Notes: generated by a model from the sequence alone, not told the origin. A stretch of DNA of 64,000 nucleotides from an uncultured Lachnospiraceae bacterium (GCA_947243855.1 CAMXIK010000007.1:1-64000); one strand, 5' to 3'. Numbered from the stretch's first letter, positions 1 through 64,000 are shown. Numbers and translations are program-made.

Positions 1-5
1 ACACA

Positions 6-709
6 GGTTCACCCCCGCCTACGCGGGGAAAAGTATAAGACTGACATTGGGGGGGTGCAGATACAGTAGGTTCACCCCCGCCTACGCGGGGAAAAGGGTG
101 CTGTCCAGAACTATTTTTTCTATCCGTCCGGTTCACCCCCGCCTACGCGGGGAAAAGGGATCGGGCAAATGGAAAACCAGACTTCTTTAAGGTTCACCCC
201 CGCCTACGCGGGGAAAAGTTCAGGATCAGGCGTATCTGGTTCAGATAGGCAGGTTCACCCCCGCCTACGCGGGGAAAAGTACCTCCGCACGGTTTAATAC
301 GTTCCCGCTCTCGGGTTCACCCCCGCCTACGCGGGGAAAAGGTACATCTATGAGTGATAAAGAAAAAAGAAATAGGTTCACCCCCGCCTACGCGGGGAAA
401 AGGGATCGGGCAAATGGAAAACCAGACTTCTTTAAGGTTCACCCCCGCCTACGCGGGGAAAAGAGCGAAAGCGGCATATCTGCCGGAATGTATGTAGGTT
501 CACCCCCGCCTACGCGGGGAAAAGCTTCTCCCTGTGCTTCTTTATCTCCACATCAAGGGTTCACCCCCGCCTACGCGGGGAAAAGGATGTCCATCCATGT
601 ATGTGGATCTCCTCACAAAGGTTCACCCCCGCCTACGCGGGGAAAAGTCCAACATAGCCATGCAAGAAGCCATAGTATGAAGGTTCACCCCCGCCTACGC
701 GGGGAAAAG
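6..709 (-). CRISPR. Type I-E CRISPR array: 12 identical 28-nt repeats (plus-strand GGTTCACCCCCGCCTACGCGGGGAAAAG), 11 complete spacers of 33-35 nt
   Basis: Repeat starts read at 6, 69, 130, 191, 252, 314, 375, 436, 497, 558, 620, 682. The reverse complement CTTTTCCCCGCGTAGGCGGGGGTGAACC resembles I-E repeats of the GTTTTCCCCGC..GCGGGGGTGATCC type, so transcription is probably on the minus strand, co-directional with cas. The distal end is cut by the window start. Confidence 0.98.
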
Positions 710-747
710 ACTAAAAAAGAACCCTAAATATAAGCGCTTTTGTATTT

Positions 748-2590
<1,843 letters not shown>

Positions 2591-3205
2591 TTATACCCTT
2601 ACGATCGTCATAAGACCTTGTCCATACGCCTTTTCTCTTCCAATCCCCTTACAAAGCGTCTCCCTAAATTTTTCGGCGTCTGATATTGTCAGCATACCTT
2701 CAAATGTCACAGATAGCAAACGGATATTTGCCGACTTATCCCCATCCTTTTTACTAAAGCTATACCACTTTGACCACACTGTCTGAAATTCATTATCCTC
2801 TAACAAAAACCCACATCGCTCCGCCCTGTCCATCAGCCACTTTTTTTGATATTCAGGTGTAACATGAGCCATTATCTTACCATGAGATTTCGAAATCGTT
2901 GGATTTGCCGTTAGCTTGAAACGCCATTTCATACCGTCCGAAACTCTGTTGAGAAGAATTGCATAATCTTTTGTCTCATACACACCCGCATAACCAAACT
3001 GTCCCACAAAATGTTCTAGGTTTGGTATCTCTTCACTCAAAATCAACATATATTTTTTCCCATTTAGATCATCTATTCTCCAAAGACGGCGAGCTCTGCC
3101 TCCGCTGAAGGACTCCTCAATCGCACCATGAAACTTGCTTGGAGATACAAGCGCTTTCATCGTCTTCCGCAATCCTATATTAAGCTCGATCCGTGATAAA
3201 TACAT
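2591..3205 (-). CDS. cas6e: Type I-E crRNA endoribonuclease Cas6e (Cse3)
   Basis: MYLSRIELN start and C-terminal GIGREKAYGQGLMTIVRV glycine-rich motif; gene order. Confidence 0.95.
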   Translation of the reverse strand: MYLSRIELNIGLRKTMKALVSPSKFHGAIEESFSGGRARRLWRIDDLNGKKYMLILSEEIPNLEHFVGQFGYAGVYETKDYAILLNRVSDGMKWRFKLTANPTISKSHGKIMAHVTPEYQKKWLMDRAERCGFLLEDNEFQTVWSKWYSFSKKDGDKSANIRLLSVTFEGMLTISDAEKFRETLCKGIGREKAYGQGLMTIVRV

Positions 3206-3209
3206 AATT

Positions 3210-3860
3210 TCACCTCAATTCCGACATAGCATCATGTTCTGATGGATTTTGATTCAGCTCCACATAAAATTCTTTGACCTTACGATAACCATAGATTCGT
3301 TTTTGCGGGTCAAAAGATACCGGCACATCCTGCGCCATTCCTGCCTGCAAATCATTCGTTTCTATTTGTATCCGTATGGTTTTTTCTCTATTTTCACAGA
3401 CGGATGGTTCTTCAATCAACGCTTCTTCAAGCGTCTTATGGCGAATCCCAATCACGATTGGCGGCGTTGGCGGACAAGACCGTCTTCCTAAAAAAAGTGG
3501 AAAACAAGGATTCTGCAAAGCATTTTCCAACTCCTCAATTATTTTTTCATTCCCTTCAAGTCCTGCTAAAAAAACAGCATCCGAAAGGTAATGCCGATAC
3601 GTTACATAAGAATCCTTTCCCTTTTGGGTTCTGGCAATATGAAAGTCAGTTATATGCTCTCCCTCACGATCTGCACGGACGCCAAATTTCAAATCAGTAA
3701 GTTTCGTCAAATCTGCATTTCTCTCCCATCCCAACGCCGCTGCCAACATTCCCACGACACCACTTTTGGTCGGCATTTTTTCAGTTGTTCTTGTCTCAAA
3801 TTTTGAACTATTCCCCCACGACTGCAAGGGCGCCGCAAGTCTTAAAAGCAATGTGGACAT
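3210..3860 (-). CDS. cas5e: Type I-E Cascade subunit Cas5e
   Basis: MSTLLLRLAAPLQSWGNSSKFETRTTEKMPTKSGVVGMLAAALGW; start trimmed from the ORF start at 3875 to the internal Met. Confidence 0.95.
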   Translation of the reverse strand: MSTLLLRLAAPLQSWGNSSKFETRTTEKMPTKSGVVGMLAAALGWERNADLTKLTDLKFGVRADREGEHITDFHIARTQKGKDSYVTYRHYLSDAVFLAGLEGNEKIIEELENALQNPCFPLFLGRRSCPPTPPIVIGIRHKTLEEALIEEPSVCENREKTIRIQIETNDLQAGMAQDVPVSFDPQKRIYGYRKVKEFYVELNQNPSEHDAMSELR

Positions 3861-3861
3861 A

Positions 3862-4911
3862 CTATTTACCCTCACTTTCAGACAAATTCTCCTTCACCGC
3901 CGTATCTAATGCAAGAAAAATCTGAGCAAGATTGCCGTCCTCAAATGTCCAACTTTTTTCAGGAGCGCACGCGTAATTTTTATATACTTTTTGAGAATAT
4001 TCTTTTAATGCCTTTTCAGACATTTCAACATAACCGCCCTCTTTTCCTGAAACCGGCTTTTCAAAAGCGCCGCAAAGATTGATCGGCTGATCCTTTCTTA
4101 GTGTTATATAAATATAATCTGGAACCGTACGATTGGCAAATGTATTCTGTTTCCCTGTAGGCATAGATTTAATAAAAGATTCAATAAACCCTTGCACTAC
4201 ATCAGGTGTACGTTCGCCAAGCTGCTTATAAAGTTCTTTGACATTCACTGTCGCATATCTATAAAGCGTTGCAGAAGTAAACTCAACCGTCCCTAAATGC
4301 CCTGCGCCGGCTTCATTATCGCTTATCAAATCGTCAACAGCCGTAAAATAATCGTACTCATTGTGAACCGTATGCGTAGATATCGCATGCGCGACCTGAA
4401 CTGCCGCATCAATATTTAACCCTGCGTCGGCTGCTACCATACGTCCAAATAATGCCATATCAACAGACGGAGATTCCTTAACTGCCGCTTGATATTCCTT
4501 TTTATCGCCGCATCCTTCAATTGCCAGCTTTGCTAATGCCTTGGCCTGCGCCATACTAAAAAACATTAGCACGTCTGTTTTATTCTCTTTATTGGACTTT
4601 ACACCTATGTAATCCAACGCCTTGGATGCAAGTTTTAATGCCTTTTCATCATCTACGCTATCGTCAATCCTCTTAATCTCCTCAGCAATCATCTGGGGAA
4701 TCTTTTTCGTGCGAACGCCGATCTCTTCCTGATTAAAAATCTCTTCAAACATCTTCCTCATCTCATATTTCCATGCCTGCGAAGAAACTCTCGCTCTCAC
4801 CGTTCCGCCATACTTAGCAGTTTTAGGGCTTCCGGTATCGTCGCGGTTTACACAGCTCGGGGGAACATTTTGCAAAACATGAATGTCTACATACAAATTA
4901 TTTCTTGTCAT
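3862..4911 (-). CDS. cas7e: Type I-E Cascade backbone subunit Cas7e (Cse4/CasC)
   Basis: YVDIHVLQNVPPSCVNRDDTGSPKTAKYGGTVRARVSSQAWKYEMR; start trimmed from 4935. Confidence 0.96.
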   Translation of the reverse strand: MTRNNLYVDIHVLQNVPPSCVNRDDTGSPKTAKYGGTVRARVSSQAWKYEMRKMFEEIFNQEEIGVRTKKIPQMIAEEIKRIDDSVDDEKALKLASKALDYIGVKSNKENKTDVLMFFSMAQAKALAKLAIEGCGDKKEYQAAVKESPSVDMALFGRMVAADAGLNIDAAVQVAHAISTHTVHNEYDYFTAVDDLISDNEAGAGHLGTVEFTSATLYRYATVNVKELYKQLGERTPDVVQGFIESFIKSMPTGKQNTFANRTVPDYIYITLRKDQPINLCGAFEKPVSGKEGGYVEMSEKALKEYSQKVYKNYACAPEKSWTFEDGNLAQIFLALDTAVKENLSESEGK

Positions 4912-5491
4912 CGTTCTCTTCCTTTCCGTTTTCATTTGTTTTTATTTTTCGGTAAAAATCCTGTCCCCATTTCAGCCGTATCCTATCTACATACTTTTCA
5001 GACTGAAACAGAAACAGATCTTTTGCAAGATCAACATAATCCAATGGTATATCCTTCGCACTGAGCAATCTAACCAGCGTTTTCAATCGATACGCCAATT
5101 CTTCCATATCATCAGACTGTGCTGCCAGACTAAGTTTAAATCTAATACGTTCTTCCTCCTCATCACTATGTACAAGTTTTCTTGCCGAGCATCCCAACGA
5201 GTTGTCTTTCCCCTGCAAATTCACCGACTCGGAATGCCCCTGCTGGTGAAGAGCAAAAAGCGTCAGAGCCGTATAAATTGCCCACTCTGCACGAGTTGGA
5301 TCGCATCCTTTACTCATCAGTTCTTCCGGAAGTGTTTGCAAAAATATCCCCCACAATTCCGGAAGCTCTCCCGGACTTTTACCAATGCCTCTACGAAGTT
5401 GCGCAAGCTGTCCCTTGGCTTCTCCCGCATTCAAATTACCTGTCAATAAAAATAATCGTCCTCTCACATATTCCCCAACCGCATTAACCAC
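4898..5491 (-). CDS. cse2: Type I-E Cascade small subunit Cse2 (CasB)
   Basis: Position between cas7e and cas8e; size 197 aa; AxLRRGIGKSPGELPELW-type motif. Confidence 0.93.
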   Translation of the reverse strand: MVNAVGEYVRGRLFLLTGNLNAGEAKGQLAQLRRGIGKSPGELPELWGIFLQTLPEELMSKGCDPTRAEWAIYTALTLFALHQQGHSESVNLQGKDNSLGCSARKLVHSDEEEERIRFKLSLAAQSDDMEELAYRLKTLVRLLSAKDIPLDYVDLAKDLFLFQSEKYVDRIRLKWGQDFYRKIKTNENGKEENDDKK

Positions 5492-5507
5492 TGTATCACC
5501 TCCTCAA

Positions 5508-7112
5508 TTATGCGTCTTTTAATGAGTTCAATTCGTACTCAAAACGATTCATCGCTTTCGCAACAGAATATCCTTTTTCAGAACTTCCCAAGATTGCTGT
5601 CGAAACAGTCTGCTTCACAATCTCTTTTCCTAAATCTTCCGCAACACTAAAGCAAATATCTCTCCACGCTCTCTCTTTCTGCTCCACATCATCCGTCTCC
5701 GGTATAATCATACAAAGCCATTTTCGAAACGGTGCATCCACACGATTATAAAACTCCGCTTTCCATTTATTTGCATAAACTTTGGCAGGACATTTCTCTT
5801 CTTTTGGAATATAATCTCCTCCTTCTGCAACATTTACATCTTTAGCAAAGTTCCATACTTTTTCGGAAACACTATCACAAAATGCAACGCAATTAACGAT
5901 GCTGTTCTGCCAACTATGATTCATATTCGAAATTAACGCCGCATGCATTTGAATGGAATCGGAAAATACATTGACTACAAAAAAGTCCTTATCTCCATAT
6001 TGTATCGATGCAATTTTTACATTCAAAGAATGATCTTTTAGTATATCCTCACTCTCCAATTTATCCACCCATGAAATAACACCCGGGCGATGCACATTTT
6101 CTCTGATTTGAAGGAATGAAGAAAAATTTCTCCAGAACTGTTTTGATGGATTATGCCTGCGAGGCACAAATATTTCATTCCTTTTTCGATCCGCCTGTCT
6201 CCAAATTGTCATTGGCTCGATAAACGCATTTTCTCTTTCAAAGAAATCTCCTCCAAGTAAATGATATCCTGTTACGTATTCTCCTTTTCTAGTTAAATAT
6301 AGTCTTCTTGATTGCAATGTATATAGTGCAGATAAATTATCGGGCAGAGGAATCTCTATTCGTTCTCCATCAGCGACTCCGTCGCGTTCCCAAACCGGTT
6401 TTTCTTCTCCCCACAGTTCTCCATGTTCATTTAACAAAACCATATTTAACATAAGGGTTTCAAAAAGGGTATTCCCTGAAACACTGATAAGTCCCAATTT
6501 CCCAAGCCAGCCGACTCCAGGAGACGGCAACTTTGTGCCGGTCAGTTTAGACTCGCTGGATGGTTTTGCCGAAGTATCATCATAAGCGTTCACATAAATA
6601 AGCCACCTCGCCGCCTCCGAAAAATCTACGGTTTCCTTCCTTTGTCCGCTCACACTAGAAAACAAACGAATTTTGTTACTGCTCTCAGATAAATTTCCGT
6701 TTAATTTTGCCGCTGTATAAGCTGTCCCAATTTTCGCGCGCTCACACTGAAAAAACGGTCTTTCAGGATGAAACAAATAAAATTTTTCCCTCTGTGATTC
6801 CAAATACGCCGTTATCACTTCTGCCGGAAATTTTTTCCTTTCCCACAGTTCCTCCCAGCGATCCAACGCCTCGTCAGGATCATTTAATTTTACCGCATTT
6901 CCATGTCTGTCATATCTTGAAAACACTGTATGTAAAACTGCAAGCAATACCCTCATTACAGCAAAATCCTGCGTAGGAAGCTCACCACACAAATCTCTAT
7001 ATCTGTGCGCGTCTCTAAATACATCCAAAAGAGAAACTTCCGTCATATTACAGTTATCGTCAATCACACATATCCACCGTTCATCAAGCAAATTAAATTC
7101 TTTGTCGCTCAA
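5508..7112 (-). CDS. cas8e: Type I-E Cascade large subunit Cas8e (Cse1/CasA)
   Basis: FNLLDERWICVID start, ELPTQDFAVMRVLLAVLHTVF, position next to cas3. Confidence 0.95.
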   Translation of the reverse strand: MSDKEFNLLDERWICVIDDNCNMTEVSLLDVFRDAHRYRDLCGELPTQDFAVMRVLLAVLHTVFSRYDRHGNAVKLNDPDEALDRWEELWERKKFPAEVITAYLESQREKFYLFHPERPFFQCERAKIGTAYTAAKLNGNLSESSNKIRLFSSVSGQRKETVDFSEAARWLIYVNAYDDTSAKPSSESKLTGTKLPSPGVGWLGKLGLISVSGNTLFETLMLNMVLLNEHGELWGEEKPVWERDGVADGERIEIPLPDNLSALYTLQSRRLYLTRKGEYVTGYHLLGGDFFERENAFIEPMTIWRQADRKRNEIFVPRRHNPSKQFWRNFSSFLQIRENVHRPGVISWVDKLESEDILKDHSLNVKIASIQYGDKDFFVVNVFSDSIQMHAALISNMNHSWQNSIVNCVAFCDSVSEKVWNFAKDVNVAEGGDYIPKEEKCPAKVYANKWKAEFYNRVDAPFRKWLCMIIPETDDVEQKERAWRDICFSVAEDLGKEIVKQTVSTAILGSSEKGYSVAKAMNRFEYELNSLKDA

Positions 7113-9787
7113 TTTGTTTTCTCCTCCATCTTTATGTATGCAAGACCGTTATCACGAGAATAGGAAATATGATATCCACACAATTCATTTGTCAGGTTTT
7201 CATTAAGCAACAATACCAGCTCTCCCTTAAGCCAATGCGATTTTTGAAATCCCGTCAAATACCTATCCATCTGTTCCAGTTCTTCTATTGTTCTGTCCAC
7301 GTTCCACACCTGAGAAAATATTGTAGGAAGCCTCAGCTTTTGCTGTGCAATCAAACGACAGTCATTCTCCGGCGGACAAATGTCCGCTAAATATCTTTTC
7401 TCATTCGAGTTCCATGGTAAAAATCCCAGCGTTCCATCCGAATACGCCACCAATATAATGACCTCAATTGATGAAATCCCATCTCGTACAGCCGCCAATG
7501 CTTTATCCTCGTTATCTCCCACACTGTTTTCCAACCAATCGTGAAGGTTATTTTGCCGTCTACTGTCTCTTGGCGGAGACATTAAAAAGGCTTTTGCACG
7601 TTGCTCTTTTTTTTGAATTAAATTCTTATAGTCAGCAAATGCTTCTTTTCCCTCTTTCTCATTAGGAATGACTTCCCGATATGTTTCACAAATTAAACTG
7701 TCAATGTCTTTAGGAATAACAATGCTGTCAGGCAGCAGCTCTCTCGTTCGCAAAAGAAGCCATTTGGTATAAATATGCTCCGATTCTGTGTTGAGTTCTT
7801 TCACTCCCAAAACGATACACTTTGCACTGTTATAGTTAAAAGGCCTGTCCTGACGTTCATGACGGTGCATCCTGCCAATCCTTTGAAGCAGAAGATCCAT
7901 CGGACATAAATCCGTTATCAACAAATCGAAATCAATATCCAACGACTGTTCAAGGACCTGTGTTCCAATTACAATAGTCCCTTTTCTCATCGAAAAATCA
8001 GATTTTTTCCCAACCGCTTTTTTCAAAGCATCTTCTTTCTCTATTCGATCGGAAATGATAAATTGTGCATGATAAATAATCACTTTTGCTCCAACAATCT
8101 CCCGTGCCAATTCCGCAAAACGCTGTGCTCTGGAAACCGTATTGCAGATAATACCAGCACACGCCCCTGCCTTTACCACACACTTTATTTCTTCAATGAT
8201 ATCTTCCTCTGCCATTGAAACTATCTGAATTTTTTTCTCAGAAGATGTCAGAGATAACCCTTTCGTTCTCACCTGTTCTCCATCAGTATAAGTAAGTCGC
8301 GGATAGGGAATCGCATTTACTTCATCATCTTGCTGTGTCCGTCTCAAATATGCATTAATAAGCTCCTGCCGTCTGTTTGCCGGGAGTGTCGCCGATAACA
8401 GAATAACCGGGATTTTGTATTCATGCAGCCATGCCAACGCCCTGTCAAGGTATTGATTCATATAAGCGTCGTACGCATGGCATTCGTCTACGATAACAAC
8501 CTTTTGAGACAGTCCCAAATGTAACAACATCGCATGTTTCTTCTTTAAAACTGACATCAACAGACGATCAACTGTTCCAACTACAAAATCTGATAAAAGC
8601 GATTGCTTACTCCCCATAAAAAAAGCATGTACAATCAGCCCGCTTTCCTCTCCTCCGTCTTCATCAATGCACGGAATACTTTTTTGCATATTTACGAATG
8701 TAGGTTGAAATTCCGCGTTGCCATGCGCCAGATTTATGCTGTGAAATGCCTCCGAGGACTGTAGTTTTGCCCACTGCGCCACACGTTCAAAAATACCATT
8801 AGCCGTTGCCTGTGTAGGCAATCCAAAAAAAATCCCCGTTTTTTCAAATCTATTCGCCAAAATTTCGGCTACCGAAAGAGCTGCCTCCGTTTTTCCAATC
8901 CCCATCGGCGCTTCCAAAATAAACAGCCCTGGTGATTTTACATCTTCAACTGTTTCAATAACCGACTTTTGTATTTCATTCATGAAGAATCCAAAACGTT
9001 CATTAAAATCCTCTTCAAAAATACGTTCCTGTTCCGGCTCCCATACTTCAGGCAGACCCATTCTATCCAAGGCAGTTTCAAAACGTTTATCGGGATATTC
9101 ACTCTCAGACAAAATCTGATCTTCATCTATTAATTCAAACTTAGACTGATCGCTGGCCAACCAGTCCGCCATGATGAGCAATCCAGATAACAGTATCTGC
9201 GTTCTTTTATTCAGCTTTATCATTTCAGACACATCAGAAAATCCCGCTCTCTCAAGTGAAAACGCTCCCCATTCTTTGTAGAAATTCTCCCAAACGATAT
9301 GCTGTTGGGGACTCCCGAAAAAATGCTTTTGATAATTGTCTATGTGATTTTTCACATCTTCTGCCGGCATGCCGTGATGTGCCCCGACGATAGATGCAAA
9401 TTCATTAGGGAATCCCATGTAAAGCAATATTGCCTCGCCACACTTTGCGTGGTGAGAATATTTCTTATTAATAAAGTCCGAGTATTCTGGCACATGGATA
9501 CCATAATGCTCAAATACTGTCCTTCTTTCCGGCAGCGATTCTAATATCTTAGCCTGAAACAGCGGCGAAATTTTTCCAATGTCATGAAGATATGCAAGAA
9601 GTATCCCTGTTTTCTTTAAGTCCTCAAACGACATTCCACATATCTGCGCCAGCCCTTGATATCTTTTATGCAGCAAATATTTCATAACATTTGCAGTATC
9701 TTTCGCATGCATCCAAAGAGGAAGCCAGTTGTTGCTCTCATAAGCAGATTTAGCGATAATCAGTTTTATTGCATTCGAAAGTTGCAA
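7109..9787 (-). CDS. cas3: CRISPR-associated helicase/nuclease Cas3 (HD + DExH helicase)
   Basis: HD motif YLHDIGK; Walker A APMGIGKTEAAL; DECH box VIVDECHAYDAY; QRIGRMHRH motif VI; apparent TTG start preceded by GAGAGGAAAAG. Confidence 0.97.
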   Translation of the reverse strand: MQLSNAIKLIIAKSAYESNNWLPLWMHAKDTANVMKYLLHKRYQGLAQICGMSFEDLKKTGILLAYLHDIGKISPLFQAKILESLPERRTVFEHYGIHVPEYSDFINKKYSHHAKCGEAILLYMGFPNEFASIVGAHHGMPAEDVKNHIDNYQKHFFGSPQQHIVWENFYKEWGAFSLERAGFSDVSEMIKLNKRTQILLSGLLIMADWLASDQSKFELIDEDQILSESEYPDKRFETALDRMGLPEVWEPEQERIFEEDFNERFGFFMNEIQKSVIETVEDVKSPGLFILEAPMGIGKTEAALSVAEILANRFEKTGIFFGLPTQATANGIFERVAQWAKLQSSEAFHSINLAHGNAEFQPTFVNMQKSIPCIDEDGGEESGLIVHAFFMGSKQSLLSDFVVGTVDRLLMSVLKKKHAMLLHLGLSQKVVIVDECHAYDAYMNQYLDRALAWLHEYKIPVILLSATLPANRRQELINAYLRRTQQDDEVNAIPYPRLTYTDGEQVRTKGLSLTSSEKKIQIVSMAEEDIIEEIKCVVKAGACAGIICNTVSRAQRFAELAREIVGAKVIIYHAQFIISDRIEKEDALKKAVGKKSDFSMRKGTIVIGTQVLEQSLDIDFDLLITDLCPMDLLLQRIGRMHRHERQDRPFNYNSAKCIVLGVKELNTESEHIYTKWLLLRTRELLPDSIVIPKDIDSLICETYREVIPNEKEGKEAFADYKNLIQKKEQRAKAFLMSPPRDSRRQNNLHDWLENSVGDNEDKALAAVRDGISSIEVIILVAYSDGTLGFLPWNSNEKRYLADICPPENDCRLIAQQKLRLPTIFSQVWNVDRTIEELEQMDRYLTGFQKSHWLKGELVLLLNENLTNELCGYHISYSRDNGLAYIKMEEKTN

Positions 9788-9823
9788 ATTCTTTTCCTCT
9801 CTTCATTTGCCATATGGAAAACG

Positions 9824-10120
9824 CTACTTTTGTTTCCAGTATTGCTTTAACTGCTCGTAAAAGTTCTCCCTCGTTCCGGCCATGATAACGACAATCACCT
9901 TGTCCGCTGTATACTCTACCGTGTAAGCAAGTTCATAGTTTGTTTTATTATAATAAATGTCGTACCCATATATACCGGCCAAATCTCCGGTTTTCACCTC
10001 GCCAACCGTATGATCTTTCCGAATTTTGTCCACCGCTTCCTGATATAACGACTTTAATCTTTTGTCTTTTATTTTTTTTATGAATTTAGCAGCCGGCGGA
10101 AGAAAGACCACTTCTGTCAT
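9824..10120 (-). CDS. Type II toxin, RelE/ParE superfamily
   Basis: 98 aa; FLPPAAKFIKKIKDKRLKSLYQEAVDKIRKDH...DIYYNKTNYELAYTVE...VVIMAGTRENFYEQLKQYWK; 4-nt overlap with an upstream AbrB-like gene. Confidence 0.8.
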   Translation of the reverse strand: MTEVVFLPPAAKFIKKIKDKRLKSLYQEAVDKIRKDHTVGEVKTGDLAGIYGYDIYYNKTNYELAYTVEYTADKVIVVIMAGTRENFYEQLKQYWKQK

Positions 10121-10497
10121 CCCTCATCCTCCATACCAAAAACATCGTTATAAGAAGCAAAAGGACTTTCTGCTGTCGCCGCGCGTTTCGCCTCCTCAAG
10201 CATTCCCTCCACCGCCGGGCGAACCTGACTTTGCGCTTCTTTAAACCGAAAAAGCAGTTCATCGCCGCTATATCCCTGTTTAATTAAATCCGCCAATATC
10301 TGTTCCGCAAATTCTCCCCCTGCGCTTGTCTTTACGGGACGTATCACCAATTCATTTCCACGAATCATGCACTCCGCTTCCGTATCAAATCCTAATGTAG
10401 AAAAAAATTTTTGAGGAATCGTGATCTGCCGTTTTGCCGAAATAGCGATTTTTTTCATTTCCATAACGGGTTTCTCTCTCATCATTGCCACTGACAT
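10117..10497 (-). CDS. Antitoxin with AbrB/MazE/SpoVT-like DNA-binding domain
   Basis: KKIAISAKRQITIPQKFFSTLGFDTEAECMIRGNELVIRPV swapped-hairpin pattern; overlaps the toxin gene. Met11 is an alternative start. Confidence 0.8.
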   Translation of the reverse strand: MSVAMMREKPVMEMKKIAISAKRQITIPQKFFSTLGFDTEAECMIRGNELVIRPVKTSAGGEFAEQILADLIKQGYSGDELLFRFKEAQSQVRPAVEGMLEEAKRAATAESPFASYNDVFGMEDEG

Positions 10498-10525
10498 TAT
10501 TTATTCTCTCCATATTCTACACAAT

Positions 10526-10555
10526 TCAAAGAAAAAATATTCTTGGTTTCTTTGA
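10526..10555. promoter_or_regulatory. Inverted repeat TCAAAGAAA-N12-TTTCTTTGA, candidate antitoxin operator
   Basis: Perfect 9-bp arms at 10526-10534 and 10547-10555, overlapping the predicted TSS region of the TA/cas promoter. Confidence 0.55.
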
Positions 10556-10557
10556 TT

Positions 10558-10586
10558 ATTATATCTAACTTCTCCCTTTTCGTCAA
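10558..10586 (-). promoter_or_regulatory. Promoter upstream of the AbrB/RelE/cas3 gene run (TTGACG-17-TATAAT)
   Basis: Minus strand TTGACG AAAAGGGAGAAGTTAGA TATAAT with exact 17-nt spacer. Confidence 0.8.
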
Positions 10587-10594
10587 CTAAATAG

Positions 10595-10627
10595 AAAAAG
10601 CCGAGAACCTTTCTCAGATTCCCGGCT
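10595..10627 (-). terminator. Rho-independent terminator downstream of spoIVA
   Basis: Minus strand AGCCGGGAA..TTCTCGGCT followed by TTTTTC (one mismatch in stem). Confidence 0.7.
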
Positions 10628-10632
10628 TACCT

Positions 10633-10655
10633 CAGCCCGCGCCCATTCGCAAAAC
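10633..10655 (-). repeat. Short dispersed repeat, copy 1 (cagcccgcgcccattcgcaaaac)
   Basis: Differs by one base insertion from 34984-35005; just downstream of the spoIVA stop. Confidence 0.7.
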
Positions 10656-10663
10656 TCACACAG

Positions 10664-12154
10664 TTAGATGATGATACACACCATTCCTCCATTACAATCG
10701 TTCACAATCTTCTGCATGGTCTCCTGCAGCTTCACCTGACTCTCCTCATTAATCATGGAAATCTTACCCGTAATGCCGTCGTTGACAAGCTGCTCCACGG
10801 TCTTTCCAAAAATATTGGTCTCCCAGATTCCCTCCTCGCCGGTATCCGCATCCGAAATAAATTGAATCAGATCCCTCGCTTGTTCCTCGGTTCCTACAAT
10901 AGGCGATATCTCCGTCTCTATGCTGGCCTTGATCATATGTATGCTGGGACTCTCGGCTTTGATCTTTACGCCAAACTTATTGCCTTGTTTAATCAGCTCC
11001 GGTTTTTCCAGCACAATCTCTTCCCGATCGGGCATCACCACGCCGTAACCCTTGTAACGTACCGCCTCCAAAGCATGCAGTACCTTCACATACTCCCGCT
11101 TCATCTTCGCCATCTCACGCAGGGTTGCAAGAAGCTGGTATTCGCTGCCGATATTTTCACCAACAAGCTCACTCAACATTTCGTAATAATAGGCGTCATC
11201 CACGTCAAGCACGATCCGCACACTGCCGTCAGACATATTGATGCCGTCCAGCTTGCATTTTTTAATGTATTCGCTCTCCACAGAAAACCGGTCCGCCGTA
11301 ATATCGCGGATATGGTTTAAATCCGCCATCAGCTCTTTGAGTTTACCGATGATATCCTGCTTCATCTTATGATCGCAGGGAAGCATCTCCACCCACTTGG
11401 GCATATAAAATTCAATCATGGTGAGCGGAAATTCGTAGAGGATGTTTTCCATGATGTGATTGATATCCTCTTTTTTCAACTGCTCACAGTTAATGGGCAT
11501 CACCGTGACCTGATACTTTTCGCTGATCTCGTCAGCCAAATTCCTTGTCTCCTCCGCATATGGCTTCTCGGAGTTTAAGAGCACAATATAAGGTTTTCCA
11601 AGCGCCTGCAGCTCCTTGATCGTTCGCTCCTCGGCTTCCAGAAAGCTCTCTCTCGGCAGTTCCCCGAAGGAACCGTCGCAGGTCACCACAATGCCAATTG
11701 TAGAATGATCCCGGATTACCTTTCTGGTGCCGATCTCCGCCGCTTTGGTAAAAGGAATCTCCTCCATGGACCATGGCGTTTTTACCATACGCTCCTCGTC
11801 CTTTTCCATATGGCCGCTGGCGCCGTCCACCATATAGCCCACGCAGTCGATCAGGCGCACCTTCACGTCAATGTCCGCCCCCAGCTTCACATGGGCCGCC
11901 TCCTTGGGGATAAACTTCGGTTCCGTCGTGGTGATGGTCTTCCCGCCGGCGCTCTGGGGCATTTCATCCTGCGCCCGCTCTTTCTCATGCTCATCCTCCA
12001 TATAGGGAAGCACCAAAAGATTCATAAAACGCTTAATGAAAGTAGACTTTCCCGTTCTGACCGGACCTACTACGCCCAGATAGATTTCGCCCCCCGTTCT
12101 GCGCTGTATATCTTTATACAAGTCATATGTACTATTCTGTAAGATATCCATCAT
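10664..12154 (-). CDS. spoIVA: Stage IV sporulation protein A (coat morphogenetic ATPase)
   Basis: YLGVVGPVRTGKSTFIKRFMNLLVLPYM Walker A, KTITTTEPKFIPKEAA, RLIDCVGYMVDGASGH. Confidence 0.97.
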   Translation of the reverse strand: MMDILQNSTYDLYKDIQRRTGGEIYLGVVGPVRTGKSTFIKRFMNLLVLPYMEDEHEKERAQDEMPQSAGGKTITTTEPKFIPKEAAHVKLGADIDVKVRLIDCVGYMVDGASGHMEKDEERMVKTPWSMEEIPFTKAAEIGTRKVIRDHSTIGIVVTCDGSFGELPRESFLEAEERTIKELQALGKPYIVLLNSEKPYAEETRNLADEISEKYQVTVMPINCEQLKKEDINHIMENILYEFPLTMIEFYMPKWVEMLPCDHKMKQDIIGKLKELMADLNHIRDITADRFSVESEYIKKCKLDGINMSDGSVRIVLDVDDAYYYEMLSELVGENIGSEYQLLATLREMAKMKREYVKVLHALEAVRYKGYGVVMPDREEIVLEKPELIKQGNKFGVKIKAESPSIHMIKASIETEISPIVGTEEQARDLIQFISDADTGEEGIWETNIFGKTVEQLVNDGITGKISMINEESQVKLQETMQKIVNDCNGGMVCIII

Positions 12155-12243
12155 AAAATCCTCCTGCTTATACTGGTAAATGTATATGCAGAAGGATTCC
12201 AGTCTATACCGTTTTATATAAATCCATACGAAGAATGCCTCTT

Positions 12244-13317
12244 TTACTGCTTCAGCTTATGAAAAATAATGCAGTTAGGCTGTTCCACTTTAATCTCTTT
12301 ACCGTTCATCACAAGAAGCCCGTTCTTTAAGTCCACTGTGAAGAAAGTCATTGTGTCCGATTCGTGGTTTAAGGAAACAAGATGCCTGTTATCTGGGAAC
12401 AGATTCGCATCCTTGGGATAATCCCCGCTGATCGGCAGGCACAAAATCTTAGACAGCATCCCCGTCTTCTGATCGACACTATAGATCGTCGCACTGTTGT
12501 CCCCCGCATTGGAACTTACCACATATTTAAAATCCTCCGAAATGTTAAGGGCACTGGCAGCGGAACCGCCCGCATGATAATCATTCAATGTGGAAATCGT
12601 CTGAATTTTCTCAAACTCCGGAATACCGTGTTTCTCTTCATAAGTGTAGACATCAATGTAATTTTTCAACTCGTGGACAATATAGAGAATATGCCCGTCC
12701 TTTGAAAATTTCAAATGGCGGGGCGCGGACTCTTGCTCACTGCGGATCATATCAATGGGCTTTAATGTGCCCCTCTCGTGATCCACGCGGTATACATTTA
12801 CATGGTCAAGTCCCAGGTCCGCGGCACACAAATAATGGTTATCTCTTGTCATCTTCACGCAGTTCACATGGGGCCTGAAATTCCGCTCCGCAATACTGCC
12901 CAGCCCTTTGTGGTAAACTTCATCCGTAATCTCACCGATCCCGCCGTCCTCCCGCAGACGCAGCACCGTAATTTTCCCGTCATGGTAGCCGCCCACAAAA
13001 AGGAGTTTGTCTTCATAATCCGTGGACAGATAACACCCTCTCATGCCATTGATCGTACCCTCGTTTATGACCTCCAGATCTCCGCCCGGCAGTATCTTAT
13101 AAGCTTCCACCCCGAAATCCGTGATCGAATACAGATATTTCTCATTGTGAGAAATAGAAATATAGGAGGAGTTCGTGATCTCCACCTGATTTTTCTCCGT
13201 CATTCTGCCGTTCTTCATATCCACATCATAAATTTTAATGCCGTAATTATCCTCTTTTGCCGTCGTGTAAGTGGACACATAAGCCACATATTTATCCTGA
13301 CCCATCGCCATAACCAT
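12244..13317 (-). CDS. Lactonase-family beta-propeller protein (6-phosphogluconolactonase-like)
   Basis: YVSTYTT start, repeated beta-propeller blades, RPHVNCVKMTRDNHYLCAADLGLDHVNVY, SAPRHLKFSKDGHILYIVHEL. Confidence 0.8.
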   Translation of the reverse strand: MVMAMGQDKYVAYVSTYTTAKEDNYGIKIYDVDMKNGRMTEKNQVEITNSSYISISHNEKYLYSITDFGVEAYKILPGGDLEVINEGTINGMRGCYLSTDYEDKLLFVGGYHDGKITVLRLREDGGIGEITDEVYHKGLGSIAERNFRPHVNCVKMTRDNHYLCAADLGLDHVNVYRVDHERGTLKPIDMIRSEQESAPRHLKFSKDGHILYIVHELKNYIDVYTYEEKHGIPEFEKIQTISTLNDYHAGGSAASALNISEDFKYVVSSNAGDNSATIYSVDQKTGMLSKILCLPISGDYPKDANLFPDNRHLVSLNHESDTMTFFTVDLKNGLLVMNGKEIKVEQPNCIIFHKLKQ

Positions 13318-13428
13318 ACCCTTTCTCAGATTTAGCTTCTCTTATGTCCTGAAATAGTTATACCTATTTTAGCATATTATTCCACTCTTGTTAATCCTTA
13401 AATTCTGATATTATTTTACATTTTCCCA

Positions 13429-13456
13429 TTGACATACCTCCCCGTTCTTGTATAAT
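13429..13456 (+). promoter_or_regulatory. Promoter for cupin-HTH/potABCD (TTGACA-16-TATAAT)
   Basis: TTGACATACCTCCCCGTTCTTGTATAAT. Confidence 0.8.
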
Positions 13457-13531
13457 GGAATGCAGTGTACGTTTAGTTTTAGTAAACTTTTAGTTTATTT
13501 TTACTGAGTTTTTTTGAGAAACGGGGGACTT

Positions 13532-14092
13532 ATGGACAATACATCCGCCCGGATGGATCTGGGCAACAAACTAAAAGAATTGCGAAACAAAAAAGGATTG
13601 ACACAAGAGGAGCTGGCCGACCGCTGTGAACTTTCCAAGGGCTTTATCAGCCAGTTGGAAAACGACCTAACTTCCCCCTCCATCGCTACGTTAATGGATA
13701 TTTTACAGTGTCTTGGCACCAGCCTGAAAGAGTTCTTTTGCGACGCGGATGACGAACAGATCGTGTTTGGCAAAGAAGATTTCTTTGAAAAAATAGACGC
13801 CGATCTCCATAACAAGGTGGAGTGGATCATTCCAAACGCCCAGAAAAACAAGATGGAACCCATCCGCGTTACCTTAGAAAAAGACGGTTCCACCTATCCA
13901 GACCTTCCCCACGAAGGAGAAGAATTCGGCTATGTGCTGTCCGGTTCCATCACGATTGTGATCGGTAACCGCACGGTCAAGGCCGCCAAAGGGGAGGCTT
14001 TCTATTTCACCCCGAACTCGGAACACTACATCCGGACAAACGGAAAGAGCGGCGCCGTATTTTTATGGGTCAGCACCCCGCCAAACTTCTAG
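13532..14092 (+). CDS. XRE-family HTH regulator with C-terminal cupin domain
   Basis: [45 protein letters not shown] + cupin [19 protein letters not shown]; precedes potABCD. Confidence 0.92.
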
Positions 14093-14159
14093 CAGAATCG
14101 AAAATTTTTCGAGCGAACACTGCGCATACAAAAACACGGATATCGGAGGACTTACTCTC

Positions 14160-15233
14160 GTGAATAAAGAACTGATTCAACTGATTAATATATCGAAATC
14201 CTTTGACGGACAGATGGTTCTGGATGAGTTAAATTTAAATATCCATGAGAACGAATTTGTCACGCTGTTAGGACCCAGCGGCTGCGGCAAAACAACGACG
14301 CTCCGTATTCTTGGAGGTTTTACCAATCCCGACAAAGGACGTGTTGTTTTTGACGGACAGGATATCACTAACATTCCGCCCAATAAAAGGCAGTTAAACA
14401 CTGTCTTTCAGAAATATGCGCTCTTTACCCATATGACTATCGCTGAAAACATTGCTTTTGGCCTGAAAATAAAGAAGAAATCCAAAAGCTACATAGACGA
14501 TAAAATCCGTTATGCACTAAAACTGGTCAATCTGGAAGGCTACGAAAACCGTATGCCCGACTCTCTAAGCGGCGGACAACAACAGCGGATCGCCATCGCC
14601 CGTGCCATCGTCAACGAGCCCAAGGTACTCCTTTTAGACGAGCCATTGGGCGCCCTTGACTTAAAGCTGCGGCAGGAAATGCAGTATGAACTGATCCGCA
14701 TGAAAAACGAACTTGGTATCACCTTCGTATACGTTACCCACGATCAGGAGGAAGCCCTCACCATGTCCGACACCGTCGTGGTTATGAATCAAGGTTATAT
14801 TCAGCAGATCGGCAGTCCGGAATCCATCTACAACGAACCGGAAAACGCGTTTGTGGCGGATTTTATCGGAGACAGCAATATCATCCCCGCCACCATGATT
14901 GAAGATAAATTGGTCGATATTCTCGGCACACGCTTTGCCTGCGTGGACACGGGGTTTGGCAACAACCGTCCTGTGGATGTGGTAATCCGCCCGGAGGACG
15001 TCATTCTGGTCGAGCCGTCGGAGGGCATCATTCAGGGCGTGGTCACACATCTGATCTTTAAAGGCGTTCACTATGAAATGGAAGTGCAGGCCTGCGGCTT
15101 TGAATGGCTGGTACAGTCCACGACTCTCTTCCCCGTAGGAAAAGAGGTGGGTATTCAGGTAGACCCGTTCAATATTCAGATCATGAACAAACCGGAATCT
15201 GAAGACGAGGAGGCGGTAACTCTTGACATCTAA
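14160..15233 (+). CDS. potA: Spermidine/putrescine ABC transporter ATP-binding protein PotA
   Basis: [40 protein letters not shown] start; operon context. Confidence 0.95.
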
Positions 15234-16041
15234 AAGCAAATGGCTGTCGGCCCCCTATCTGCTCTGGTCCGCCGTATTTATCATCATTCCTTTATGTATG
15301 GTATTTTACTACGGTCTGACTGACAAAACGGGCGCCTTCACCCTTGACAATATCATTGCCATCACCACGGCTGGACACGCAAAGTCGCTCCGGCTTGCTC
15401 TCCTGCTTTCGCTGGCAAGTACCATCGTCTGTTTCCTTCTGGCTTATCCGCTGGCGATGATCCTTGCCAACATGAAGGTAAAGCGGCATAACTTCATTAT
15501 CTTGATCTTTATTCTGCCCATGTGGATGAACTTCCTTCTTCGCACCTTGGCATGGCAGACTTTGCTCGAAAAGAATGGGGTGATTAACCATGTCCTTTCC
15601 TTCTTTCATCTGCCTGCTTTAAAGATCATCAATACGCCGGCGGCAATCATTCTCGGCATGGTATACAACTTCCTGCCCTTTATGATCCTGCCCCTTTATA
15701 ACGCTTTGGCCAAAATCGACACAAACGTAATCAATGCCGCCCACGATCTGGGTGCAAACCATTTTTATACGCTTACCCGCATTATTCTGCCCCTTTCCAT
15801 TCCGGGCATTATCAGCGGCATTACCATGGTGTTTATTCCGGCGCTCACCACCTTTGTGATCAGTTCGCTCCTCGGCGGCGGCAAGCTTCTTCTCATCGGC
15901 GACGTAATTGAACAGGAATTTACACGGATGTCCAACTGGCACCTCGGCAGCGGTCTGTCCATGGTGTTAATGATATTTATCCTAATTAATATGATTTTAT
16001 CCTCTATTTTCGATAAAGAAGGGGAGGGCTCCATGCTATGA
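15223..16041 (+). CDS. potB: Spermidine/putrescine ABC transporter permease PotB
   Basis: Membrane permease with [28 protein letters not shown]-loop; overlaps potA and potC. Confidence 0.93.
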
Positions 16042-16820
16042 AATCCGTTATGAAAAAAATATACATAGCCCTAATTATTCTTTTCCTGTACGCTCCCATC
16101 GGAACCCTGATCGTACTTTCTTTTAATGCGAGTAAAACGAGAGCGAAATGGGGCGGCTTTACCTTTAGGTGGTATGTCTCCCTGTTCCAGAACGAGGAAA
16201 TTCTGCGAGCGCTTTTTAACACCCTGCTCATCGCGTTTCTGTCTTCTTTTGCTGCCACCGTCATCGGCACTGTGGCCTGCATTGCCATGATGGCTATGAA
16301 GCGCAGGACAAAATCCATCCTCATGGGAATCACCAACATCCCCATGCTGAATGCGGATATCGTCACCGGCATTTCCCTGATGCTGCTTTATATCAGCCTC
16401 GGTATTCGGTTCGGCATTGGAACTATCCTGTTGTCGCATATTACCTTTAACATCCCCTATGTGATTTTAAGCGTGATGCCCCGTGTACGTCAATTGAATA
16501 TAAGCACCTACGAAGCGGCCCTTGATCTTGGCGCTTCCCACGTAAACGCCTTTTTTAAGGTCGTATTTCCGGATTTGCTGCCCGGCATCCTCTCCGGCTT
16601 TTTAATGGCGTTCACGATGTCTTTGGACGATTTCATCATCACTCATTTTACAAAAGGCGTGGGCGTGGACACCCTGTCCACAAAGATCTACACCGAAATC
16701 AAAAAGGGCATTAAACCGGAAATGTACGCGCTCTCCGCCCTTATTTTTATCACCGTTCTGACATTGCTTGTTTTGATCAACCTGTCTCCAACAGACAAGA
16801 ATAAAAAAAGAAGCGAATAG
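16038..16820 (+). CDS. potC: Spermidine/putrescine ABC transporter permease PotC
   Basis: EAALDLGASHVNAFFKVVFPDLLPGI EAA-loop; operon context. Confidence 0.93.
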   Translation: MKSVMKKIYIALIILFLYAPIGTLIVLSFNASKTRAKWGGFTFRWYVSLFQNEEILRALFNTLLIAFLSSFAATVIGTVACIAMMAMKRRTKSILMGITNIPMLNADIVTGISLMLLYISLGIRFGIGTILLSHITFNIPYVILSVMPRVRQLNISTYEAALDLGASHVNAFFKVVFPDLLPGILSGFLMAFTMSLDDFIITHFTKGVGVDTLSTKIYTEIKKGIKPEMYALSALIFITVLTLLVLINLSPTDKNKKRSE

Positions 16821-16846
16821 TTTTAGAAGCGAGGAAGACGGAAGAC

Positions 16847-17926
16847 ATGAAAAATAAAAAAAACGATCAAGTTAAAAAGACAATGTGCGCGCTGCTTCTG
16901 CTCTCAATGACGGCATTTTGCGGCTGCGGCTCCGCTGAAAAGGGCGTAAACGGTCAGGTCATTGTCTACAACTGGGGCGAATATATTGATCCGGAAACCA
17001 TCCGTATGTTTGAAGAAGAATATGGTATTAAAGTCATTTACGACGAATTTGAAACCAACGAAAGCATGTACCCCAAAGTGGAGTCCGGCGCTGTGGCTTA
17101 CGATATTGCCTGCCCTTCCGACTACATGATCAGCCGCATGATCCAGAATGGGATGCTTTCTGAACTGGATTTCAGCAAAATGCCCAATGTGAAGAAAAAC
17201 ATCGGCGCACAATACTTTGAGCAGTCAAAAGGCTTTGATCCCGATAACAAATATGCCGTCCCCTACTGCTGGGGCACTGTGGGCATTCTCTACAACAAAA
17301 CCATGGTGGAGGAACCGATCACCCGCTGGGAACAGCTCTGGGATGAAAAATATGCCGATAATATTCTCATGCAGGACTCCGTCCGGGATGCTTTTATGGT
17401 AGCCGAAAAATTGAATGGTAATTCCATGAATACCCTCGACCCCGAGGAGCTGGAAGCGGCAAAAGATCTGTTGATCGAGCAGAAACCTCTGATTCAGGCT
17501 TACGTGGTAGATCAGGTGCGGGATAAAATGATCGGCGCAGAGGCGGCGATCGGGGTGATCTATTCTGGCGAGGCCATCTACACTCAGCGGGAAAATCCCG
17601 ATCTGGTGTATGTGATTCCCGAAGAGGGAACCAACGTGTGGATCGATTCTTGGGTGATTTTAAAAAATGCGCCGAACAAAGAAAACGCCGAAAAGTTTAT
17701 AGATTTTATGTGCCGGGAAGATATCGCCCTTATGAACTTTGATTATATCACCTACTCCACTCCAAATGAGGCAGCAAGGGCGCTGATCGAAGACGAGGCT
17801 GTCCGTAACTCCGAGATCGCCTTTCCCGATCTGTCTCTGTATGATAATCTGGAAACTTACGTATATCTTGGCGAGGAAGGGGATTCTCTTTATAATGAGC
17901 TGTGGAAGGAAGTGAAGGCGTATTGA
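16847..17926 (+). CDS. potD: Spermidine/putrescine-binding lipoprotein PotD
   Basis: Lipobox-like AFCGCGS; VIVYNWGEYIDPETIRMFEEEYGIKVIYDEFETNESMYPKV. Confidence 0.95.
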   Translation: MKNKKNDQVKKTMCALLLLSMTAFCGCGSAEKGVNGQVIVYNWGEYIDPETIRMFEEEYGIKVIYDEFETNESMYPKVESGAVAYDIACPSDYMISRMIQNGMLSELDFSKMPNVKKNIGAQYFEQSKGFDPDNKYAVPYCWGTVGILYNKTMVEEPITRWEQLWDEKYADNILMQDSVRDAFMVAEKLNGNSMNTLDPEELEAAKDLLIEQKPLIQAYVVDQVRDKMIGAEAAIGVIYSGEAIYTQRENPDLVYVIPEEGTNVWIDSWVILKNAPNKENAEKFIDFMCREDIALMNFDYITYSTPNEAARALIEDEAVRNSEIAFPDLSLYDNLETYVYLGEEGDSLYNELWKEVKAY

Positions 17927-17963
17927 GCAGGGATGTTGCATCCCTGCTGTGTGATGAATAACT

Positions 17964-18195
17964 TCACTCCACACCTCCAAACATTAGTGCGATTTCACGA
18001 TTCATTTCATCAAAATCATAATTATGGTCATATAAATCCTGTCCTTTTGCTATACCAATTCTTTTATGATTTATTGTATCTTCCTTTTCTAATAAAATCT
18101 GATTGTATAAAGCGATTCATCATGTCCAACAAAAACTGTAAATTATCTTCTGACAAACTATTCACTTTCTGAACCACTTGTTCTTGTAATGTCAT
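17964..18195 (-). pseudogene. Frameshifted small antitoxin-like gene (remnant)
   Basis: Minus strand: MTLQEQVVQKVNSLSEDNLQFLLDMMNRFIQSDFIRK, then after a 1-nt shift EDTINHKRIGIAKGQDLYDHNYDFDEMNREIALMFGGVE*. Preceded by AAAGGTGGGTG RBS-like sequence. Not in the ORF track. Confidence 0.6.
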
Positions 18196-18343
18196 TAAAT
18201 CACCCACCTTTTGTCAATAATCATATTCTAAAATATATATTCTTCGATTCTAAAAAAACTCATAGTTAGTATCTGTATATATTATTTTACCGCCCTGACA
18301 CTCATGATACAACTTGGATTTTACTATTTTAAAGAAAAAAAAC

Positions 18344-18392
18344 AAAAAAGGAATATCCATGCCACAGCACCTGACATTCCCTCTTCATGGTT
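18344..18392 (-). repeat. 49-bp dispersed direct repeat, copy A
   Basis: AAAAAAGGAATATCCATGCCACAGCACCTGACATTCCCTCTTCATGGTT; 45/49 identical to 23771-23819 in the same orientation. Confidence 0.85.
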
Positions 18393-18558
18393 GATTTTTT
18401 CATTGTCTGCCAACCCACAGCACCTATATCCGAAAAACATCTATCAATTCTTTATATTTGTAACATTATGATTCCCCTTAGACCAATTAGCCAACGGCAA
18501 CACTTTTCTATAAAGCACATAAGCGTCGATCTCTTCGTCTTCTCGTTCCTCACATAAT

Positions 18559-19074
18559 TCATTTTTTCTTTGTCATAGAAACGATTGCACACACCACGCA
18601 AATCAAGCACCAAAACGCCCAAATTCTAAGATCACTATAACTTCCAGCAAGTGCAAATCCAATAAGAACTCCAAGTCCATAAAGGACAATTAAAGCAATA
18701 TCGCCGCCTTTTCCGCCTTTTCTTGTCGCTACAGATACAATACCACCAGATAAAAGCATAATAGCAACAATAATTCCCGCGCTTCCGCTTACCTCTCCAT
18801 TATTTGACAATGCATTTCCCAAGCCCGCAGCACATGATTGGAACGATACTAATATAAATAAAACCATAGATAAAATCCCTGAAACCAACTTCCATGTTGC
18901 AAGCGGCGCACCGCCAGCTTTGCTTCCTTTTGATACTGTATTAGCATTGGAAGCTGCTACATCTGATGAAGCCGAAAGTTTCATTACATAGCCGCATTTT
19001 GGACATTTTACTGCCTGCCCCGCTTGCACTCCTGATATTAGATTTTGACATTTTGGACATTTTACACTTGCCAT
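18559..19074 (-). CDS. Zinc-ribbon membrane protein of unknown function
   Basis: CPKCQNLISGVQAGQAVKCPKCGYVM followed by hydrophobic segments. Confidence 0.7.
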   Translation of the reverse strand: MASVKCPKCQNLISGVQAGQAVKCPKCGYVMKLSASSDVAASNANTVSKGSKAGGAPLATWKLVSGILSMVLFILVSFQSCAAGLGNALSNNGEVSGSAGIIVAIMLLSGGIVSVATRKGGKGGDIALIVLYGLGVLIGFALAGSYSDLRIWAFWCLICVVCAIVSMTKKK

Positions 19075-19122
19075 TTTAAGATTCCTCCCTTATGTATTGT
19101 TTTACCATTTTCCTTTTATCTC

Positions 19123-19713
19123 CTATCTATCAAAAACAAAACTAAATTCCGTATCTCCGAAATAATTGTCCTTATAGAATATCTCCATTTCTTTCCAATC
19201 AGATGGTAATTCTAAAGGAATACATGCTCTCATTCTTCCTCCTTGCACAATATCTCCTGTCAAAAGCTCTAAATTAAGTTCTGTCATAGAAAAAATCGCA
19301 CTAGAGCTTGATTCAACATTGTATCCGTCACAATAATACAAAAATGGAGTCCATGTATCCATCGTTACTTTTTCGTTCCTTCCATTGTATATCTCAAATT
19401 CTGGAAAAACAAAAACCTTCCCATCTGCGGGACTATTATATTCTGTTCCACTTGATTCTGTATATCCTAAAAATATCAACTCCAATCCGTTGCAATTCGC
19501 TGTTTCCCCTTTCTTATAAACTCTATTACTATTATTCTTATCAGTTTTATTTTCTTCCGACCTGCTTTTTTCTGGCTGAATCGACACGGGTTCATTTGAT
19601 TGTACAACCATTTCTCCACCCTGCCCTGTTTCGTTATCATCATTGATCCAATAAGGCGTTATTTTATCTCGCTTTTCGCTCGCAGTTTTATCCTTCACTG
19701 ATTCCACCGCCAC
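19123..19713 (-). CDS. DUF4352-like domain protein, probably the 3' part of a frame-disrupted gene
   Basis: KKGETANCNGLELIFLGYTES...KVFVFPEFEIYNGRNEKVTMD; no convincing start of its own (GTG within overlapping frame). Confidence 0.5.
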   Translation of the reverse strand: MAVESVKDKTASEKRDKITPYWINDDNETGQGGEMVVQSNEPVSIQPEKSRSEENKTDKNNSNRVYKKGETANCNGLELIFLGYTESSGTEYNSPADGKVFVFPEFEIYNGRNEKVTMDTWTPFLYYCDGYNVESSSSAIFSMTELNLELLTGDIVQGGRMRACIPLELPSDWKEMEIFYKDNYFGDTEFSFVFDR

Positions 19714-19913
19714 TTCTTCCGTCGCCTGCTCCGGTGTCCATCCTTCCCTATGAAAAGTCCCATGATTGATGTTTTACTATCCATGTAGCTTTCGATCATA
19801 CCGACAATTCCTAACACGAATCCGACAGCGCACGGCACAATCCCTATGTACCAATAAGACGATAAAGTCCCGAAAGTTCCAAAAATTAACGAAAGAATAC
19901 CCAATATGTCCAT
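19695..19913 (-). CDS. Short membrane protein (N-terminal hydrophobic part), possible 5' half of the preceding gene
   Basis: MDILGILSLIFGTFGTLSSYWYIGIVPCAVGFVLGIVGMIESYMDSKTS; ATG with upstream GAGGAG-like RBS. Confidence 0.5.
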   Translation of the reverse strand: MDILGILSLIFGTFGTLSSYWYIGIVPCAVGFVLGIVGMIESYMDSKTSIMGLFIGKDGHRSRRRKKWRWNQ

Positions 19914-19941
19914 CACATTCTCCTCTGTTTTCTCTTTCTCT

Positions 19942-19970
19942 ATGATACCAACAATATTTTTTGTAGTCAA
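19942..19970 (-). promoter_or_regulatory. Promoter TTGACT-17-TATCAT for the minus-strand gene at 19913
   Basis: Minus strand TTGACTACAAAAAATATTGTTGGTATCAT. Confidence 0.6.
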
Positions 19971-20001
19971 CTATTAGTTATATTTATTATAACTAATAGT
20001 T
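19969..20001. promoter_or_regulatory. Perfect 14-bp inverted repeat operator AACTATTAGTTATA-tttat-TATAACTAATAGTT
   Basis: Lies in the divergent intergenic region between the membrane protein gene and the XRE regulator, abutting the minus-strand -35. Confidence 0.75.
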
Positions 20002-20060
20002 TGTTATAACTTCCTCCACTTATAGGTAAAATAGAAGAAAAGCGCAAATGGAGTATCACT

Positions 20061-20390
20061 ATGAATCGTATTGCATTGGGAAAACGGCTGCGTGAAGAAC
20101 GCTTACACAGCGGCCTCACACAAGAACAGGTAGCCGAAGCTGTCAATGTTTCAACTACCTATATCGGTTTGATCGAGCACGGCGAACGCTCCGTCACATT
20201 GGATAAGCTGATCGCACTTTCCCAGTGTTTCCATGTAAGCGTCGATTATTTGCTGCAGGATGATATCCCTCTCACTAATTCCATTCAGGAAAAACAGCTT
20301 CTATCCCTATGGCATACCGCCACGGAACAGGAACGCGAAACGATTCTGTCCGTGATCAGGTCTATCGTCCATCCGTCACAACAAAAATGA
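20061..20390 (+). CDS. XRE-family HTH transcriptional regulator
   Basis: LGKRLREERLHSGLTQEQVAEAVNVSTTYIGLIEHGERSVTLDKLIAL. Confidence 0.92.
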   Translation: MNRIALGKRLREERLHSGLTQEQVAEAVNVSTTYIGLIEHGERSVTLDKLIALSQCFHVSVDYLLQDDIPLTNSIQEKQLLSLWHTATEQERETILSVIRSIVHPSQQK

Positions 20391-20433
20391 CTTTGCCTAC
20401 ACATATAGTATAAGCAAAGCCATTTTATTTTTG

Positions 20434-20457
20434 GTCTGCTCTCAGCAGACAATTTTT
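20434..20457 (+). terminator. Rho-independent terminator for the XRE gene
   Basis: GTCTGCT-ctc-AGCAGAC followed by AATTTTT. Confidence 0.6.
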
Positions 20458-21574
20458 ATAGAACTGGCAAACCCACTACCAAACTTTTTACATAATTTTC
20501 TATTACAATACCCCTTTCAAAAATAATCATTCCCAAAACAATCCGAATTATGATTCTGAGCATCCGCGGTAATTTCCGCAAAATCGGCATTTTCCTATCC
20601 CAATCTGCCACATTGACAATAACCAATACTGTTACCCATATATAAAGTAATACCGCAAGCGATTCAAGCAAAAATATTTCCGCAGATACCGTATATGGTT
20701 CCAAAAAAATGTAAGTAGAAAGAAGCATCATCCCGTATCCAACAGAAGCCACAATATTTTTCCATAAAATACCCGTTCGAAATCCCGGCAGCCCCCTTAC
20801 GCAGCTTCCTCTCTTCTGAATCACATTTTTTATCCGCTTTCCTACCGTGTTTTCTTCTTCGATTCCAAGCGCTTTCTTTAATTCCGAAACCGTTTGAAAA
20901 CGTTTTTCCGGATCTATCTCCGTGCACTTTTTTATAATATGTGCAAATGGAACCATCTTACATTGTTGCTGCCCTGTTTGATCTCCTGTAAGCATCTCAT
21001 TCATCAAAATCCCTAACGCATAAATATCTGTGCGAACATCTGACTGCATAAATCCAAATTGTTCCGGTGCTGCATACCCTGCTGTCCCCAGAATTGTCGT
21101 ATCTCTCTTTTGATCCGCTTTCACTTCTCTTGCAATTCCAAAATCAATTATTTTTGCTACGCCATCTATCGACAGCAGTATATTATCCGGATTCAAATCT
21201 CTATGTATCATCCCCTGTCTATGAACTGCATCTAATGCCAAACATAATTCGCCAATCACCGGTACAACTTCATTCGGCTCAAGTGCACCCCTCTCCTCCA
21301 TATATTCCCTAAGTGTCAAACCACTGATATATTCTTCTATTACAATACCTTTTTCCCCGTTTGATACAACCTCAAAAATTTTAGCTAAATGATTGTTCTG
21401 CATGCCCCGCAATCTCTCATACAGAAACGCTGCATCAGAAGTTACATACTTTTTTACCGCGATTTTTCCATTCCTTTTATCTTTTACTAAAAAAGTCTGT
21501 CCATCCTCTTTCCCAAGAGCCGTTAAGGTTTCATATTGCTCTTCCAGATATTGCATCCGTAAGTTCTCAGACAT
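20456..21574 (-). CDS. Ser/Thr protein kinase with C-terminal membrane segments
   Basis: MIHRDLNPDNILLSIDGVAKIIDFGIARE, GTAGYAAPEQFG, DIYALGILMNEMLTG; hydrophobic C-terminus. Confidence 0.92.
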   Translation of the reverse strand: MSENLRMQYLEEQYETLTALGKEDGQTFLVKDKRNGKIAVKKYVTSDAAFLYERLRGMQNNHLAKIFEVVSNGEKGIVIEEYISGLTLREYMEERGALEPNEVVPVIGELCLALDAVHRQGMIHRDLNPDNILLSIDGVAKIIDFGIAREVKADQKRDTTILGTAGYAAPEQFGFMQSDVRTDIYALGILMNEMLTGDQTGQQQCKMVPFAHIIKKCTEIDPEKRFQTVSELKKALGIEEENTVGKRIKNVIQKRGSCVRGLPGFRTGILWKNIVASVGYGMMLLSTYIFLEPYTVSAEIFLLESLAVLLYIWVTVLVIVNVADWDRKMPILRKLPRMLRIIIRIVLGMIIFERGIVIENYVKSLVVGLPVL

Positions 21575-21656
21575 TGACTTTTCTCCTGTTCCTCTTTAAT
21601 ATGATTAGTATACCACAGCGTCATGTTTTTGACCGTAAAAGTGAGGGATTGTTGTC

Positions 21657-22091
21657 ATGAAAAAAACAACTGGTGAATTATTGGAACTATTAAAAAATGA
21701 ATCTACTCTGGAACACTATATGGAAACAGTCTCCGACAACCTCATAAAGCAAATCCCTCTCTCTGATTGTCTAAATAAGCTCGTCGAAGAAAAGGGGCTT
21801 ACAAAAGCGGAAATCATCAGTCAATCCGGATTAGAGAGAAAATATGCCTATCAGATTTTTGACGGTCATAAAAATCCCAACCGGGACAGGGTTCTTGCTC
21901 TGTGTCTTGCCATGCGGCTTACTGCGGAGGAGACACAGCAATTGTTAAAACAAACTGGCTATTCCCCGCTGTACGCCAGACTCAAACTGGACAGCGTTAT
22001 TCTGTTCTGTCTTCAACACTCTTTATCCGCAATGGATGCCAACGATCTTCTCTATGAAATAGGAGAACCGCTCTTAACGCTTACCAACTAA
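21657..22091 (+). CDS. HTH-domain protein divergent from the kinase gene
   Basis: LVEEKGLTKAEIISQSGLERKYAYQIFDGHKNPNRDRVLALCLAM. Confidence 0.75.
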   Translation: MKKTTGELLELLKNESTLEHYMETVSDNLIKQIPLSDCLNKLVEEKGLTKAEIISQSGLERKYAYQIFDGHKNPNRDRVLALCLAMRLTAEETQQLLKQTGYSPLYARLKLDSVILFCLQHSLSAMDANDLLYEIGEPLLTLTN

Positions 22092-22157
22092 TTTTGCCTC
22101 TTTCATTTGAGTATTTTGATATCCATTTCATTACTACCAATCATAATAACCATTTCA

Positions 22158-22562
22158 TTAGATAAATAAATACTGCTCGCAGAAATTTTTTGCTGTCACA
22201 ATCTGAATGTTTTCATATTCTTTTATTACCAAAAGATCTTTATCACCGCTAACAATATATAAAGCATGGGAGTCCCTTGCACATTCCAAAAATTTATTAT
22301 CATCAGGATCTCGGCATATTTCAACCAGAGTAGTCGGCTCAATAATTTCCATAGCTTTAATCAGCGGACCTAAAATTGCCTTATTAATATGTCCTTGCTT
22401 TTCATCAATCATTTCTTGTACAATTTCCTCATATTCGCTAATAATCTCTGCCGTAGCACATGCAGTTATTTTCTGACCAACCACAGCGCTAAGAATTTTT
22501 CTTGGAAATCCGCCAAAAAACACACCGGAAATCAGTACATTCGTGTCTATTACAATTCTCAT
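22158..22562 (-). CDS. PIN-domain toxin (VapC-like)
   Basis: MRIVIDTNVLISGVFFGGFPRKIL, CRDPDDNKFLECARDSHALYIVSGDKDLL. Confidence 0.88.
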   Translation of the reverse strand: MRIVIDTNVLISGVFFGGFPRKILSAVVGQKITACATAEIISEYEEIVQEMIDEKQGHINKAILGPLIKAMEIIEPTTLVEICRDPDDNKFLECARDSHALYIVSGDKDLLVIKEYENIQIVTAKNFCEQYLFI

Positions 22563-22825
22563 ACGCGTTTCTTCTTTCTAACTGATTTAACAATATTATC
22601 AACATCATTTTCATGATATCCAACCGACAGCGCCCACTTTTGAGCCTCGTCCAGTGAAGCCTCAAATTCTTCCGCAGAAGGAATTTTTAAAGTCTTGAGC
22701 ATGATAACATCTCCTGAAGTATAAGCGACCAGTTTATCGCCAGTATCAATCGAAAGAAGCTTTCGGATACTAACTGGCAGGGAAATCTGCCCTTTGGAAG
22801 AAACGGTTAATATTTGTGTACTCAT
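22559..22825 (-). CDS. AbrB-family antitoxin
   Basis: ILTVSSKGQISLPVSIRKLLSIDTGDKLVAYTSGDVIMLK; 4-nt overlap with the PIN toxin. Confidence 0.88.
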   Translation of the reverse strand: MSTQILTVSSKGQISLPVSIRKLLSIDTGDKLVAYTSGDVIMLKTLKIPSAEEFEASLDEAQKWALSVGYHENDVDNIVKSVRKKKRV

Positions 22826-22844
22826 TTTTATGTGCTCCTTTCTT

Positions 22845-22859
22845 GTAAGAATTTCTTAC
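22845..22859. promoter_or_regulatory. Palindromic operator GTAAGAA-t-TTCTTAC upstream of the AbrB/PIN pair
   Basis: Perfect 7-bp arms, between the antitoxin start and a TTGTAT-17-CATAAT promoter-like sequence on the minus strand. Confidence 0.6.
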
Positions 22860-22901
22860 TTATATTATGCCATCATATTAAAAGATATACAACAGAAACT
22901 A

Positions 22902-23051
22902 TTAAAAACTATTTATCTTTATTTCGGCCTCTTTCACATCTTCGATCGTTTTTATTTCCCCGACCTTCGACGCAATCCAAAAATAATACTTCTTCCCGTC
23001 CTTTTCATCGATCAGAATAACCTCGTCTACTTTCTCAGAATTAATTGTCAT
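22902..23051 (-). CDS. Small ORF (49 aa) of unknown function
   Basis: MTINSEKVDEVILIDEKDGKKYYFWIASKVGEIKTIEDVKEAEIKINSF; below the ORF-track length cut-off; 9 bp after the upstream gene; no strong RBS. Confidence 0.45.
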   Translation of the reverse strand: MTINSEKVDEVILIDEKDGKKYYFWIASKVGEIKTIEDVKEAEIKINSF

Positions 23052-23060
23052 AAAAAAAAT

Positions 23061-23747
23061 TTAATCATCAGTAGATACGCCCCATGCTGGTGCTATTAAC
23101 TTATCATAGCTTCCGCGTTGTATTCCCATTGAATATGCCATATCTTCTCTAACGGTCTCCTCTGCCGTATATTTGTCATCATATACATATGTACACGTGC
23201 TTCCAAGACCATAATACAAACCATCCTGCTTGAGAAAAGCAAATTCAACAATATTTTCTTCATTTTCCCTAAAATAAACAAATGCGTTTTCTCGTGTCTG
23301 CATGCGGTAGATTTCTTCCAGTTTATCAAAATTACATTTTTTCTTTCTTTTTTTGATACTATTTACCAGAGCAGTTTCTATATCGTCATACCCTTTCGTG
23401 TCAGTTTCAAGATAACAGGCATACCTATGATTTCCCGGAAAAGTATTTGCAATATCAACTATTTGTATCGTGCTGTCATGTAAAGATATCATTGACACGA
23501 TTAATACGATAACCAGAATACCTGTCATAACAATGTCTGATACCGTCACTTTCGGAACTGCTATTTTTTCGCTTTTTAGTAACATTACAAAAAACAGAAA
23601 AAATACGACGGCTAAAACCTGATCGAATAGATTCCGGACTTTGATAGCCTCTATATTCTTTATTAAGGTATTGCTTACTGCTCCCCAAAGTATGCATAGC
23701 AGTATTGCAAGTACGAGAGCCCTTAACCCTTTTACCCTGTTTTTCAT
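23061..23747 (-). CDS. Membrane protein of unknown function
   Basis: MKNRVKGLRALVLAILLCILWGAVSN... hydrophobic segments; start trimmed to an ATG preceded by GGAGAAGAA. Confidence 0.6.
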   Translation of the reverse strand: MKNRVKGLRALVLAILLCILWGAVSNTLIKNIEAIKVRNLFDQVLAVVFFLFFVMLLKSEKIAVPKVTVSDIVMTGILVIVLIVSMISLHDSTIQIVDIANTFPGNHRYACYLETDTKGYDDIETALVNSIKKRKKKCNFDKLEEIYRMQTRENAFVYFRENEENIVEFAFLKQDGLYYGLGSTCTYVYDDKYTAEETVREDMAYSMGIQRGSYDKLIAPAWGVSTDD

Positions 23748-23770
23748 TTCTTCTCCAACACTCTTATTAA

Positions 23771-23819
23771 AAAAAAGGAACATCCATGCCGCAGCACCTG
23801 ACATTCCCTCTTCGTAGTT
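23771..23819 (-). repeat. 49-bp dispersed direct repeat, copy B
   Basis: AAAAAAGGAACATCCATGCCGCAGCACCTGACATTCCCTCTTCGTAGTT; see copy A at 18344. Confidence 0.85.
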
Positions 23820-23876
23820 ACTTATTTGTCTGCAAAAGACCTCCGCCGTCTGCACCCAAACAGCATTTTCATCCCT

Positions 23877-24368
23877 TTACAAATTCTGAAACGCCGTATT
23901 CATTGCATACGCCTCGTCCTTCCCGCTCATGATAAAGAAAATCACATTCCCGCGGCTCTCGATCAGGGTGGTTTCCGCGCTGACGCAGACCCACTTATCC
24001 GGGTCGGCCTTATCCTTCAAGAGCTGTTTGGCCGTCTCCACATCCGCCTCGTCCACCCGAAGCAGCACGCACTGGTACGCCTTAGAGGACATCATCGGCA
24101 TGGATACCACGCCCTCCGTGTAAGTAATCTCGTCCGTTCCAAGAATGTAGCTCTCCAAATCATCCGTGATCTCGACAGTCTCAAAACCGTCCAGACTCTC
24201 CCGGAAACCGGCGTCAAGATCTGCCTTTTCATAGAGAGACGCCATGATATCTGTCAACGCTCCCTCCAAATTATCGGAAGACTCCTTTTTATCCCCACAG
24301 GCGGTACAGAATAAACCCGCCAATAAAATCAAAAGTCCTGTCAAACATACGGTTCTCTTCTTCAACAT
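23877..24368 (-). CDS. DUF4358-like lipoprotein
   Basis: Lipobox LAGLFCTACG; ...GTDEITYTEGVVSMPMMSSKAYQCVLLRVDEADVETAK. Confidence 0.75.
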   Translation of the reverse strand: MLKKRTVCLTGLLILLAGLFCTACGDKKESSDNLEGALTDIMASLYEKADLDAGFRESLDGFETVEITDDLESYILGTDEITYTEGVVSMPMMSSKAYQCVLLRVDEADVETAKQLLKDKADPDKWVCVSAETTLIESRGNVIFFIMSGKDEAYAMNTAFQNL

Positions 24369-24513
24369 ATTTCTCTGTTCTCCTCTTCTCGCCCGGTTTC
24401 AGCAATCTGTCCTGTCGGCCGCTGCATTCTTCCTCACTGTCTTATTTTCTCCCATTTTTCCGCATTTATCCCCAAGCTGTTCCTTCCCTTTATCAGGAAA
24501 ATGCACCTTGTTC

Positions 24514-25107
24514 TCAGCTTCCCTTTTTATCGGATAAAAGAGGTTTAATTGTCTTGTAAATCTTACTGGATTTTTTGTTGTCCGCGCTGGGATATTTTTT
24601 CATTAACGCATTCATAATGCCCTGCTTCGTCTTATACTGCTGTATGGTTTTTAAGACGTCGTCCACAGTTACATCGTCATTTTCCCGAAGAATCTCCGTT
24701 AAGGTCTCCTGCAGCTTCTTTTTCAGTTCCAACGTCTCCTGATCATGGCTTCGTCCCATAATATCCGCAATCAACGTCACCGAAACGCCTCTGCTTTTCC
24801 AATAACCGCTTAGAATCTCAAATCCCTTGTCTTTGCTGACAATATAATAACTGTCCGCGGCCTTGTTTGCAATCAAAAATCCCAATTGCGTGGCAAGTTG
24901 AAAATCCAGCGCATTTTTACTTCCCACATCCACCTTGCAAAGCTCGATATCCGCCTTGGATTCCATAATTTTTTTATGCTGCTCGAAGGTAATACTGTCC
25001 GCGTTTTTACTGTATAAAATGCAGACATGATCCTCCGCTTCCAGTTTGTGGATGCCATCCAATCCGTCTTTTTTTACATTTTCAAAATCTACCAAATAAT
25101 AACCCAT
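24514..25107 (-). CDS. PIN/NYN-like domain protein
   Basis: MGYYLVDFENVKKDGLDGI, KNALDFQLATQLG, YYIVSKDKGFEIL. Confidence 0.7.
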   Translation of the reverse strand: MGYYLVDFENVKKDGLDGIHKLEAEDHVCILYSKNADSITFEQHKKIMESKADIELCKVDVGSKNALDFQLATQLGFLIANKAADSYYIVSKDKGFEILSGYWKSRGVSVTLIADIMGRSHDQETLELKKKLQETLTEILRENDDVTVDDVLKTIQQYKTKQGIMNALMKKYPSADNKKSSKIYKTIKPLLSDKKGS

Positions 25108-25162
25108 CTTTTCTCTTTCTCACCTTTCGGTGTCTGCATACCGCTTCCAGCTTTCCAAGCTC

Positions 25163-26026
25163 TCAGGCTTTCGCTTCTCCCAGCTTATCCTGAAAGAATG
25201 CAATAATTCTCTGCCAAAGCTCCTCTTGGAAAAAGGGCATATCCGCATGGTCCGCTCCCTCTAACACCAGAAGCTTTACCTCTGCGCCCGCTTCCTCCAG
25301 CTTATCATGCAGGATTTCTCCCTGAGAAAAGGGAACGGTGTGATCGTTATCGCCGTGAATAATCAGAAACGGCGGGGCGTCCTTCGTCACAAAACTTACC
25401 GGACAGATTTTAAGCGCCTCTTCTTGATTTAACATGACGTTTTTACCAAGCAGCAACGATTCCATAGAAGCCGCCGCCTCCGCCGGGGAAGCATATTTAA
25501 ATCCAGTCACGTCTGAAGGCGGATACCAAGGACAGGCCGCCTGCACTTTACTGGAATACTCCGTAAACGCGCCCACGTCGAAAGACGGATCATCCGCCAA
25601 CGCCGCCATAGCCGCAAGATAACCGCCTGCCGACTCACCCATCACGCCAAACCGTTCCGGATCAATATTGTAACGTCCGCTCAATGCTTTCAAATACCGG
25701 ATTCCAGCCTTCACATCCATAAGCTGAATCGGAAAAGCTCCCTCGTTCGTGGTACGGTACTCCACGCTCGCTACCACAAAACCGCTTCTGGCAAGCTCCG
25801 CCAGATACGCCAGATGCGCGGAACGATCCAGCCGAATCCATGCGCCGCCACATATCCACACGACACAGGGATATTTCTTTGTCTTATCCTCCGGATAAAT
25901 AATATCCATTTTCAAATCTCGTCTGGTGTGATCAAACCATGCGTCCACCTGTGCAAAAGTGATGCCTGTCACCACCGAATACTGCGGCGCCTTCACCTTA
26001 ATTTTAAGTTTTTCCTTCATAAACAT
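25163..26026 (-). CDS. Alpha/beta hydrolase (acetylesterase-like)
   Basis: VVWICGGAW oxyanion region, GESAGG nucleophile elbow, IHGDNDHTVP, GADHADM. Confidence 0.9.
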   Translation of the reverse strand: MFMKEKLKIKVKAPQYSVVTGITFAQVDAWFDHTRRDLKMDIIYPEDKTKKYPCVVWICGGAWIRLDRSAHLAYLAELARSGFVVASVEYRTTNEGAFPIQLMDVKAGIRYLKALSGRYNIDPERFGVMGESAGGYLAAMAALADDPSFDVGAFTEYSSKVQAACPWYPPSDVTGFKYASPAEAAASMESLLLGKNVMLNQEEALKICPVSFVTKDAPPFLIIHGDNDHTVPFSQGEILHDKLEEAGAEVKLLVLEGADHADMPFFQEELWQRIIAFFQDKLGEAKA

Positions 26027-26041
26027 TTCCCCCGATCATTT

Positions 26042-28237
26042 CTATGTATTGCTATGTATCTTCTCCTGCGGCATCCAATGCATCATCAACCGCTCCAATT
26101 TCGTCTGATCAATCGGTTTCGCCAAAAAATCGTCAAACCCGGCCGCCAGATACTGCTCCTTCGCTCCCATAATCGCGTTCGCCGTCAGCATGATAACCGG
26201 CGTGTCCTTACAGAGATTCTCCTCCATCTCTTTCATATGCTGCATGGTTTCCATGCCATCCATTTCCGGCATCATATGATCAAGAAAAATCAGATCATAG
26301 TGCTTTTGTCTGATATGATCCAAGCACTCTCTTCCGCTTCCCACGTCCGTGATCTGCACCTTCGTCTGTTTTAAGAGTCCGCAAAATACTCTCCTATTTA
26401 CGCGGTTATCGTCCACAAGAAGAATTTCAGCCTCCGGCGACGTAAAGCTTGCATGGTAATTGTGTTCTCTGGCCGCTTTTTTCGCCCGCTCCTGAAAGTT
26501 ACCGATAGGTTCCGCATCTACAATGCCCTGCCGCAGTGCGAAGAAGAAGCGGCTGCCTTCCCCGTAAACGCTTTCCACCCGCAAATCGGTATCCATCAGT
26601 TTCAACAACTGCAGGGAGATGTTCATACCAAGGCCCGTACCTTCCACATCGCGGTTTTTTTCCTCGTCCAGACGTTCAAAGGCGGAAAACAGCTTCGGAA
26701 TCTCTTCCTGCCTGATACCGATACCCGTATCCCTGACCGTAAAATGCAAGATCACATCCGCGCCGCTTCGTTCACCGGCCACCTCGAATGTCACTGTCCC
26801 CTTGCGGGTATATTTTACCGCATTGGTCAGCAGATTGATCAGTACCTGCCTAATACGAATATCGTCGCCGTAGATCTTTGACGGAAGCTCTGGATCTACA
26901 TTCACCTCAAAGCGCAGTCCTTTCTCATGAGCGCGCAGGGAAAATATATTATACAGATCGTTTAGCATGCTGTTTAGCTCGTATTCCGTAGGCACAATTT
27001 CCATCTTACCCGATTCTATCTTGGAAAAATCCAAAATATCGTTGATAATCCCCAAAAGCGCGTGGGCGGAAGTTTTGATGTCCATGGAATATTTTTTCAC
27101 ATCCTCCTGCGAGGATTCCCGCAGCACCATTTCATTCATGCCGATCACCGCATTGATCGGCGTCCTGATCTCATGGGAAACCCTTGCAAGAAACTCTGAT
27201 TTCGCTTTGTTCGCTTTCTCCGCATTTGCCTTTAAAATCTGCATCTGCTCAAGCTGTCTTTTGCTTTGCGTCATATCCACAAATACAATCGAATACCCAA
27301 CCAGCATACGGTTATTCCAAATTTTATTGGCGTGTACCTCAAATGTATGATTGCAGGTTACATACTCAAAATAGTTGTTGGCTCCAAAAACTTCCTTTAA
27401 ATTTTCCCTGCAGACCTGTTCCCCTTTTCTGAAATGAGAAAGACTCTGAAACAACTCCTTCGCCTTGTCGTTCGCTTCTACGAATCCACTATCCACATCC
27501 ACAATCAACACGGCTTCGTCCATGGTTTTTATAATATCTTCGTGTGCCGTAACGGTAATGTCAAATATATGATAAAATACAATCACAACTCCGAATGAAA
27601 TAATACTCAGGGCTTCACAGGCCGGCACCGCATCATAGCCCTCAATCCACTGAAACATACTGCACAAAAATCCGGGAATCGGAAAAATACTGCATATCCC
27701 CAGCGCAATCAGATTGATATTCTGTTTCCCATTCCGCAGTCTCTTATTTGCCAGCATTGTCATAACAAAACAGCCAATCATATGAATAAACATATGCAGC
27801 AAAAATATGTAATGCAGCGGCCCTTTCTCCAAAATCAGGTGCGGAAACATCCCCTCCGTCACAAAGGATACTCTCGAATAATAAATAGGCGTGTAGCGAT
27901 AGCCCCAGATGCACAAAAGCACCAGTCCATCCAGTGAAAACATCAGCGCCTCAAGCTTAGCCGGAATATGGAAACCACAGTATCTGGCCACAAAGATAAA
28001 CAGGAAGGTACTTATAAACGCCCCGCCCATAAACTCCACACGCACGGCAGTCATCGCCTCACTGATATTTCTGGAAAGCAGTTCCAACAAATATCCGGCA
28101 TTTTGAATCGCGCCAAAAAAGCCGACACACAGCATCAGTTTGGAAAGCGCATTTTCACGTTGTCTCGTCATGATGATTACGAAGCAAAAGCATCCCAGAA
28201 CCATCAGCATCTGGAAGCCTACCAAAAAACTGTACAT
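26042..28237 (-). CDS. Hybrid sensor histidine kinase/response regulator with N-terminal multi-TM domain
   Basis: FLARVSHEIRTPINAVIGMNEM, GTGLGMNISLQL, receiver DLIFLDHMMPEMDGMET. Confidence 0.95.
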   Translation of the reverse strand: MYSFLVGFQMLMVLGCFCFVIIMTRQRENALSKLMLCVGFFGAIQNAGYLLELLSRNISEAMTAVRVEFMGGAFISTFLFIFVARYCGFHIPAKLEALMFSLDGLVLLCIWGYRYTPIYYSRVSFVTEGMFPHLILEKGPLHYIFLLHMFIHMIGCFVMTMLANKRLRNGKQNINLIALGICSIFPIPGFLCSMFQWIEGYDAVPACEALSIISFGVVIVFYHIFDITVTAHEDIIKTMDEAVLIVDVDSGFVEANDKAKELFQSLSHFRKGEQVCRENLKEVFGANNYFEYVTCNHTFEVHANKIWNNRMLVGYSIVFVDMTQSKRQLEQMQILKANAEKANKAKSEFLARVSHEIRTPINAVIGMNEMVLRESSQEDVKKYSMDIKTSAHALLGIINDILDFSKIESGKMEIVPTEYELNSMLNDLYNIFSLRAHEKGLRFEVNVDPELPSKIYGDDIRIRQVLINLLTNAVKYTRKGTVTFEVAGERSGADVILHFTVRDTGIGIRQEEIPKLFSAFERLDEEKNRDVEGTGLGMNISLQLLKLMDTDLRVESVYGEGSRFFFALRQGIVDAEPIGNFQERAKKAAREHNYHASFTSPEAEILLVDDNRVNRRVFCGLLKQTKVQITDVGSGRECLDHIRQKHYDLIFLDHMMPEMDGMETMQHMKEMEENLCKDTPVIMLTANAIMGAKEQYLAAGFDDFLAKPIDQTKLERLMMHWMPQEKIHSNT

Positions 28238-28256
28238 AATATCCTCTCATCCTATA

Positions 28257-28288
28257 AAAGCAGCCATGCGTTCCCGCACAGCTGCTTT
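28257..28288 (-). terminator. Terminator downstream of the ferritin-like gene
   Basis: AAAGCAGC...GCTGCTTT stem followed by TTAT on the minus strand. Confidence 0.5.
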
Positions 28289-28313
28289 CCGCGGTTATTG
28301 CTCTCTTACGCCC

Positions 28314-28772
28314 TTAAGCCATGGCGTTTGCCTGTTTATACTTGTAAAGCATCTCCGCATGATTCTGCTCCTCAATCTGTATGTCGGCCAAAAGCTTCCT
28401 CAATCCAGAATTGTCACAGGAAAACACATTGGTATTGTACTCTCCCGACACCAGCTTTTCCGTACCGATACAGTCCGTAGCAAGGAAACAGTCATGTTCC
28501 TTGTCGCCCGCATTCGCGCCGTCTTTGTATGTCCCTTTGGGCGCATAATCTCTTCCCTGCGAATCGTTACAGTCACACTCCGGCACATTGCCGTGGAGGG
28601 CCTGCCCAATCGACTGAAAATGCTTCTGTTCATCCCTCTGGAGGGTACGGAACAGGCTCTGCAGCTCCGTATCCTTCGCCTGTGCGGCGTATTTCTCATA
28701 CTTGGTAATACAGGATTTCTCCTGTGTCTGCAAATCACGCAGCGCGGTCGTCTCTTTTTCTGTCAATATCAT
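28314..28772 (-). CDS. Ferritin-like / spore-coat (CotF-type) domain protein
   Basis: LTEKETTALRDLQTQEKSCITKYEKYAAQAKDTELQSLFRTLQRDEQKHFQSI...IQIEEQNHAEML; start trimmed to an internal Met. Confidence 0.7.
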   Translation of the reverse strand: MILTEKETTALRDLQTQEKSCITKYEKYAAQAKDTELQSLFRTLQRDEQKHFQSIGQALHGNVPECDCNDSQGRDYAPKGTYKDGANAGDKEHDCFLATDCIGTEKLVSGEYNTNVFSCDNSGLRKLLADIQIEEQNHAEMLYKYKQANAMA

Positions 28773-28938
28773 GGTCAATACTCCTTTCTTTGGGCGGTAC
28801 AGCAGTATGCAGTCCTCCATACACTCTCTGCCGTCCTCTGATACCGAGTATTGCCATTTCCCTCAAAAACCATTCATGAACACTATAGCATTTATTATAC
28901 ACGCTTCCGCTGGGGAAAACAAGGAAATACTTGCTTTC

Positions 28939-29373
28939 TCACAGTTCTTTCGCCTTATGGAATTGCTGAATAAACCCTTTTGCTCCGGGCTGACTAACGT
29001 CAAAATAAATGTTATGCTTTTCTCCCTGCGGCTCGTGATAGCTGATCACCAAAAAATTCTTTTTCACTTTTTTCTGGTTTTCCCCTGTCGGCAAAAAACC
29101 GACAAGCGCGCCGAGAATCCCAGTAATGAGCAGACTTGCCGCCGATACCGCCCCGTTGTCCGAGCTGTCCTGTTGCATTCTGATATCGTCAACCTCTCTC
29201 AGCACAAACTCAAAATAAGTTTCATATGTCCCGTCATAATTATCCTCCAACACATACAAATGCTGCGCCGTCAGCACAATCAGACACTCGCAGTCTGGAT
29301 AGCTGTCATTGGGAGGTATCAGTCTCGCGCCAAATGTGTCTATTACCTTTTGTCCTCTGTATTCCTGTTCCAT
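28939..29373 (-). CDS. Hypothetical protein
   Basis: Intact 144-aa ORF with a glycine-rich hydrophobic patch ASLLITGILGALVGFL. Confidence 0.55.
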   Translation of the reverse strand: MEQEYRGQKVIDTFGARLIPPNDSYPDCECLIVLTAQHLYVLEDNYDGTYETYFEFVLREVDDIRMQQDSSDNGAVSAASLLITGILGALVGFLPTGENQKKVKKNFLVISYHEPQGEKHNIYFDVSQPGAKGFIQQFHKAKEL

Positions 29374-29436
29374 CGCTCTCAGTCCTCTCTTTTTTATCTT
29401 TTGTAACTCATACCCTGCATAGGCTGCTTTCTATCA

Positions 29437-31251
29437 TCACTCCAGAAGCATTCCAGAAATATTCACCGACTCAATTTCAAAATACGCTTCCCCGTCCTTG
29501 ATCCCCTCCTTATACCGTACTTCAAAATGATTCAAATATAACACCCTGCCATCCGCAAGCAAAATCTCTTGATAAGGCTTCATGGCAGCGCTGATTTCCT
29601 CATTTTCCGCATCGGGATGCTCCTTTTCATAAGCCATACACCGATCGGCAAAATCGCTCAGATCCGCTATGACCGTCTCCTCTGCACCGCCCTCTCTTTT
29701 ATAAAAACGAAAAGCGGAAAAATCCACAGGAAGCCTCTCCTCCTCTTTTGCCCTGCTATATCCTTCATCCTGATTCAGCATATCGAAACGGCTGTACCCG
29801 GCCACATCCAGACCGCCCACCATCTGGCAGCAGTGAATCCTATGGCTCTCCAACTGCGTATAGGTCTCCATATTCATGCCCGTCGCCGACAGCTTTTCTG
29901 CAAAACTCTCCTCATAGATATCGTACTGCTCCACCAAATCCGCCATTTCCGGTTTATATAACAAATATTTGTAAGCTCCCTTTAACCTCTGCGCTTCTAT
30001 CTCAGTGATACTCCCCTCTGTCAGCAGCTTATTATAATACATCTCCAAAAAGGTTCTCTGCCATCTGTCGGACAGGCTGTTACTGTTGATACCCGGCACA
30101 AGAAAAGCAATCGCCACGCACACTCCCAGAACCAAAAGCACGCGCTCCATATTTTCCTTCCAAAAATACCAGATTGCCAAAACCGCAATCTCAACCGCCA
30201 CCATACCCATCCCCAGATACCGGCTGGGCGTCATGCCGTGCTCATAAATCCGCACGCCCATGGCATAGATCTGTACAGGAATCAGCGGCAGCAGACCGTA
30301 AGGCAGCTTTTGCACAATGCGCATATACCTGGAATCGTCCCAGTAATAATGATCCATCACCCATACCGGCATGCCAAAGCAAAACAACCCCGTCACAATG
30401 CCAAATAATTCATTGGACGGTATCTCCCACAATAAAAGAATTTTAATCAGATAGGCATACACAATCATCATCGCAAAGATTGTCAGACTGGTAATCACAT
30501 CACGCAGCAGATATTTTCCCGGCGACTCGTCTATCTCACTGTCCATATTGTGAAGCGCCGTGATACAGCACGGCACATAATACAATCCCGTCACCATGAT
30601 CGTCCCCGTAGTGGCAAAGCTCCCTATCCCGCTGTCCACAAACAAGATGTCCACCACGGAAAGGGCTAATGCCACGCCGATGGACAATACGATATAAACC
30701 GCTGTTATCACACAAAAATTCGCCAGAACATGCAGCAAATATTCTGCAAATTCAACGCCGCTTTTCCTGTGGCAAAAGTAGACCGTACCCAAAAGTAAAA
30801 GCAGCACATAGCCCCATGCAAACTGTTCGGCCCATCTGCTGACCGTACTGCCGGGCATAGGGAAATTCCGCACCGTTTCTTCAATCGATTTGGCATAGAT
30901 ACAAAAACTAGTAAGCGGCGCAATCACAGCGGCTGAAAGAAAGCACACAAGTCTGGCAGTTTTCGCCCGTCTCTCTTTCTGCGCATAGGGCAGAATGCTT
31001 TCCGTGAACATGGCCCCACAGATAAAAAGCAGCAATCCGACCGCGATCTCCCCTGAATAATCAAAACATTTTGAGATCAGCAGCTCTTTTCTCACCTCAT
31101 AATCGAAGAGATAGAGAAATTCATCGACCGCCCCATAAATTGTAAGAAGCGCCACCGCGATGACCGTCACTCTGTAGTCTGCATAAGCCCGCAGAAGCCT
31201 TTTCCATATCTCAATCAGTTTTTCCTTGAGTAATTTCATCTTGTTCCTCAC
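29437..31251 (-). CDS. DUF4153/DUF4173-like multi-TM membrane protein
   Basis: Many hydrophobic segments; long intact ORF. Confidence 0.7.
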   Translation of the reverse strand: MRNKMKLLKEKLIEIWKRLLRAYADYRVTVIAVALLTIYGAVDEFLYLFDYEVRKELLISKCFDYSGEIAVGLLLFICGAMFTESILPYAQKERRAKTARLVCFLSAAVIAPLTSFCIYAKSIEETVRNFPMPGSTVSRWAEQFAWGYVLLLLLGTVYFCHRKSGVEFAEYLLHVLANFCVITAVYIVLSIGVALALSVVDILFVDSGIGSFATTGTIMVTGLYYVPCCITALHNMDSEIDESPGKYLLRDVITSLTIFAMMIVYAYLIKILLLWEIPSNELFGIVTGLFCFGMPVWVMDHYYWDDSRYMRIVQKLPYGLLPLIPVQIYAMGVRIYEHGMTPSRYLGMGMVAVEIAVLAIWYFWKENMERVLLVLGVCVAIAFLVPGINSNSLSDRWQRTFLEMYYNKLLTEGSITEIEAQRLKGAYKYLLYKPEMADLVEQYDIYEESFAEKLSATGMNMETYTQLESHRIHCCQMVGGLDVAGYSRFDMLNQDEGYSRAKEEERLPVDFSAFRFYKREGGAEETVIADLSDFADRCMAYEKEHPDAENEEISAAMKPYQEILLADGRVLYLNHFEVRYKEGIKDGEAYFEIESVNISGMLLE

Positions 31252-31374
31252 TTATTTTCGCATTTCTCTACTTCTTTTTTCTGATTCACAGTTCCATTTT
31301 ACCAAAATTATGGTAAAATAGTACCATTAAAATAAAAATGTTTTTTCATCTTTTTACTTTTCCGAAAGGAGTCC

Positions 31375-33024
31375 TTGCATATGGCGAAAAATATTTTAGA
31401 AAACGAATTGTTTGAGTCCTTTGCAAACGCTTCCGACAATATTTATATTTATGTGTGTGATATGCAAAAAGACCTGTCCAGATGGTCTAAAAACATTGTA
31501 GACTATTTTAATCTGGAAGGAGAATACATAGAAGGCGCCGGACCTAAATGGATGGCGCATATCCATCCCGACGACCGGGCTGCGTATCTCCAAGATATTG
31601 AAGCAGTCTTTTCCGGCGCATCCAGCCGTCATAGCTGCCAGTACCGTGCGAAAAACAAATACGGCGATTATGTATGGTTAGAGTGTAAGGGCAGCGTTAT
31701 TTCCGATGAAAATGGAAAACCTCTGTTTTTTGCAGGCCTTATGACACGGCTGGACAACCAGAATAAGTATGACCCGCTCACCCATCTGCTGACAAGCTAT
31801 GAAATGCAGAAATATGATTTTTCCGCCGGGAGCGGCGCCATTCTCCTTCTCGGTATCAACGGATTTCGAAAGATCAACAACACGAACGGGTTCCTTTACG
31901 GCAACAAAGTATTGGTAGCCTTATCCGAATGCCTTGAAAAACTGACTGACAAGGACGACCGGATTTACCGTCTTCAGGGAGACGAGTTTATGATTCTCTC
32001 GCCTAACGGTTCCAAGGCCCAATTAAGCCGCCTCTTTGTAAAAATCAACGACTATTGTATGAATATCCGGGGATTGAAAAGCTTTTCCGTCTCTGCGGGT
32101 CTGGTTTCCTATCCCGAAGACGGAACAGATTTTAATACCCTAATGAGCAATCTGGAACACTCGCTTGAGTATGCCAAAGAACAGAAACAAGGATGGATTG
32201 CCGAATTTTCTGAAAAGATTTCTCAGCGTCACCTCCGCACTGGATTACTCCACGAAGCGTTGACCAAAAGCATCCATCATAATTTTGAGGGCTTCGAACT
32301 GTATTTCCAGCCTATTCTTGATGCAAAAACAAAAAAGATTGTTGAATGTGAATCTTTACTGCGTTGGAAAACTTCTGAAATACAGGACGCCGCTCCCTAT
32401 GAATTTATCAAAATTTTAGAAGACAGCGGAGAAATCCGGGAAGTCGGTACATGGGTCATGGAGGAGGCTCTGCGGCATGCCGCGATGTGGCAGAAAAAAT
32501 ATCAAAATATCAGCGTAAGTTTTAACGTCTCCTATATTCAGCTTTTAGACGGGGAGTTTATTGACAGACTGATTGCGAGAGCGCAGGAATTGCAGGTAGA
32601 CCCACGGCTTGTCATGGTAGAACTCACGGAGAGCTGTAACGCCGACGATACCAAAATGCTCTCCCGCCAATTTCACAAACTTCAAAAACTTGGATTTAAA
32701 ATTGCCATGGACGATTTCGGAACCGAATACGCTTCCTTCGGACTGCTTCACGACGTCGCCATGGACGTCCTGAAAATAGACCAGAAGTTTGTGCGCGGCC
32801 TGATCCGCGAAGGAAATATGACGGACATGGCCATTATCGAAAACGTGGTAAATATGTGCCGGCAGCTTTCGATCCAGACCGTAGCCGAAGGCATCGAAAC
32901 AGAAGAGATTCAGGATATCATCCGCAGCATTGGCGTTTCCTTCCTACAAGGGTATCTCTATTCCAAGCCTGTTCCAGCCAGTGAATTTGAGCGGATGGTT
33001 GAGGCGGAGCGGAACTATATTTAA
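31375..33024 (+). CDS. PAS-GGDEF-EAL protein with degenerate GGDEF (LQGDEF) and EAL (ESL) motifs
   Basis: YRLQGDEFMIL, IVECESLLRWK, MDDFGTEYASF, LKIDQKFVRG, VAEGIET. Confidence 0.9.
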   Translation: MHMAKNILENELFESFANASDNIYIYVCDMQKDLSRWSKNIVDYFNLEGEYIEGAGPKWMAHIHPDDRAAYLQDIEAVFSGASSRHSCQYRAKNKYGDYVWLECKGSVISDENGKPLFFAGLMTRLDNQNKYDPLTHLLTSYEMQKYDFSAGSGAILLLGINGFRKINNTNGFLYGNKVLVALSECLEKLTDKDDRIYRLQGDEFMILSPNGSKAQLSRLFVKINDYCMNIRGLKSFSVSAGLVSYPEDGTDFNTLMSNLEHSLEYAKEQKQGWIAEFSEKISQRHLRTGLLHEALTKSIHHNFEGFELYFQPILDAKTKKIVECESLLRWKTSEIQDAAPYEFIKILEDSGEIREVGTWVMEEALRHAAMWQKKYQNISVSFNVSYIQLLDGEFIDRLIARAQELQVDPRLVMVELTESCNADDTKMLSRQFHKLQKLGFKIAMDDFGTEYASFGLLHDVAMDVLKIDQKFVRGLIREGNMTDMAIIENVVNMCRQLSIQTVAEGIETEEIQDIIRSIGVSFLQGYLYSKPVPASEFERMVEAERNYI

Positions 33025-33048
33025 TTTTCCTCTAAAATAATTTATGTT

Positions 33049-33080
33049 GGAAAAAGGATGGCTAATGCCATCCTTTTTCC
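33049..33080. terminator. Bidirectional terminator between convergent genes
   Basis: GGAAAAAGGATGGC-taat-GCCATCCTTTTTCC. Confidence 0.85.
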
Positions 33081-33111
33081 CTTTCTATTCTTACCAAATA
33101 TTTTTTTAATA

Positions 33112-34122
33112 TTAGAACTTCCCAGCCTTCGCAGCTTCCTCAATCGAAACCGCAACAGCCACAGTAGCGCCTACCATCGGGTTGTTACCCATACCGATCA
33201 GACCCATCATCTCTACGTGTGCCGGAACGGAAGAAGAACCCGCGAACTGTGCGTCGGAGTGCATACGGCCAAGCGTATCCGTAAAGCCGTAGGATGCAGG
33301 ACCTGCAGCCATGTTATCGGGATGAAGGGTACGTCCTGTGCCGCCGCCGGAAGCAACGGAGAAATACTTCTTACCCGCCTCTGTTCTCTCTTTCTTATAT
33401 GTACCTGCTACCGGATGCTGGAATCTAGTAGGATTGGTGGAGTTACCAGTGATGGATACGTCCACATTCTCCTTCCACATGATTGCCACGCCTTCGGGTA
33501 CGGAGTTTGCGCCGTAGCAGTTTACCTTGGAACGAAGTCCCTCGGAATAAGGGGTTCTGCTCACTTCCTTTACCTCGTTGGTATAAGGATCGTACTCAGT
33601 CTCCACAAAAGTGAAACCGTTAATTCTGGAAATGATCTTAGCCGCATCTTTTCCAAGACCGTTCAGGATAACGCGCAGAGGTTTCTGACGAACCTTGTTA
33701 GCCTTCTCAGCAATACCAATTGCGCCCTCTGCCGCCGCAAAGGACTCATGGCCTGCCAAAAATGCGAAGCAGTCGGTCTCCTCCTCAAGGAGCATCTTAC
33801 CTAAGTTACCATGGCCCAGACCAACCTTACGGGTGTCCGCCACGGAACCGGGAATACAGAATGCCTGTAAGCCCTCGCCGATCGCTGCCGCTGCGTCAGC
33901 CGCTTTCTTGCAGCCCTTCTTGATCGCGATTGCCGCGCCTACGGTATATGCCCAGCATGCGTTCTCAAAACAGATAGGCTGGATCTTCTTCACCTGCTCA
34001 TATACATCCAAGCCGGCGTCTTTTGTAATTTTCTCGGCTTCTTCGATAGAAGAAATGCCATAGCTGCTCAATACGGAATTGATTTTATCAATTCTTCTTT
34101 CATATGATTCAAATAAAGCCAT
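33112..34122 (-). CDS. GGGtGRT family protein (uncharacterised)
   Basis: Signature SVASGGGTGRTLHPDNMAAGPASYGFTDTLGRMHSDAQFAGSSSVPAHVEMMG. Confidence 0.9.
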   Translation of the reverse strand: MALFESYERRIDKINSVLSSYGISSIEEAEKITKDAGLDVYEQVKKIQPICFENACWAYTVGAAIAIKKGCKKAADAAAAIGEGLQAFCIPGSVADTRKVGLGHGNLGKMLLEEETDCFAFLAGHESFAAAEGAIGIAEKANKVRQKPLRVILNGLGKDAAKIISRINGFTFVETEYDPYTNEVKEVSRTPYSEGLRSKVNCYGANSVPEGVAIMWKENVDVSITGNSTNPTRFQHPVAGTYKKERTEAGKKYFSVASGGGTGRTLHPDNMAAGPASYGFTDTLGRMHSDAQFAGSSSVPAHVEMMGLIGMGNNPMVGATVAVAVSIEEAAKAGKF

Positions 34123-34152
34123 CTTATCTTCTCCTCCTGTTTATATTTTGTA

Positions 34153-34845
34153 TCACTCGCATCTAGGATCAATGATCTTTACAGCGTCGTCCACACGACC
34201 GTACTGGCCGCAAGCCTTCTCATACGCTGTGTTGGGGTCGTCGCCCTTCTTGATGAAGTCGGTCATCTTGCCAAGACTTACGAACTTGTAGCCGATAATT
34301 TCATCGTTAGCATCCAAAGCGATACCGGTCACATAGCCCTCAGCCATCTCCAGATAACGGGGACCTTTCTTGAGCGTGCCGTACATCGTGCCCACCTGAC
34401 TTCTCAGTCCCTTACCAAGATCCTCAAGACCTGCGCCTACCGGAAGTCCATCCTCGGAGAATGCAGACTGTGTACGTCCGTATACAATCTGTAAGAACAG
34501 CTCTCTCATAGCAGTGTTGATCGCATCACACACCAGATCCGTGTTGAGCGCTTCCATAACCGTAAGACCCGGAAGGATCTCGGAAGCCATAGCTGCGGAG
34601 TGCGTCATACCGGAACATCCGATGGTCTCCACAAGAGCCTCCTGAATGATTCCCTCCTTCACATTCAGGGTCAGCTTACATGCGCCCTGCTGAGGAGCAC
34701 ACCAGCCTACGCCGTGTGTCAGGCCGGAAATATCCTTTACTTCCTTCGCCTGCACCCACTTTGCTTCCTCAGGGATAGGAGCACAGCCATGATGAACGCC
34801 CTGTGCCACTGTACACATTTCTTCAACTTCTTTTGAATAGATCAT
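34153..34845 (-). CDS. Iron-sulfur cluster scaffold-like (NifU/IscU-like) protein
   Basis: VGWCAPQQGACKLTLNVKEGIIQEALVETIGCSGMTHSAAMASEILPG; adjacent to the GGGtGRT gene. Confidence 0.8.
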   Translation of the reverse strand: MIYSKEVEEMCTVAQGVHHGCAPIPEEAKWVQAKEVKDISGLTHGVGWCAPQQGACKLTLNVKEGIIQEALVETIGCSGMTHSAAMASEILPGLTVMEALNTDLVCDAINTAMRELFLQIVYGRTQSAFSEDGLPVGAGLEDLGKGLRSQVGTMYGTLKKGPRYLEMAEGYVTGIALDANDEIIGYKFVSLGKMTDFIKKGDDPNTAYEKACGQYGRVDDAVKIIDPRCE

Positions 34846-34983
34846 GTGATAACTCCTTTCGATTATGTATTAATTATTTGATAACAGGCTCAAAACGCCT
34901 GTCATAACCGCCAGTCTCATTGTCTCATATCAGAGCAAAAAAATCCAGATGTTTTTCTCCTGTTTTCAATTTCCGTAACAGTT

Positions 34984-35005
34984 CAGCCGCGCCCATTCGC
35001 AAAAC
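34984..35005 (-). repeat. Short dispersed repeat, copy 2 (cagccgcgcccattcgcaaaac)
   Basis: Just downstream of the PAS-GGDEF stop; sits in the loop of an AGTTCAGCC...GGCTGAACT hairpin. Confidence 0.7.
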
Positions 35006-35029
35006 CGCAGCTTCATTCTGGCTGAACTT

Positions 35030-37228
35030 TTACCCCATGAAATACTCCGATATATCAAAGCTGTTCAAAAGGGCAAGCCCGTTCTCCTCCCTGCATTCCA
35101 GCCAGCTTGCGCTGCACCTCGTCCAGCTTCTGAGCGAGTAATTAAAGATCTCTTCCGTGCAGCGGCAATGGGAATCGTTTTTATCGAGATTCCGCAGAAT
35201 ACAATTTTCACAGGGCGTATCCCTGTTCTGCAGCGCCTTATAGCAGACGTCGCCGATTTTTACATGAGGCGAATCCACCACCACTTTTTTATTGATAAAA
35301 GTAATCTCGTAATTATCTGGATTCACCACATAGACAAAGCTGTCCATATTGTCGAAAACTGCAATCTGCGCCACAAAATTCTGCATTCTGTCCATCAAGC
35401 CGATCTGCAGAATATTGGCCTCCATCAGCCGGAACAAAGAACGGATTTCCGCCATCTGGCTCTTTGACAGCTCCATCTGCACGTCCTCATGGTTTTCAAA
35501 GACAATCGCCCCTTGAAACTCTCCTTTGGAAGTAAGCGGATAATAGAGCATACTCTTAATGCCTTCCGCCTGAAAATAGTCGTGCATCTCCTCCGCCGTC
35601 AGATCATAATCATGAATCATCGTCAAGCTGGGGAAGGAGGCGTAAAGGATCTCGTTTACCACGCGCTTCAAGTCGTAATGTTCATCCGCTTCCTTGCCCG
35701 TTGCATACTGTTTTACCGTAAATTGGATATTGCGTGAGATAGGAAGGGAATCGTTTCCGCAGATATACCCTCTGTGGAACTGATATTTTGCCGTCATCAG
35801 CTCTATCGAAGAACGAAGCGCGGATTCCAGCACCTTATCCTCAAAGAGAATCTGCATGACCTGATCCTCTATGTTTCTGTCATAGTCTAACGTCTTCGTC
35901 ATATCATAACCGACTTTTCTGTTGGCATGATACACCGTCGTGCTGGCCGCATGGTAAACACGGTAACCATCCTTACCGTTAGCCTTAACCGTATAGACGG
36001 CCCTGTCCGCTTTCTCAAAAAGCTCTTCGTAAGTCTTTCCGTGGTACGGATAAACGGCAACGCCTACACTGCAGGTCACATGAATCGGCTGTCCCTCAAA
36101 TTCAAGCTCATAGTTTACCTTCTTTACAATATTCCCAGCCATTTCGTCCGCATCCGAAATGGAATCCAGATTTCTCATATATACCAGAAACTCGTCGCCG
36201 CCGATACGTCCAATGACATCCCCGCCTTTAAACATTTCCTTCAATGCCTCGGCCGTCTTCTCCAAAAGCTGGTCGCCATTGGCATGCCCAAGAAGATCAT
36301 TGGCTTCCTTAAAGTTATCCAGATCGATAATCATCAACGCGCTCAATACATTTTCATTCGTATCTTCTAATGCGCTGTGTATCAACTGCTCCGTAGCGCC
36401 CTGATTGTAAATGCCCGTCAACGCGTCCTTCTCCGCCCGCAGAAGGAGCTCCATTTCCTTCAGCTTCTTCTCGTTGATATTAATCATACGGCCCACAATA
36501 CGGGTCACATAGCCTTCCGCACCCAAAAGGGATGTCAGATTGGCCTGATACCACGTATAATCATCGTCAAAGCGCCGAATTCGAAACTCTATCGTATCGT
36601 GTTTGGGAGATTTTAGCAGGCTTTCCAAAACTGCTTTGTAATATGCCACATCCTCCTTATAAATGGTAGAAGCGTCAAACCGCTGCATATATCTGCTGTG
36701 TATCTCGTCCTTAGCCATGCCATATTCGTCATTGGAGCGGATGATCATAACGTCCGTTCTCGCATTGTAATCGATGATCTTCTCGCCTTCCGCCTCAGAC
36801 AAAATGTGCAGACGCTCCGCCTGTCTTTGCAGCTCCTCCTCCACACTCTTTCTCTCGGTCACATCCTCAATAATCGCGACAATGGTGTATTTTTTGCCCT
36901 CTCTGGCATAAAGATTCCCCCTGACATGAACCCAGCGCAGTCCGCCGCTTCCCGTCACGGTACGAAATTCTGTATTCACCACACCGTCGTCTTTCAACAC
37001 ATCCCTGATGGCCTGTTTATACGTCGGAATATCTTCCGGTATGATGCTTCGCTCTATTTTCTCCAGATACCGCATCCCCTGTACCTTAGAATAGCCCAGC
37101 ATACGGAAAAAACCGTCGTTAATATAAAGCGGAGTCATTTCCCCCTCTTCATACTCGAAAAAACAGATCCCGGCTATTACATTGTCGATCATCGAGCAAA
37201 AGTTTTCAAAACTTAAATCAATCGCCAT
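35030..37228 (-). CDS. PAS-GGDEF diguanylate cyclase-like protein with extra C-terminal sensor region
   Basis: Canonical GRIGGDEFLVY; PAS-type N-terminus; VAVYPYHGKTYEELFEKADRAVY. Confidence 0.93.
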   Translation of the reverse strand: MAIDLSFENFCSMIDNVIAGICFFEYEEGEMTPLYINDGFFRMLGYSKVQGMRYLEKIERSIIPEDIPTYKQAIRDVLKDDGVVNTEFRTVTGSGGLRWVHVRGNLYAREGKKYTIVAIIEDVTERKSVEEELQRQAERLHILSEAEGEKIIDYNARTDVMIIRSNDEYGMAKDEIHSRYMQRFDASTIYKEDVAYYKAVLESLLKSPKHDTIEFRIRRFDDDYTWYQANLTSLLGAEGYVTRIVGRMININEKKLKEMELLLRAEKDALTGIYNQGATEQLIHSALEDTNENVLSALMIIDLDNFKEANDLLGHANGDQLLEKTAEALKEMFKGGDVIGRIGGDEFLVYMRNLDSISDADEMAGNIVKKVNYELEFEGQPIHVTCSVGVAVYPYHGKTYEELFEKADRAVYTVKANGKDGYRVYHAASTTVYHANRKVGYDMTKTLDYDRNIEDQVMQILFEDKVLESALRSSIELMTAKYQFHRGYICGNDSLPISRNIQFTVKQYATGKEADEHYDLKRVVNEILYASFPSLTMIHDYDLTAEEMHDYFQAEGIKSMLYYPLTSKGEFQGAIVFENHEDVQMELSKSQMAEIRSLFRLMEANILQIGLMDRMQNFVAQIAVFDNMDSFVYVVNPDNYEITFINKKVVVDSPHVKIGDVCYKALQNRDTPCENCILRNLDKNDSHCRCTEEIFNYSLRSWTRCSASWLECREENGLALLNSFDISEYFMG

Positions 37229-37284
37229 ACGCCCATCCTCAAACCTTATTTCTCTGCACGTTTATCATTCTTTTCGTTCTACCG

Positions 37285-37959
37285 CTATTGTTTCCCGGCT
37301 ATCTCGCCCTGTCTCTTATAAATGCTGTCTGCCGGAATCACGCCCCGCACCATGGATGTGGGATAAATATTCGTGTTTTTCCCAATCACCGTGCCGGGAT
37401 TTAAAACGGAATTACATCCCACTTCCACGTGATCTCCCAACATGGCGCCAAATTTTTTCAAACCGGTCTCACATCTTTCCTCACCGGCCTTTACCACCAC
37501 CAGCGTCTTATCGCTCTTCACATTGGAAGTGATCGAACCTGCACCCATATGAGCCTTAAACCCAAGGATACTGTCCCCCACATAATTGTAATGGGGCACC
37601 TGAACCTTATTGAAAAGAACTACATTCTTCAGTTCGGTGGAGTTGCCGACAACCGCTCCCTTGCCAACGATCGCGCTGCCCCTGATAAATGCGCAGTGAC
37701 GGACTTCCGCCTCCTCGTCGATGATGGCAGGCCCGCCGATGTAAGCGCTTGGAAACACCTTCGCGCTTCTGGCAATCCAGATATTGCCTTCCCTTCTCTC
37801 ATACGTGTCCTCTGGAAGCGTTTCCCCCAGCGCCACAATAAAATCCTTGATTTTCGGAAGCGCTTCCCATGGATAGGTGAGCCCTTCAAATAATTCCCGT
37901 GCAATCGTCTCCTCCAACGTGTAGAGGGCGGCAATCGCGGCATCCTGCAATCCGATCAT
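37285..37959 (-). CDS. Left-handed beta-helix sugar-nucleotide (acetyl)transferase-like protein
   Basis: Hexapeptide-repeat pattern IGGPAIIDEEAEVRHCAFIRGSAIVGKGAVVGNSTELKN. Confidence 0.8.
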   Translation of the reverse strand: MIGLQDAAIAALYTLEETIARELFEGLTYPWEALPKIKDFIVALGETLPEDTYERREGNIWIARSAKVFPSAYIGGPAIIDEEAEVRHCAFIRGSAIVGKGAVVGNSTELKNVVLFNKVQVPHYNYVGDSILGFKAHMGAGSITSNVKSDKTLVVVKAGEERCETGLKKFGAMLGDHVEVGCNSVLNPGTVIGKNTNIYPTSMVRGVIPADSIYKRQGEIAGKQ

Positions 37960-37965
37960 CTTCTT

Positions 37966-39999
37966 TTACCCCTTCTCCTTTTTTCCACCCTTATAAAACT
38001 GCGACGCATATTGAAACCTATGGTAGAGCGCGCTCTGATTCGCCATCTGCTTGACCGTGTTCGTTCTTCTGGTGACAAAATCATCCAATTTCCCCATATA
38101 CTCCTCTTCCGTGATCTCCCCGGAAGCCACTAACGTGAGACCTTTCTCCCAGCTCGCGGTAAGTCTCGGATCAAGAAGAGGTTTAATGGAACCCGCAACC
38201 ACCTCGTAAATCATCTCCCCCAAAAGCGTAGGCGTGATAATTTGCGTCTTTTTATTTAAATTCAAATATTTGATATGTACCAGCTTTTTCAAAATCTCCG
38301 CTCTGGTGGCGGAAGTGCCGATACCACTTCCCTTGATCTGCGCCCGCAGTTCCTCATCCTCGATAAACTGTCCGGCATTTTCCATTGTGAGAATCATCGT
38401 CCCGGAGTTATAGCGCTTTGGCGGGGAAGTCTCCCCCTCCTTTTTCTCCAGCGCCTTTTTTTCGAGAAAAGAGCCTTTTTTCAGCGCTCCCAGAGCCTGC
38501 ATGAAGTCCGCGTCCGCCACTGCGCCCTGCTCCTCTTCATTCCTCTCCTCTCCAGTATACTCCTCTGCCCGCTTTCTTGCAAAAGAATTTTGCGCAACTT
38601 CGAGATATCCCTGCTGTATCTGCACCTTAAAGCTTGAAATAAAGGTTTCTCCCCGCAATTTGGCCGTCAGCGTAATCTTCTGGTAGACCGCCGCCGGGTA
38701 AAATATACTCAAAAACCGTCTGGCTATGATCTCATAAACCTTGGCCGACGCAGGATGCAGGCCGTTTAATGCCGAAAGCCCCTGCCCTGTCGGAATAATC
38801 GCATAGTGATCCGTAATCTGTTTATCATTCACATATCTGGTTTTTGCGATTCCCTTATATTGTTCCTCCGAAAGAATTTTTGACGCATAGGACGCTGTCG
38901 GCTGATAGTTCTGCAAGCCCTTGATATTTTTAGTAATCTCCTTGGCAACTGCCGTGGAAAGGACTCTCGCATCCGTTCGGGGATAGGTGGTCAGCTTTTT
39001 CTCATAAAGCTCCTGCGCAATCCTTAGCGTCTCGTCCGGACTGATCTTAAAGAGCTTAGAGCAATCGTTTTGTAATTCCGCCAAATTGTACAGAAGGGGC
39101 GGATTCTTTGTCTCCTTCTTTCTCTCTATCTTCTCGACAACAGGCTGTTCCTCCGGATTTTCCTGCAAAAAAGCCAGAAACTCGTCCGCGTCCGCCTCCT
39201 GTAAAAAACCGTTATCCTTGTAGAGCTTGGGCGACTGAAAATATCTTGACCCTTCCGCCGCCTTCCACTCTAATACGCAGTCGTTTCCCGCTATGCCCGC
39301 CTGTAAAAGAATACGGTAAAACGGAATCTTTACAAATTCCCTGATTTCCCGCTCTCTGTTGACCACCATACCGAGCACGCAGGTCATAACCCGCCCTACG
39401 GACACCACCGCTTTATCTGCGTTTAGGTAGCTTTTAATAGAATAGCTGTATTTCAAAGTCAGCGCCCGGGAAAAATTAATACCCATCAGGTAATCTTCCT
39501 TTGCCCGCAGATAGGCCGCATGGGAAAGGTTATCGTAAGCCGAAAGGTCTTTGGCCTCCCGAATGCCACGTAAAATTTCCTCTTCCGTCTGGGAATCGAT
39601 CCAAACGCGTCTCCTATTTTTCCCTTCCACGCCCGCCTGCTGTTCCACCAGACGGTAGATATATTCGCCCTCACGCCCGGAGTCGGTGCAGACATAGATC
39701 GTCTCCACATCCTCCCTGTTCAAAAGACCGCTCACAATGCCAAACTGCTTCTTTACGCTGTCAATGACCTCGTACTTAAACTCTTCCGGAATGAAGGGGA
39801 TCGTATCAAGAGACCATTTTTTGTATTTCTCGTCATAGGCCTCTGGGTAACTCATGGTCACCAGATGACCCACGCACCACGTCACAACCGCTTCCTCGGA
39901 CTCCATGTAGCCGTCGCGGTTCTTCATATTATATTTTAAAGCCTTTGCGAACTCTTTGGCCACGCTGGGCTTCTCCGCAATAAACAAATTCTTTCCCAT
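37966..39999 (-). CDS. topB: DNA topoisomerase III
   Basis: KNLFIAEKPSVAKEFAKAL, CTDSGREGEYIYR, TYPRTDARVL. Confidence 0.95.
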   Translation of the reverse strand: MGKNLFIAEKPSVAKEFAKALKYNMKNRDGYMESEEAVVTWCVGHLVTMSYPEAYDEKYKKWSLDTIPFIPEEFKYEVIDSVKKQFGIVSGLLNREDVETIYVCTDSGREGEYIYRLVEQQAGVEGKNRRRVWIDSQTEEEILRGIREAKDLSAYDNLSHAAYLRAKEDYLMGINFSRALTLKYSYSIKSYLNADKAVVSVGRVMTCVLGMVVNREREIREFVKIPFYRILLQAGIAGNDCVLEWKAAEGSRYFQSPKLYKDNGFLQEADADEFLAFLQENPEEQPVVEKIERKKETKNPPLLYNLAELQNDCSKLFKISPDETLRIAQELYEKKLTTYPRTDARVLSTAVAKEITKNIKGLQNYQPTASYASKILSEEQYKGIAKTRYVNDKQITDHYAIIPTGQGLSALNGLHPASAKVYEIIARRFLSIFYPAAVYQKITLTAKLRGETFISSFKVQIQQGYLEVAQNSFARKRAEEYTGEERNEEEQGAVADADFMQALGALKKGSFLEKKALEKKEGETSPPKRYNSGTMILTMENAGQFIEDEELRAQIKGSGIGTSATRAEILKKLVHIKYLNLNKKTQIITPTLLGEMIYEVVAGSIKPLLDPRLTASWEKGLTLVASGEITEEEYMGKLDDFVTRRTNTVKQMANQSALYHRFQYASQFYKGGKKEKG

Positions 40000-40015
40000 A
40001 CTTCTTCTCACGCTT

Positions 40016-41377
40016 TTATAAATCCGAAATCTGCACCAGTTTCAGATTTGATTTCATTTTGGCCTCCAGATTTAGGCGTTCATCAAACCGGAAAGCCGTA
40101 TACATATAGACGTAATCCGCACTTATCTTTGCTTTTTTCGCATAGAGGAGAAGGTTCTCATAATCTTCGTAGGTCATGGGTTTCTCCCAATTACACAGAC
40201 CGATCAGCGTACGCCCTTCCTCATCCTGCGCAATGATATCCAAAGAACCCACCTTGCCAATCCACTCGCCGATCGCACCGCAGTCGATGGGAAGCCTGTG
40301 ACGCTCTCCGAGTCCGGACAAATGCTGCCTGCACACCTGTTTGAAATAGCCGGACACATAGCGTCTGAAATCCCGCATAATATAATGGTTATAGAACTCT
40401 CCCACCGAAAGCATCTGTAAATCGCTCAGATGGGGATACATATAAGTATAATAAAAATCCACAAACGGATGGCTGATTCGATAGATCCCCTTCTGTACAT
40501 TTTCCTTGCCCGCCGTGTCATAAGAAAATACTTTCTCCACCAATTCCAGCTCAATCAGATTTTTCAGATATACGCTGATCTTCGCCCTTGAAAACTCCGT
40601 GTGGAGATAGAGGTCGTTTAACTTGTGATCTCCCGCCGCTATAGAGGCCATGATCGTATTATAAACGCCCGGCTCCCTAAGCTGCTCCGTAAGAATCCGC
40701 TCTCCCTCCTCGAAGAGAAAACTGTTACAGTCGAGAATGTTGCGGCAGATATTCTGCTGAATCGTAAGCCTGTCGTCAAACTGATTCCAAAGGCCGGGAA
40801 TCCCCCCTAAAATGGAATAGGCTTCCACACACTCCTCTATACGGAAATTCGGAAAACGCGCCACCAGATCGGCAAAGGGCATTTCCTTAATTTTAAGCAG
40901 GCCCGAAAGCTCGTAAGCCGCCTCCCCAATCCGGGTAATCATACTGTTTTCAATCCATCCGATCGAAGAACTGACAAGAATCACCATCACGTCGTCCCGG
41001 TTCCATTGGCTGTGCACAAAAGCCACCAGATCTTTCATAAAAGAATCGCTGGCCCGGACGATGTTTTGAAATTCGTCGATGACCAAAACCTTCTTGCCTG
41101 TAACCCGATGGGCAATCTTCTCAAAAATCTCCTGAAAAGAGGGGAATTTATCTGTGATATAACCGTCATGGACAAGCTGTCTCCCCCACTGATACGCCTG
41201 TTCCCTCTCCGAGCAGGCTCTGGCAAGGTAATAATATCCGGGCCGGTCCCTCATAAATTCCTTTACAAGAGCCGTCTTCCCGATATGCTTCTGCCCGTAA
41301 ACAATCAAAATCTGACTGCCGTCCCGGTCATAATAATTATTCAGATATCCAAGTTCTGTTGTTCTGCCAAGTAACAT
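40016..41377 (-). CDS. Archaeal-type ATPase with DUF234-like C-terminus
   Basis: LIVYGQKHIGKTALVKEFM, VLVIDEFQNI; FSRAKISVYLKNLIELELVEK; C-terminal nuclease-like domain. Confidence 0.88.
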   Translation of the reverse strand: MLLGRTTELGYLNNYYDRDGSQILIVYGQKHIGKTALVKEFMRDRPGYYYLARACSEREQAYQWGRQLVHDGYITDKFPSFQEIFEKIAHRVTGKKVLVIDEFQNIVRASDSFMKDLVAFVHSQWNRDDVMVILVSSSIGWIENSMITRIGEAAYELSGLLKIKEMPFADLVARFPNFRIEECVEAYSILGGIPGLWNQFDDRLTIQQNICRNILDCNSFLFEEGERILTEQLREPGVYNTIMASIAAGDHKLNDLYLHTEFSRAKISVYLKNLIELELVEKVFSYDTAGKENVQKGIYRISHPFVDFYYTYMYPHLSDLQMLSVGEFYNHYIMRDFRRYVSGYFKQVCRQHLSGLGERHRLPIDCGAIGEWIGKVGSLDIIAQDEEGRTLIGLCNWEKPMTYEDYENLLLYAKKAKISADYVYMYTAFRFDERLNLEAKMKSNLKLVQISDL

Positions 41378-41394
41378 AGTTCACGCCTGCCTCA

Positions 41395-43140
41395 TCATAC
41401 CTTTGCCGTCAAATCCGCCAGCAGATCTTCGATCTCTTCGGCCGGCATCGGTCTGCCTAAATAGTATCCCTGAATAATATCGCACCCAAGTTCCTTCAGA
41501 TACTGGAACTGTCCCTCCGTCTCCACGCCTTCCGCTATCGTTTCATAGCCAAGCCGTTTCACCATGTAGATAATCGACTCCGTAATAATCTTTGTATTAA
41601 CGTCCGTAAGCAGCGTATCCACAAACGTCTTATCAATTTTCAACGTATCGATGGGCAGTCCCTTCAAATAGGACAGGGAGGAAAATCCCGTACCGAAATC
41701 ATCCAGAGATATTTTAACCCCGATTTCTCTCAATTCGTCCAAACGTTTGCTTATGGTTTCAAAATCCTCTATCAAAATGGTCTCCGTGACCTCAATCTCG
41801 ATCTCATCGGGTTCTACCTCGTATTGTTCTAAAATCTGCAGGAGGCTTTCAATAAAATCCTTCTGCTTACACTGTACCGCAGAGACATTCAACGATAAAA
41901 TCAATGGGTAGTGATATTTTTTCCTCCACCCCACATAGGTCTGCACACTCTTTTCAATCACCCAGTTCCCGATCGGCACAATCGTTCCATTCTTTTCCGC
42001 AATGGGAATGAAAACCGCCGGACTGATCATATCCCCTTTATTATCCTTCCAGCGAATCAGCGCCTCTACCCCGCGAAGCCTTCTATCCTCAGCCACATAC
42101 TGGGGTTGGAAATGCATCGTAAAGTTCTGCTCAAACACAACCTCTTTCAGCTTTGTCTGAATGGTCACTGTCTGCAAAAACTCCTCCAAGATCGCCCCGT
42201 CAAAATACTGAATCTTATCCTTGCCCTGACTCTTAGCCTTAAACATAACAATCTCTGCGCAGTTAATCAGCTCAAGTGTTCCCGTAGCCGCCTCCGGATA
42301 TTCGGAAACGCCGACAGACACCGTCATGGTAACCTCCTGCCCGTCCATCAATCTAAACGGTTTTTCCAGACGCTTCTTGATAACCTGATAAATGGTCTCC
42401 ACACTTCTTGCGCCGCAGGGATCATAAATAGCAATACAGTAAATATCCGTGCTGAAATGGGAGATCACCACATGATCGCTCATCAGATCAGACAAATACT
42501 GCCCGAACAACTGCACCAAATCATCGCCTGCAATCAACCCCATACCGTCGTTGACCCTGCGAAAATCGTCAAAGTCAACAAACATCACCGCAACCTTACA
42601 TTTCTCCTTTTCCGCCTGCCGCAGAAATTCTCCCAAAAGTCTCACAAAATAATTGCGGTTATAAAGCCCTGTCATCAAATCATAATAGGCCATGTATGCA
42701 AGTTCATCCTTCTGGGCGTTCAGCTTTGTTACATCCTTAAACCGGACAATTTTATCCGTAGGATTCCCATCGGCGCCGTATACGATATTCACTTCCACCT
42801 CGATACAAAGATGACTCTCTTTCAGGCGAATCTCAAAGTTCTGCCTTTCCCTATTCTGTTTTTCAATAAACAACCCTTCCCTGAGCGGAATCGAGTATTG
42901 CTCCTCCACGCTGTCATACAGTCTGGACAAATCCTTCATATCCGAAATCGGAAAATCAAAAAAGTGCCCCCAGTTTGCTAACGTTCTAACCCGGTCCTCT
43001 TTGTAGTTATAGTAAATAAATGCACTGTTTGAAGTCTCGCAAAGCAGACGAAACATCTTTTCGTCATCACGCAGCTGCTGATACTCCTGCCCAATCAGTG
43101 TTGTCTCGTTCCCCTTCTCTCTTTCTTTCGTATCCACCAC
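41395..43140 (-). CDS. PAS-GGDEF(degenerate)-EAL protein, likely c-di-GMP phosphodiesterase
   Basis: GGDEF replaced by HFSTDIYCIAI; intact VEALIRWKDNKG, LDDFGTGFSSLSYLK, LKIDKTFVD, AEGVETEGQ. Confidence 0.9.
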   Translation of the reverse strand: MVDTKEREKGNETTLIGQEYQQLRDDEKMFRLLCETSNSAFIYYNYKEDRVRTLANWGHFFDFPISDMKDLSRLYDSVEEQYSIPLREGLFIEKQNRERQNFEIRLKESHLCIEVEVNIVYGADGNPTDKIVRFKDVTKLNAQKDELAYMAYYDLMTGLYNRNYFVRLLGEFLRQAEKEKCKVAVMFVDFDDFRRVNDGMGLIAGDDLVQLFGQYLSDLMSDHVVISHFSTDIYCIAIYDPCGARSVETIYQVIKKRLEKPFRLMDGQEVTMTVSVGVSEYPEAATGTLELINCAEIVMFKAKSQGKDKIQYFDGAILEEFLQTVTIQTKLKEVVFEQNFTMHFQPQYVAEDRRLRGVEALIRWKDNKGDMISPAVFIPIAEKNGTIVPIGNWVIEKSVQTYVGWRKKYHYPLILSLNVSAVQCKQKDFIESLLQILEQYEVEPDEIEIEVTETILIEDFETISKRLDELREIGVKISLDDFGTGFSSLSYLKGLPIDTLKIDKTFVDTLLTDVNTKIITESIIYMVKRLGYETIAEGVETEGQFQYLKELGCDIIQGYYLGRPMPAEEIEDLLADLTAKV

Positions 43141-43209
43141 AATACCTATCCGCCGCCCCCTTCTGACGGCGCCTCCCCCTATATTTTTTCTTTATACCCT
43201 CATCCCTCT

Positions 43210-44295
43210 TTACTTCTTCGTAATATATCCCTTCGCTTTTAACGTCTCCGCACACAGCACCGCACCCCCTGCGGCCCCACGCACGGTATTGTGGGAAAGC
43301 CCCACGAACTTCCAATCGTAAACGCTGTCTTCACGGATTCGTCCCACGCTGATGCCCATTCCGTTTTCATAATCCACATCCAGCTTCACCTGCGGACGGT
43401 TATCCTCCTCCATCACCTGAATAAACTGCTTCGGCGCGCTGGGAAGCTGCAATTCCTGCGGCAGTCCCTTAAAGTTTACCAGCTTCTCCACAAGCTGTTC
43501 CTTTGTGGGCTTTTTCCTGAATTTCACAAACACGGCCGCCGTGTGGCCGTTCAATACCGGAACGCGGATACATTGACAAGTGATCACCGGACTTACTGCC
43601 GGAACGATCTCTCCGTTCTCCACTTTGCCCCAAATGCGCAGAGGCTCTTTCTCACTCTTTTCCTCCTCGCCGCCAATGTAGGGAATCACATTCTCCACCA
43701 TCTCCGGCCAATCCTTAAAGGTCTTGCCTGCGCCAGAGATCGCCTGATAGGTGGTAGCCACTACCTCGTAAGGCTCAAACTCCTTCCACGCAGTGAGCAC
43801 CGGCGCATAACTCTGGATCGAACAATTAGGCTTCACAGCAATAAAGCCGCGCTTCGTGCCAAGCCGTTTCTTCTGCGACTCTATCACGTCGAAGTGTTCC
43901 GGATTGATCTCCGGCACCACCATGGGCACATCCGGCGTCCAGCGGTGGGCGCTGTTGTTGGAAACTACCGGCGTCTCCGTCTTTGCATACTCTTCCTCGA
44001 TCTTCTTGATCTCGTCCTTGGTCATGTCCACTGCGGAAAACACAAAATCCACTTCCGCCGCCACCTGATCGACCTCATTCACATTTTTCACGATAATCTT
44101 TTTTACCGCCTCCGGCATGGGCGTATCCATCTTCCATCTGCCGCCCACCGCCTCCTGATAGGTTTTGCCCGCAGAACGGGGACTTGCCGCGATTGTGGTC
44201 ACCTCAAACCAAGGATGGTTCTCCAAAAGGGCGATGAACCGCTGTCCAACCATGCCAGTGCCGCCTAAAATTCCTACTTTTAACTTGTCGCTCAT
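43210..44295 (-). CDS. asd: Aspartate-semialdehyde dehydrogenase
   Basis: GILGGTGMVGQRFIALLENHP, AVKPNCSIQSYAPVL, TYQAISGAGK. Confidence 0.95.
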   Translation of the reverse strand: MSDKLKVGILGGTGMVGQRFIALLENHPWFEVTTIAASPRSAGKTYQEAVGGRWKMDTPMPEAVKKIIVKNVNEVDQVAAEVDFVFSAVDMTKDEIKKIEEEYAKTETPVVSNNSAHRWTPDVPMVVPEINPEHFDVIESQKKRLGTKRGFIAVKPNCSIQSYAPVLTAWKEFEPYEVVATTYQAISGAGKTFKDWPEMVENVIPYIGGEEEKSEKEPLRIWGKVENGEIVPAVSPVITCQCIRVPVLNGHTAAVFVKFRKKPTKEQLVEKLVNFKGLPQELQLPSAPKQFIQVMEEDNRPQVKLDVDYENGMGISVGRIREDSVYDWKFVGLSHNTVRGAAGGAVLCAETLKAKGYITKK

Positions 44296-45740
44296 TTTTT
44301 AATGTCCTCCCTATATAATGTCTCGTTCAGTCTCCCGCCGAACATGTCATCCTCATCCTGCCAATCTTTTGAAAGATATTCCCTGTGCATCCGTATGACC
44401 TCCTGCATCGCTTTAGGCCCCGGCGCACCGATCGTCAGCCGTTTTTCCACGCAGGTCTTTAAGCTGACCGCCCCGTATACATCCTCCTCAAAGACAGGGC
44501 TGATCTCCTTAAGCTCCTCGATAGACAGATCTTCAATACTGCAATTCTTATCAATACAATATAAGACTAGCCGCCCGATGATACCGTGGGCGTCCCGGAA
44601 CGGAACTCCCTTTCCCACCAGATAATCCGCCGCGTCGGTGGCATTGGTAAATCCCGCCATGGCGCTCTTTTCCATCACATCCCGGTTAAACTTCATGGTA
44701 CGGACCATACCCTCAAACAAGGCAAGACACCCCTTCGCCGTGTCGATGGCGTCAAAAGTCAGCTCCTTGTCCTCCTGCATATCCTTATTATAGGCAAGAG
44801 GAATCCCCTTCATGGTGGTCAACATTGACATGAGCGCGCCGTAAACCCGCCCAGTCTTACCACGCACCAGTTCCGCAATATCCGGATTTTTCTTCTGGGG
44901 CATAATGCTGCTCCCCGTGGAATAAGCGTCGTCGATCTCCACAAAACGGTACTCGTTGGAGTTCCAGATAATAATCTCCTCGCAAAAGCGGCTCAGGTGC
45001 ATCATAATCGTGGAAAGAGCCGCCAGAAACTCAATCACATAATCCCGGTCGGACACCGAATCCATACTGTTTAAGGTCGGTCCCTCAAATCCCAGCAGCG
45101 ACGCCGTATAATTTCTGTCTAGTGGATATGTCGTTCCCGCAAGGGCTCCCGCCCCAAGCGGACAATAGTTCATCCGGTAAAAAATATCCTTAAGCCGCGA
45201 CCGGTCCCGCTTAAACATCTCAAAATAAGCGCCTGCGTGATGCGCCAGCGTTACTGGCTGAGCCTTCTGCAGATGGGTAAAACCGGGCATGTACGTCTCC
45301 GTATTGTCTTCCATCATCTTTAACAGCGTGGTCAAAAGCTCTTTCAGCAGCCCGTCCGTTTGGAGCACTTCCAGCCTGATATAGAGCCGCATATCAAGCG
45401 CGACCTGATCGTTCCGGCTCCTGCCCGTGTGCAGTTTTTTGCCGGCATCCCCAATCCTCTCTATCAGATTGGCCTCCACAAAGCTGTGAATATCCTCATA
45501 CTCTTCCGTAATCGCAAGTTTTCCGGCCTCCACATCCTCCCGTATTCCGGTAAGACCTTTTAAGATCGCATCCTTCTCTTCCTTTTTCAAAATTCCCTGT
45601 TTCGCCAGCATAATTACATGGGCAATGCTGCCCTCGATATCCTGCTGCAGGAATTTCTGATCAAAAGAGATGGAGGCGTTAAAGTTATATACAAGCTGAT
45701 CCGTCTCTTTCGTAAAACGGCCGCCCCACAACTGTGCCAT
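44292..45740 (-). CDS. argH: Argininosuccinate lyase
   Basis: MAQLWGGRFTKETDQLV, GSSIMPQKKNPDIAELVRGKTGRVYG; start trimmed to an ATG preceded by GGAGG. Confidence 0.97.
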   Translation of the reverse strand: MAQLWGGRFTKETDQLVYNFNASISFDQKFLQQDIEGSIAHVIMLAKQGILKKEEKDAILKGLTGIREDVEAGKLAITEEYEDIHSFVEANLIERIGDAGKKLHTGRSRNDQVALDMRLYIRLEVLQTDGLLKELLTTLLKMMEDNTETYMPGFTHLQKAQPVTLAHHAGAYFEMFKRDRSRLKDIFYRMNYCPLGAGALAGTTYPLDRNYTASLLGFEGPTLNSMDSVSDRDYVIEFLAALSTIMMHLSRFCEEIIIWNSNEYRFVEIDDAYSTGSSIMPQKKNPDIAELVRGKTGRVYGALMSMLTTMKGIPLAYNKDMQEDKELTFDAIDTAKGCLALFEGMVRTMKFNRDVMEKSAMAGFTNATDAADYLVGKGVPFRDAHGIIGRLVLYCIDKNCSIEDLSIEELKEISPVFEEDVYGAVSLKTCVEKRLTIGAPGPKAMQEVIRMHREYLSKDWQDEDDMFGGRLNETLYREDIKK

Positions 45741-45947
45741 GGCAGAACCTCCATTTGCTGTATCATCCCTATCTTTCATGCGTTTAATTAAATCTAAATT
45801 TGATGATACCATAAATTGGATTTCTTTTCAATCAAAACACATATTTTCTTCCCTGTCATAAAATATTCTATACTCGTAGTAAACGACCCATAAGATTTCG
45901 GTTCACGAAAAATATGATGTCGTTAACTACATAAGGAGCGATTTTCT

Positions 45948-46736
45948 ATGCAGCCAATACTATCTCTGCGGGATGTTTCCTACTCCTACCACAATTTGAA
46001 GGGGGAAACCCCCGCGCTTTCACACATCAACTTACAAGTTTCGGAAGGAAGCTTCGTCGCGGTCGTAGGACCCAGCGGCTGCGGAAAGTCCACGCTTCTT
46101 TCCCTGATTTCCGGACTGCTTCCTCCAGAGGACGGTGAAATTCTCTACCGGGGACTATCCTCCAGAGACTACTGCGCAGACTCCGCCCTGAAAATCGGCT
46201 ACATGCTGCAAAGAGACCATCTCTTTGAATGGCGCACAGTCTATCAAAATTTGATCCTCGGTTTGGAACTCACTCACAATCTCACAAAGGAAAACACCGA
46301 TTATATCCTGAAGCTTCTCAATGATTACGGGCTTTACAGTTTTAAGGACAAAAAGCCCTCCGAACTCTCCGGCGGTATGCGGCAGCGCGCGGCGCTAATC
46401 CGCACCATGGCGATCCGCCCCGATCTCCTCCTTCTAGACGAACCATTCAGCGCTCTGGATTTTCAAACCCGCCTCTTTGTCTCCGCCGATATCGCAAACA
46501 TTATCCGAAAAACAGGAAAAACCGCTCTCCTCATCACACACGATCTCTCCGAGGCAATCACTTTGGCGGACCGCGTCATCGTTCTTTCCAAACGTCCGGC
46601 CAGTGTAAAACGGGAAATGTCGATTCTCTATGAAATCAGCAGGGAAGACCCCCTTGCCATTCGGAGCACCGCCGCTTATCAGGAATATTTTAATCAACTA
46701 TGGGAGGTATTGACAGATGGGAAAACAACGGTCTAA
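45948..46736 (+). CDS. ABC transporter ATP-binding protein (nitrate/sulfonate/taurine type)
   Basis: GPSGCGKSTLLSLISGLL, LSGGMRQRAALIRTMAIRPDLLLLDEPFSALD. Confidence 0.93.
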   Translation: MQPILSLRDVSYSYHNLKGETPALSHINLQVSEGSFVAVVGPSGCGKSTLLSLISGLLPPEDGEILYRGLSSRDYCADSALKIGYMLQRDHLFEWRTVYQNLILGLELTHNLTKENTDYILKLLNDYGLYSFKDKKPSELSGGMRQRAALIRTMAIRPDLLLLDEPFSALDFQTRLFVSADIANIIRKTGKTALLITHDLSEAITLADRVIVLSKRPASVKREMSILYEISREDPLAIRSTAAYQEYFNQLWEVLTDGKTTV

Positions 46737-47538
46737 TACACAGCCGCCAGTCTCCGAGCGTCAGCAGAATTTCCTGCGCGCCCACCACAGACACCACCAC
46801 AGAATCACATGCGGAAGATTTCTTCTCCTCTTTTGCTTTCTCGGCTTCTGGGAGACCGCTTCCCGAATGGCATGGATTGACAGCTTCTTTTTCAGCAGTC
46901 CATCCGGTATCATACAGTATCTTGGGCAGATGCTCACAGACGGCTCCTTCTTTACCCACACCGGCATCACCCTGTTTGAGACCATCGCCAGTTTTGTTTT
47001 GGTCACCGTCCTAAGTCTTGTCAGCGCAACGCTCCTCTGGTATCAAAACAGCCTCTCCGAAATTCTGGAACCCTATCTTGTGGTTTTAAACGCCCTTCCG
47101 AAATCCGCCCTCGCCCCCCTGCTTATCGTGTGGCTGGGCACCGGAGCAAACACCATCATTGTGGCCGGTATTTCCGTTGCCGTCTTCGGTTCTATCATAA
47201 GCCTATACACCGGCTTTTGTCAGGTAGACCCGGAAATGTGCAAACTGATCTACACACTGGGCGGCAGCCGGAAGGATGCGCTTGCCAAAGTAATCCTGCC
47301 AAGCTCCGTTCCCCTTATTTTAAGCAGCATGAAGGTCAACATCGGCTTATCTCTGGTAGGTGTTATCATCGGTGAATTTCTGGCCGCAAGGAGAGGTCTC
47401 GGCTATCTGATCATCTACGGCTCGCAGGTATTCCAGCTTAACATGGTGATTACTTCCATTATTATCCTGTGCGCCATCGCCATGCTGTTTTATAAACTAA
47501 TTCAGAGTGCGGAGCATTATTACCGGAAAAAGGCATGA
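46717..47538 (+). CDS. ABC transporter permease (nitrate/sulfonate/taurine type)
   Basis: YTLGGSRKDALAKVILPSSVPLILSSMKVNIGLSLVGVIIGEF; overlaps the ATPase gene. Confidence 0.93.
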   Translation: MGKQRSNTQPPVSERQQNFLRAHHRHHHRITCGRFLLLFCFLGFWETASRMAWIDSFFFSSPSGIIQYLGQMLTDGSFFTHTGITLFETIASFVLVTVLSLVSATLLWYQNSLSEILEPYLVVLNALPKSALAPLLIVWLGTGANTIIVAGISVAVFGSIISLYTGFCQVDPEMCKLIYTLGGSRKDALAKVILPSSVPLILSSMKVNIGLSLVGVIIGEFLAARRGLGYLIIYGSQVFQLNMVITSIIILCAIAMLFYKLIQSAEHYYRKKA

Positions 47539-47548
47539 GAAATTGTAA

Positions 47549-47588
47549 AAAAGTGGAGACAGTCCGCCCATAAACTGTCTCCACTTTT
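47549..47588. terminator. Bidirectional terminator
   Basis: AAAAGTGGAGACAGT-N10-ACTGTCTCCACTTTT perfect 15-bp stem. Confidence 0.9.
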
Positions 47589-47629
47589 GATTTTCCTATT
47601 TCATTCTGCTCTATTTGTGGCTCAGTCCC

Positions 47630-49186
47630 TTATTCGACAAACTTCACCACAATCCCCTCATTCACCACCTTGATCGAGCCGTCGTCCGGATAGCAGTTCA
47701 TCGTCTTTATCTCCGGCAGCTGCCACCACTCCTCATCATTCACGTAAAAATCTGGCTCATAGCCAAGGTGATACCGTAAATATCGCTCCCACGCATAGTC
47801 GTTTACCAGACGTCTCTGATCATAATCAAATCCGTCAAAGGCAATCCCGTCAAACCAATCCGAATGAAAAAACGACTGATCTTCCGTCCAATACGGAAAT
47901 CCAAGCAGTACCACCGGATATTCATCCCGATACCCGTCTACGCTCTTAATCCGCGTCACCAATGTTTGATACCATGCGGTTGTCTGTTCCTGTACAAAAT
48001 TCATTTTTAAATAGGCCGCATTATCAATGGAGACATAGGCCGTGATAAAGAAAACCAGCACACAGCCAAGCGCATAGTTCCATGCTTTTATCCCTCGAGT
48101 AGCAGCGTCTTTCGTCTCCTGCTTTGCTTCCCGCCTTACCCGCTCCATCACGCACACCGGAAAGATAAAAACAAAAACCAGCGAATATACCATAAGGGTA
48201 TGAACGCGCAGACTATCCTCCGTCGAAAAGAAGTTAACCAGATAAGCCGCGATCGGAAAAAGCGCCGTAAGAAATAACGCCCACGCTTTCACAATTCTGG
48301 CGCGCTTCGATTGATACAAGCCAGCCAATACGCCTATGACCGTAAGCACAATCACTGCCTTTACTCCATGAGAGAGAAAGTGTGTGCCATTAATCCCGGT
48401 ATAACCCCCTCCCAAAAAGTCGTGATAAGTTCCCAACACTTTACCTGGCAGCTTCGCGATCTCATAGGTTCCATTCATTCCCTGATAGGAGGAAAGCTCC
48501 GTGTCCGTCAGCTTTAACGCCAACTGATTCACGATAAAATATAACGCAAGACCCCCTAAAAGAGTCCCAGCATAAAGAAACGCCTCTTTCATATGATCCG
48601 CAAAAGACCGTTCCGGATACTCTAATACATGATCGATCAGCAGCACTACGATCAAAGAAGCGCATACCGCCAAAGACGCCTGATAAATGCCCGTGCTTAA
48701 AGCCATCAAAAAAACAGCCGCGGCGCATCTTTTCGCAGTGTGCCGGCGCGACACCAGATAGACCGACAAGCTTATCAAAAAATAGGCGAAAAAATAAGGG
48801 GCCGCCGTAAACATAAACGCAAAGGTACTGGCAACAACCGGAAACGCCGCCATGATTCCCCCTGTCAAGATCATTCCCTTCCTGCTGTCAATGTGTAAAA
48901 TCTCGCACACAAGCACAGCGCTCATACCAATAAGAACAAGGGAAAGGCTGCCCATAAAAAGCGGCGTGGAGCACCATCCAAGGCCAGTGGCTCTGCTTAA
49001 CCAAGCTATGATCTCTAAGCCCCATCTGCCAAGATCCATCGTTGCTCCCAAGTTAAACAGCACATGAATGTCATCATGATAAGATATTTTATTCATCATC
49101 ATAAATCCATGTGCGAGCAATCCCACAAGCACTACTGTCAAAAATGCCAGTCTTTTGGAGAGAAACACTTTCTTCCATTCCTCCAT
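47630..49186 (-). CDS. GtrII-like multi-TM glucosyltransferase domain protein
   Basis: SYHDDIHVLFNLGATMDLGRWGLEI, many TM segments. Confidence 0.75.
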   Translation of the reverse strand: MEEWKKVFLSKRLAFLTVVLVGLLAHGFMMMNKISYHDDIHVLFNLGATMDLGRWGLEIIAWLSRATGLGWCSTPLFMGSLSLVLIGMSAVLVCEILHIDSRKGMILTGGIMAAFPVVASTFAFMFTAAPYFFAYFLISLSVYLVSRRHTAKRCAAAVFLMALSTGIYQASLAVCASLIVVLLIDHVLEYPERSFADHMKEAFLYAGTLLGGLALYFIVNQLALKLTDTELSSYQGMNGTYEIAKLPGKVLGTYHDFLGGGYTGINGTHFLSHGVKAVIVLTVIGVLAGLYQSKRARIVKAWALFLTALFPIAAYLVNFFSTEDSLRVHTLMVYSLVFVFIFPVCVMERVRREAKQETKDAATRGIKAWNYALGCVLVFFITAYVSIDNAAYLKMNFVQEQTTAWYQTLVTRIKSVDGYRDEYPVVLLGFPYWTEDQSFFHSDWFDGIAFDGFDYDQRRLVNDYAWERYLRYHLGYEPDFYVNDEEWWQLPEIKTMNCYPDDGSIKVVNEGIVVKFVE

Positions 49187-49204
49187 CTTGCATTTCCCTC
49201 CTTT

Positions 49205-49729
49205 TTATTCCGCTTCCCACAGCGCGGTCCTGCCCTGCTTAAGGGACTCCTGCACATCAATGATTCTCTGGTTTGACGATCCCCTAAATTGCAGGCTGAT
49301 ATCCTTCCTTGCCAGAATAAATTCCCCGTCCACAAGCACATCCAGATAAGAGAGAAACTCCCTCATCGGTTCCCACCGCACACAGAATCTTTCCAAAATA
49401 TCCTTTTCATACAAATACCCTGAATAACACCAGATATTTTTTTTAGGATATTTTTCTTTCACTGCACGCAGAAGCGGTAAAAGCGCCTCTCTGTTTCCCG
49501 GTTCAAGAGGCTCTCCCCCCAGCAGGGTCAATCCCTCGATATAGTCCGGCCCGAGCATTTCTAGGATTCTCTCTGCGGTATCCTCCGTAAAAGGTTCCCC
49601 ATACTGAAAATCCCAAGTCTCCTCGTTAAAGCAGCCCTCGCAGTGATGGGTGCAGCCGCTGACAAAGAGCGTCACCCGTACCCCCGGCCCGTTTGCAATA
49701 TCACAGTTTTTGATAACAGAATAATTCAT
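49205..49729 (-). CDS. nrdG: Anaerobic ribonucleotide reductase activating protein (radical SAM)
   Basis: GPGVRVTLFVSGCTHHCEGCFNEETWDF CxxxCxxC motif; LLGGEPLEPGN. Confidence 0.96.
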   Translation of the reverse strand: MNYSVIKNCDIANGPGVRVTLFVSGCTHHCEGCFNEETWDFQYGEPFTEDTAERILEMLGPDYIEGLTLLGGEPLEPGNREALLPLLRAVKEKYPKKNIWCYSGYLYEKDILERFCVRWEPMREFLSYLDVLVDGEFILARKDISLQFRGSSNQRIIDVQESLKQGRTALWEAE

Positions 49730-51888
49730 AAATGAAGAACTCTTTCTTTAATCTCCTGCGTGCGGCCCTGATTCCAGAACTGCGTCCCAATATAACCGCA
49801 GGTACGTCTGGCCACATTCATCTTATTCTGATCCGTGTTGCCGCAGTTGGGGCATTTCCAAACCAGTTTACCGTCCCCATTCTCCACAATCTGCATTTCC
49901 CCGTGGTAATCACAGGCTTGACAGTAATCGCTCTTGGTATTCAATTCCGCGTACATAATATTGTCGTAAATATACTGCATCACCGAAAGTACGGCATCCA
50001 GATTATTTTCCATATTAGGCACTTCCACATAGCTGATGGCCCCGCCGGGCGAAAGCTCTTGGAACTGCGCCTCGAATTTCAGCTTGTCAAAGGCGTTGAT
50101 TTCCTCCGTCACATGCACATGGTAGCTGTTAGTAATATAATTCTTATCCGTCACGCCCTCAATCACGCCGAAACGCTTCTGCAGACATTTCGAAAACTTA
50201 TAAGTGGTAGATTCCAACGGCGTACCATAGAGACTGAAATCAATATTCGTCTCCTCCCGCCATTCATGACAGGCGTTATTTAAATATTGCATCACTTTCA
50301 GGGCAAAAGGCGTTGCTTCCGGGTCCGTATGGCTCTTACCCGTCATATATCGGGTACACTCGCAAAGCCCCGCATAGCCAAGGGAAATCGTTGAATACCC
50401 TCCATAGAGGAGTTTGTCGATCTTCTCCCCTTTCTTAAGCCTTGCCAACGCCCCGTTCTGCCACAAAATCGGCGACACATCCGAGAGCGTTCCCTTCAAC
50501 CGGTTATGCCTCGCCATCAGCGCCCGTTTACACAGATCGAGACGCTCGTCCATAATTTCCCAGAACCGCTCCATATCCCGCCCGGAAGAACAGGCCACGT
50601 CCACCAAATTTAAGGTGACTACCCCCTGATTAAATCTGCCGTAGAACTTTGGCTGATCATTCTCGTCATGATAGACCGTAAGGAAGGAACGGCATCCCAT
50701 GCAGGTATAGCAGTTTCCGTCCTTTAACTGCTTCATGATTTTCTCAGAAATATAATCCGGCACCATACGCTTCGCCGTACACTCCGCCGCCAGCTTTGTC
50801 AAATACCAGTATTTTGTGCCCTCGCGGATGTTATCCTCCTCCAACACGTAAATCAGCTTCGGAAAAGCCGGCGTAATATAAACGCCCTTTTCATTCTTGA
50901 CACCGCGTATCCGCTGATTCAGCATCTCCTCTATGATCATCGCCAGATCGTCCCGAAGCCTGCCCTCCGGCACCTCGTCGATGTACATAAATACCGTAAT
51001 AAAAGGCGCCTGCCCGTTGGTGGTCATAAGGGTGATCACCTGATACTGGATAATCTGCACGCCTTGTTTGATCTCATCCTTCACACGCCGCTCAGCAATA
51101 TCATTGATCTGCTCGTCCGTAGCGGCAATGCCCATCTCCTTCATCTCTTCCCGCACCTTCCTGCGGAACTTTTCGCGGCTCACATTGACAAACGGAGCCA
51201 GATGGGAAAGGGTAATGCTCTGCCCGCCGTACTGACAGCTCGCAATCTGCGCAATACTCTGGGTCGCCACATTACAGGCAGTCGAAAAGCTTTTGGGGGT
51301 ATCAATCATAGTTTCGCTAATTACGGTGCCATTTTGCAGCATGTCCTCCAAATTGACCAGACAGCAGTTATGCATATGCTGGGCAAAATAATCCGCATCA
51401 TGAAAATGAATCACTCCCTGTTCATGGGCCTCCACAATGTCCGGCGCAAGCAGAAAACGCTTTGTGATATCTTTGCTCACTTCTCCCGCCATATAATCCC
51501 TCTGCACACTGTTGACCGTGGGATTTTTATTGGAATTTTCCTGCTTGACCTCCTCGTTATTGCACTCTAAAAGGCTTAAAATCTGTTCATCCGTAGAGTT
51601 TGATTTCCGGACAAGCGCCCTCTTATAGCGATACGTAATGTAATTTCTGGAAATGGTGTAAGCCCGGTATTTCATAAGCTGGTTTTCCACCATATCCTGA
51701 ATCTCTTCCACGCTGGGTGCCCTTCTCATCTCCCCGCAATGGTCGGCTACCACCGAAGCAATCTCGTCGATCTCCGTCTCCGACAGCCGATCTTCCTCCC
51801 TGACGCTGTTATTCGCCTTTTTGATCGCTGCAATAATCTTTTTCAGATCAAAATTGACCTCCACACCGCTTCTCTTAATAATTTTCAT
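49726..51888 (-). CDS. nrdD: Anaerobic ribonucleoside-triphosphate reductase
   Basis: N-terminal ATP-cone; YCQACDYHGEM..WKCPNCGNTD; RRTCGYIGTQFWNQGRTQEIKERV. Confidence 0.97.
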   Translation of the reverse strand: MKIIKRSGVEVNFDLKKIIAAIKKANNSVREEDRLSETEIDEIASVVADHCGEMRRAPSVEEIQDMVENQLMKYRAYTISRNYITYRYKRALVRKSNSTDEQILSLLECNNEEVKQENSNKNPTVNSVQRDYMAGEVSKDITKRFLLAPDIVEAHEQGVIHFHDADYFAQHMHNCCLVNLEDMLQNGTVISETMIDTPKSFSTACNVATQSIAQIASCQYGGQSITLSHLAPFVNVSREKFRRKVREEMKEMGIAATDEQINDIAERRVKDEIKQGVQIIQYQVITLMTTNGQAPFITVFMYIDEVPEGRLRDDLAMIIEEMLNQRIRGVKNEKGVYITPAFPKLIYVLEEDNIREGTKYWYLTKLAAECTAKRMVPDYISEKIMKQLKDGNCYTCMGCRSFLTVYHDENDQPKFYGRFNQGVVTLNLVDVACSSGRDMERFWEIMDERLDLCKRALMARHNRLKGTLSDVSPILWQNGALARLKKGEKIDKLLYGGYSTISLGYAGLCECTRYMTGKSHTDPEATPFALKVMQYLNNACHEWREETNIDFSLYGTPLESTTYKFSKCLQKRFGVIEGVTDKNYITNSYHVHVTEEINAFDKLKFEAQFQELSPGGAISYVEVPNMENNLDAVLSVMQYIYDNIMYAELNTKSDYCQACDYHGEMQIVENGDGKLVWKCPNCGNTDQNKMNVARRTCGYIGTQFWNQGRTQEIKERVLHL

Positions 51889-51923
51889 TCAAATAACGCC
51901 CCCATATCCTCTTCTCTATCAAT

Positions 51924-51973
51924 ACACTACATCATGTATGTCAATCCAACGCTGCGCATACTACATATTGTAT
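51924..51973 (-). promoter_or_regulatory. Tandem putative NrdR boxes upstream of nrdD
   Basis: ACACTACATCATGTAT (51924-51939) and ATACTACATATTGTAT (51958-51973), close to the ACACWATATNTTGTGT-type consensus. Confidence 0.7.
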
Positions 51974-52095
51974 CACGTAAAGATATTATGTCAAGTTGTT
52001 GTGGTATTTATTTTTAGAAAATCTTAAGAAAGATTTTTGATTGACTTAGTCGGTTTATATAATGGAATGTCTTTTCATTTTTCAAAAAAAATCTC

Positions 52096-52124
52096 TTGCC
52101 AAATGATCCGTTCCATCATATAAT
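52096..52124 (+). promoter_or_regulatory. Promoter for tRNA-Thr (TTGCCA-17-TATAAT)
   Basis: TTGCCAAATGATCCGTTCCATCATATAAT. Confidence 0.75.
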
Positions 52125-52144
52125 AGTCATTGTTGTAGGATTAT

Positions 52145-52217
52145 GCTGGAATAGCGCAGTTGGTAGCGCAACTGATTCGTAATCAGTAGGTCGAGGGTTC
52201 GAGTCCCTTTTCCAGCT
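52145..52217 (+). tRNA. tRNA-Thr(CGT)
   Basis: Cloverleaf: acceptor GCTGGAA/TTCCAGC, anticodon arm ACTGA-TTCGTAA-TCAGT, T-loop GGTTCGAGTCC. Confidence 0.95.
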
Positions 52218-52218
52218 T

Positions 52219-52247
52219 AAAAGGCTTCGCAGATGCGAAGCCTTTTT
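52219..52247 (+). terminator. Terminator of tRNA-Thr
   Basis: AAAAGGCTTCGC-agat-GCGAAGCCTTTTT. Confidence 0.9.
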
Positions 52248-52260
52248 CCATATAACGCGC

Positions 52261-53151
52261 TTATCTCATATGCACATCCATCTGCGGAAAAGGAATGCCG
52301 ATCCCGGCTTCCTCCAGCGCATACTTCACCTTCTCGGTAAGACGCCACTTTGTTTCCCAGAACAACTCGTTCGTACTATAGCAGCGCAAATTCAAAACCA
52401 CGCTGCTGTCCCCCAGTTCCTCTACAAACACCAGCTTCTCCTGATCCTGTAAAACGCCGGGATCTTCCTCCAGCACTTTCAAGAGGACTTCCTTGGCCTT
52501 GCGGATATCCGCATCGTAAGAAATCCCCACCTTAATATTCATCCTGCGGTTGTCAACCGTACTCATATTCAAGATATTGCCGTTAGCAAGCGTCCCGTTC
52601 GGCACTACCACCATATGACGATCCGGCGTAATCAGTCTCGTATAAAAGAGCTGTACCTCTTCCACTGTTCCCTCATTACCCGCACTGTCCTTGATGTAAT
52701 CTCCGATCTTAAAAGGATGCAGGAGTAAAATCAGCACGCCCCCTGCAAAGTTGGAAAGGCTTCCCTGTACCGCCAGACCGATCGCCACGCCGGCAGACCC
52801 GACCAAAGCCACTACGCTGGTAGCATCCAGACCAAAGGAGGACGCAATCATGAAGAGCAGCAGCATATAGAGCACCGCCTTGACAAAAGAGTCCAAAAAA
52901 CGGCTCACGCCCACATCCACGCCACGTCTTTCAAAGGATTTTCTAAGAATCCTGCGAATCAGCTTGATCAGTTGTACGCCGACAAAGAACACCACTAGCG
53001 CCAAAAGCACTCTGACCCCCAACCGAATCAACGTATCCGGCAGTTCCTGCAAGTATCGCTCTACCAATCCCACTTGCAGCTCATCCGACGCAATGTATCC
53101 GATCTCCTCAATCTCCGCCTGTATTGCCTGTTCTTCCACGCTTTTCTCCAC
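52261..53151 (-). CDS. MscS-family small-conductance mechanosensitive channel
   Basis: GSAGVAIGLAVQGSLSNFAGGVLILLLHPFKIGDYI; PNGTLANGNILN. Confidence 0.94.
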   Translation of the reverse strand: MEKSVEEQAIQAEIEEIGYIASDELQVGLVERYLQELPDTLIRLGVRVLLALVVFFVGVQLIKLIRRILRKSFERRGVDVGVSRFLDSFVKAVLYMLLLFMIASSFGLDATSVVALVGSAGVAIGLAVQGSLSNFAGGVLILLLHPFKIGDYIKDSAGNEGTVEEVQLFYTRLITPDRHMVVVPNGTLANGNILNMSTVDNRRMNIKVGISYDADIRKAKEVLLKVLEEDPGVLQDQEKLVFVEELGDSSVVLNLRCYSTNELFWETKWRLTEKVKYALEEAGIGIPFPQMDVHMR

Positions 53152-55654
53152 CCTCTGCCTTTTTCTTCGAAACAGCCCTTGATTTCTTTGTCAATTCCTG
53201 CAGCTTTTCTGCGGCTGCCTGCGCCTTCTTTTCCAAAAGTTCCGCCGCTTTCGCGCTCTCTTTTGCCTGCAGGGCCGCTTTCTTTGCCAGTTCCTTTGCC
53301 TCGGCCGCCGCTTTCTTTGCCTGTTCCTTCGCCTCCGCGGCTTCCTGCGCCGTGCGCTCCGCCTCTTCCTTCGCCAAGCGCCTCTCTTCCGCCTCTTTCG
53401 CCAGACGGCGTTCTTCCTCGCGTCTGCGCTCGATCTGTGCCTTCTCTTCCTTTGTATAAGGCGTATAAGAGAAAATACTGATACTCAAAGGCGCGCTCAC
53501 CATATCGATGGCGTAGGGTTTGCCATCCCACTCCGCCTCAATCGTATGACAAATATCCCGGTTCAGGATACCGCTTCCGCCATACGCCGGATCATCGGTG
53601 TTAAAGACCTCCTGATATTTTCCTTCACAAGGAACGCCCACACGAAACTCCTGCCTTGCATCGGCAAAATTCGCCACTACCACCAGCATATCGCCAACAT
53701 CGTCCGTTTTCCTAATATAAGACAACATACAAGCGTTCGGCGTAATACAGTTGATCCACTCAAAACCTTCCCATGAATTGTCTTTTCGGTAGAGTGCCGG
53801 GGAAGACGTATAGAACCGATTCAACGCCGCCACCATCTGGTTCAGCTTCTTGTGATCCTCATTCTCCAAAAGCTCCCATTCAACCGCACGTTTCTCATTA
53901 AATTCGTCGTATTCCCCAATATCCTGCCCCATAAACAGAAGTTTCTTGCCGGGATGGGTCATGTGGTAAGCAAAAGTCAGCCGCAGATTGGCAAACTGCT
54001 TCTCCCGTTCCCCGGGCATCCTGCCAAGGAGCGTACCCTTCCCATGCACCACTTCATCGTGGGATAGCACAAGCATAAATTTCTCGCTGTAGGCGTAAAT
54101 CATGCTGAAAGTCAAATCGTTATGTCTTCCCGACCGGAAGAAGGGATCTGTCGTAATATAGCCCAGATAATCGTTCATAAAGCCCATATTCCACTTTAAG
54201 TCAAAGCCGAGGCCGTCGTCGTCGAGCGCGCCCGTCACCTTCGGCCATGCCGTGGACTCCTCCGCAATCATGAGCACACCGGGATTTCTTTTCTTCATAA
54301 TAGAGTTTAAGTGCTTTAAAAGTTCTACCGCCTCCAGATTTTCATGACCGCCGTAGATATTAGCCACCCACTCCCCATCGTTTTTCCCATAATCCAGATA
54401 GAGCATAGAAGCCACCGCGTCAATGCGGATGCCGTCCGCGTGATACTTCTCCACCCAGTACAGAGCATTGGCAATCAAATAATTGCGCACCTGCGGACGA
54501 CCGTAATTATAGATCAGCGTTCCCCAATGCGGATGAAATCCTTGTCTGGGATCATGATGCTCGTAAAGACAAGTGCCGTCAAAGGAGGAAAGACCGTAAG
54601 TGTCTCTGGGAAAATGCGCGGGCACCCAGTCAAGAATCACACCGATTCCAGCCTTGTGCATTTCATCCATAAAATACATAAAATCCTCCGGCGTGCCATA
54701 ACGCGCGGTTGGCGCATAATAACCAATCACCTGATAGCCCCATGATTCGTCTAAGGGATGCTCCATCACCGGCATCAGTTCAATATGGGTATAGCCCATC
54801 TTCTTCACATAGTCGATCACCTTCGGCGCAAGCTCCCTGTAGGTATAAAATTCCCGGCCATCAGAAGGCTTCTCAAAGGAGCCTAAATAGACTTCATAAA
54901 CGCTCATAGGTTTATCTTCCGCCTGCAAGGCTGCACGTTCCTTCAGCCATTTGCCGTCCTTCCAAGCGAATCCGCTGATATCGCGAACCACAGAAGCGCT
55001 CTCCGGCCGAAGCTGTGCCCCGAAACCATACGGGTCCGCCTTCATAAATACCAGCCCGCTCTTCACCTTAATTTCATATTTATAACAGTCCCCCTCCTTC
55101 ACATCGGGGATGAAGATCTCAAATATACCGGAATCCCAAAGCCGCCTCATCTGATGGGTTCTGCCGTCCCAGCCGTTAAAATCCCCCACCACGCTGACGC
55201 GCAGGGCGTTAGGCGCCCAAACTGCAAAATAAGTTCCCGCTATTCCATCCACAACGCCCAGATGCGCGCCCAGAACATCATAAGCGTTATAATGAATGCC
55301 CGCCTCAAATTTCTCCGTATCCTTCTTCGTTATCTGCGGCGCAAAATTATAAGCGTCACGCACTTTCTTAAGGCTTCCGTTTTCGGCCTCCACCACATAT
55401 TCGTAGGCCGGAATCGTTTTCCCCGGCAAAAGCAGTGCAAAATAGCCCTCCTCGTCGGCTTCCTCCATCCGATAGCTCTTATCCCCCTCTAAAAGCTGGA
55501 GCCGCACGCTTTTCGCTCCGGGCTGGAACGTCTGCACCAGCACGGAACTTCCCGCCACATGCGCGCCCAGAATGTCATGGGGATGATCCGACTCCGAATA
55601 GACGATCTCCTCAATTTGCGCCCAGTTCATCAGCTTATATAATCTTTTATTCAT
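53108..55654 (-). CDS. glgB: 1,4-alpha-glucan branching enzyme with a ~110-aa Lys/Glu/Ala-rich C-terminal extension
   Basis: ILDWVPAHFPRD, DGIRIDAVASMLYLDYG, LVLSHDEVVHGKGTL; tail EKAQIERRREEERRLAKEAEERR... Confidence 0.95.
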   Translation of the reverse strand: MNKRLYKLMNWAQIEEIVYSESDHPHDILGAHVAGSSVLVQTFQPGAKSVRLQLLEGDKSYRMEEADEEGYFALLLPGKTIPAYEYVVEAENGSLKKVRDAYNFAPQITKKDTEKFEAGIHYNAYDVLGAHLGVVDGIAGTYFAVWAPNALRVSVVGDFNGWDGRTHQMRRLWDSGIFEIFIPDVKEGDCYKYEIKVKSGLVFMKADPYGFGAQLRPESASVVRDISGFAWKDGKWLKERAALQAEDKPMSVYEVYLGSFEKPSDGREFYTYRELAPKVIDYVKKMGYTHIELMPVMEHPLDESWGYQVIGYYAPTARYGTPEDFMYFMDEMHKAGIGVILDWVPAHFPRDTYGLSSFDGTCLYEHHDPRQGFHPHWGTLIYNYGRPQVRNYLIANALYWVEKYHADGIRIDAVASMLYLDYGKNDGEWVANIYGGHENLEAVELLKHLNSIMKKRNPGVLMIAEESTAWPKVTGALDDDGLGFDLKWNMGFMNDYLGYITTDPFFRSGRHNDLTFSMIYAYSEKFMLVLSHDEVVHGKGTLLGRMPGEREKQFANLRLTFAYHMTHPGKKLLFMGQDIGEYDEFNEKRAVEWELLENEDHKKLNQMVAALNRFYTSSPALYRKDNSWEGFEWINCITPNACMLSYIRKTDDVGDMLVVVANFADARQEFRVGVPCEGKYQEVFNTDDPAYGGSGILNRDICHTIEAEWDGKPYAIDMVSAPLSISIFSYTPYTKEEKAQIERRREEERRLAKEAEERRLAKEEAERTAQEAAEAKEQAKKAAAEAKELAKKAALQAKESAKAAELLEKKAQAAAEKLQELTKKSRAVSKKKAEGGEKRGRTGNTGGD

Positions 55655-55680
55655 CCGCAGTTCCTCTGCCTTTCTATAAT

Positions 55681-56925
55681 TTATATTCTTTCAATCCGGT
55701 GGATCAGCAGGCCGCTTCTCAGCTTTGGCTCAAACCATGTAGATTTCGGAGGCATCAGCTTTCCCGCATCCGAGACGGCAAAAAGCTCGTGAATATCCGT
55801 GGGAAACATGGCAAAAGCCACCTTAGCATCCGTATGAACCCGCCGTTCCAGTTCCTTAAGGCCTCTGATCCCGCCCACAAAATCTATCCGGGTATCCACC
55901 TTCGGGTCCATAATGCCAAAAACCGGTTCTAACACATATTTTTGTAAAACCGCCACATCCAGATCCTCCACCGGATCTCCTGTATAACAATCGTTATTGA
56001 TAACAAGACGATACCAGTCACCCTGATAATACATGCCGATCTCGCCTTTTCGTTTCGGATGATAGGGTTCTTTTCCCTGCTTTTCCACCGCGAAAGACCG
56101 GGCGATTTTCTCCAAAAACGTACTCTCGTCAAAGTTCTTTTCCGGCTTCACCACCCGGTTATAATCCATAATCATGAGCTGATCGTCTGGAAACAACACG
56201 GAAAGGAAATAATTAAACTCCTCTTTTCCTGTATAACCCGGGAAGGCCGTCCGCCTTTTTTGGGAGACACGCACCGCCGACGCGCACCTATGATGCCCAT
56301 CCGCGATATAAATTTCGCCTACCTTGGAAAAAGCCTCCTGAATCCGCCGCACGGCCTCTTCCTCGTCAATGACCCAAAGCCTGTGCGTGATGCCGTCCGT
56401 GGCCGTAAAATCATAAACCGGCTCGCCCGCCATCGCACGTTTTACCTCCCGCTCAATTTCCTCTCTTCTGCGGTATGCCAAAAAAATCGGCCCAGTCTGG
56501 GCGCTGCAGACATCCACATGACGGATACGGTCAGCCTCCTTGTCGGCGCGGGTATTCTCGTGCTTCTTAATCACCTGTTTCTCATAATCGTCCACCGAAG
56601 CGCAGGCGCCGATGCCCACTTGGGATCTGCCCTCCATCACAAGTTCATAGACATAATATGCCGCTTTGGACTCCTGTATGAAAAGCCCCTCCTCTATCAT
56701 CTGGTCAAGCATTTCCCTTGCCTTTTCATACACTTCGGGCGCATACATATCGTAGTCTGCCGCAAATTGCGTCTCCGGCCTGTCTATCCGAAGAAAGCTA
56801 TAGCCGTCCCCCTTCACAGCCTCCCTCGCCTCTTCCCTGCTGTAAACATCATACGGGAGCGCCGCGATTTTCTCTGCAAGGTCAGCCCTTGGCCGGACCG
56901 CCTGAAATGGAATAATATTCGCCAT
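55681..56925 (-). CDS. DUF1015-family protein
   Basis: IIPFQAVRPRADLAEKIAALPYDVYSREEA; IADGHHRCASAVRV. Confidence 0.88.
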   Translation of the reverse strand: MANIIPFQAVRPRADLAEKIAALPYDVYSREEAREAVKGDGYSFLRIDRPETQFAADYDMYAPEVYEKAREMLDQMIEEGLFIQESKAAYYVYELVMEGRSQVGIGACASVDDYEKQVIKKHENTRADKEADRIRHVDVCSAQTGPIFLAYRRREEIEREVKRAMAGEPVYDFTATDGITHRLWVIDEEEAVRRIQEAFSKVGEIYIADGHHRCASAVRVSQKRRTAFPGYTGKEEFNYFLSVLFPDDQLMIMDYNRVVKPEKNFDESTFLEKIARSFAVEKQGKEPYHPKRKGEIGMYYQGDWYRLVINNDCYTGDPVEDLDVAVLQKYVLEPVFGIMDPKVDTRIDFVGGIRGLKELERRVHTDAKVAFAMFPTDIHELFAVSDAGKLMPPKSTWFEPKLRSGLLIHRIERI

Positions 56926-57044
56926 AAGTAATCCCTTCCTCCCGCCTGCGCAGGACGTATGTATTTATTTTAACAAATTCCACTGTGCACCACAAGAACT
57001 TTGTGCTATGATTATAACGATCAAAAAAGAAAGGAAGTGCAGAC

Positions 57045-57329
57045 ATGACAGCAGACGAACAAAAAATTCTCGATAAAATTAACGCTTACGCGGAAACAGC
57101 TTTAGCAGACATCGATCCCCAGAAAACCCGAATTTCTTTTCAGTTGGAGGCTTTGAAACCCGTTATGGAGGAAATCGCAAAAGAAACGGGCAAATCTGTG
57201 GAGGATATCTTCATCCTTTACATGGATCTGGCCAGCGAAGCCGCCGTGGAGGCGGACAAAAAACTCCAAGCCGCCCTTGACGACGAGGAGGGAGCCGACT
57301 TTTCCTCTATTGCAAACCGGCTGAATTAA
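57045..57329 (+). CDS. Small conserved hypothetical protein
   Basis: Intact 94-aa ORF with RBS GAAAGGAAG; terminator follows. Confidence 0.65.
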   Translation: MTADEQKILDKINAYAETALADIDPQKTRISFQLEALKPVMEEIAKETGKSVEDIFILYMDLASEAAVEADKKLQAALDDEEGADFSSIANRLN

Positions 57330-57353
57330 TGATATTTGTAAGAAGCGCATAAG

Positions 57354-57383
57354 AAGGCCCGTCGGAAATCTCCCGGCGGGCCT
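57354..57383. terminator. Terminator between convergent genes
   Basis: AAGGCCCGtCGG...CCgGCGGGCCTT. Confidence 0.75.
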
Positions 57384-57407
57384 TTCATTATTCCATGCAA
57401 ACGCTTG

Positions 57408-58577
57408 TTATTTTACAACCCTCACGCGGAACACCCCGTCTATCGACTGGAGTTTTTCGATAATCTCCTTGGAAGCGGGCTGCTCGATATCCAGCATGGT
57501 GTAAGCCACCTCTCCCCTTGACTTGTTCGTCATATCGGAGATATTGATATTGTTGTCGCCAAAGCAGGCGGTAAACTTCGTGATCATGTTGGCGATATTC
57601 TTGTGGAAAATCGCCACACGGCCTGCCTGTTCGCAAATGCCCATATCGCACTTCGGATAGTTTACGCTGTTGGCAATATTACCGTTTTCCAGATAATTTT
57701 TCAATTCCTTGACCGCCATCACCGCACAATTATCCTCAGACTCCTCCGTGGACGCGCCAAGGTGCGGAATCACAATACATCCTTCCTGCCCCGCCGTCGT
57801 GGCATTCGGGAAATCGGACACATATTTTCTCACCTTTCCAGCCTTAATGCTCTCCAAAACTGCTTTCTCGTCCACGAGAAGATCCCTTGCAAAGTTTAAG
57901 AGAATGACGCCATCCTTCATCTGGTCAAGCGCTTCTTTATTAATCATACCCTTGGTGGCATCCATCAACGGCACGTGGATGGTGATGATATCGCACTCCT
58001 GATAGATATCCTCTACATGAATCACATGCTTAACATCGCGGCTTAAATTCCATGCCGCATCCACGGAAACATAGGGATCATAGCCGTAAACTTCCATACC
58101 GAGGTGTTTTGCCACATTGGCCACCCTGACGCCGATCGCGCCAAGACCGATAATGCCCAGCTTCTTGCCCTCGATCTCCGTACCCGCAAAATTCTTCTTG
58201 GCTTTCTCGGCATTCTTGCCTACGTTCTCATCCGTCTGGTTCTCTTTCACCCACTCGATACCGCCCACAACGTCGCGGGAAGCCAGAAGCATACCTGCAA
58301 TGACAAGCTCCTTCACGCCGTTCGCGTTGGCGCCGGGGGTATTGAACACCACGATGCCCTTCTCTGCGCACTTGTCGAGGGGAATATTATTGACGCCAGC
58401 CCCCGCCCTCGCGATTGCCAAAAGGTTTTCGGGCAGCTCCATATCGTGCATGACGGCGCTTCTTACCAGAATGCCGTCCGCCTCCTCGATTTTCTCCGTC
58501 TTTTCATACTGATCGCTGAATTTCTCCAATCCCACCTGCGCAATGGGATTCAAACAATGATACTTAAACATTTGCAT
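57408..58577 (-). CDS. serA: D-3-phosphoglycerate dehydrogenase
   Basis: NAD-binding GKKLGIIGLGAIGVRVANVAKHLGMEVYGYDPY; C-terminal ACT-like domain. Confidence 0.94.
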   Translation of the reverse strand: MQMFKYHCLNPIAQVGLEKFSDQYEKTEKIEEADGILVRSAVMHDMELPENLLAIARAGAGVNNIPLDKCAEKGIVVFNTPGANANGVKELVIAGMLLASRDVVGGIEWVKENQTDENVGKNAEKAKKNFAGTEIEGKKLGIIGLGAIGVRVANVAKHLGMEVYGYDPYVSVDAAWNLSRDVKHVIHVEDIYQECDIITIHVPLMDATKGMINKEALDQMKDGVILLNFARDLLVDEKAVLESIKAGKVRKYVSDFPNATTAGQEGCIVIPHLGASTEESEDNCAVMAVKELKNYLENGNIANSVNYPKCDMGICEQAGRVAIFHKNIANMITKFTACFGDNNINISDMTNKSRGEVAYTMLDIEQPASKEIIEKLQSIDGVFRVRVVK

Positions 58578-58629
58578 TGCCTTCCTTTACTCGTTTATTA
58601 AATCACATATGTTATTATAATAATGCCGT

Positions 58630-59712
58630 TCAGGCGTTTTCTTTTTCGAAATCTCTCATAAAGGCAACCAGCTTCTCCACGCCTTCCACTGGCATCGCGT
58701 TATAGATGCTGGCGCGCATACCGCCTACGGTTCTGTGGCCTTTCAGATTCACAAATCCGGCCGCCGTCGCTTCCTTGATAAACTTAGCGTCCGTCTCCTC
58801 GTTTCCTGTCACAAAAGGTACGTTCATCAGGGAGCGGTCTTCTTTTCTCACCGTGCCCTTAAACAGACTGCTCTCATCCAAGAAATCATAAAGAATTTTG
58901 GCCTTCTTCTCGTTTAAAGCCTTCATGGCTTCCAAACCGCCGTTTTTCAACAGCCACTTGAACACCTTGCCGCAGATATAAATACCGTAGCAGGGCGGCG
59001 TATTGTAAAGCGAATCGTTATCCGCATGCACTTTAAACTTCATCATGGTAGGCGTACCTGGCAGCGTCTCCTCTGTCAAAAGATCCTCCCTGATAATCAC
59101 CACCTGCGTGCCCGCTGGGCCTACATTTTTCTGCACGCCCGCATAGATCAAACCGTATTTGGTCACATCCATGGGCTCTGACAAAAAGCAGGAAGACACG
59201 TCGGAAACCAGAATCTTTCCCTTGGTGTTCGGCAGCGTATGGTATTTGGTGCCATAGATCGTATTGTTCTCACAAATATAAACATAATCCATATCATCCG
59301 TTATGGGAAGATCAGAACAATCCGGAATGTAAGAAAACGTCTCATCCGCAGAGGACGCAAGCTCCACCGCTTCCCCGTAAATCTTTGCCTCGGCAAACGC
59401 CTTCTTTGCCCACTGGCCGGTCAGGATATAACCCGCCTTGCGGTTCTTCATCAGATTCATCGGCACGGACGCAAACAAAAGACTGGCGCCGCCCTGTAAA
59501 AACAATACCTTATAGTTATCCGGAATGTTTAAAAGCGTGCGAAGATCCGCTTCCGCCTCCTTAATGATCGTGTCATACACCTTCGACCGATGGCTCATCT
59601 CCATGACCGACATTCCCGATCCCTTGTAATCGAGCATTTCTTCCGCAGCTTCCTTCAACACTTCTTCCGGCAAAACCGCGGGACCCGCTGAAAAATTATA
59701 GACTCTGGACAC
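58630..59712 (-). CDS. serC: Phosphoserine aminotransferase
   Basis: VYNFSAGPAVLPEEVLKEAAEEMLDYKGSGMSVMEMSHRS; GTG start with upstream GGGAGGAGA. Confidence 0.96.
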   Translation of the reverse strand: MSRVYNFSAGPAVLPEEVLKEAAEEMLDYKGSGMSVMEMSHRSKVYDTIIKEAEADLRTLLNIPDNYKVLFLQGGASLLFASVPMNLMKNRKAGYILTGQWAKKAFAEAKIYGEAVELASSADETFSYIPDCSDLPITDDMDYVYICENNTIYGTKYHTLPNTKGKILVSDVSSCFLSEPMDVTKYGLIYAGVQKNVGPAGTQVVIIREDLLTEETLPGTPTMMKFKVHADNDSLYNTPPCYGIYICGKVFKWLLKNGGLEAMKALNEKKAKILYDFLDESSLFKGTVRKEDRSLMNVPFVTGNEETDAKFIKEATAAGFVNLKGHRTVGGMRASIYNAMPVEGVEKLVAFMRDFEKENA

Positions 59713-59796
59713 TGTTATCTCCTCCCGTTTTTCCTCGTTTCCATTTTCAAAAACCAAAGTTCATTTTACGCTTTTCGCGCGCTTTCGTCAATTACT

Positions 59797-61194
59797 TTAA
59801 TAAAACATAATAACCGGCGTCCCTACCTCCGCCATATCGAAAAGCTGCTCCATCGCCGCACGGGGCGTATTGATGCAGCCGTGGGAACCGTTTGTCTGAT
59901 AGATCGTCCCGCCAAACTTCCCACGCCAAGCCGCGTCGTGGATACCGATATTGCCCTTTACCGGCATCCAGAAATCCACATGAGAGGCATAATTTGGGCC
60001 GCGCAGAATACGGTTTTTTTGTTTCGCGTACACAAAATTAACGCCGGAGGGCGTTCCCATTCTACGGGACGTGTTTCCTGTCACGATAGGCGTATCAATC
60101 TGGAGAACGCCGTCCACGTAATAGTACATCTTCTGCTCTCCCATATCCACTTCTATGTAGGTGGAGCCGATATCTTCCTTCCCCTGTTCCCATGCTTCCT
60201 GCGTATAAACCGGCCTGTGAACCTCGTTTTTCTTATCGTGAAAGGCCTGCGTCAAATAGTCCACTTCCGCCTTTTTGTCAATCTTGTTACCATAAAGGCC
60301 GCCCTCCACCGTCACCAGATCCCCTCTGGTGGACAGAAACTGCCTGCTGGCTCCCACCGTATCATACTCGGCCGCCAACGCTTCCACAAAATCTTCGATT
60401 GCATTCTCCTTTAACTGCAGTTCTCCCGATTCGTCAAACAAAAAACGGCCGTTCTCATCCGTTGCAATCCAGTCGCATACCACGGAAGCATCCACTGGAA
60501 CTTCATCCGCCCCCATCTGGTAAACGATGCCGCACTGCTGAAAGCGCGCCAGTTTCTCCCAAAGCTCCAACGTCTCCTGCATCTGCGCCGTCAGTTCCAA
60601 ATTGTGATAACATCCGGCTTCCACAAGGGACACCTCCGTTTGGGAATCCTCAACCGCCGCAAGCACCGCGCCTCTAGCCTGCTCTAACGCGAGAACGTCT
60701 ACCCGCTCATTGACCAGCGCATAGCCTTGGGCTGTGCGGACAATCTCCACCCTGCGGTCTTTCTCCTTTTTTTCCTCCCGGCAGAAAGGCAGCGCCGCAA
60801 AGCACGCTTCAAATGCGTCGTGGTCATAGGATACCACCGGCGCAAGCTCTACCTGATGTTTTCCTAACAGACTGTCCACCCACATCCATGGATTCTGTCG
60901 TTTCTGATAGATCTCAAGCGCCTTCCTAAAATCAAATTGATAGGAAATCTCTTCTGCGGTTATCACATAGCTGTTGCCGTCCTTATCCGTCACGGTAACG
61001 CCTTCATATGAGAAGTCCTTTGCAAGCTCCTCGTTTACCTCCTGAATGCTCTTTCCGGTACAATAAACCCCGTTAATCCATGTCCCGTAGGTAAACGCGT
61101 TGCGGTAGTAAACGGCAAGCCCGACATAAACTGCCATCAGACTGACAGCGGCAATGCCAAACATGACCGCCATATGCTTTAGTAGTCTCTTCAT
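59797..61194 (-). CDS. L,D-transpeptidase (YkuD) with peptidoglycan-binding-like repeats
   Basis: C-terminal GNIGIHDAAWRGKFGG...NGSHGCINTPRAAMEQLF. Confidence 0.93.
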   Translation of the reverse strand: MKRLLKHMAVMFGIAAVSLMAVYVGLAVYYRNAFTYGTWINGVYCTGKSIQEVNEELAKDFSYEGVTVTDKDGNSYVITAEEISYQFDFRKALEIYQKRQNPWMWVDSLLGKHQVELAPVVSYDHDAFEACFAALPFCREEKKEKDRRVEIVRTAQGYALVNERVDVLALEQARGAVLAAVEDSQTEVSLVEAGCYHNLELTAQMQETLELWEKLARFQQCGIVYQMGADEVPVDASVVCDWIATDENGRFLFDESGELQLKENAIEDFVEALAAEYDTVGASRQFLSTRGDLVTVEGGLYGNKIDKKAEVDYLTQAFHDKKNEVHRPVYTQEAWEQGKEDIGSTYIEVDMGEQKMYYYVDGVLQIDTPIVTGNTSRRMGTPSGVNFVYAKQKNRILRGPNYASHVDFWMPVKGNIGIHDAAWRGKFGGTIYQTNGSHGCINTPRAAMEQLFDMAEVGTPVIMFY

Positions 61195-61199
61195 AACAA

Positions 61200-62888
61200 T
61201 CAGCTCTTCTGTTCGCGCGCCTCCAGATCTCCTGCATCAAAGGCATCACTGATCGGCGCCCCCGCAGGCACCATAGGGAATACCTTGTCGTCCTTCGGTA
61301 TGATACAATTTAATAACACTGGTTTCTTTAAAGCGACCGCCTTCTCGATGGCAGGCGCGACCTCTTCCTTTTTCGTCACCAAAATAGCCTCGCAGCCAAG
61401 TCCCTCCGCCACTTTGCAGAAATCCACGCCGTCGTCGAGAACCGTGTGGGAATACCGCTGTCCGTAGAACAAAGTCTGCCACTGTCTCACCATACCAAGC
61501 ACATGGTTATTGATGACCACCTGAATAATTGGTATATTATAGCGGCTGGCGGTTGCCAGTTCGTTCATATTCATGCGGAAACACCCGTCGCCCGCAATGT
61601 TGATGCAGATTTTATCGGGCTGGCCCATCTTCGCGCCGATACACGCGCCAAGGCCGTAACCCATCGTACCGAGGCCGCCGGAAGTAAGAAGTGTCCGCGG
61701 CGCGCTGTAGCGGTAATACTGTGCCGCCCACATCTGATGCTGCCCTACGTCCGTGGTGATAATGGCCTCCCCCTTTGTCACCCGGTCGATCTCCTCCATA
61801 ATATAGGGACAGGAAAGCACGCTCTCATCATAGCTTAACGGATATTTCTCTTTCAGCTCTGCGATATGCGCCATCCATTCTTCGTGATTCTGCGCCACCA
61901 AGCGTCCGTTCAGTTTGGAAAGGACTTCTTTTAAATCCCCCACCAAAGAAACGTCGGTCTTGATATTTTTATTGATCTCCGCCGCGTCCACGTCTATATG
62001 CAGCACCTTCGCATGCTCTGCAAACTTTTGTGGATTCCCCACCACACGGTCGGAAAAACGCGCTCCCAGCGCAATCAGAAGATCGCATTCGCTGACGCCG
62101 AAGTTGGAGGTTTTAGTGCCGTGCATACCGATCATTCCCGTGTATCTCTCATCGTGCCCGTCGACCACGCCTTTTCCCATCAACGTATCGCAGACAGGCG
62201 CATCCAAGAGTTTTGCAAACTCTCTTACTTCCTTGTACGCCTCGGAGATCACCGCGCCGCCGCCCACATAGATAAAGGGCTTCTTTGCGCTCTCCAAAAG
62301 CTTCACGGCTTCCGCCAGCTCTTCCTCTGTGTACCGCCCTGTCTTCTCCACATTCTCTGGAAGTTTTTTCTCATAATCGCAGCTATTCGCCGTCACGTCC
62401 TTCGTGATATCCACGAGAACCGGCCCCGGCCGGCCGCTCCTAGCGATCGTAAACGCCTTCCTGAGCGTATCCGCCAGAATATTCACATCCTTTACGATAT
62501 AATTATGCTTAGTAATCGGCATGGTGATTCCCGCGATATCCACCTCCTGAAAAGAGTCCTTTCCCAGAAGAGGCAGATTCACATTACAAGTGATCGCCAC
62601 CATGGGCACCGAATCCATATATGCCGTAGCGATACCCGTCACCAGATTGGTCGCGCCCGGCCCGCTGGTCGCCAGACAAACGCCTACCTTTCCCGTAGCT
62701 CTCGCATAACCGTCCGCCGCGTGGGCCGCCCCCTGCTCATGGGACGACAAAATATGAGTAATCTCATCGCTGTGCTGATACAGAGCATCGTACACATTCA
62801 AAATCGTGCCGCCGGGGTAACCAAACACCGTGTCAACTCCCTGCTCTTTGAGACATTCCACTACAATCTGCGCACCTGTCAAAACCAT
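61200..62888 (-). CDS. ilvB: Acetolactate synthase large subunit
   Basis: TGAQIVVECLKEQGVDTVFGYPGG, SGPGATNLVTGIA, NIAGDGCFRMNMNEL. Confidence 0.97.
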   Translation of the reverse strand: MVLTGAQIVVECLKEQGVDTVFGYPGGTILNVYDALYQHSDEITHILSSHEQGAAHAADGYARATGKVGVCLATSGPGATNLVTGIATAYMDSVPMVAITCNVNLPLLGKDSFQEVDIAGITMPITKHNYIVKDVNILADTLRKAFTIARSGRPGPVLVDITKDVTANSCDYEKKLPENVEKTGRYTEEELAEAVKLLESAKKPFIYVGGGAVISEAYKEVREFAKLLDAPVCDTLMGKGVVDGHDERYTGMIGMHGTKTSNFGVSECDLLIALGARFSDRVVGNPQKFAEHAKVLHIDVDAAEINKNIKTDVSLVGDLKEVLSKLNGRLVAQNHEEWMAHIAELKEKYPLSYDESVLSCPYIMEEIDRVTKGEAIITTDVGQHQMWAAQYYRYSAPRTLLTSGGLGTMGYGLGACIGAKMGQPDKICINIAGDGCFRMNMNELATASRYNIPIIQVVINNHVLGMVRQWQTLFYGQRYSHTVLDDGVDFCKVAEGLGCEAILVTKKEEVAPAIEKAVALKKPVLLNCIIPKDDKVFPMVPAGAPISDAFDAGDLEAREQKS

Positions 62889-62900
62889 GTCTTATCCTCC

Positions 62901-63995
62901 TTACTTCGCCTTCGGAATCTCCAAAATCGCGCCCCTGTTGCCGCTGGTCACCATTTCTCTGTACCTTGCGAGATAACCGCTGGTCACCTTGGGTTCCCTT
63001 GGCTGCCACTTCGCACGCCTCGCCGCCAATTCCTCATCAGACACCTTGACATCCAGTTTCATATTCGGAATATCGATGCTGATGATATCGCCCTCTTCCA
63101 CTAAGGCAATGGGGCCTCCCACAGCCGCCTCCGGCGACACATGACCGATGGATGCGCCTCTGGATGCGCCGGAAAAACGTCCGTCTGTGATTAACGCCAC
63201 GCTGGAGCCTAATCCCATACCGGCAATAGCCGAGGTAGGATTTAACATTTCCCGCATGCCCGGGCCGCCCTTGGGGCCTTCATAACGGATCACCACCACG
63301 TCTCCGGCCACGATTTTACCACCTTTGATCGCGTCGATCGCGTCCTCCTCGCACTCAAACACGCGGGCCGGCCCTTCGTGCACCATCATCTCCTCCACCA
63401 CGGCGGAACGCTTTACCACGCTGCCGTCGGGCGCAAGATTGCCCTTCAACACGGCAAGACCGCCTGTCTTACTGTAAGGATTCTCCACCGTCCGAATAAC
63501 ATCTGTATTTTTATTAACCGCATTCTTGATATTTTCCCCGATCGTCTCCCCCGTGACGGTCATGCAGTCCGTATGAAGCAGGCCGATGTCCGCCAGCTCC
63601 TTCATCACCGCGTAGACGCCGCCAGCCTCGTTCAGATCTTCCATATAGGTCGGGCCCGCCGGCGCCAGGTGGCACACGTTGGGCGTCTTTTCGCTGATCT
63701 CGTTGGCAAAGGAAATGTCAAAATCAAAACCGATCTCATGGGCGATCGCCGGCAGATGCAGCATAGAGTTTGTGGAACAGCCAAGCGCCATATCCACCGT
63801 CAGCGCATTTAAAACAGCGTCCTTTGTCATGATATCCCTCGGCCTGATATTCTTTTCGAGCAGCTTCATCACCGCCATACCCGCATGCTTCGCCAGCTTG
63901 ATACGCTCGGAATAGACGGCGGGAATGGTGCCGTTACCGCGAAGTCCCATGCCCAGCGCCTCGGTGAGACAGTTCATGGAATTGGCCGTATACAT
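62901..63995 (-). CDS. ilvD: Dihydroxy-acid dehydratase, 5' end outside the window
   Basis: [51 protein letters not shown] reaches the window edge. Confidence 0.96.
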
Positions 63996-64000
63996 ACCAG

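Follow-up and report, generated by a model that had tools for sequence, protein, structure and literature searches.

Why does a toxin-antitoxin pair stand at the head of a complete type I-E CRISPR-cas operon, and are the cas genes transcribed from the promoter of the pair? The question is raised by a stretch of DNA of 64,000 nucleotides from an uncultured Lachnospiraceae bacterium (the window), in which an apparently AbrB-type antitoxin and a RelE-fold toxin directly precede cas3. A coupling of dormancy and immunity was put forward as a hypothesis in 2012 (PMC3506569), and in 2013 type II toxin-antitoxin pairs were described in type I cas loci, where the antitoxin gene comes first and most pairs lie on the same strand as the cas genes (PMC3936711). 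The present locus offers a natural case where such coupling could act via a shared promoter and not a guide RNA, and if the antitoxin controls cas, induction of CRISPR immunity and of the toxin could be followed on one transcript. Our preferred reading, to which we assign a probability of about 0.6, is that the cas operon is read through from the autoregulated promoter of the pair.

Layout of the locus

The type I-E gene set is complete (cas3, cas8e, cse2, cas7e, cas5e, cas6e, cas1e, cas2e and a CRISPR array), and the ten genes from the antitoxin to cas2 are tightly packed on the minus strand, some neighbours overlapping slightly and others standing 36, 16, 4 or 3 bp apart, the array coming next. 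Read along that strand, the features are:

10598-10628, minus strand: intrinsic-terminator-like hairpin of spoIVA (13-bp stem, T run), setting spoIVA apart from the operon
10558-10586, minus strand: predicted promoter TTGACG-17-TATAAT of the pair, probably of the whole cas operon (11/12 match)
10526-10555, minus strand: candidate operator; direct units CAAAGAA (10554-10548) and CCAAGAA (10546-10540), 8 bp apart, and inverted TTTCTTTGA (10534-10526)
10117-10497, minus strand: putative AbrB-type antitoxin, 126 aa
9824-10120, minus strand: RelE-fold toxin (PF15781), 98 aa
9788-9823, minus strand: toxin-cas3 gap, 36 bp, with the cas3 ribosome-binding site inside and no terminator
7109-9787, minus strand: cas3, TTG start with AGAGGA ahead
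5508-7112, minus strand: cas8e (cse1), 4-nt overlap with cas3
4898-5491, minus strand: cse2
3862-4935, minus strand: cas7e
3210-3875, minus strand: cas5e
2591-3205, minus strand: cas6e
1589-2587, minus strand: cas1e
748-1623, minus strand: cas2e fused to a DEDDh exonuclease
1-709, minus strand: CRISPR array, 12 repeats in the window, continuing on contig C25

An earlier note on this DNA had placed the pair 36 bp upstream of cas3 on the same strand, with a 4-nt overlap between the antitoxin and toxin reading frames (ATGA, both minus strand), and these coordinates are correct. Its view of the pair and the cas genes as one operon agrees with their appearance, the genes being packed and no terminator-like site lying between toxin and cas3. 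Between these two genes the minus strand holds neither a terminator-like site nor a promoter-like site at the threshold of at least 9/12, as the note had described for the gap; a looser promoter scan of the window picks up TATATA-16-TATAAT within the toxin gene, 159 bp ahead of cas3. The promoter TTGACG-17-TATAAT was likewise confirmed just past the spoIVA terminator, and on the minus strand of the first 16 kb it is the best promoter-like site and the spoIVA terminator the strongest terminator-like signal. The same spoIVA hairpin is also found in G060, the closest relative, where the site is empty.

The array and the cas genes were judged to be read in one direction, based on the likeness of the repeats to those of E. 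coli and on the degenerate distal repeats. The contig of the window begins within the array (1-60) and overlaps the end of contig C25 (L153), so that the two are adjacent in the genome; C25 carries five more repeats, increasingly degenerate, and then pnp. Since this overlapping contig holds the far end of the array and, beyond it, the pnp promoter, the island of pair, cas genes and array lies between spoIVA and pnp. The promoter of the pair aligns with the pnp promoter at the empty site, and its derivation from the latter was considered and rejected: the pnp promoter is found beyond the array on C25, and pairs related to this one have a promoter of the same type, so that the promoter is more likely the pair's own.

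The pair and its promoter-operator

The toxin scores 86.5 bits (cut-off 28) with the Pfam family PF15781 (ParE-like_toxin), and E. coli RelE (4fxe_E, TM 0.68, probability 1.0) is the best match to the structure predicted for it (mean pLDDT 87); profile score and fold thus agree in placing it in the RelE/ParE superfamily. Arg84 and Tyr88 are invariant among 43 relatives. We take Arg84 to correspond in position to the catalytic Arg81 of RelE, the remaining catalytic residues of which are presumably not retained. The antitoxin alone stays under the Pfam cut-offs and gave a poor structural model (pLDDT 61). A sequence motif, the strand order predicted in this poor model and a weak Pfam match in relatives (MazE/AbrB PF04014 in 5/38, best E 8e-4) point to an AbrB/MazE-like protein. 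Residues 62-87 weakly match the end of the YwpF profile PF14183 in 38/38 relatives (best E 1.8e-5), and this YwpF-like central part is possibly a common toxin-binding segment. PADLOC matched neither antitoxin nor toxin.

Relatives of the toxin were sought in genome contigs of 84,980 species, which yielded 104, of which 80 were kept; the scan demands that either of two conserved 8-residue stretches be present and so passes over more distant relatives. A protein antitoxin lies directly 5' of the toxin in 78 of the 80 fetched loci; contig ends truncate the remaining two.

Upstream regions usable for operator statistics were available for 73 relatives, 62 of which have a sigma-70 type promoter ahead of the pair. 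The element CAAAGAAA occurs in 52 of these 73 regions, where shuffled sequences predict 1.4, and ACCAAGAA in 44, where 0.6 are predicted. In 34 of the 62 promoters the first repeat unit lies 11 nt past the -10 box, and the spacing of separate units is 7 or 8 bp in most cases. The window conforms to this spacing, with repeats CAAAGAAA/CCAAGAA spaced by 8 bp at the start point of the promoter, CCAAGAA exactly 11 nt past the -10 box and CAAAGAA 8 bp before it. The inverted repeat reported earlier at the start point is present (TCAAAGAAA, 10555-10547, and TTTCTTTGA, 10534-10526) as one part of this operator; its 9 bp alone are too short for significance, which it gains from conservation in relatives. 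Judged from these upstream regions, promoter and repeats are the conserved promoter-operator of the toxin-antitoxin family itself, and the pair is a common, mobile type II toxin-antitoxin system with its own promoter and operator. We infer that the antitoxin binds the operator repeats.

Descent of the joined arrangement

Of 77 genomes of the genus surveyed, 3 contain a type I-E system and 5 the toxin. UBA7143 (G005) has spoIVA, the pair, cas3 to cas2 and the array in the same order at the same site. Its toxin-cas3 gap measures 27-33 bp, depending on the choice of cas3 start, and has no terminator-like site; a weak promoter-like TTGATA-16-TACAAT is located within the toxin gene. In both UBA7143 and the window the reading frames of the pair are intact and the operator is retained. 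In G035 of the same genus the I-E locus lacks the pair, a pair being present elsewhere in the genome, and a separate promoter TTGACA-16-GATAAT stands 39 bp upstream of cas3, where the window has no comparable site. G004 and G023 have a freestanding pair and no I-E system.

Among the other I-E loci with enough upstream sequence, the pair precedes cas3 in none of 17 (12 from the family, 4 from the order, and G035), and the ten nearby genes upstream of other I-E loci include no toxin-antitoxin family by Pfam. The pair is therefore not a regular I-E component. The recurrence upstream of cas3 in related I-E loci that the earlier note had looked to is borne out by UBA7143, with a similarly short gap, and not by these 17 loci; the regular lack of the pair, which the note had named as evidence against its proposal, holds outside the two-species lineage.

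The two cas-linked pairs form one clade (support 100/98). Protein identity between the two species is 62-87% for cas and the pair and 94-96% for spoIVA, lactonase and PNP, a difference that suggested independent transfer of the island into each species. This was rejected, as synonymous divergence of the island equals that of the flanks (pS 0.49-0.70 for island genes; 0.60-0.65 for flanking genes, with 0.60-0.63 for spoIVA, lactonase and pnp), and the lower identity is thus attributed to faster protein change. dN/dS between the two species is about 0.06 for the toxin and 0.09 for the antitoxin. Clade, matching synonymous divergence and shared site together argue that a single joining event probably took place in the ancestor of these two Lachnospiraceae species, followed by shared descent with losses; because synonymous sites approach saturation, vertical descent counts as likely and not as proven. 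In G060 the site is empty, and in G039 it holds a truncated remnant of the pair and no cas genes, which indicates that the pair does not hold the island firmly in place.

The spoIVA-pnp interval is variable, and elsewhere in the genus it is occupied by unrelated genes. Beside the pair in UBA7143 lies a 70-bp fragment of the start of a membrane-protein gene (L009 ~13185-13260), of which an intact copy is found beyond the array (L009 1957-2604), and a similar fragment lies beside the pair remnant of G039; these fragments suggest the ancestral insertion point. Other toxin-antitoxin-looking pairs, judged by eye and not by profile, were seen in the same interval: HEPN/MNT-like in G039 and G005 (L154; L009 1018-1757) and DUF3791/DUF3990-like in G024 (L189 248-960).

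Read-through, rival readings and known systems

According to the preferred reading, transcription from the promoter of the pair would continue through the toxin gene into cas3 and the rest of the operon to cas2. The antitoxin, alone or with the toxin, would repress this promoter at the repeats and keep cas low at rest, and its degradation or dilution upon stress or infection would allow cas to rise. The pair may also stabilise the island, the loss of which as a whole would leave the toxin without new antitoxin. Control of the toxin by cas proteins is neither needed nor seen. Read-through is supported by the contiguity of the genes and the short gaps without terminator-like sites in both species, and furthermore by the position of the sole strong promoter ahead of the antitoxin, whereas cas3 of G035 has a promoter of its own. 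The operator conserved among 73 relatives, the single clade, pS values like those of the flanks and low dN/dS lend further support. Counted against it are the weak sites within the toxin gene of the window and of UBA7143, either of which is a possible internal promoter, and the restriction of the arrangement to two species, with G060 empty and G039 carrying a remnant. A more far-reaching version makes the autoregulatory loop the master switch of the whole I-E operon, such that antitoxin degradation by phage or stress would free the toxin and at the same time induce Cascade/Cas3 from a single promoter, dormancy being followed by adaptive immunity; we consider this distinctly doubtful.

The chief alternatives are island stabilisation and chance neighbourhood. 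Type II pairs are known stabilisers, and here the pair lies at one border of an island with a patchy distribution. It may thus kill or stall cells that lose the island, independently of any control over cas transcription, an explanation that is compatible with read-through and that we nevertheless hold to be somewhat unlikely, given that the island is missing from G060 and from most of the genus and that the pair has decayed in G039, where cas is absent.

It is also unlikely, in our estimate, that pair and I-E locus are chance neighbours in the variable spoIVA-pnp site, where a mobile pair came to lie beside cas genes with no useful regulatory link and with incidental read-through or a weak internal cas promoter. 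Among the 80 toxin loci cas genes adjoin the toxin only in UBA7143; relatives of the pair stand alone among diverse genes at about 80 other loci, and a terminator-like site within 200 nt is missing from most of them (present in 19/73). The unrelated genes at this site in other genus members and the 17 I-E loci without the pair fit chance as well, as do toxin relatives in 23 viral contigs, 22 from IMG/VR (L192-L213, 49-78% identical) and one distant (L214), by which the toxin family may travel with phages; a scan of viral contigs for relatives of the window cas3 gave none. Chance neighbourhood does not readily account for order, orientation and close spacing being kept in two species despite nearly saturated synonymous sites, nor for intact frames and a retained operator in both pairs.

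Repression of the pair by Cascade with a crRNA-like guide, so that cas loss releases the toxin, has precedents in CRISPR-repressed toxins, including that of Citrobacter rodentium type I-E (PMC12055562) and the protein toxin CrePA (PMC12737573), and is very improbable here, because the antitoxin is a protein gene and a search for a CreA-like guide or ectopic CRISPR repeat in the window and UBA7143 gave nothing outside the array above shuffled sequence. The best spacer match to the promoter of the pair is 18/33 with PAM CAT, which is chance level, as 64 kb contain 165 seed hits, of which 8 reach at least 18 matches. With the antitoxin encoded in cis, our data do not lend support to the earlier suggestion that the toxin would be set off if cas were lost.

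Among known combinations, PrlF-YhaV of E. coli (PMC5408214) comes nearest: there an AbrB-superfamily antitoxin controls its own operon with a RelE-superfamily toxin. That locus is not tied to CRISPR, and the likeness drawn here is at the level of superfamilies. CreTA and CrePA (PMC12737573) and the C. rodentium toxin (PMC12055562) resemble the present case in placing a toxin in or beside a type I cas locus, but are subject to Cascade-dependent repression by a crRNA-like antitoxin. The contrast with RNA-based CreTA drawn in the earlier note accordingly stands as to the protein antitoxin and lack of a guide; protein toxins tied to CRISPR have already been published, as have type I cas loci that contain type II pairs. 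Examples in the part of PMC3936711 considered here belong to Fic/Doc, Phd/YefM, MazE and Unstab_antitox families, compared with an AbrB-type antitoxin and RelE-fold toxin here, and that part does not go into whether a promoter is shared, an operator conserved or descent common. In Clostridioides difficile, toxin-antitoxin modules of type I also adjoin CRISPR in a member of the Clostridia, but, as described in PMC6079278, they have an RNA antitoxin and lie beside arrays, not at the head of a cas operon. New in the present case is evidence that a complete I-E operon has no recognisable strong promoter other than the conserved promoter-operator of such a pair, and that two species have kept the joined form.

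The array contains an identical 33-nt spacer twice, at 158-190 and 403-435, with three other spacers between. The 3'-5' exonuclease (DEDDh) fusion of Cas2e has near full-length similarity in most other I-E loci examined.
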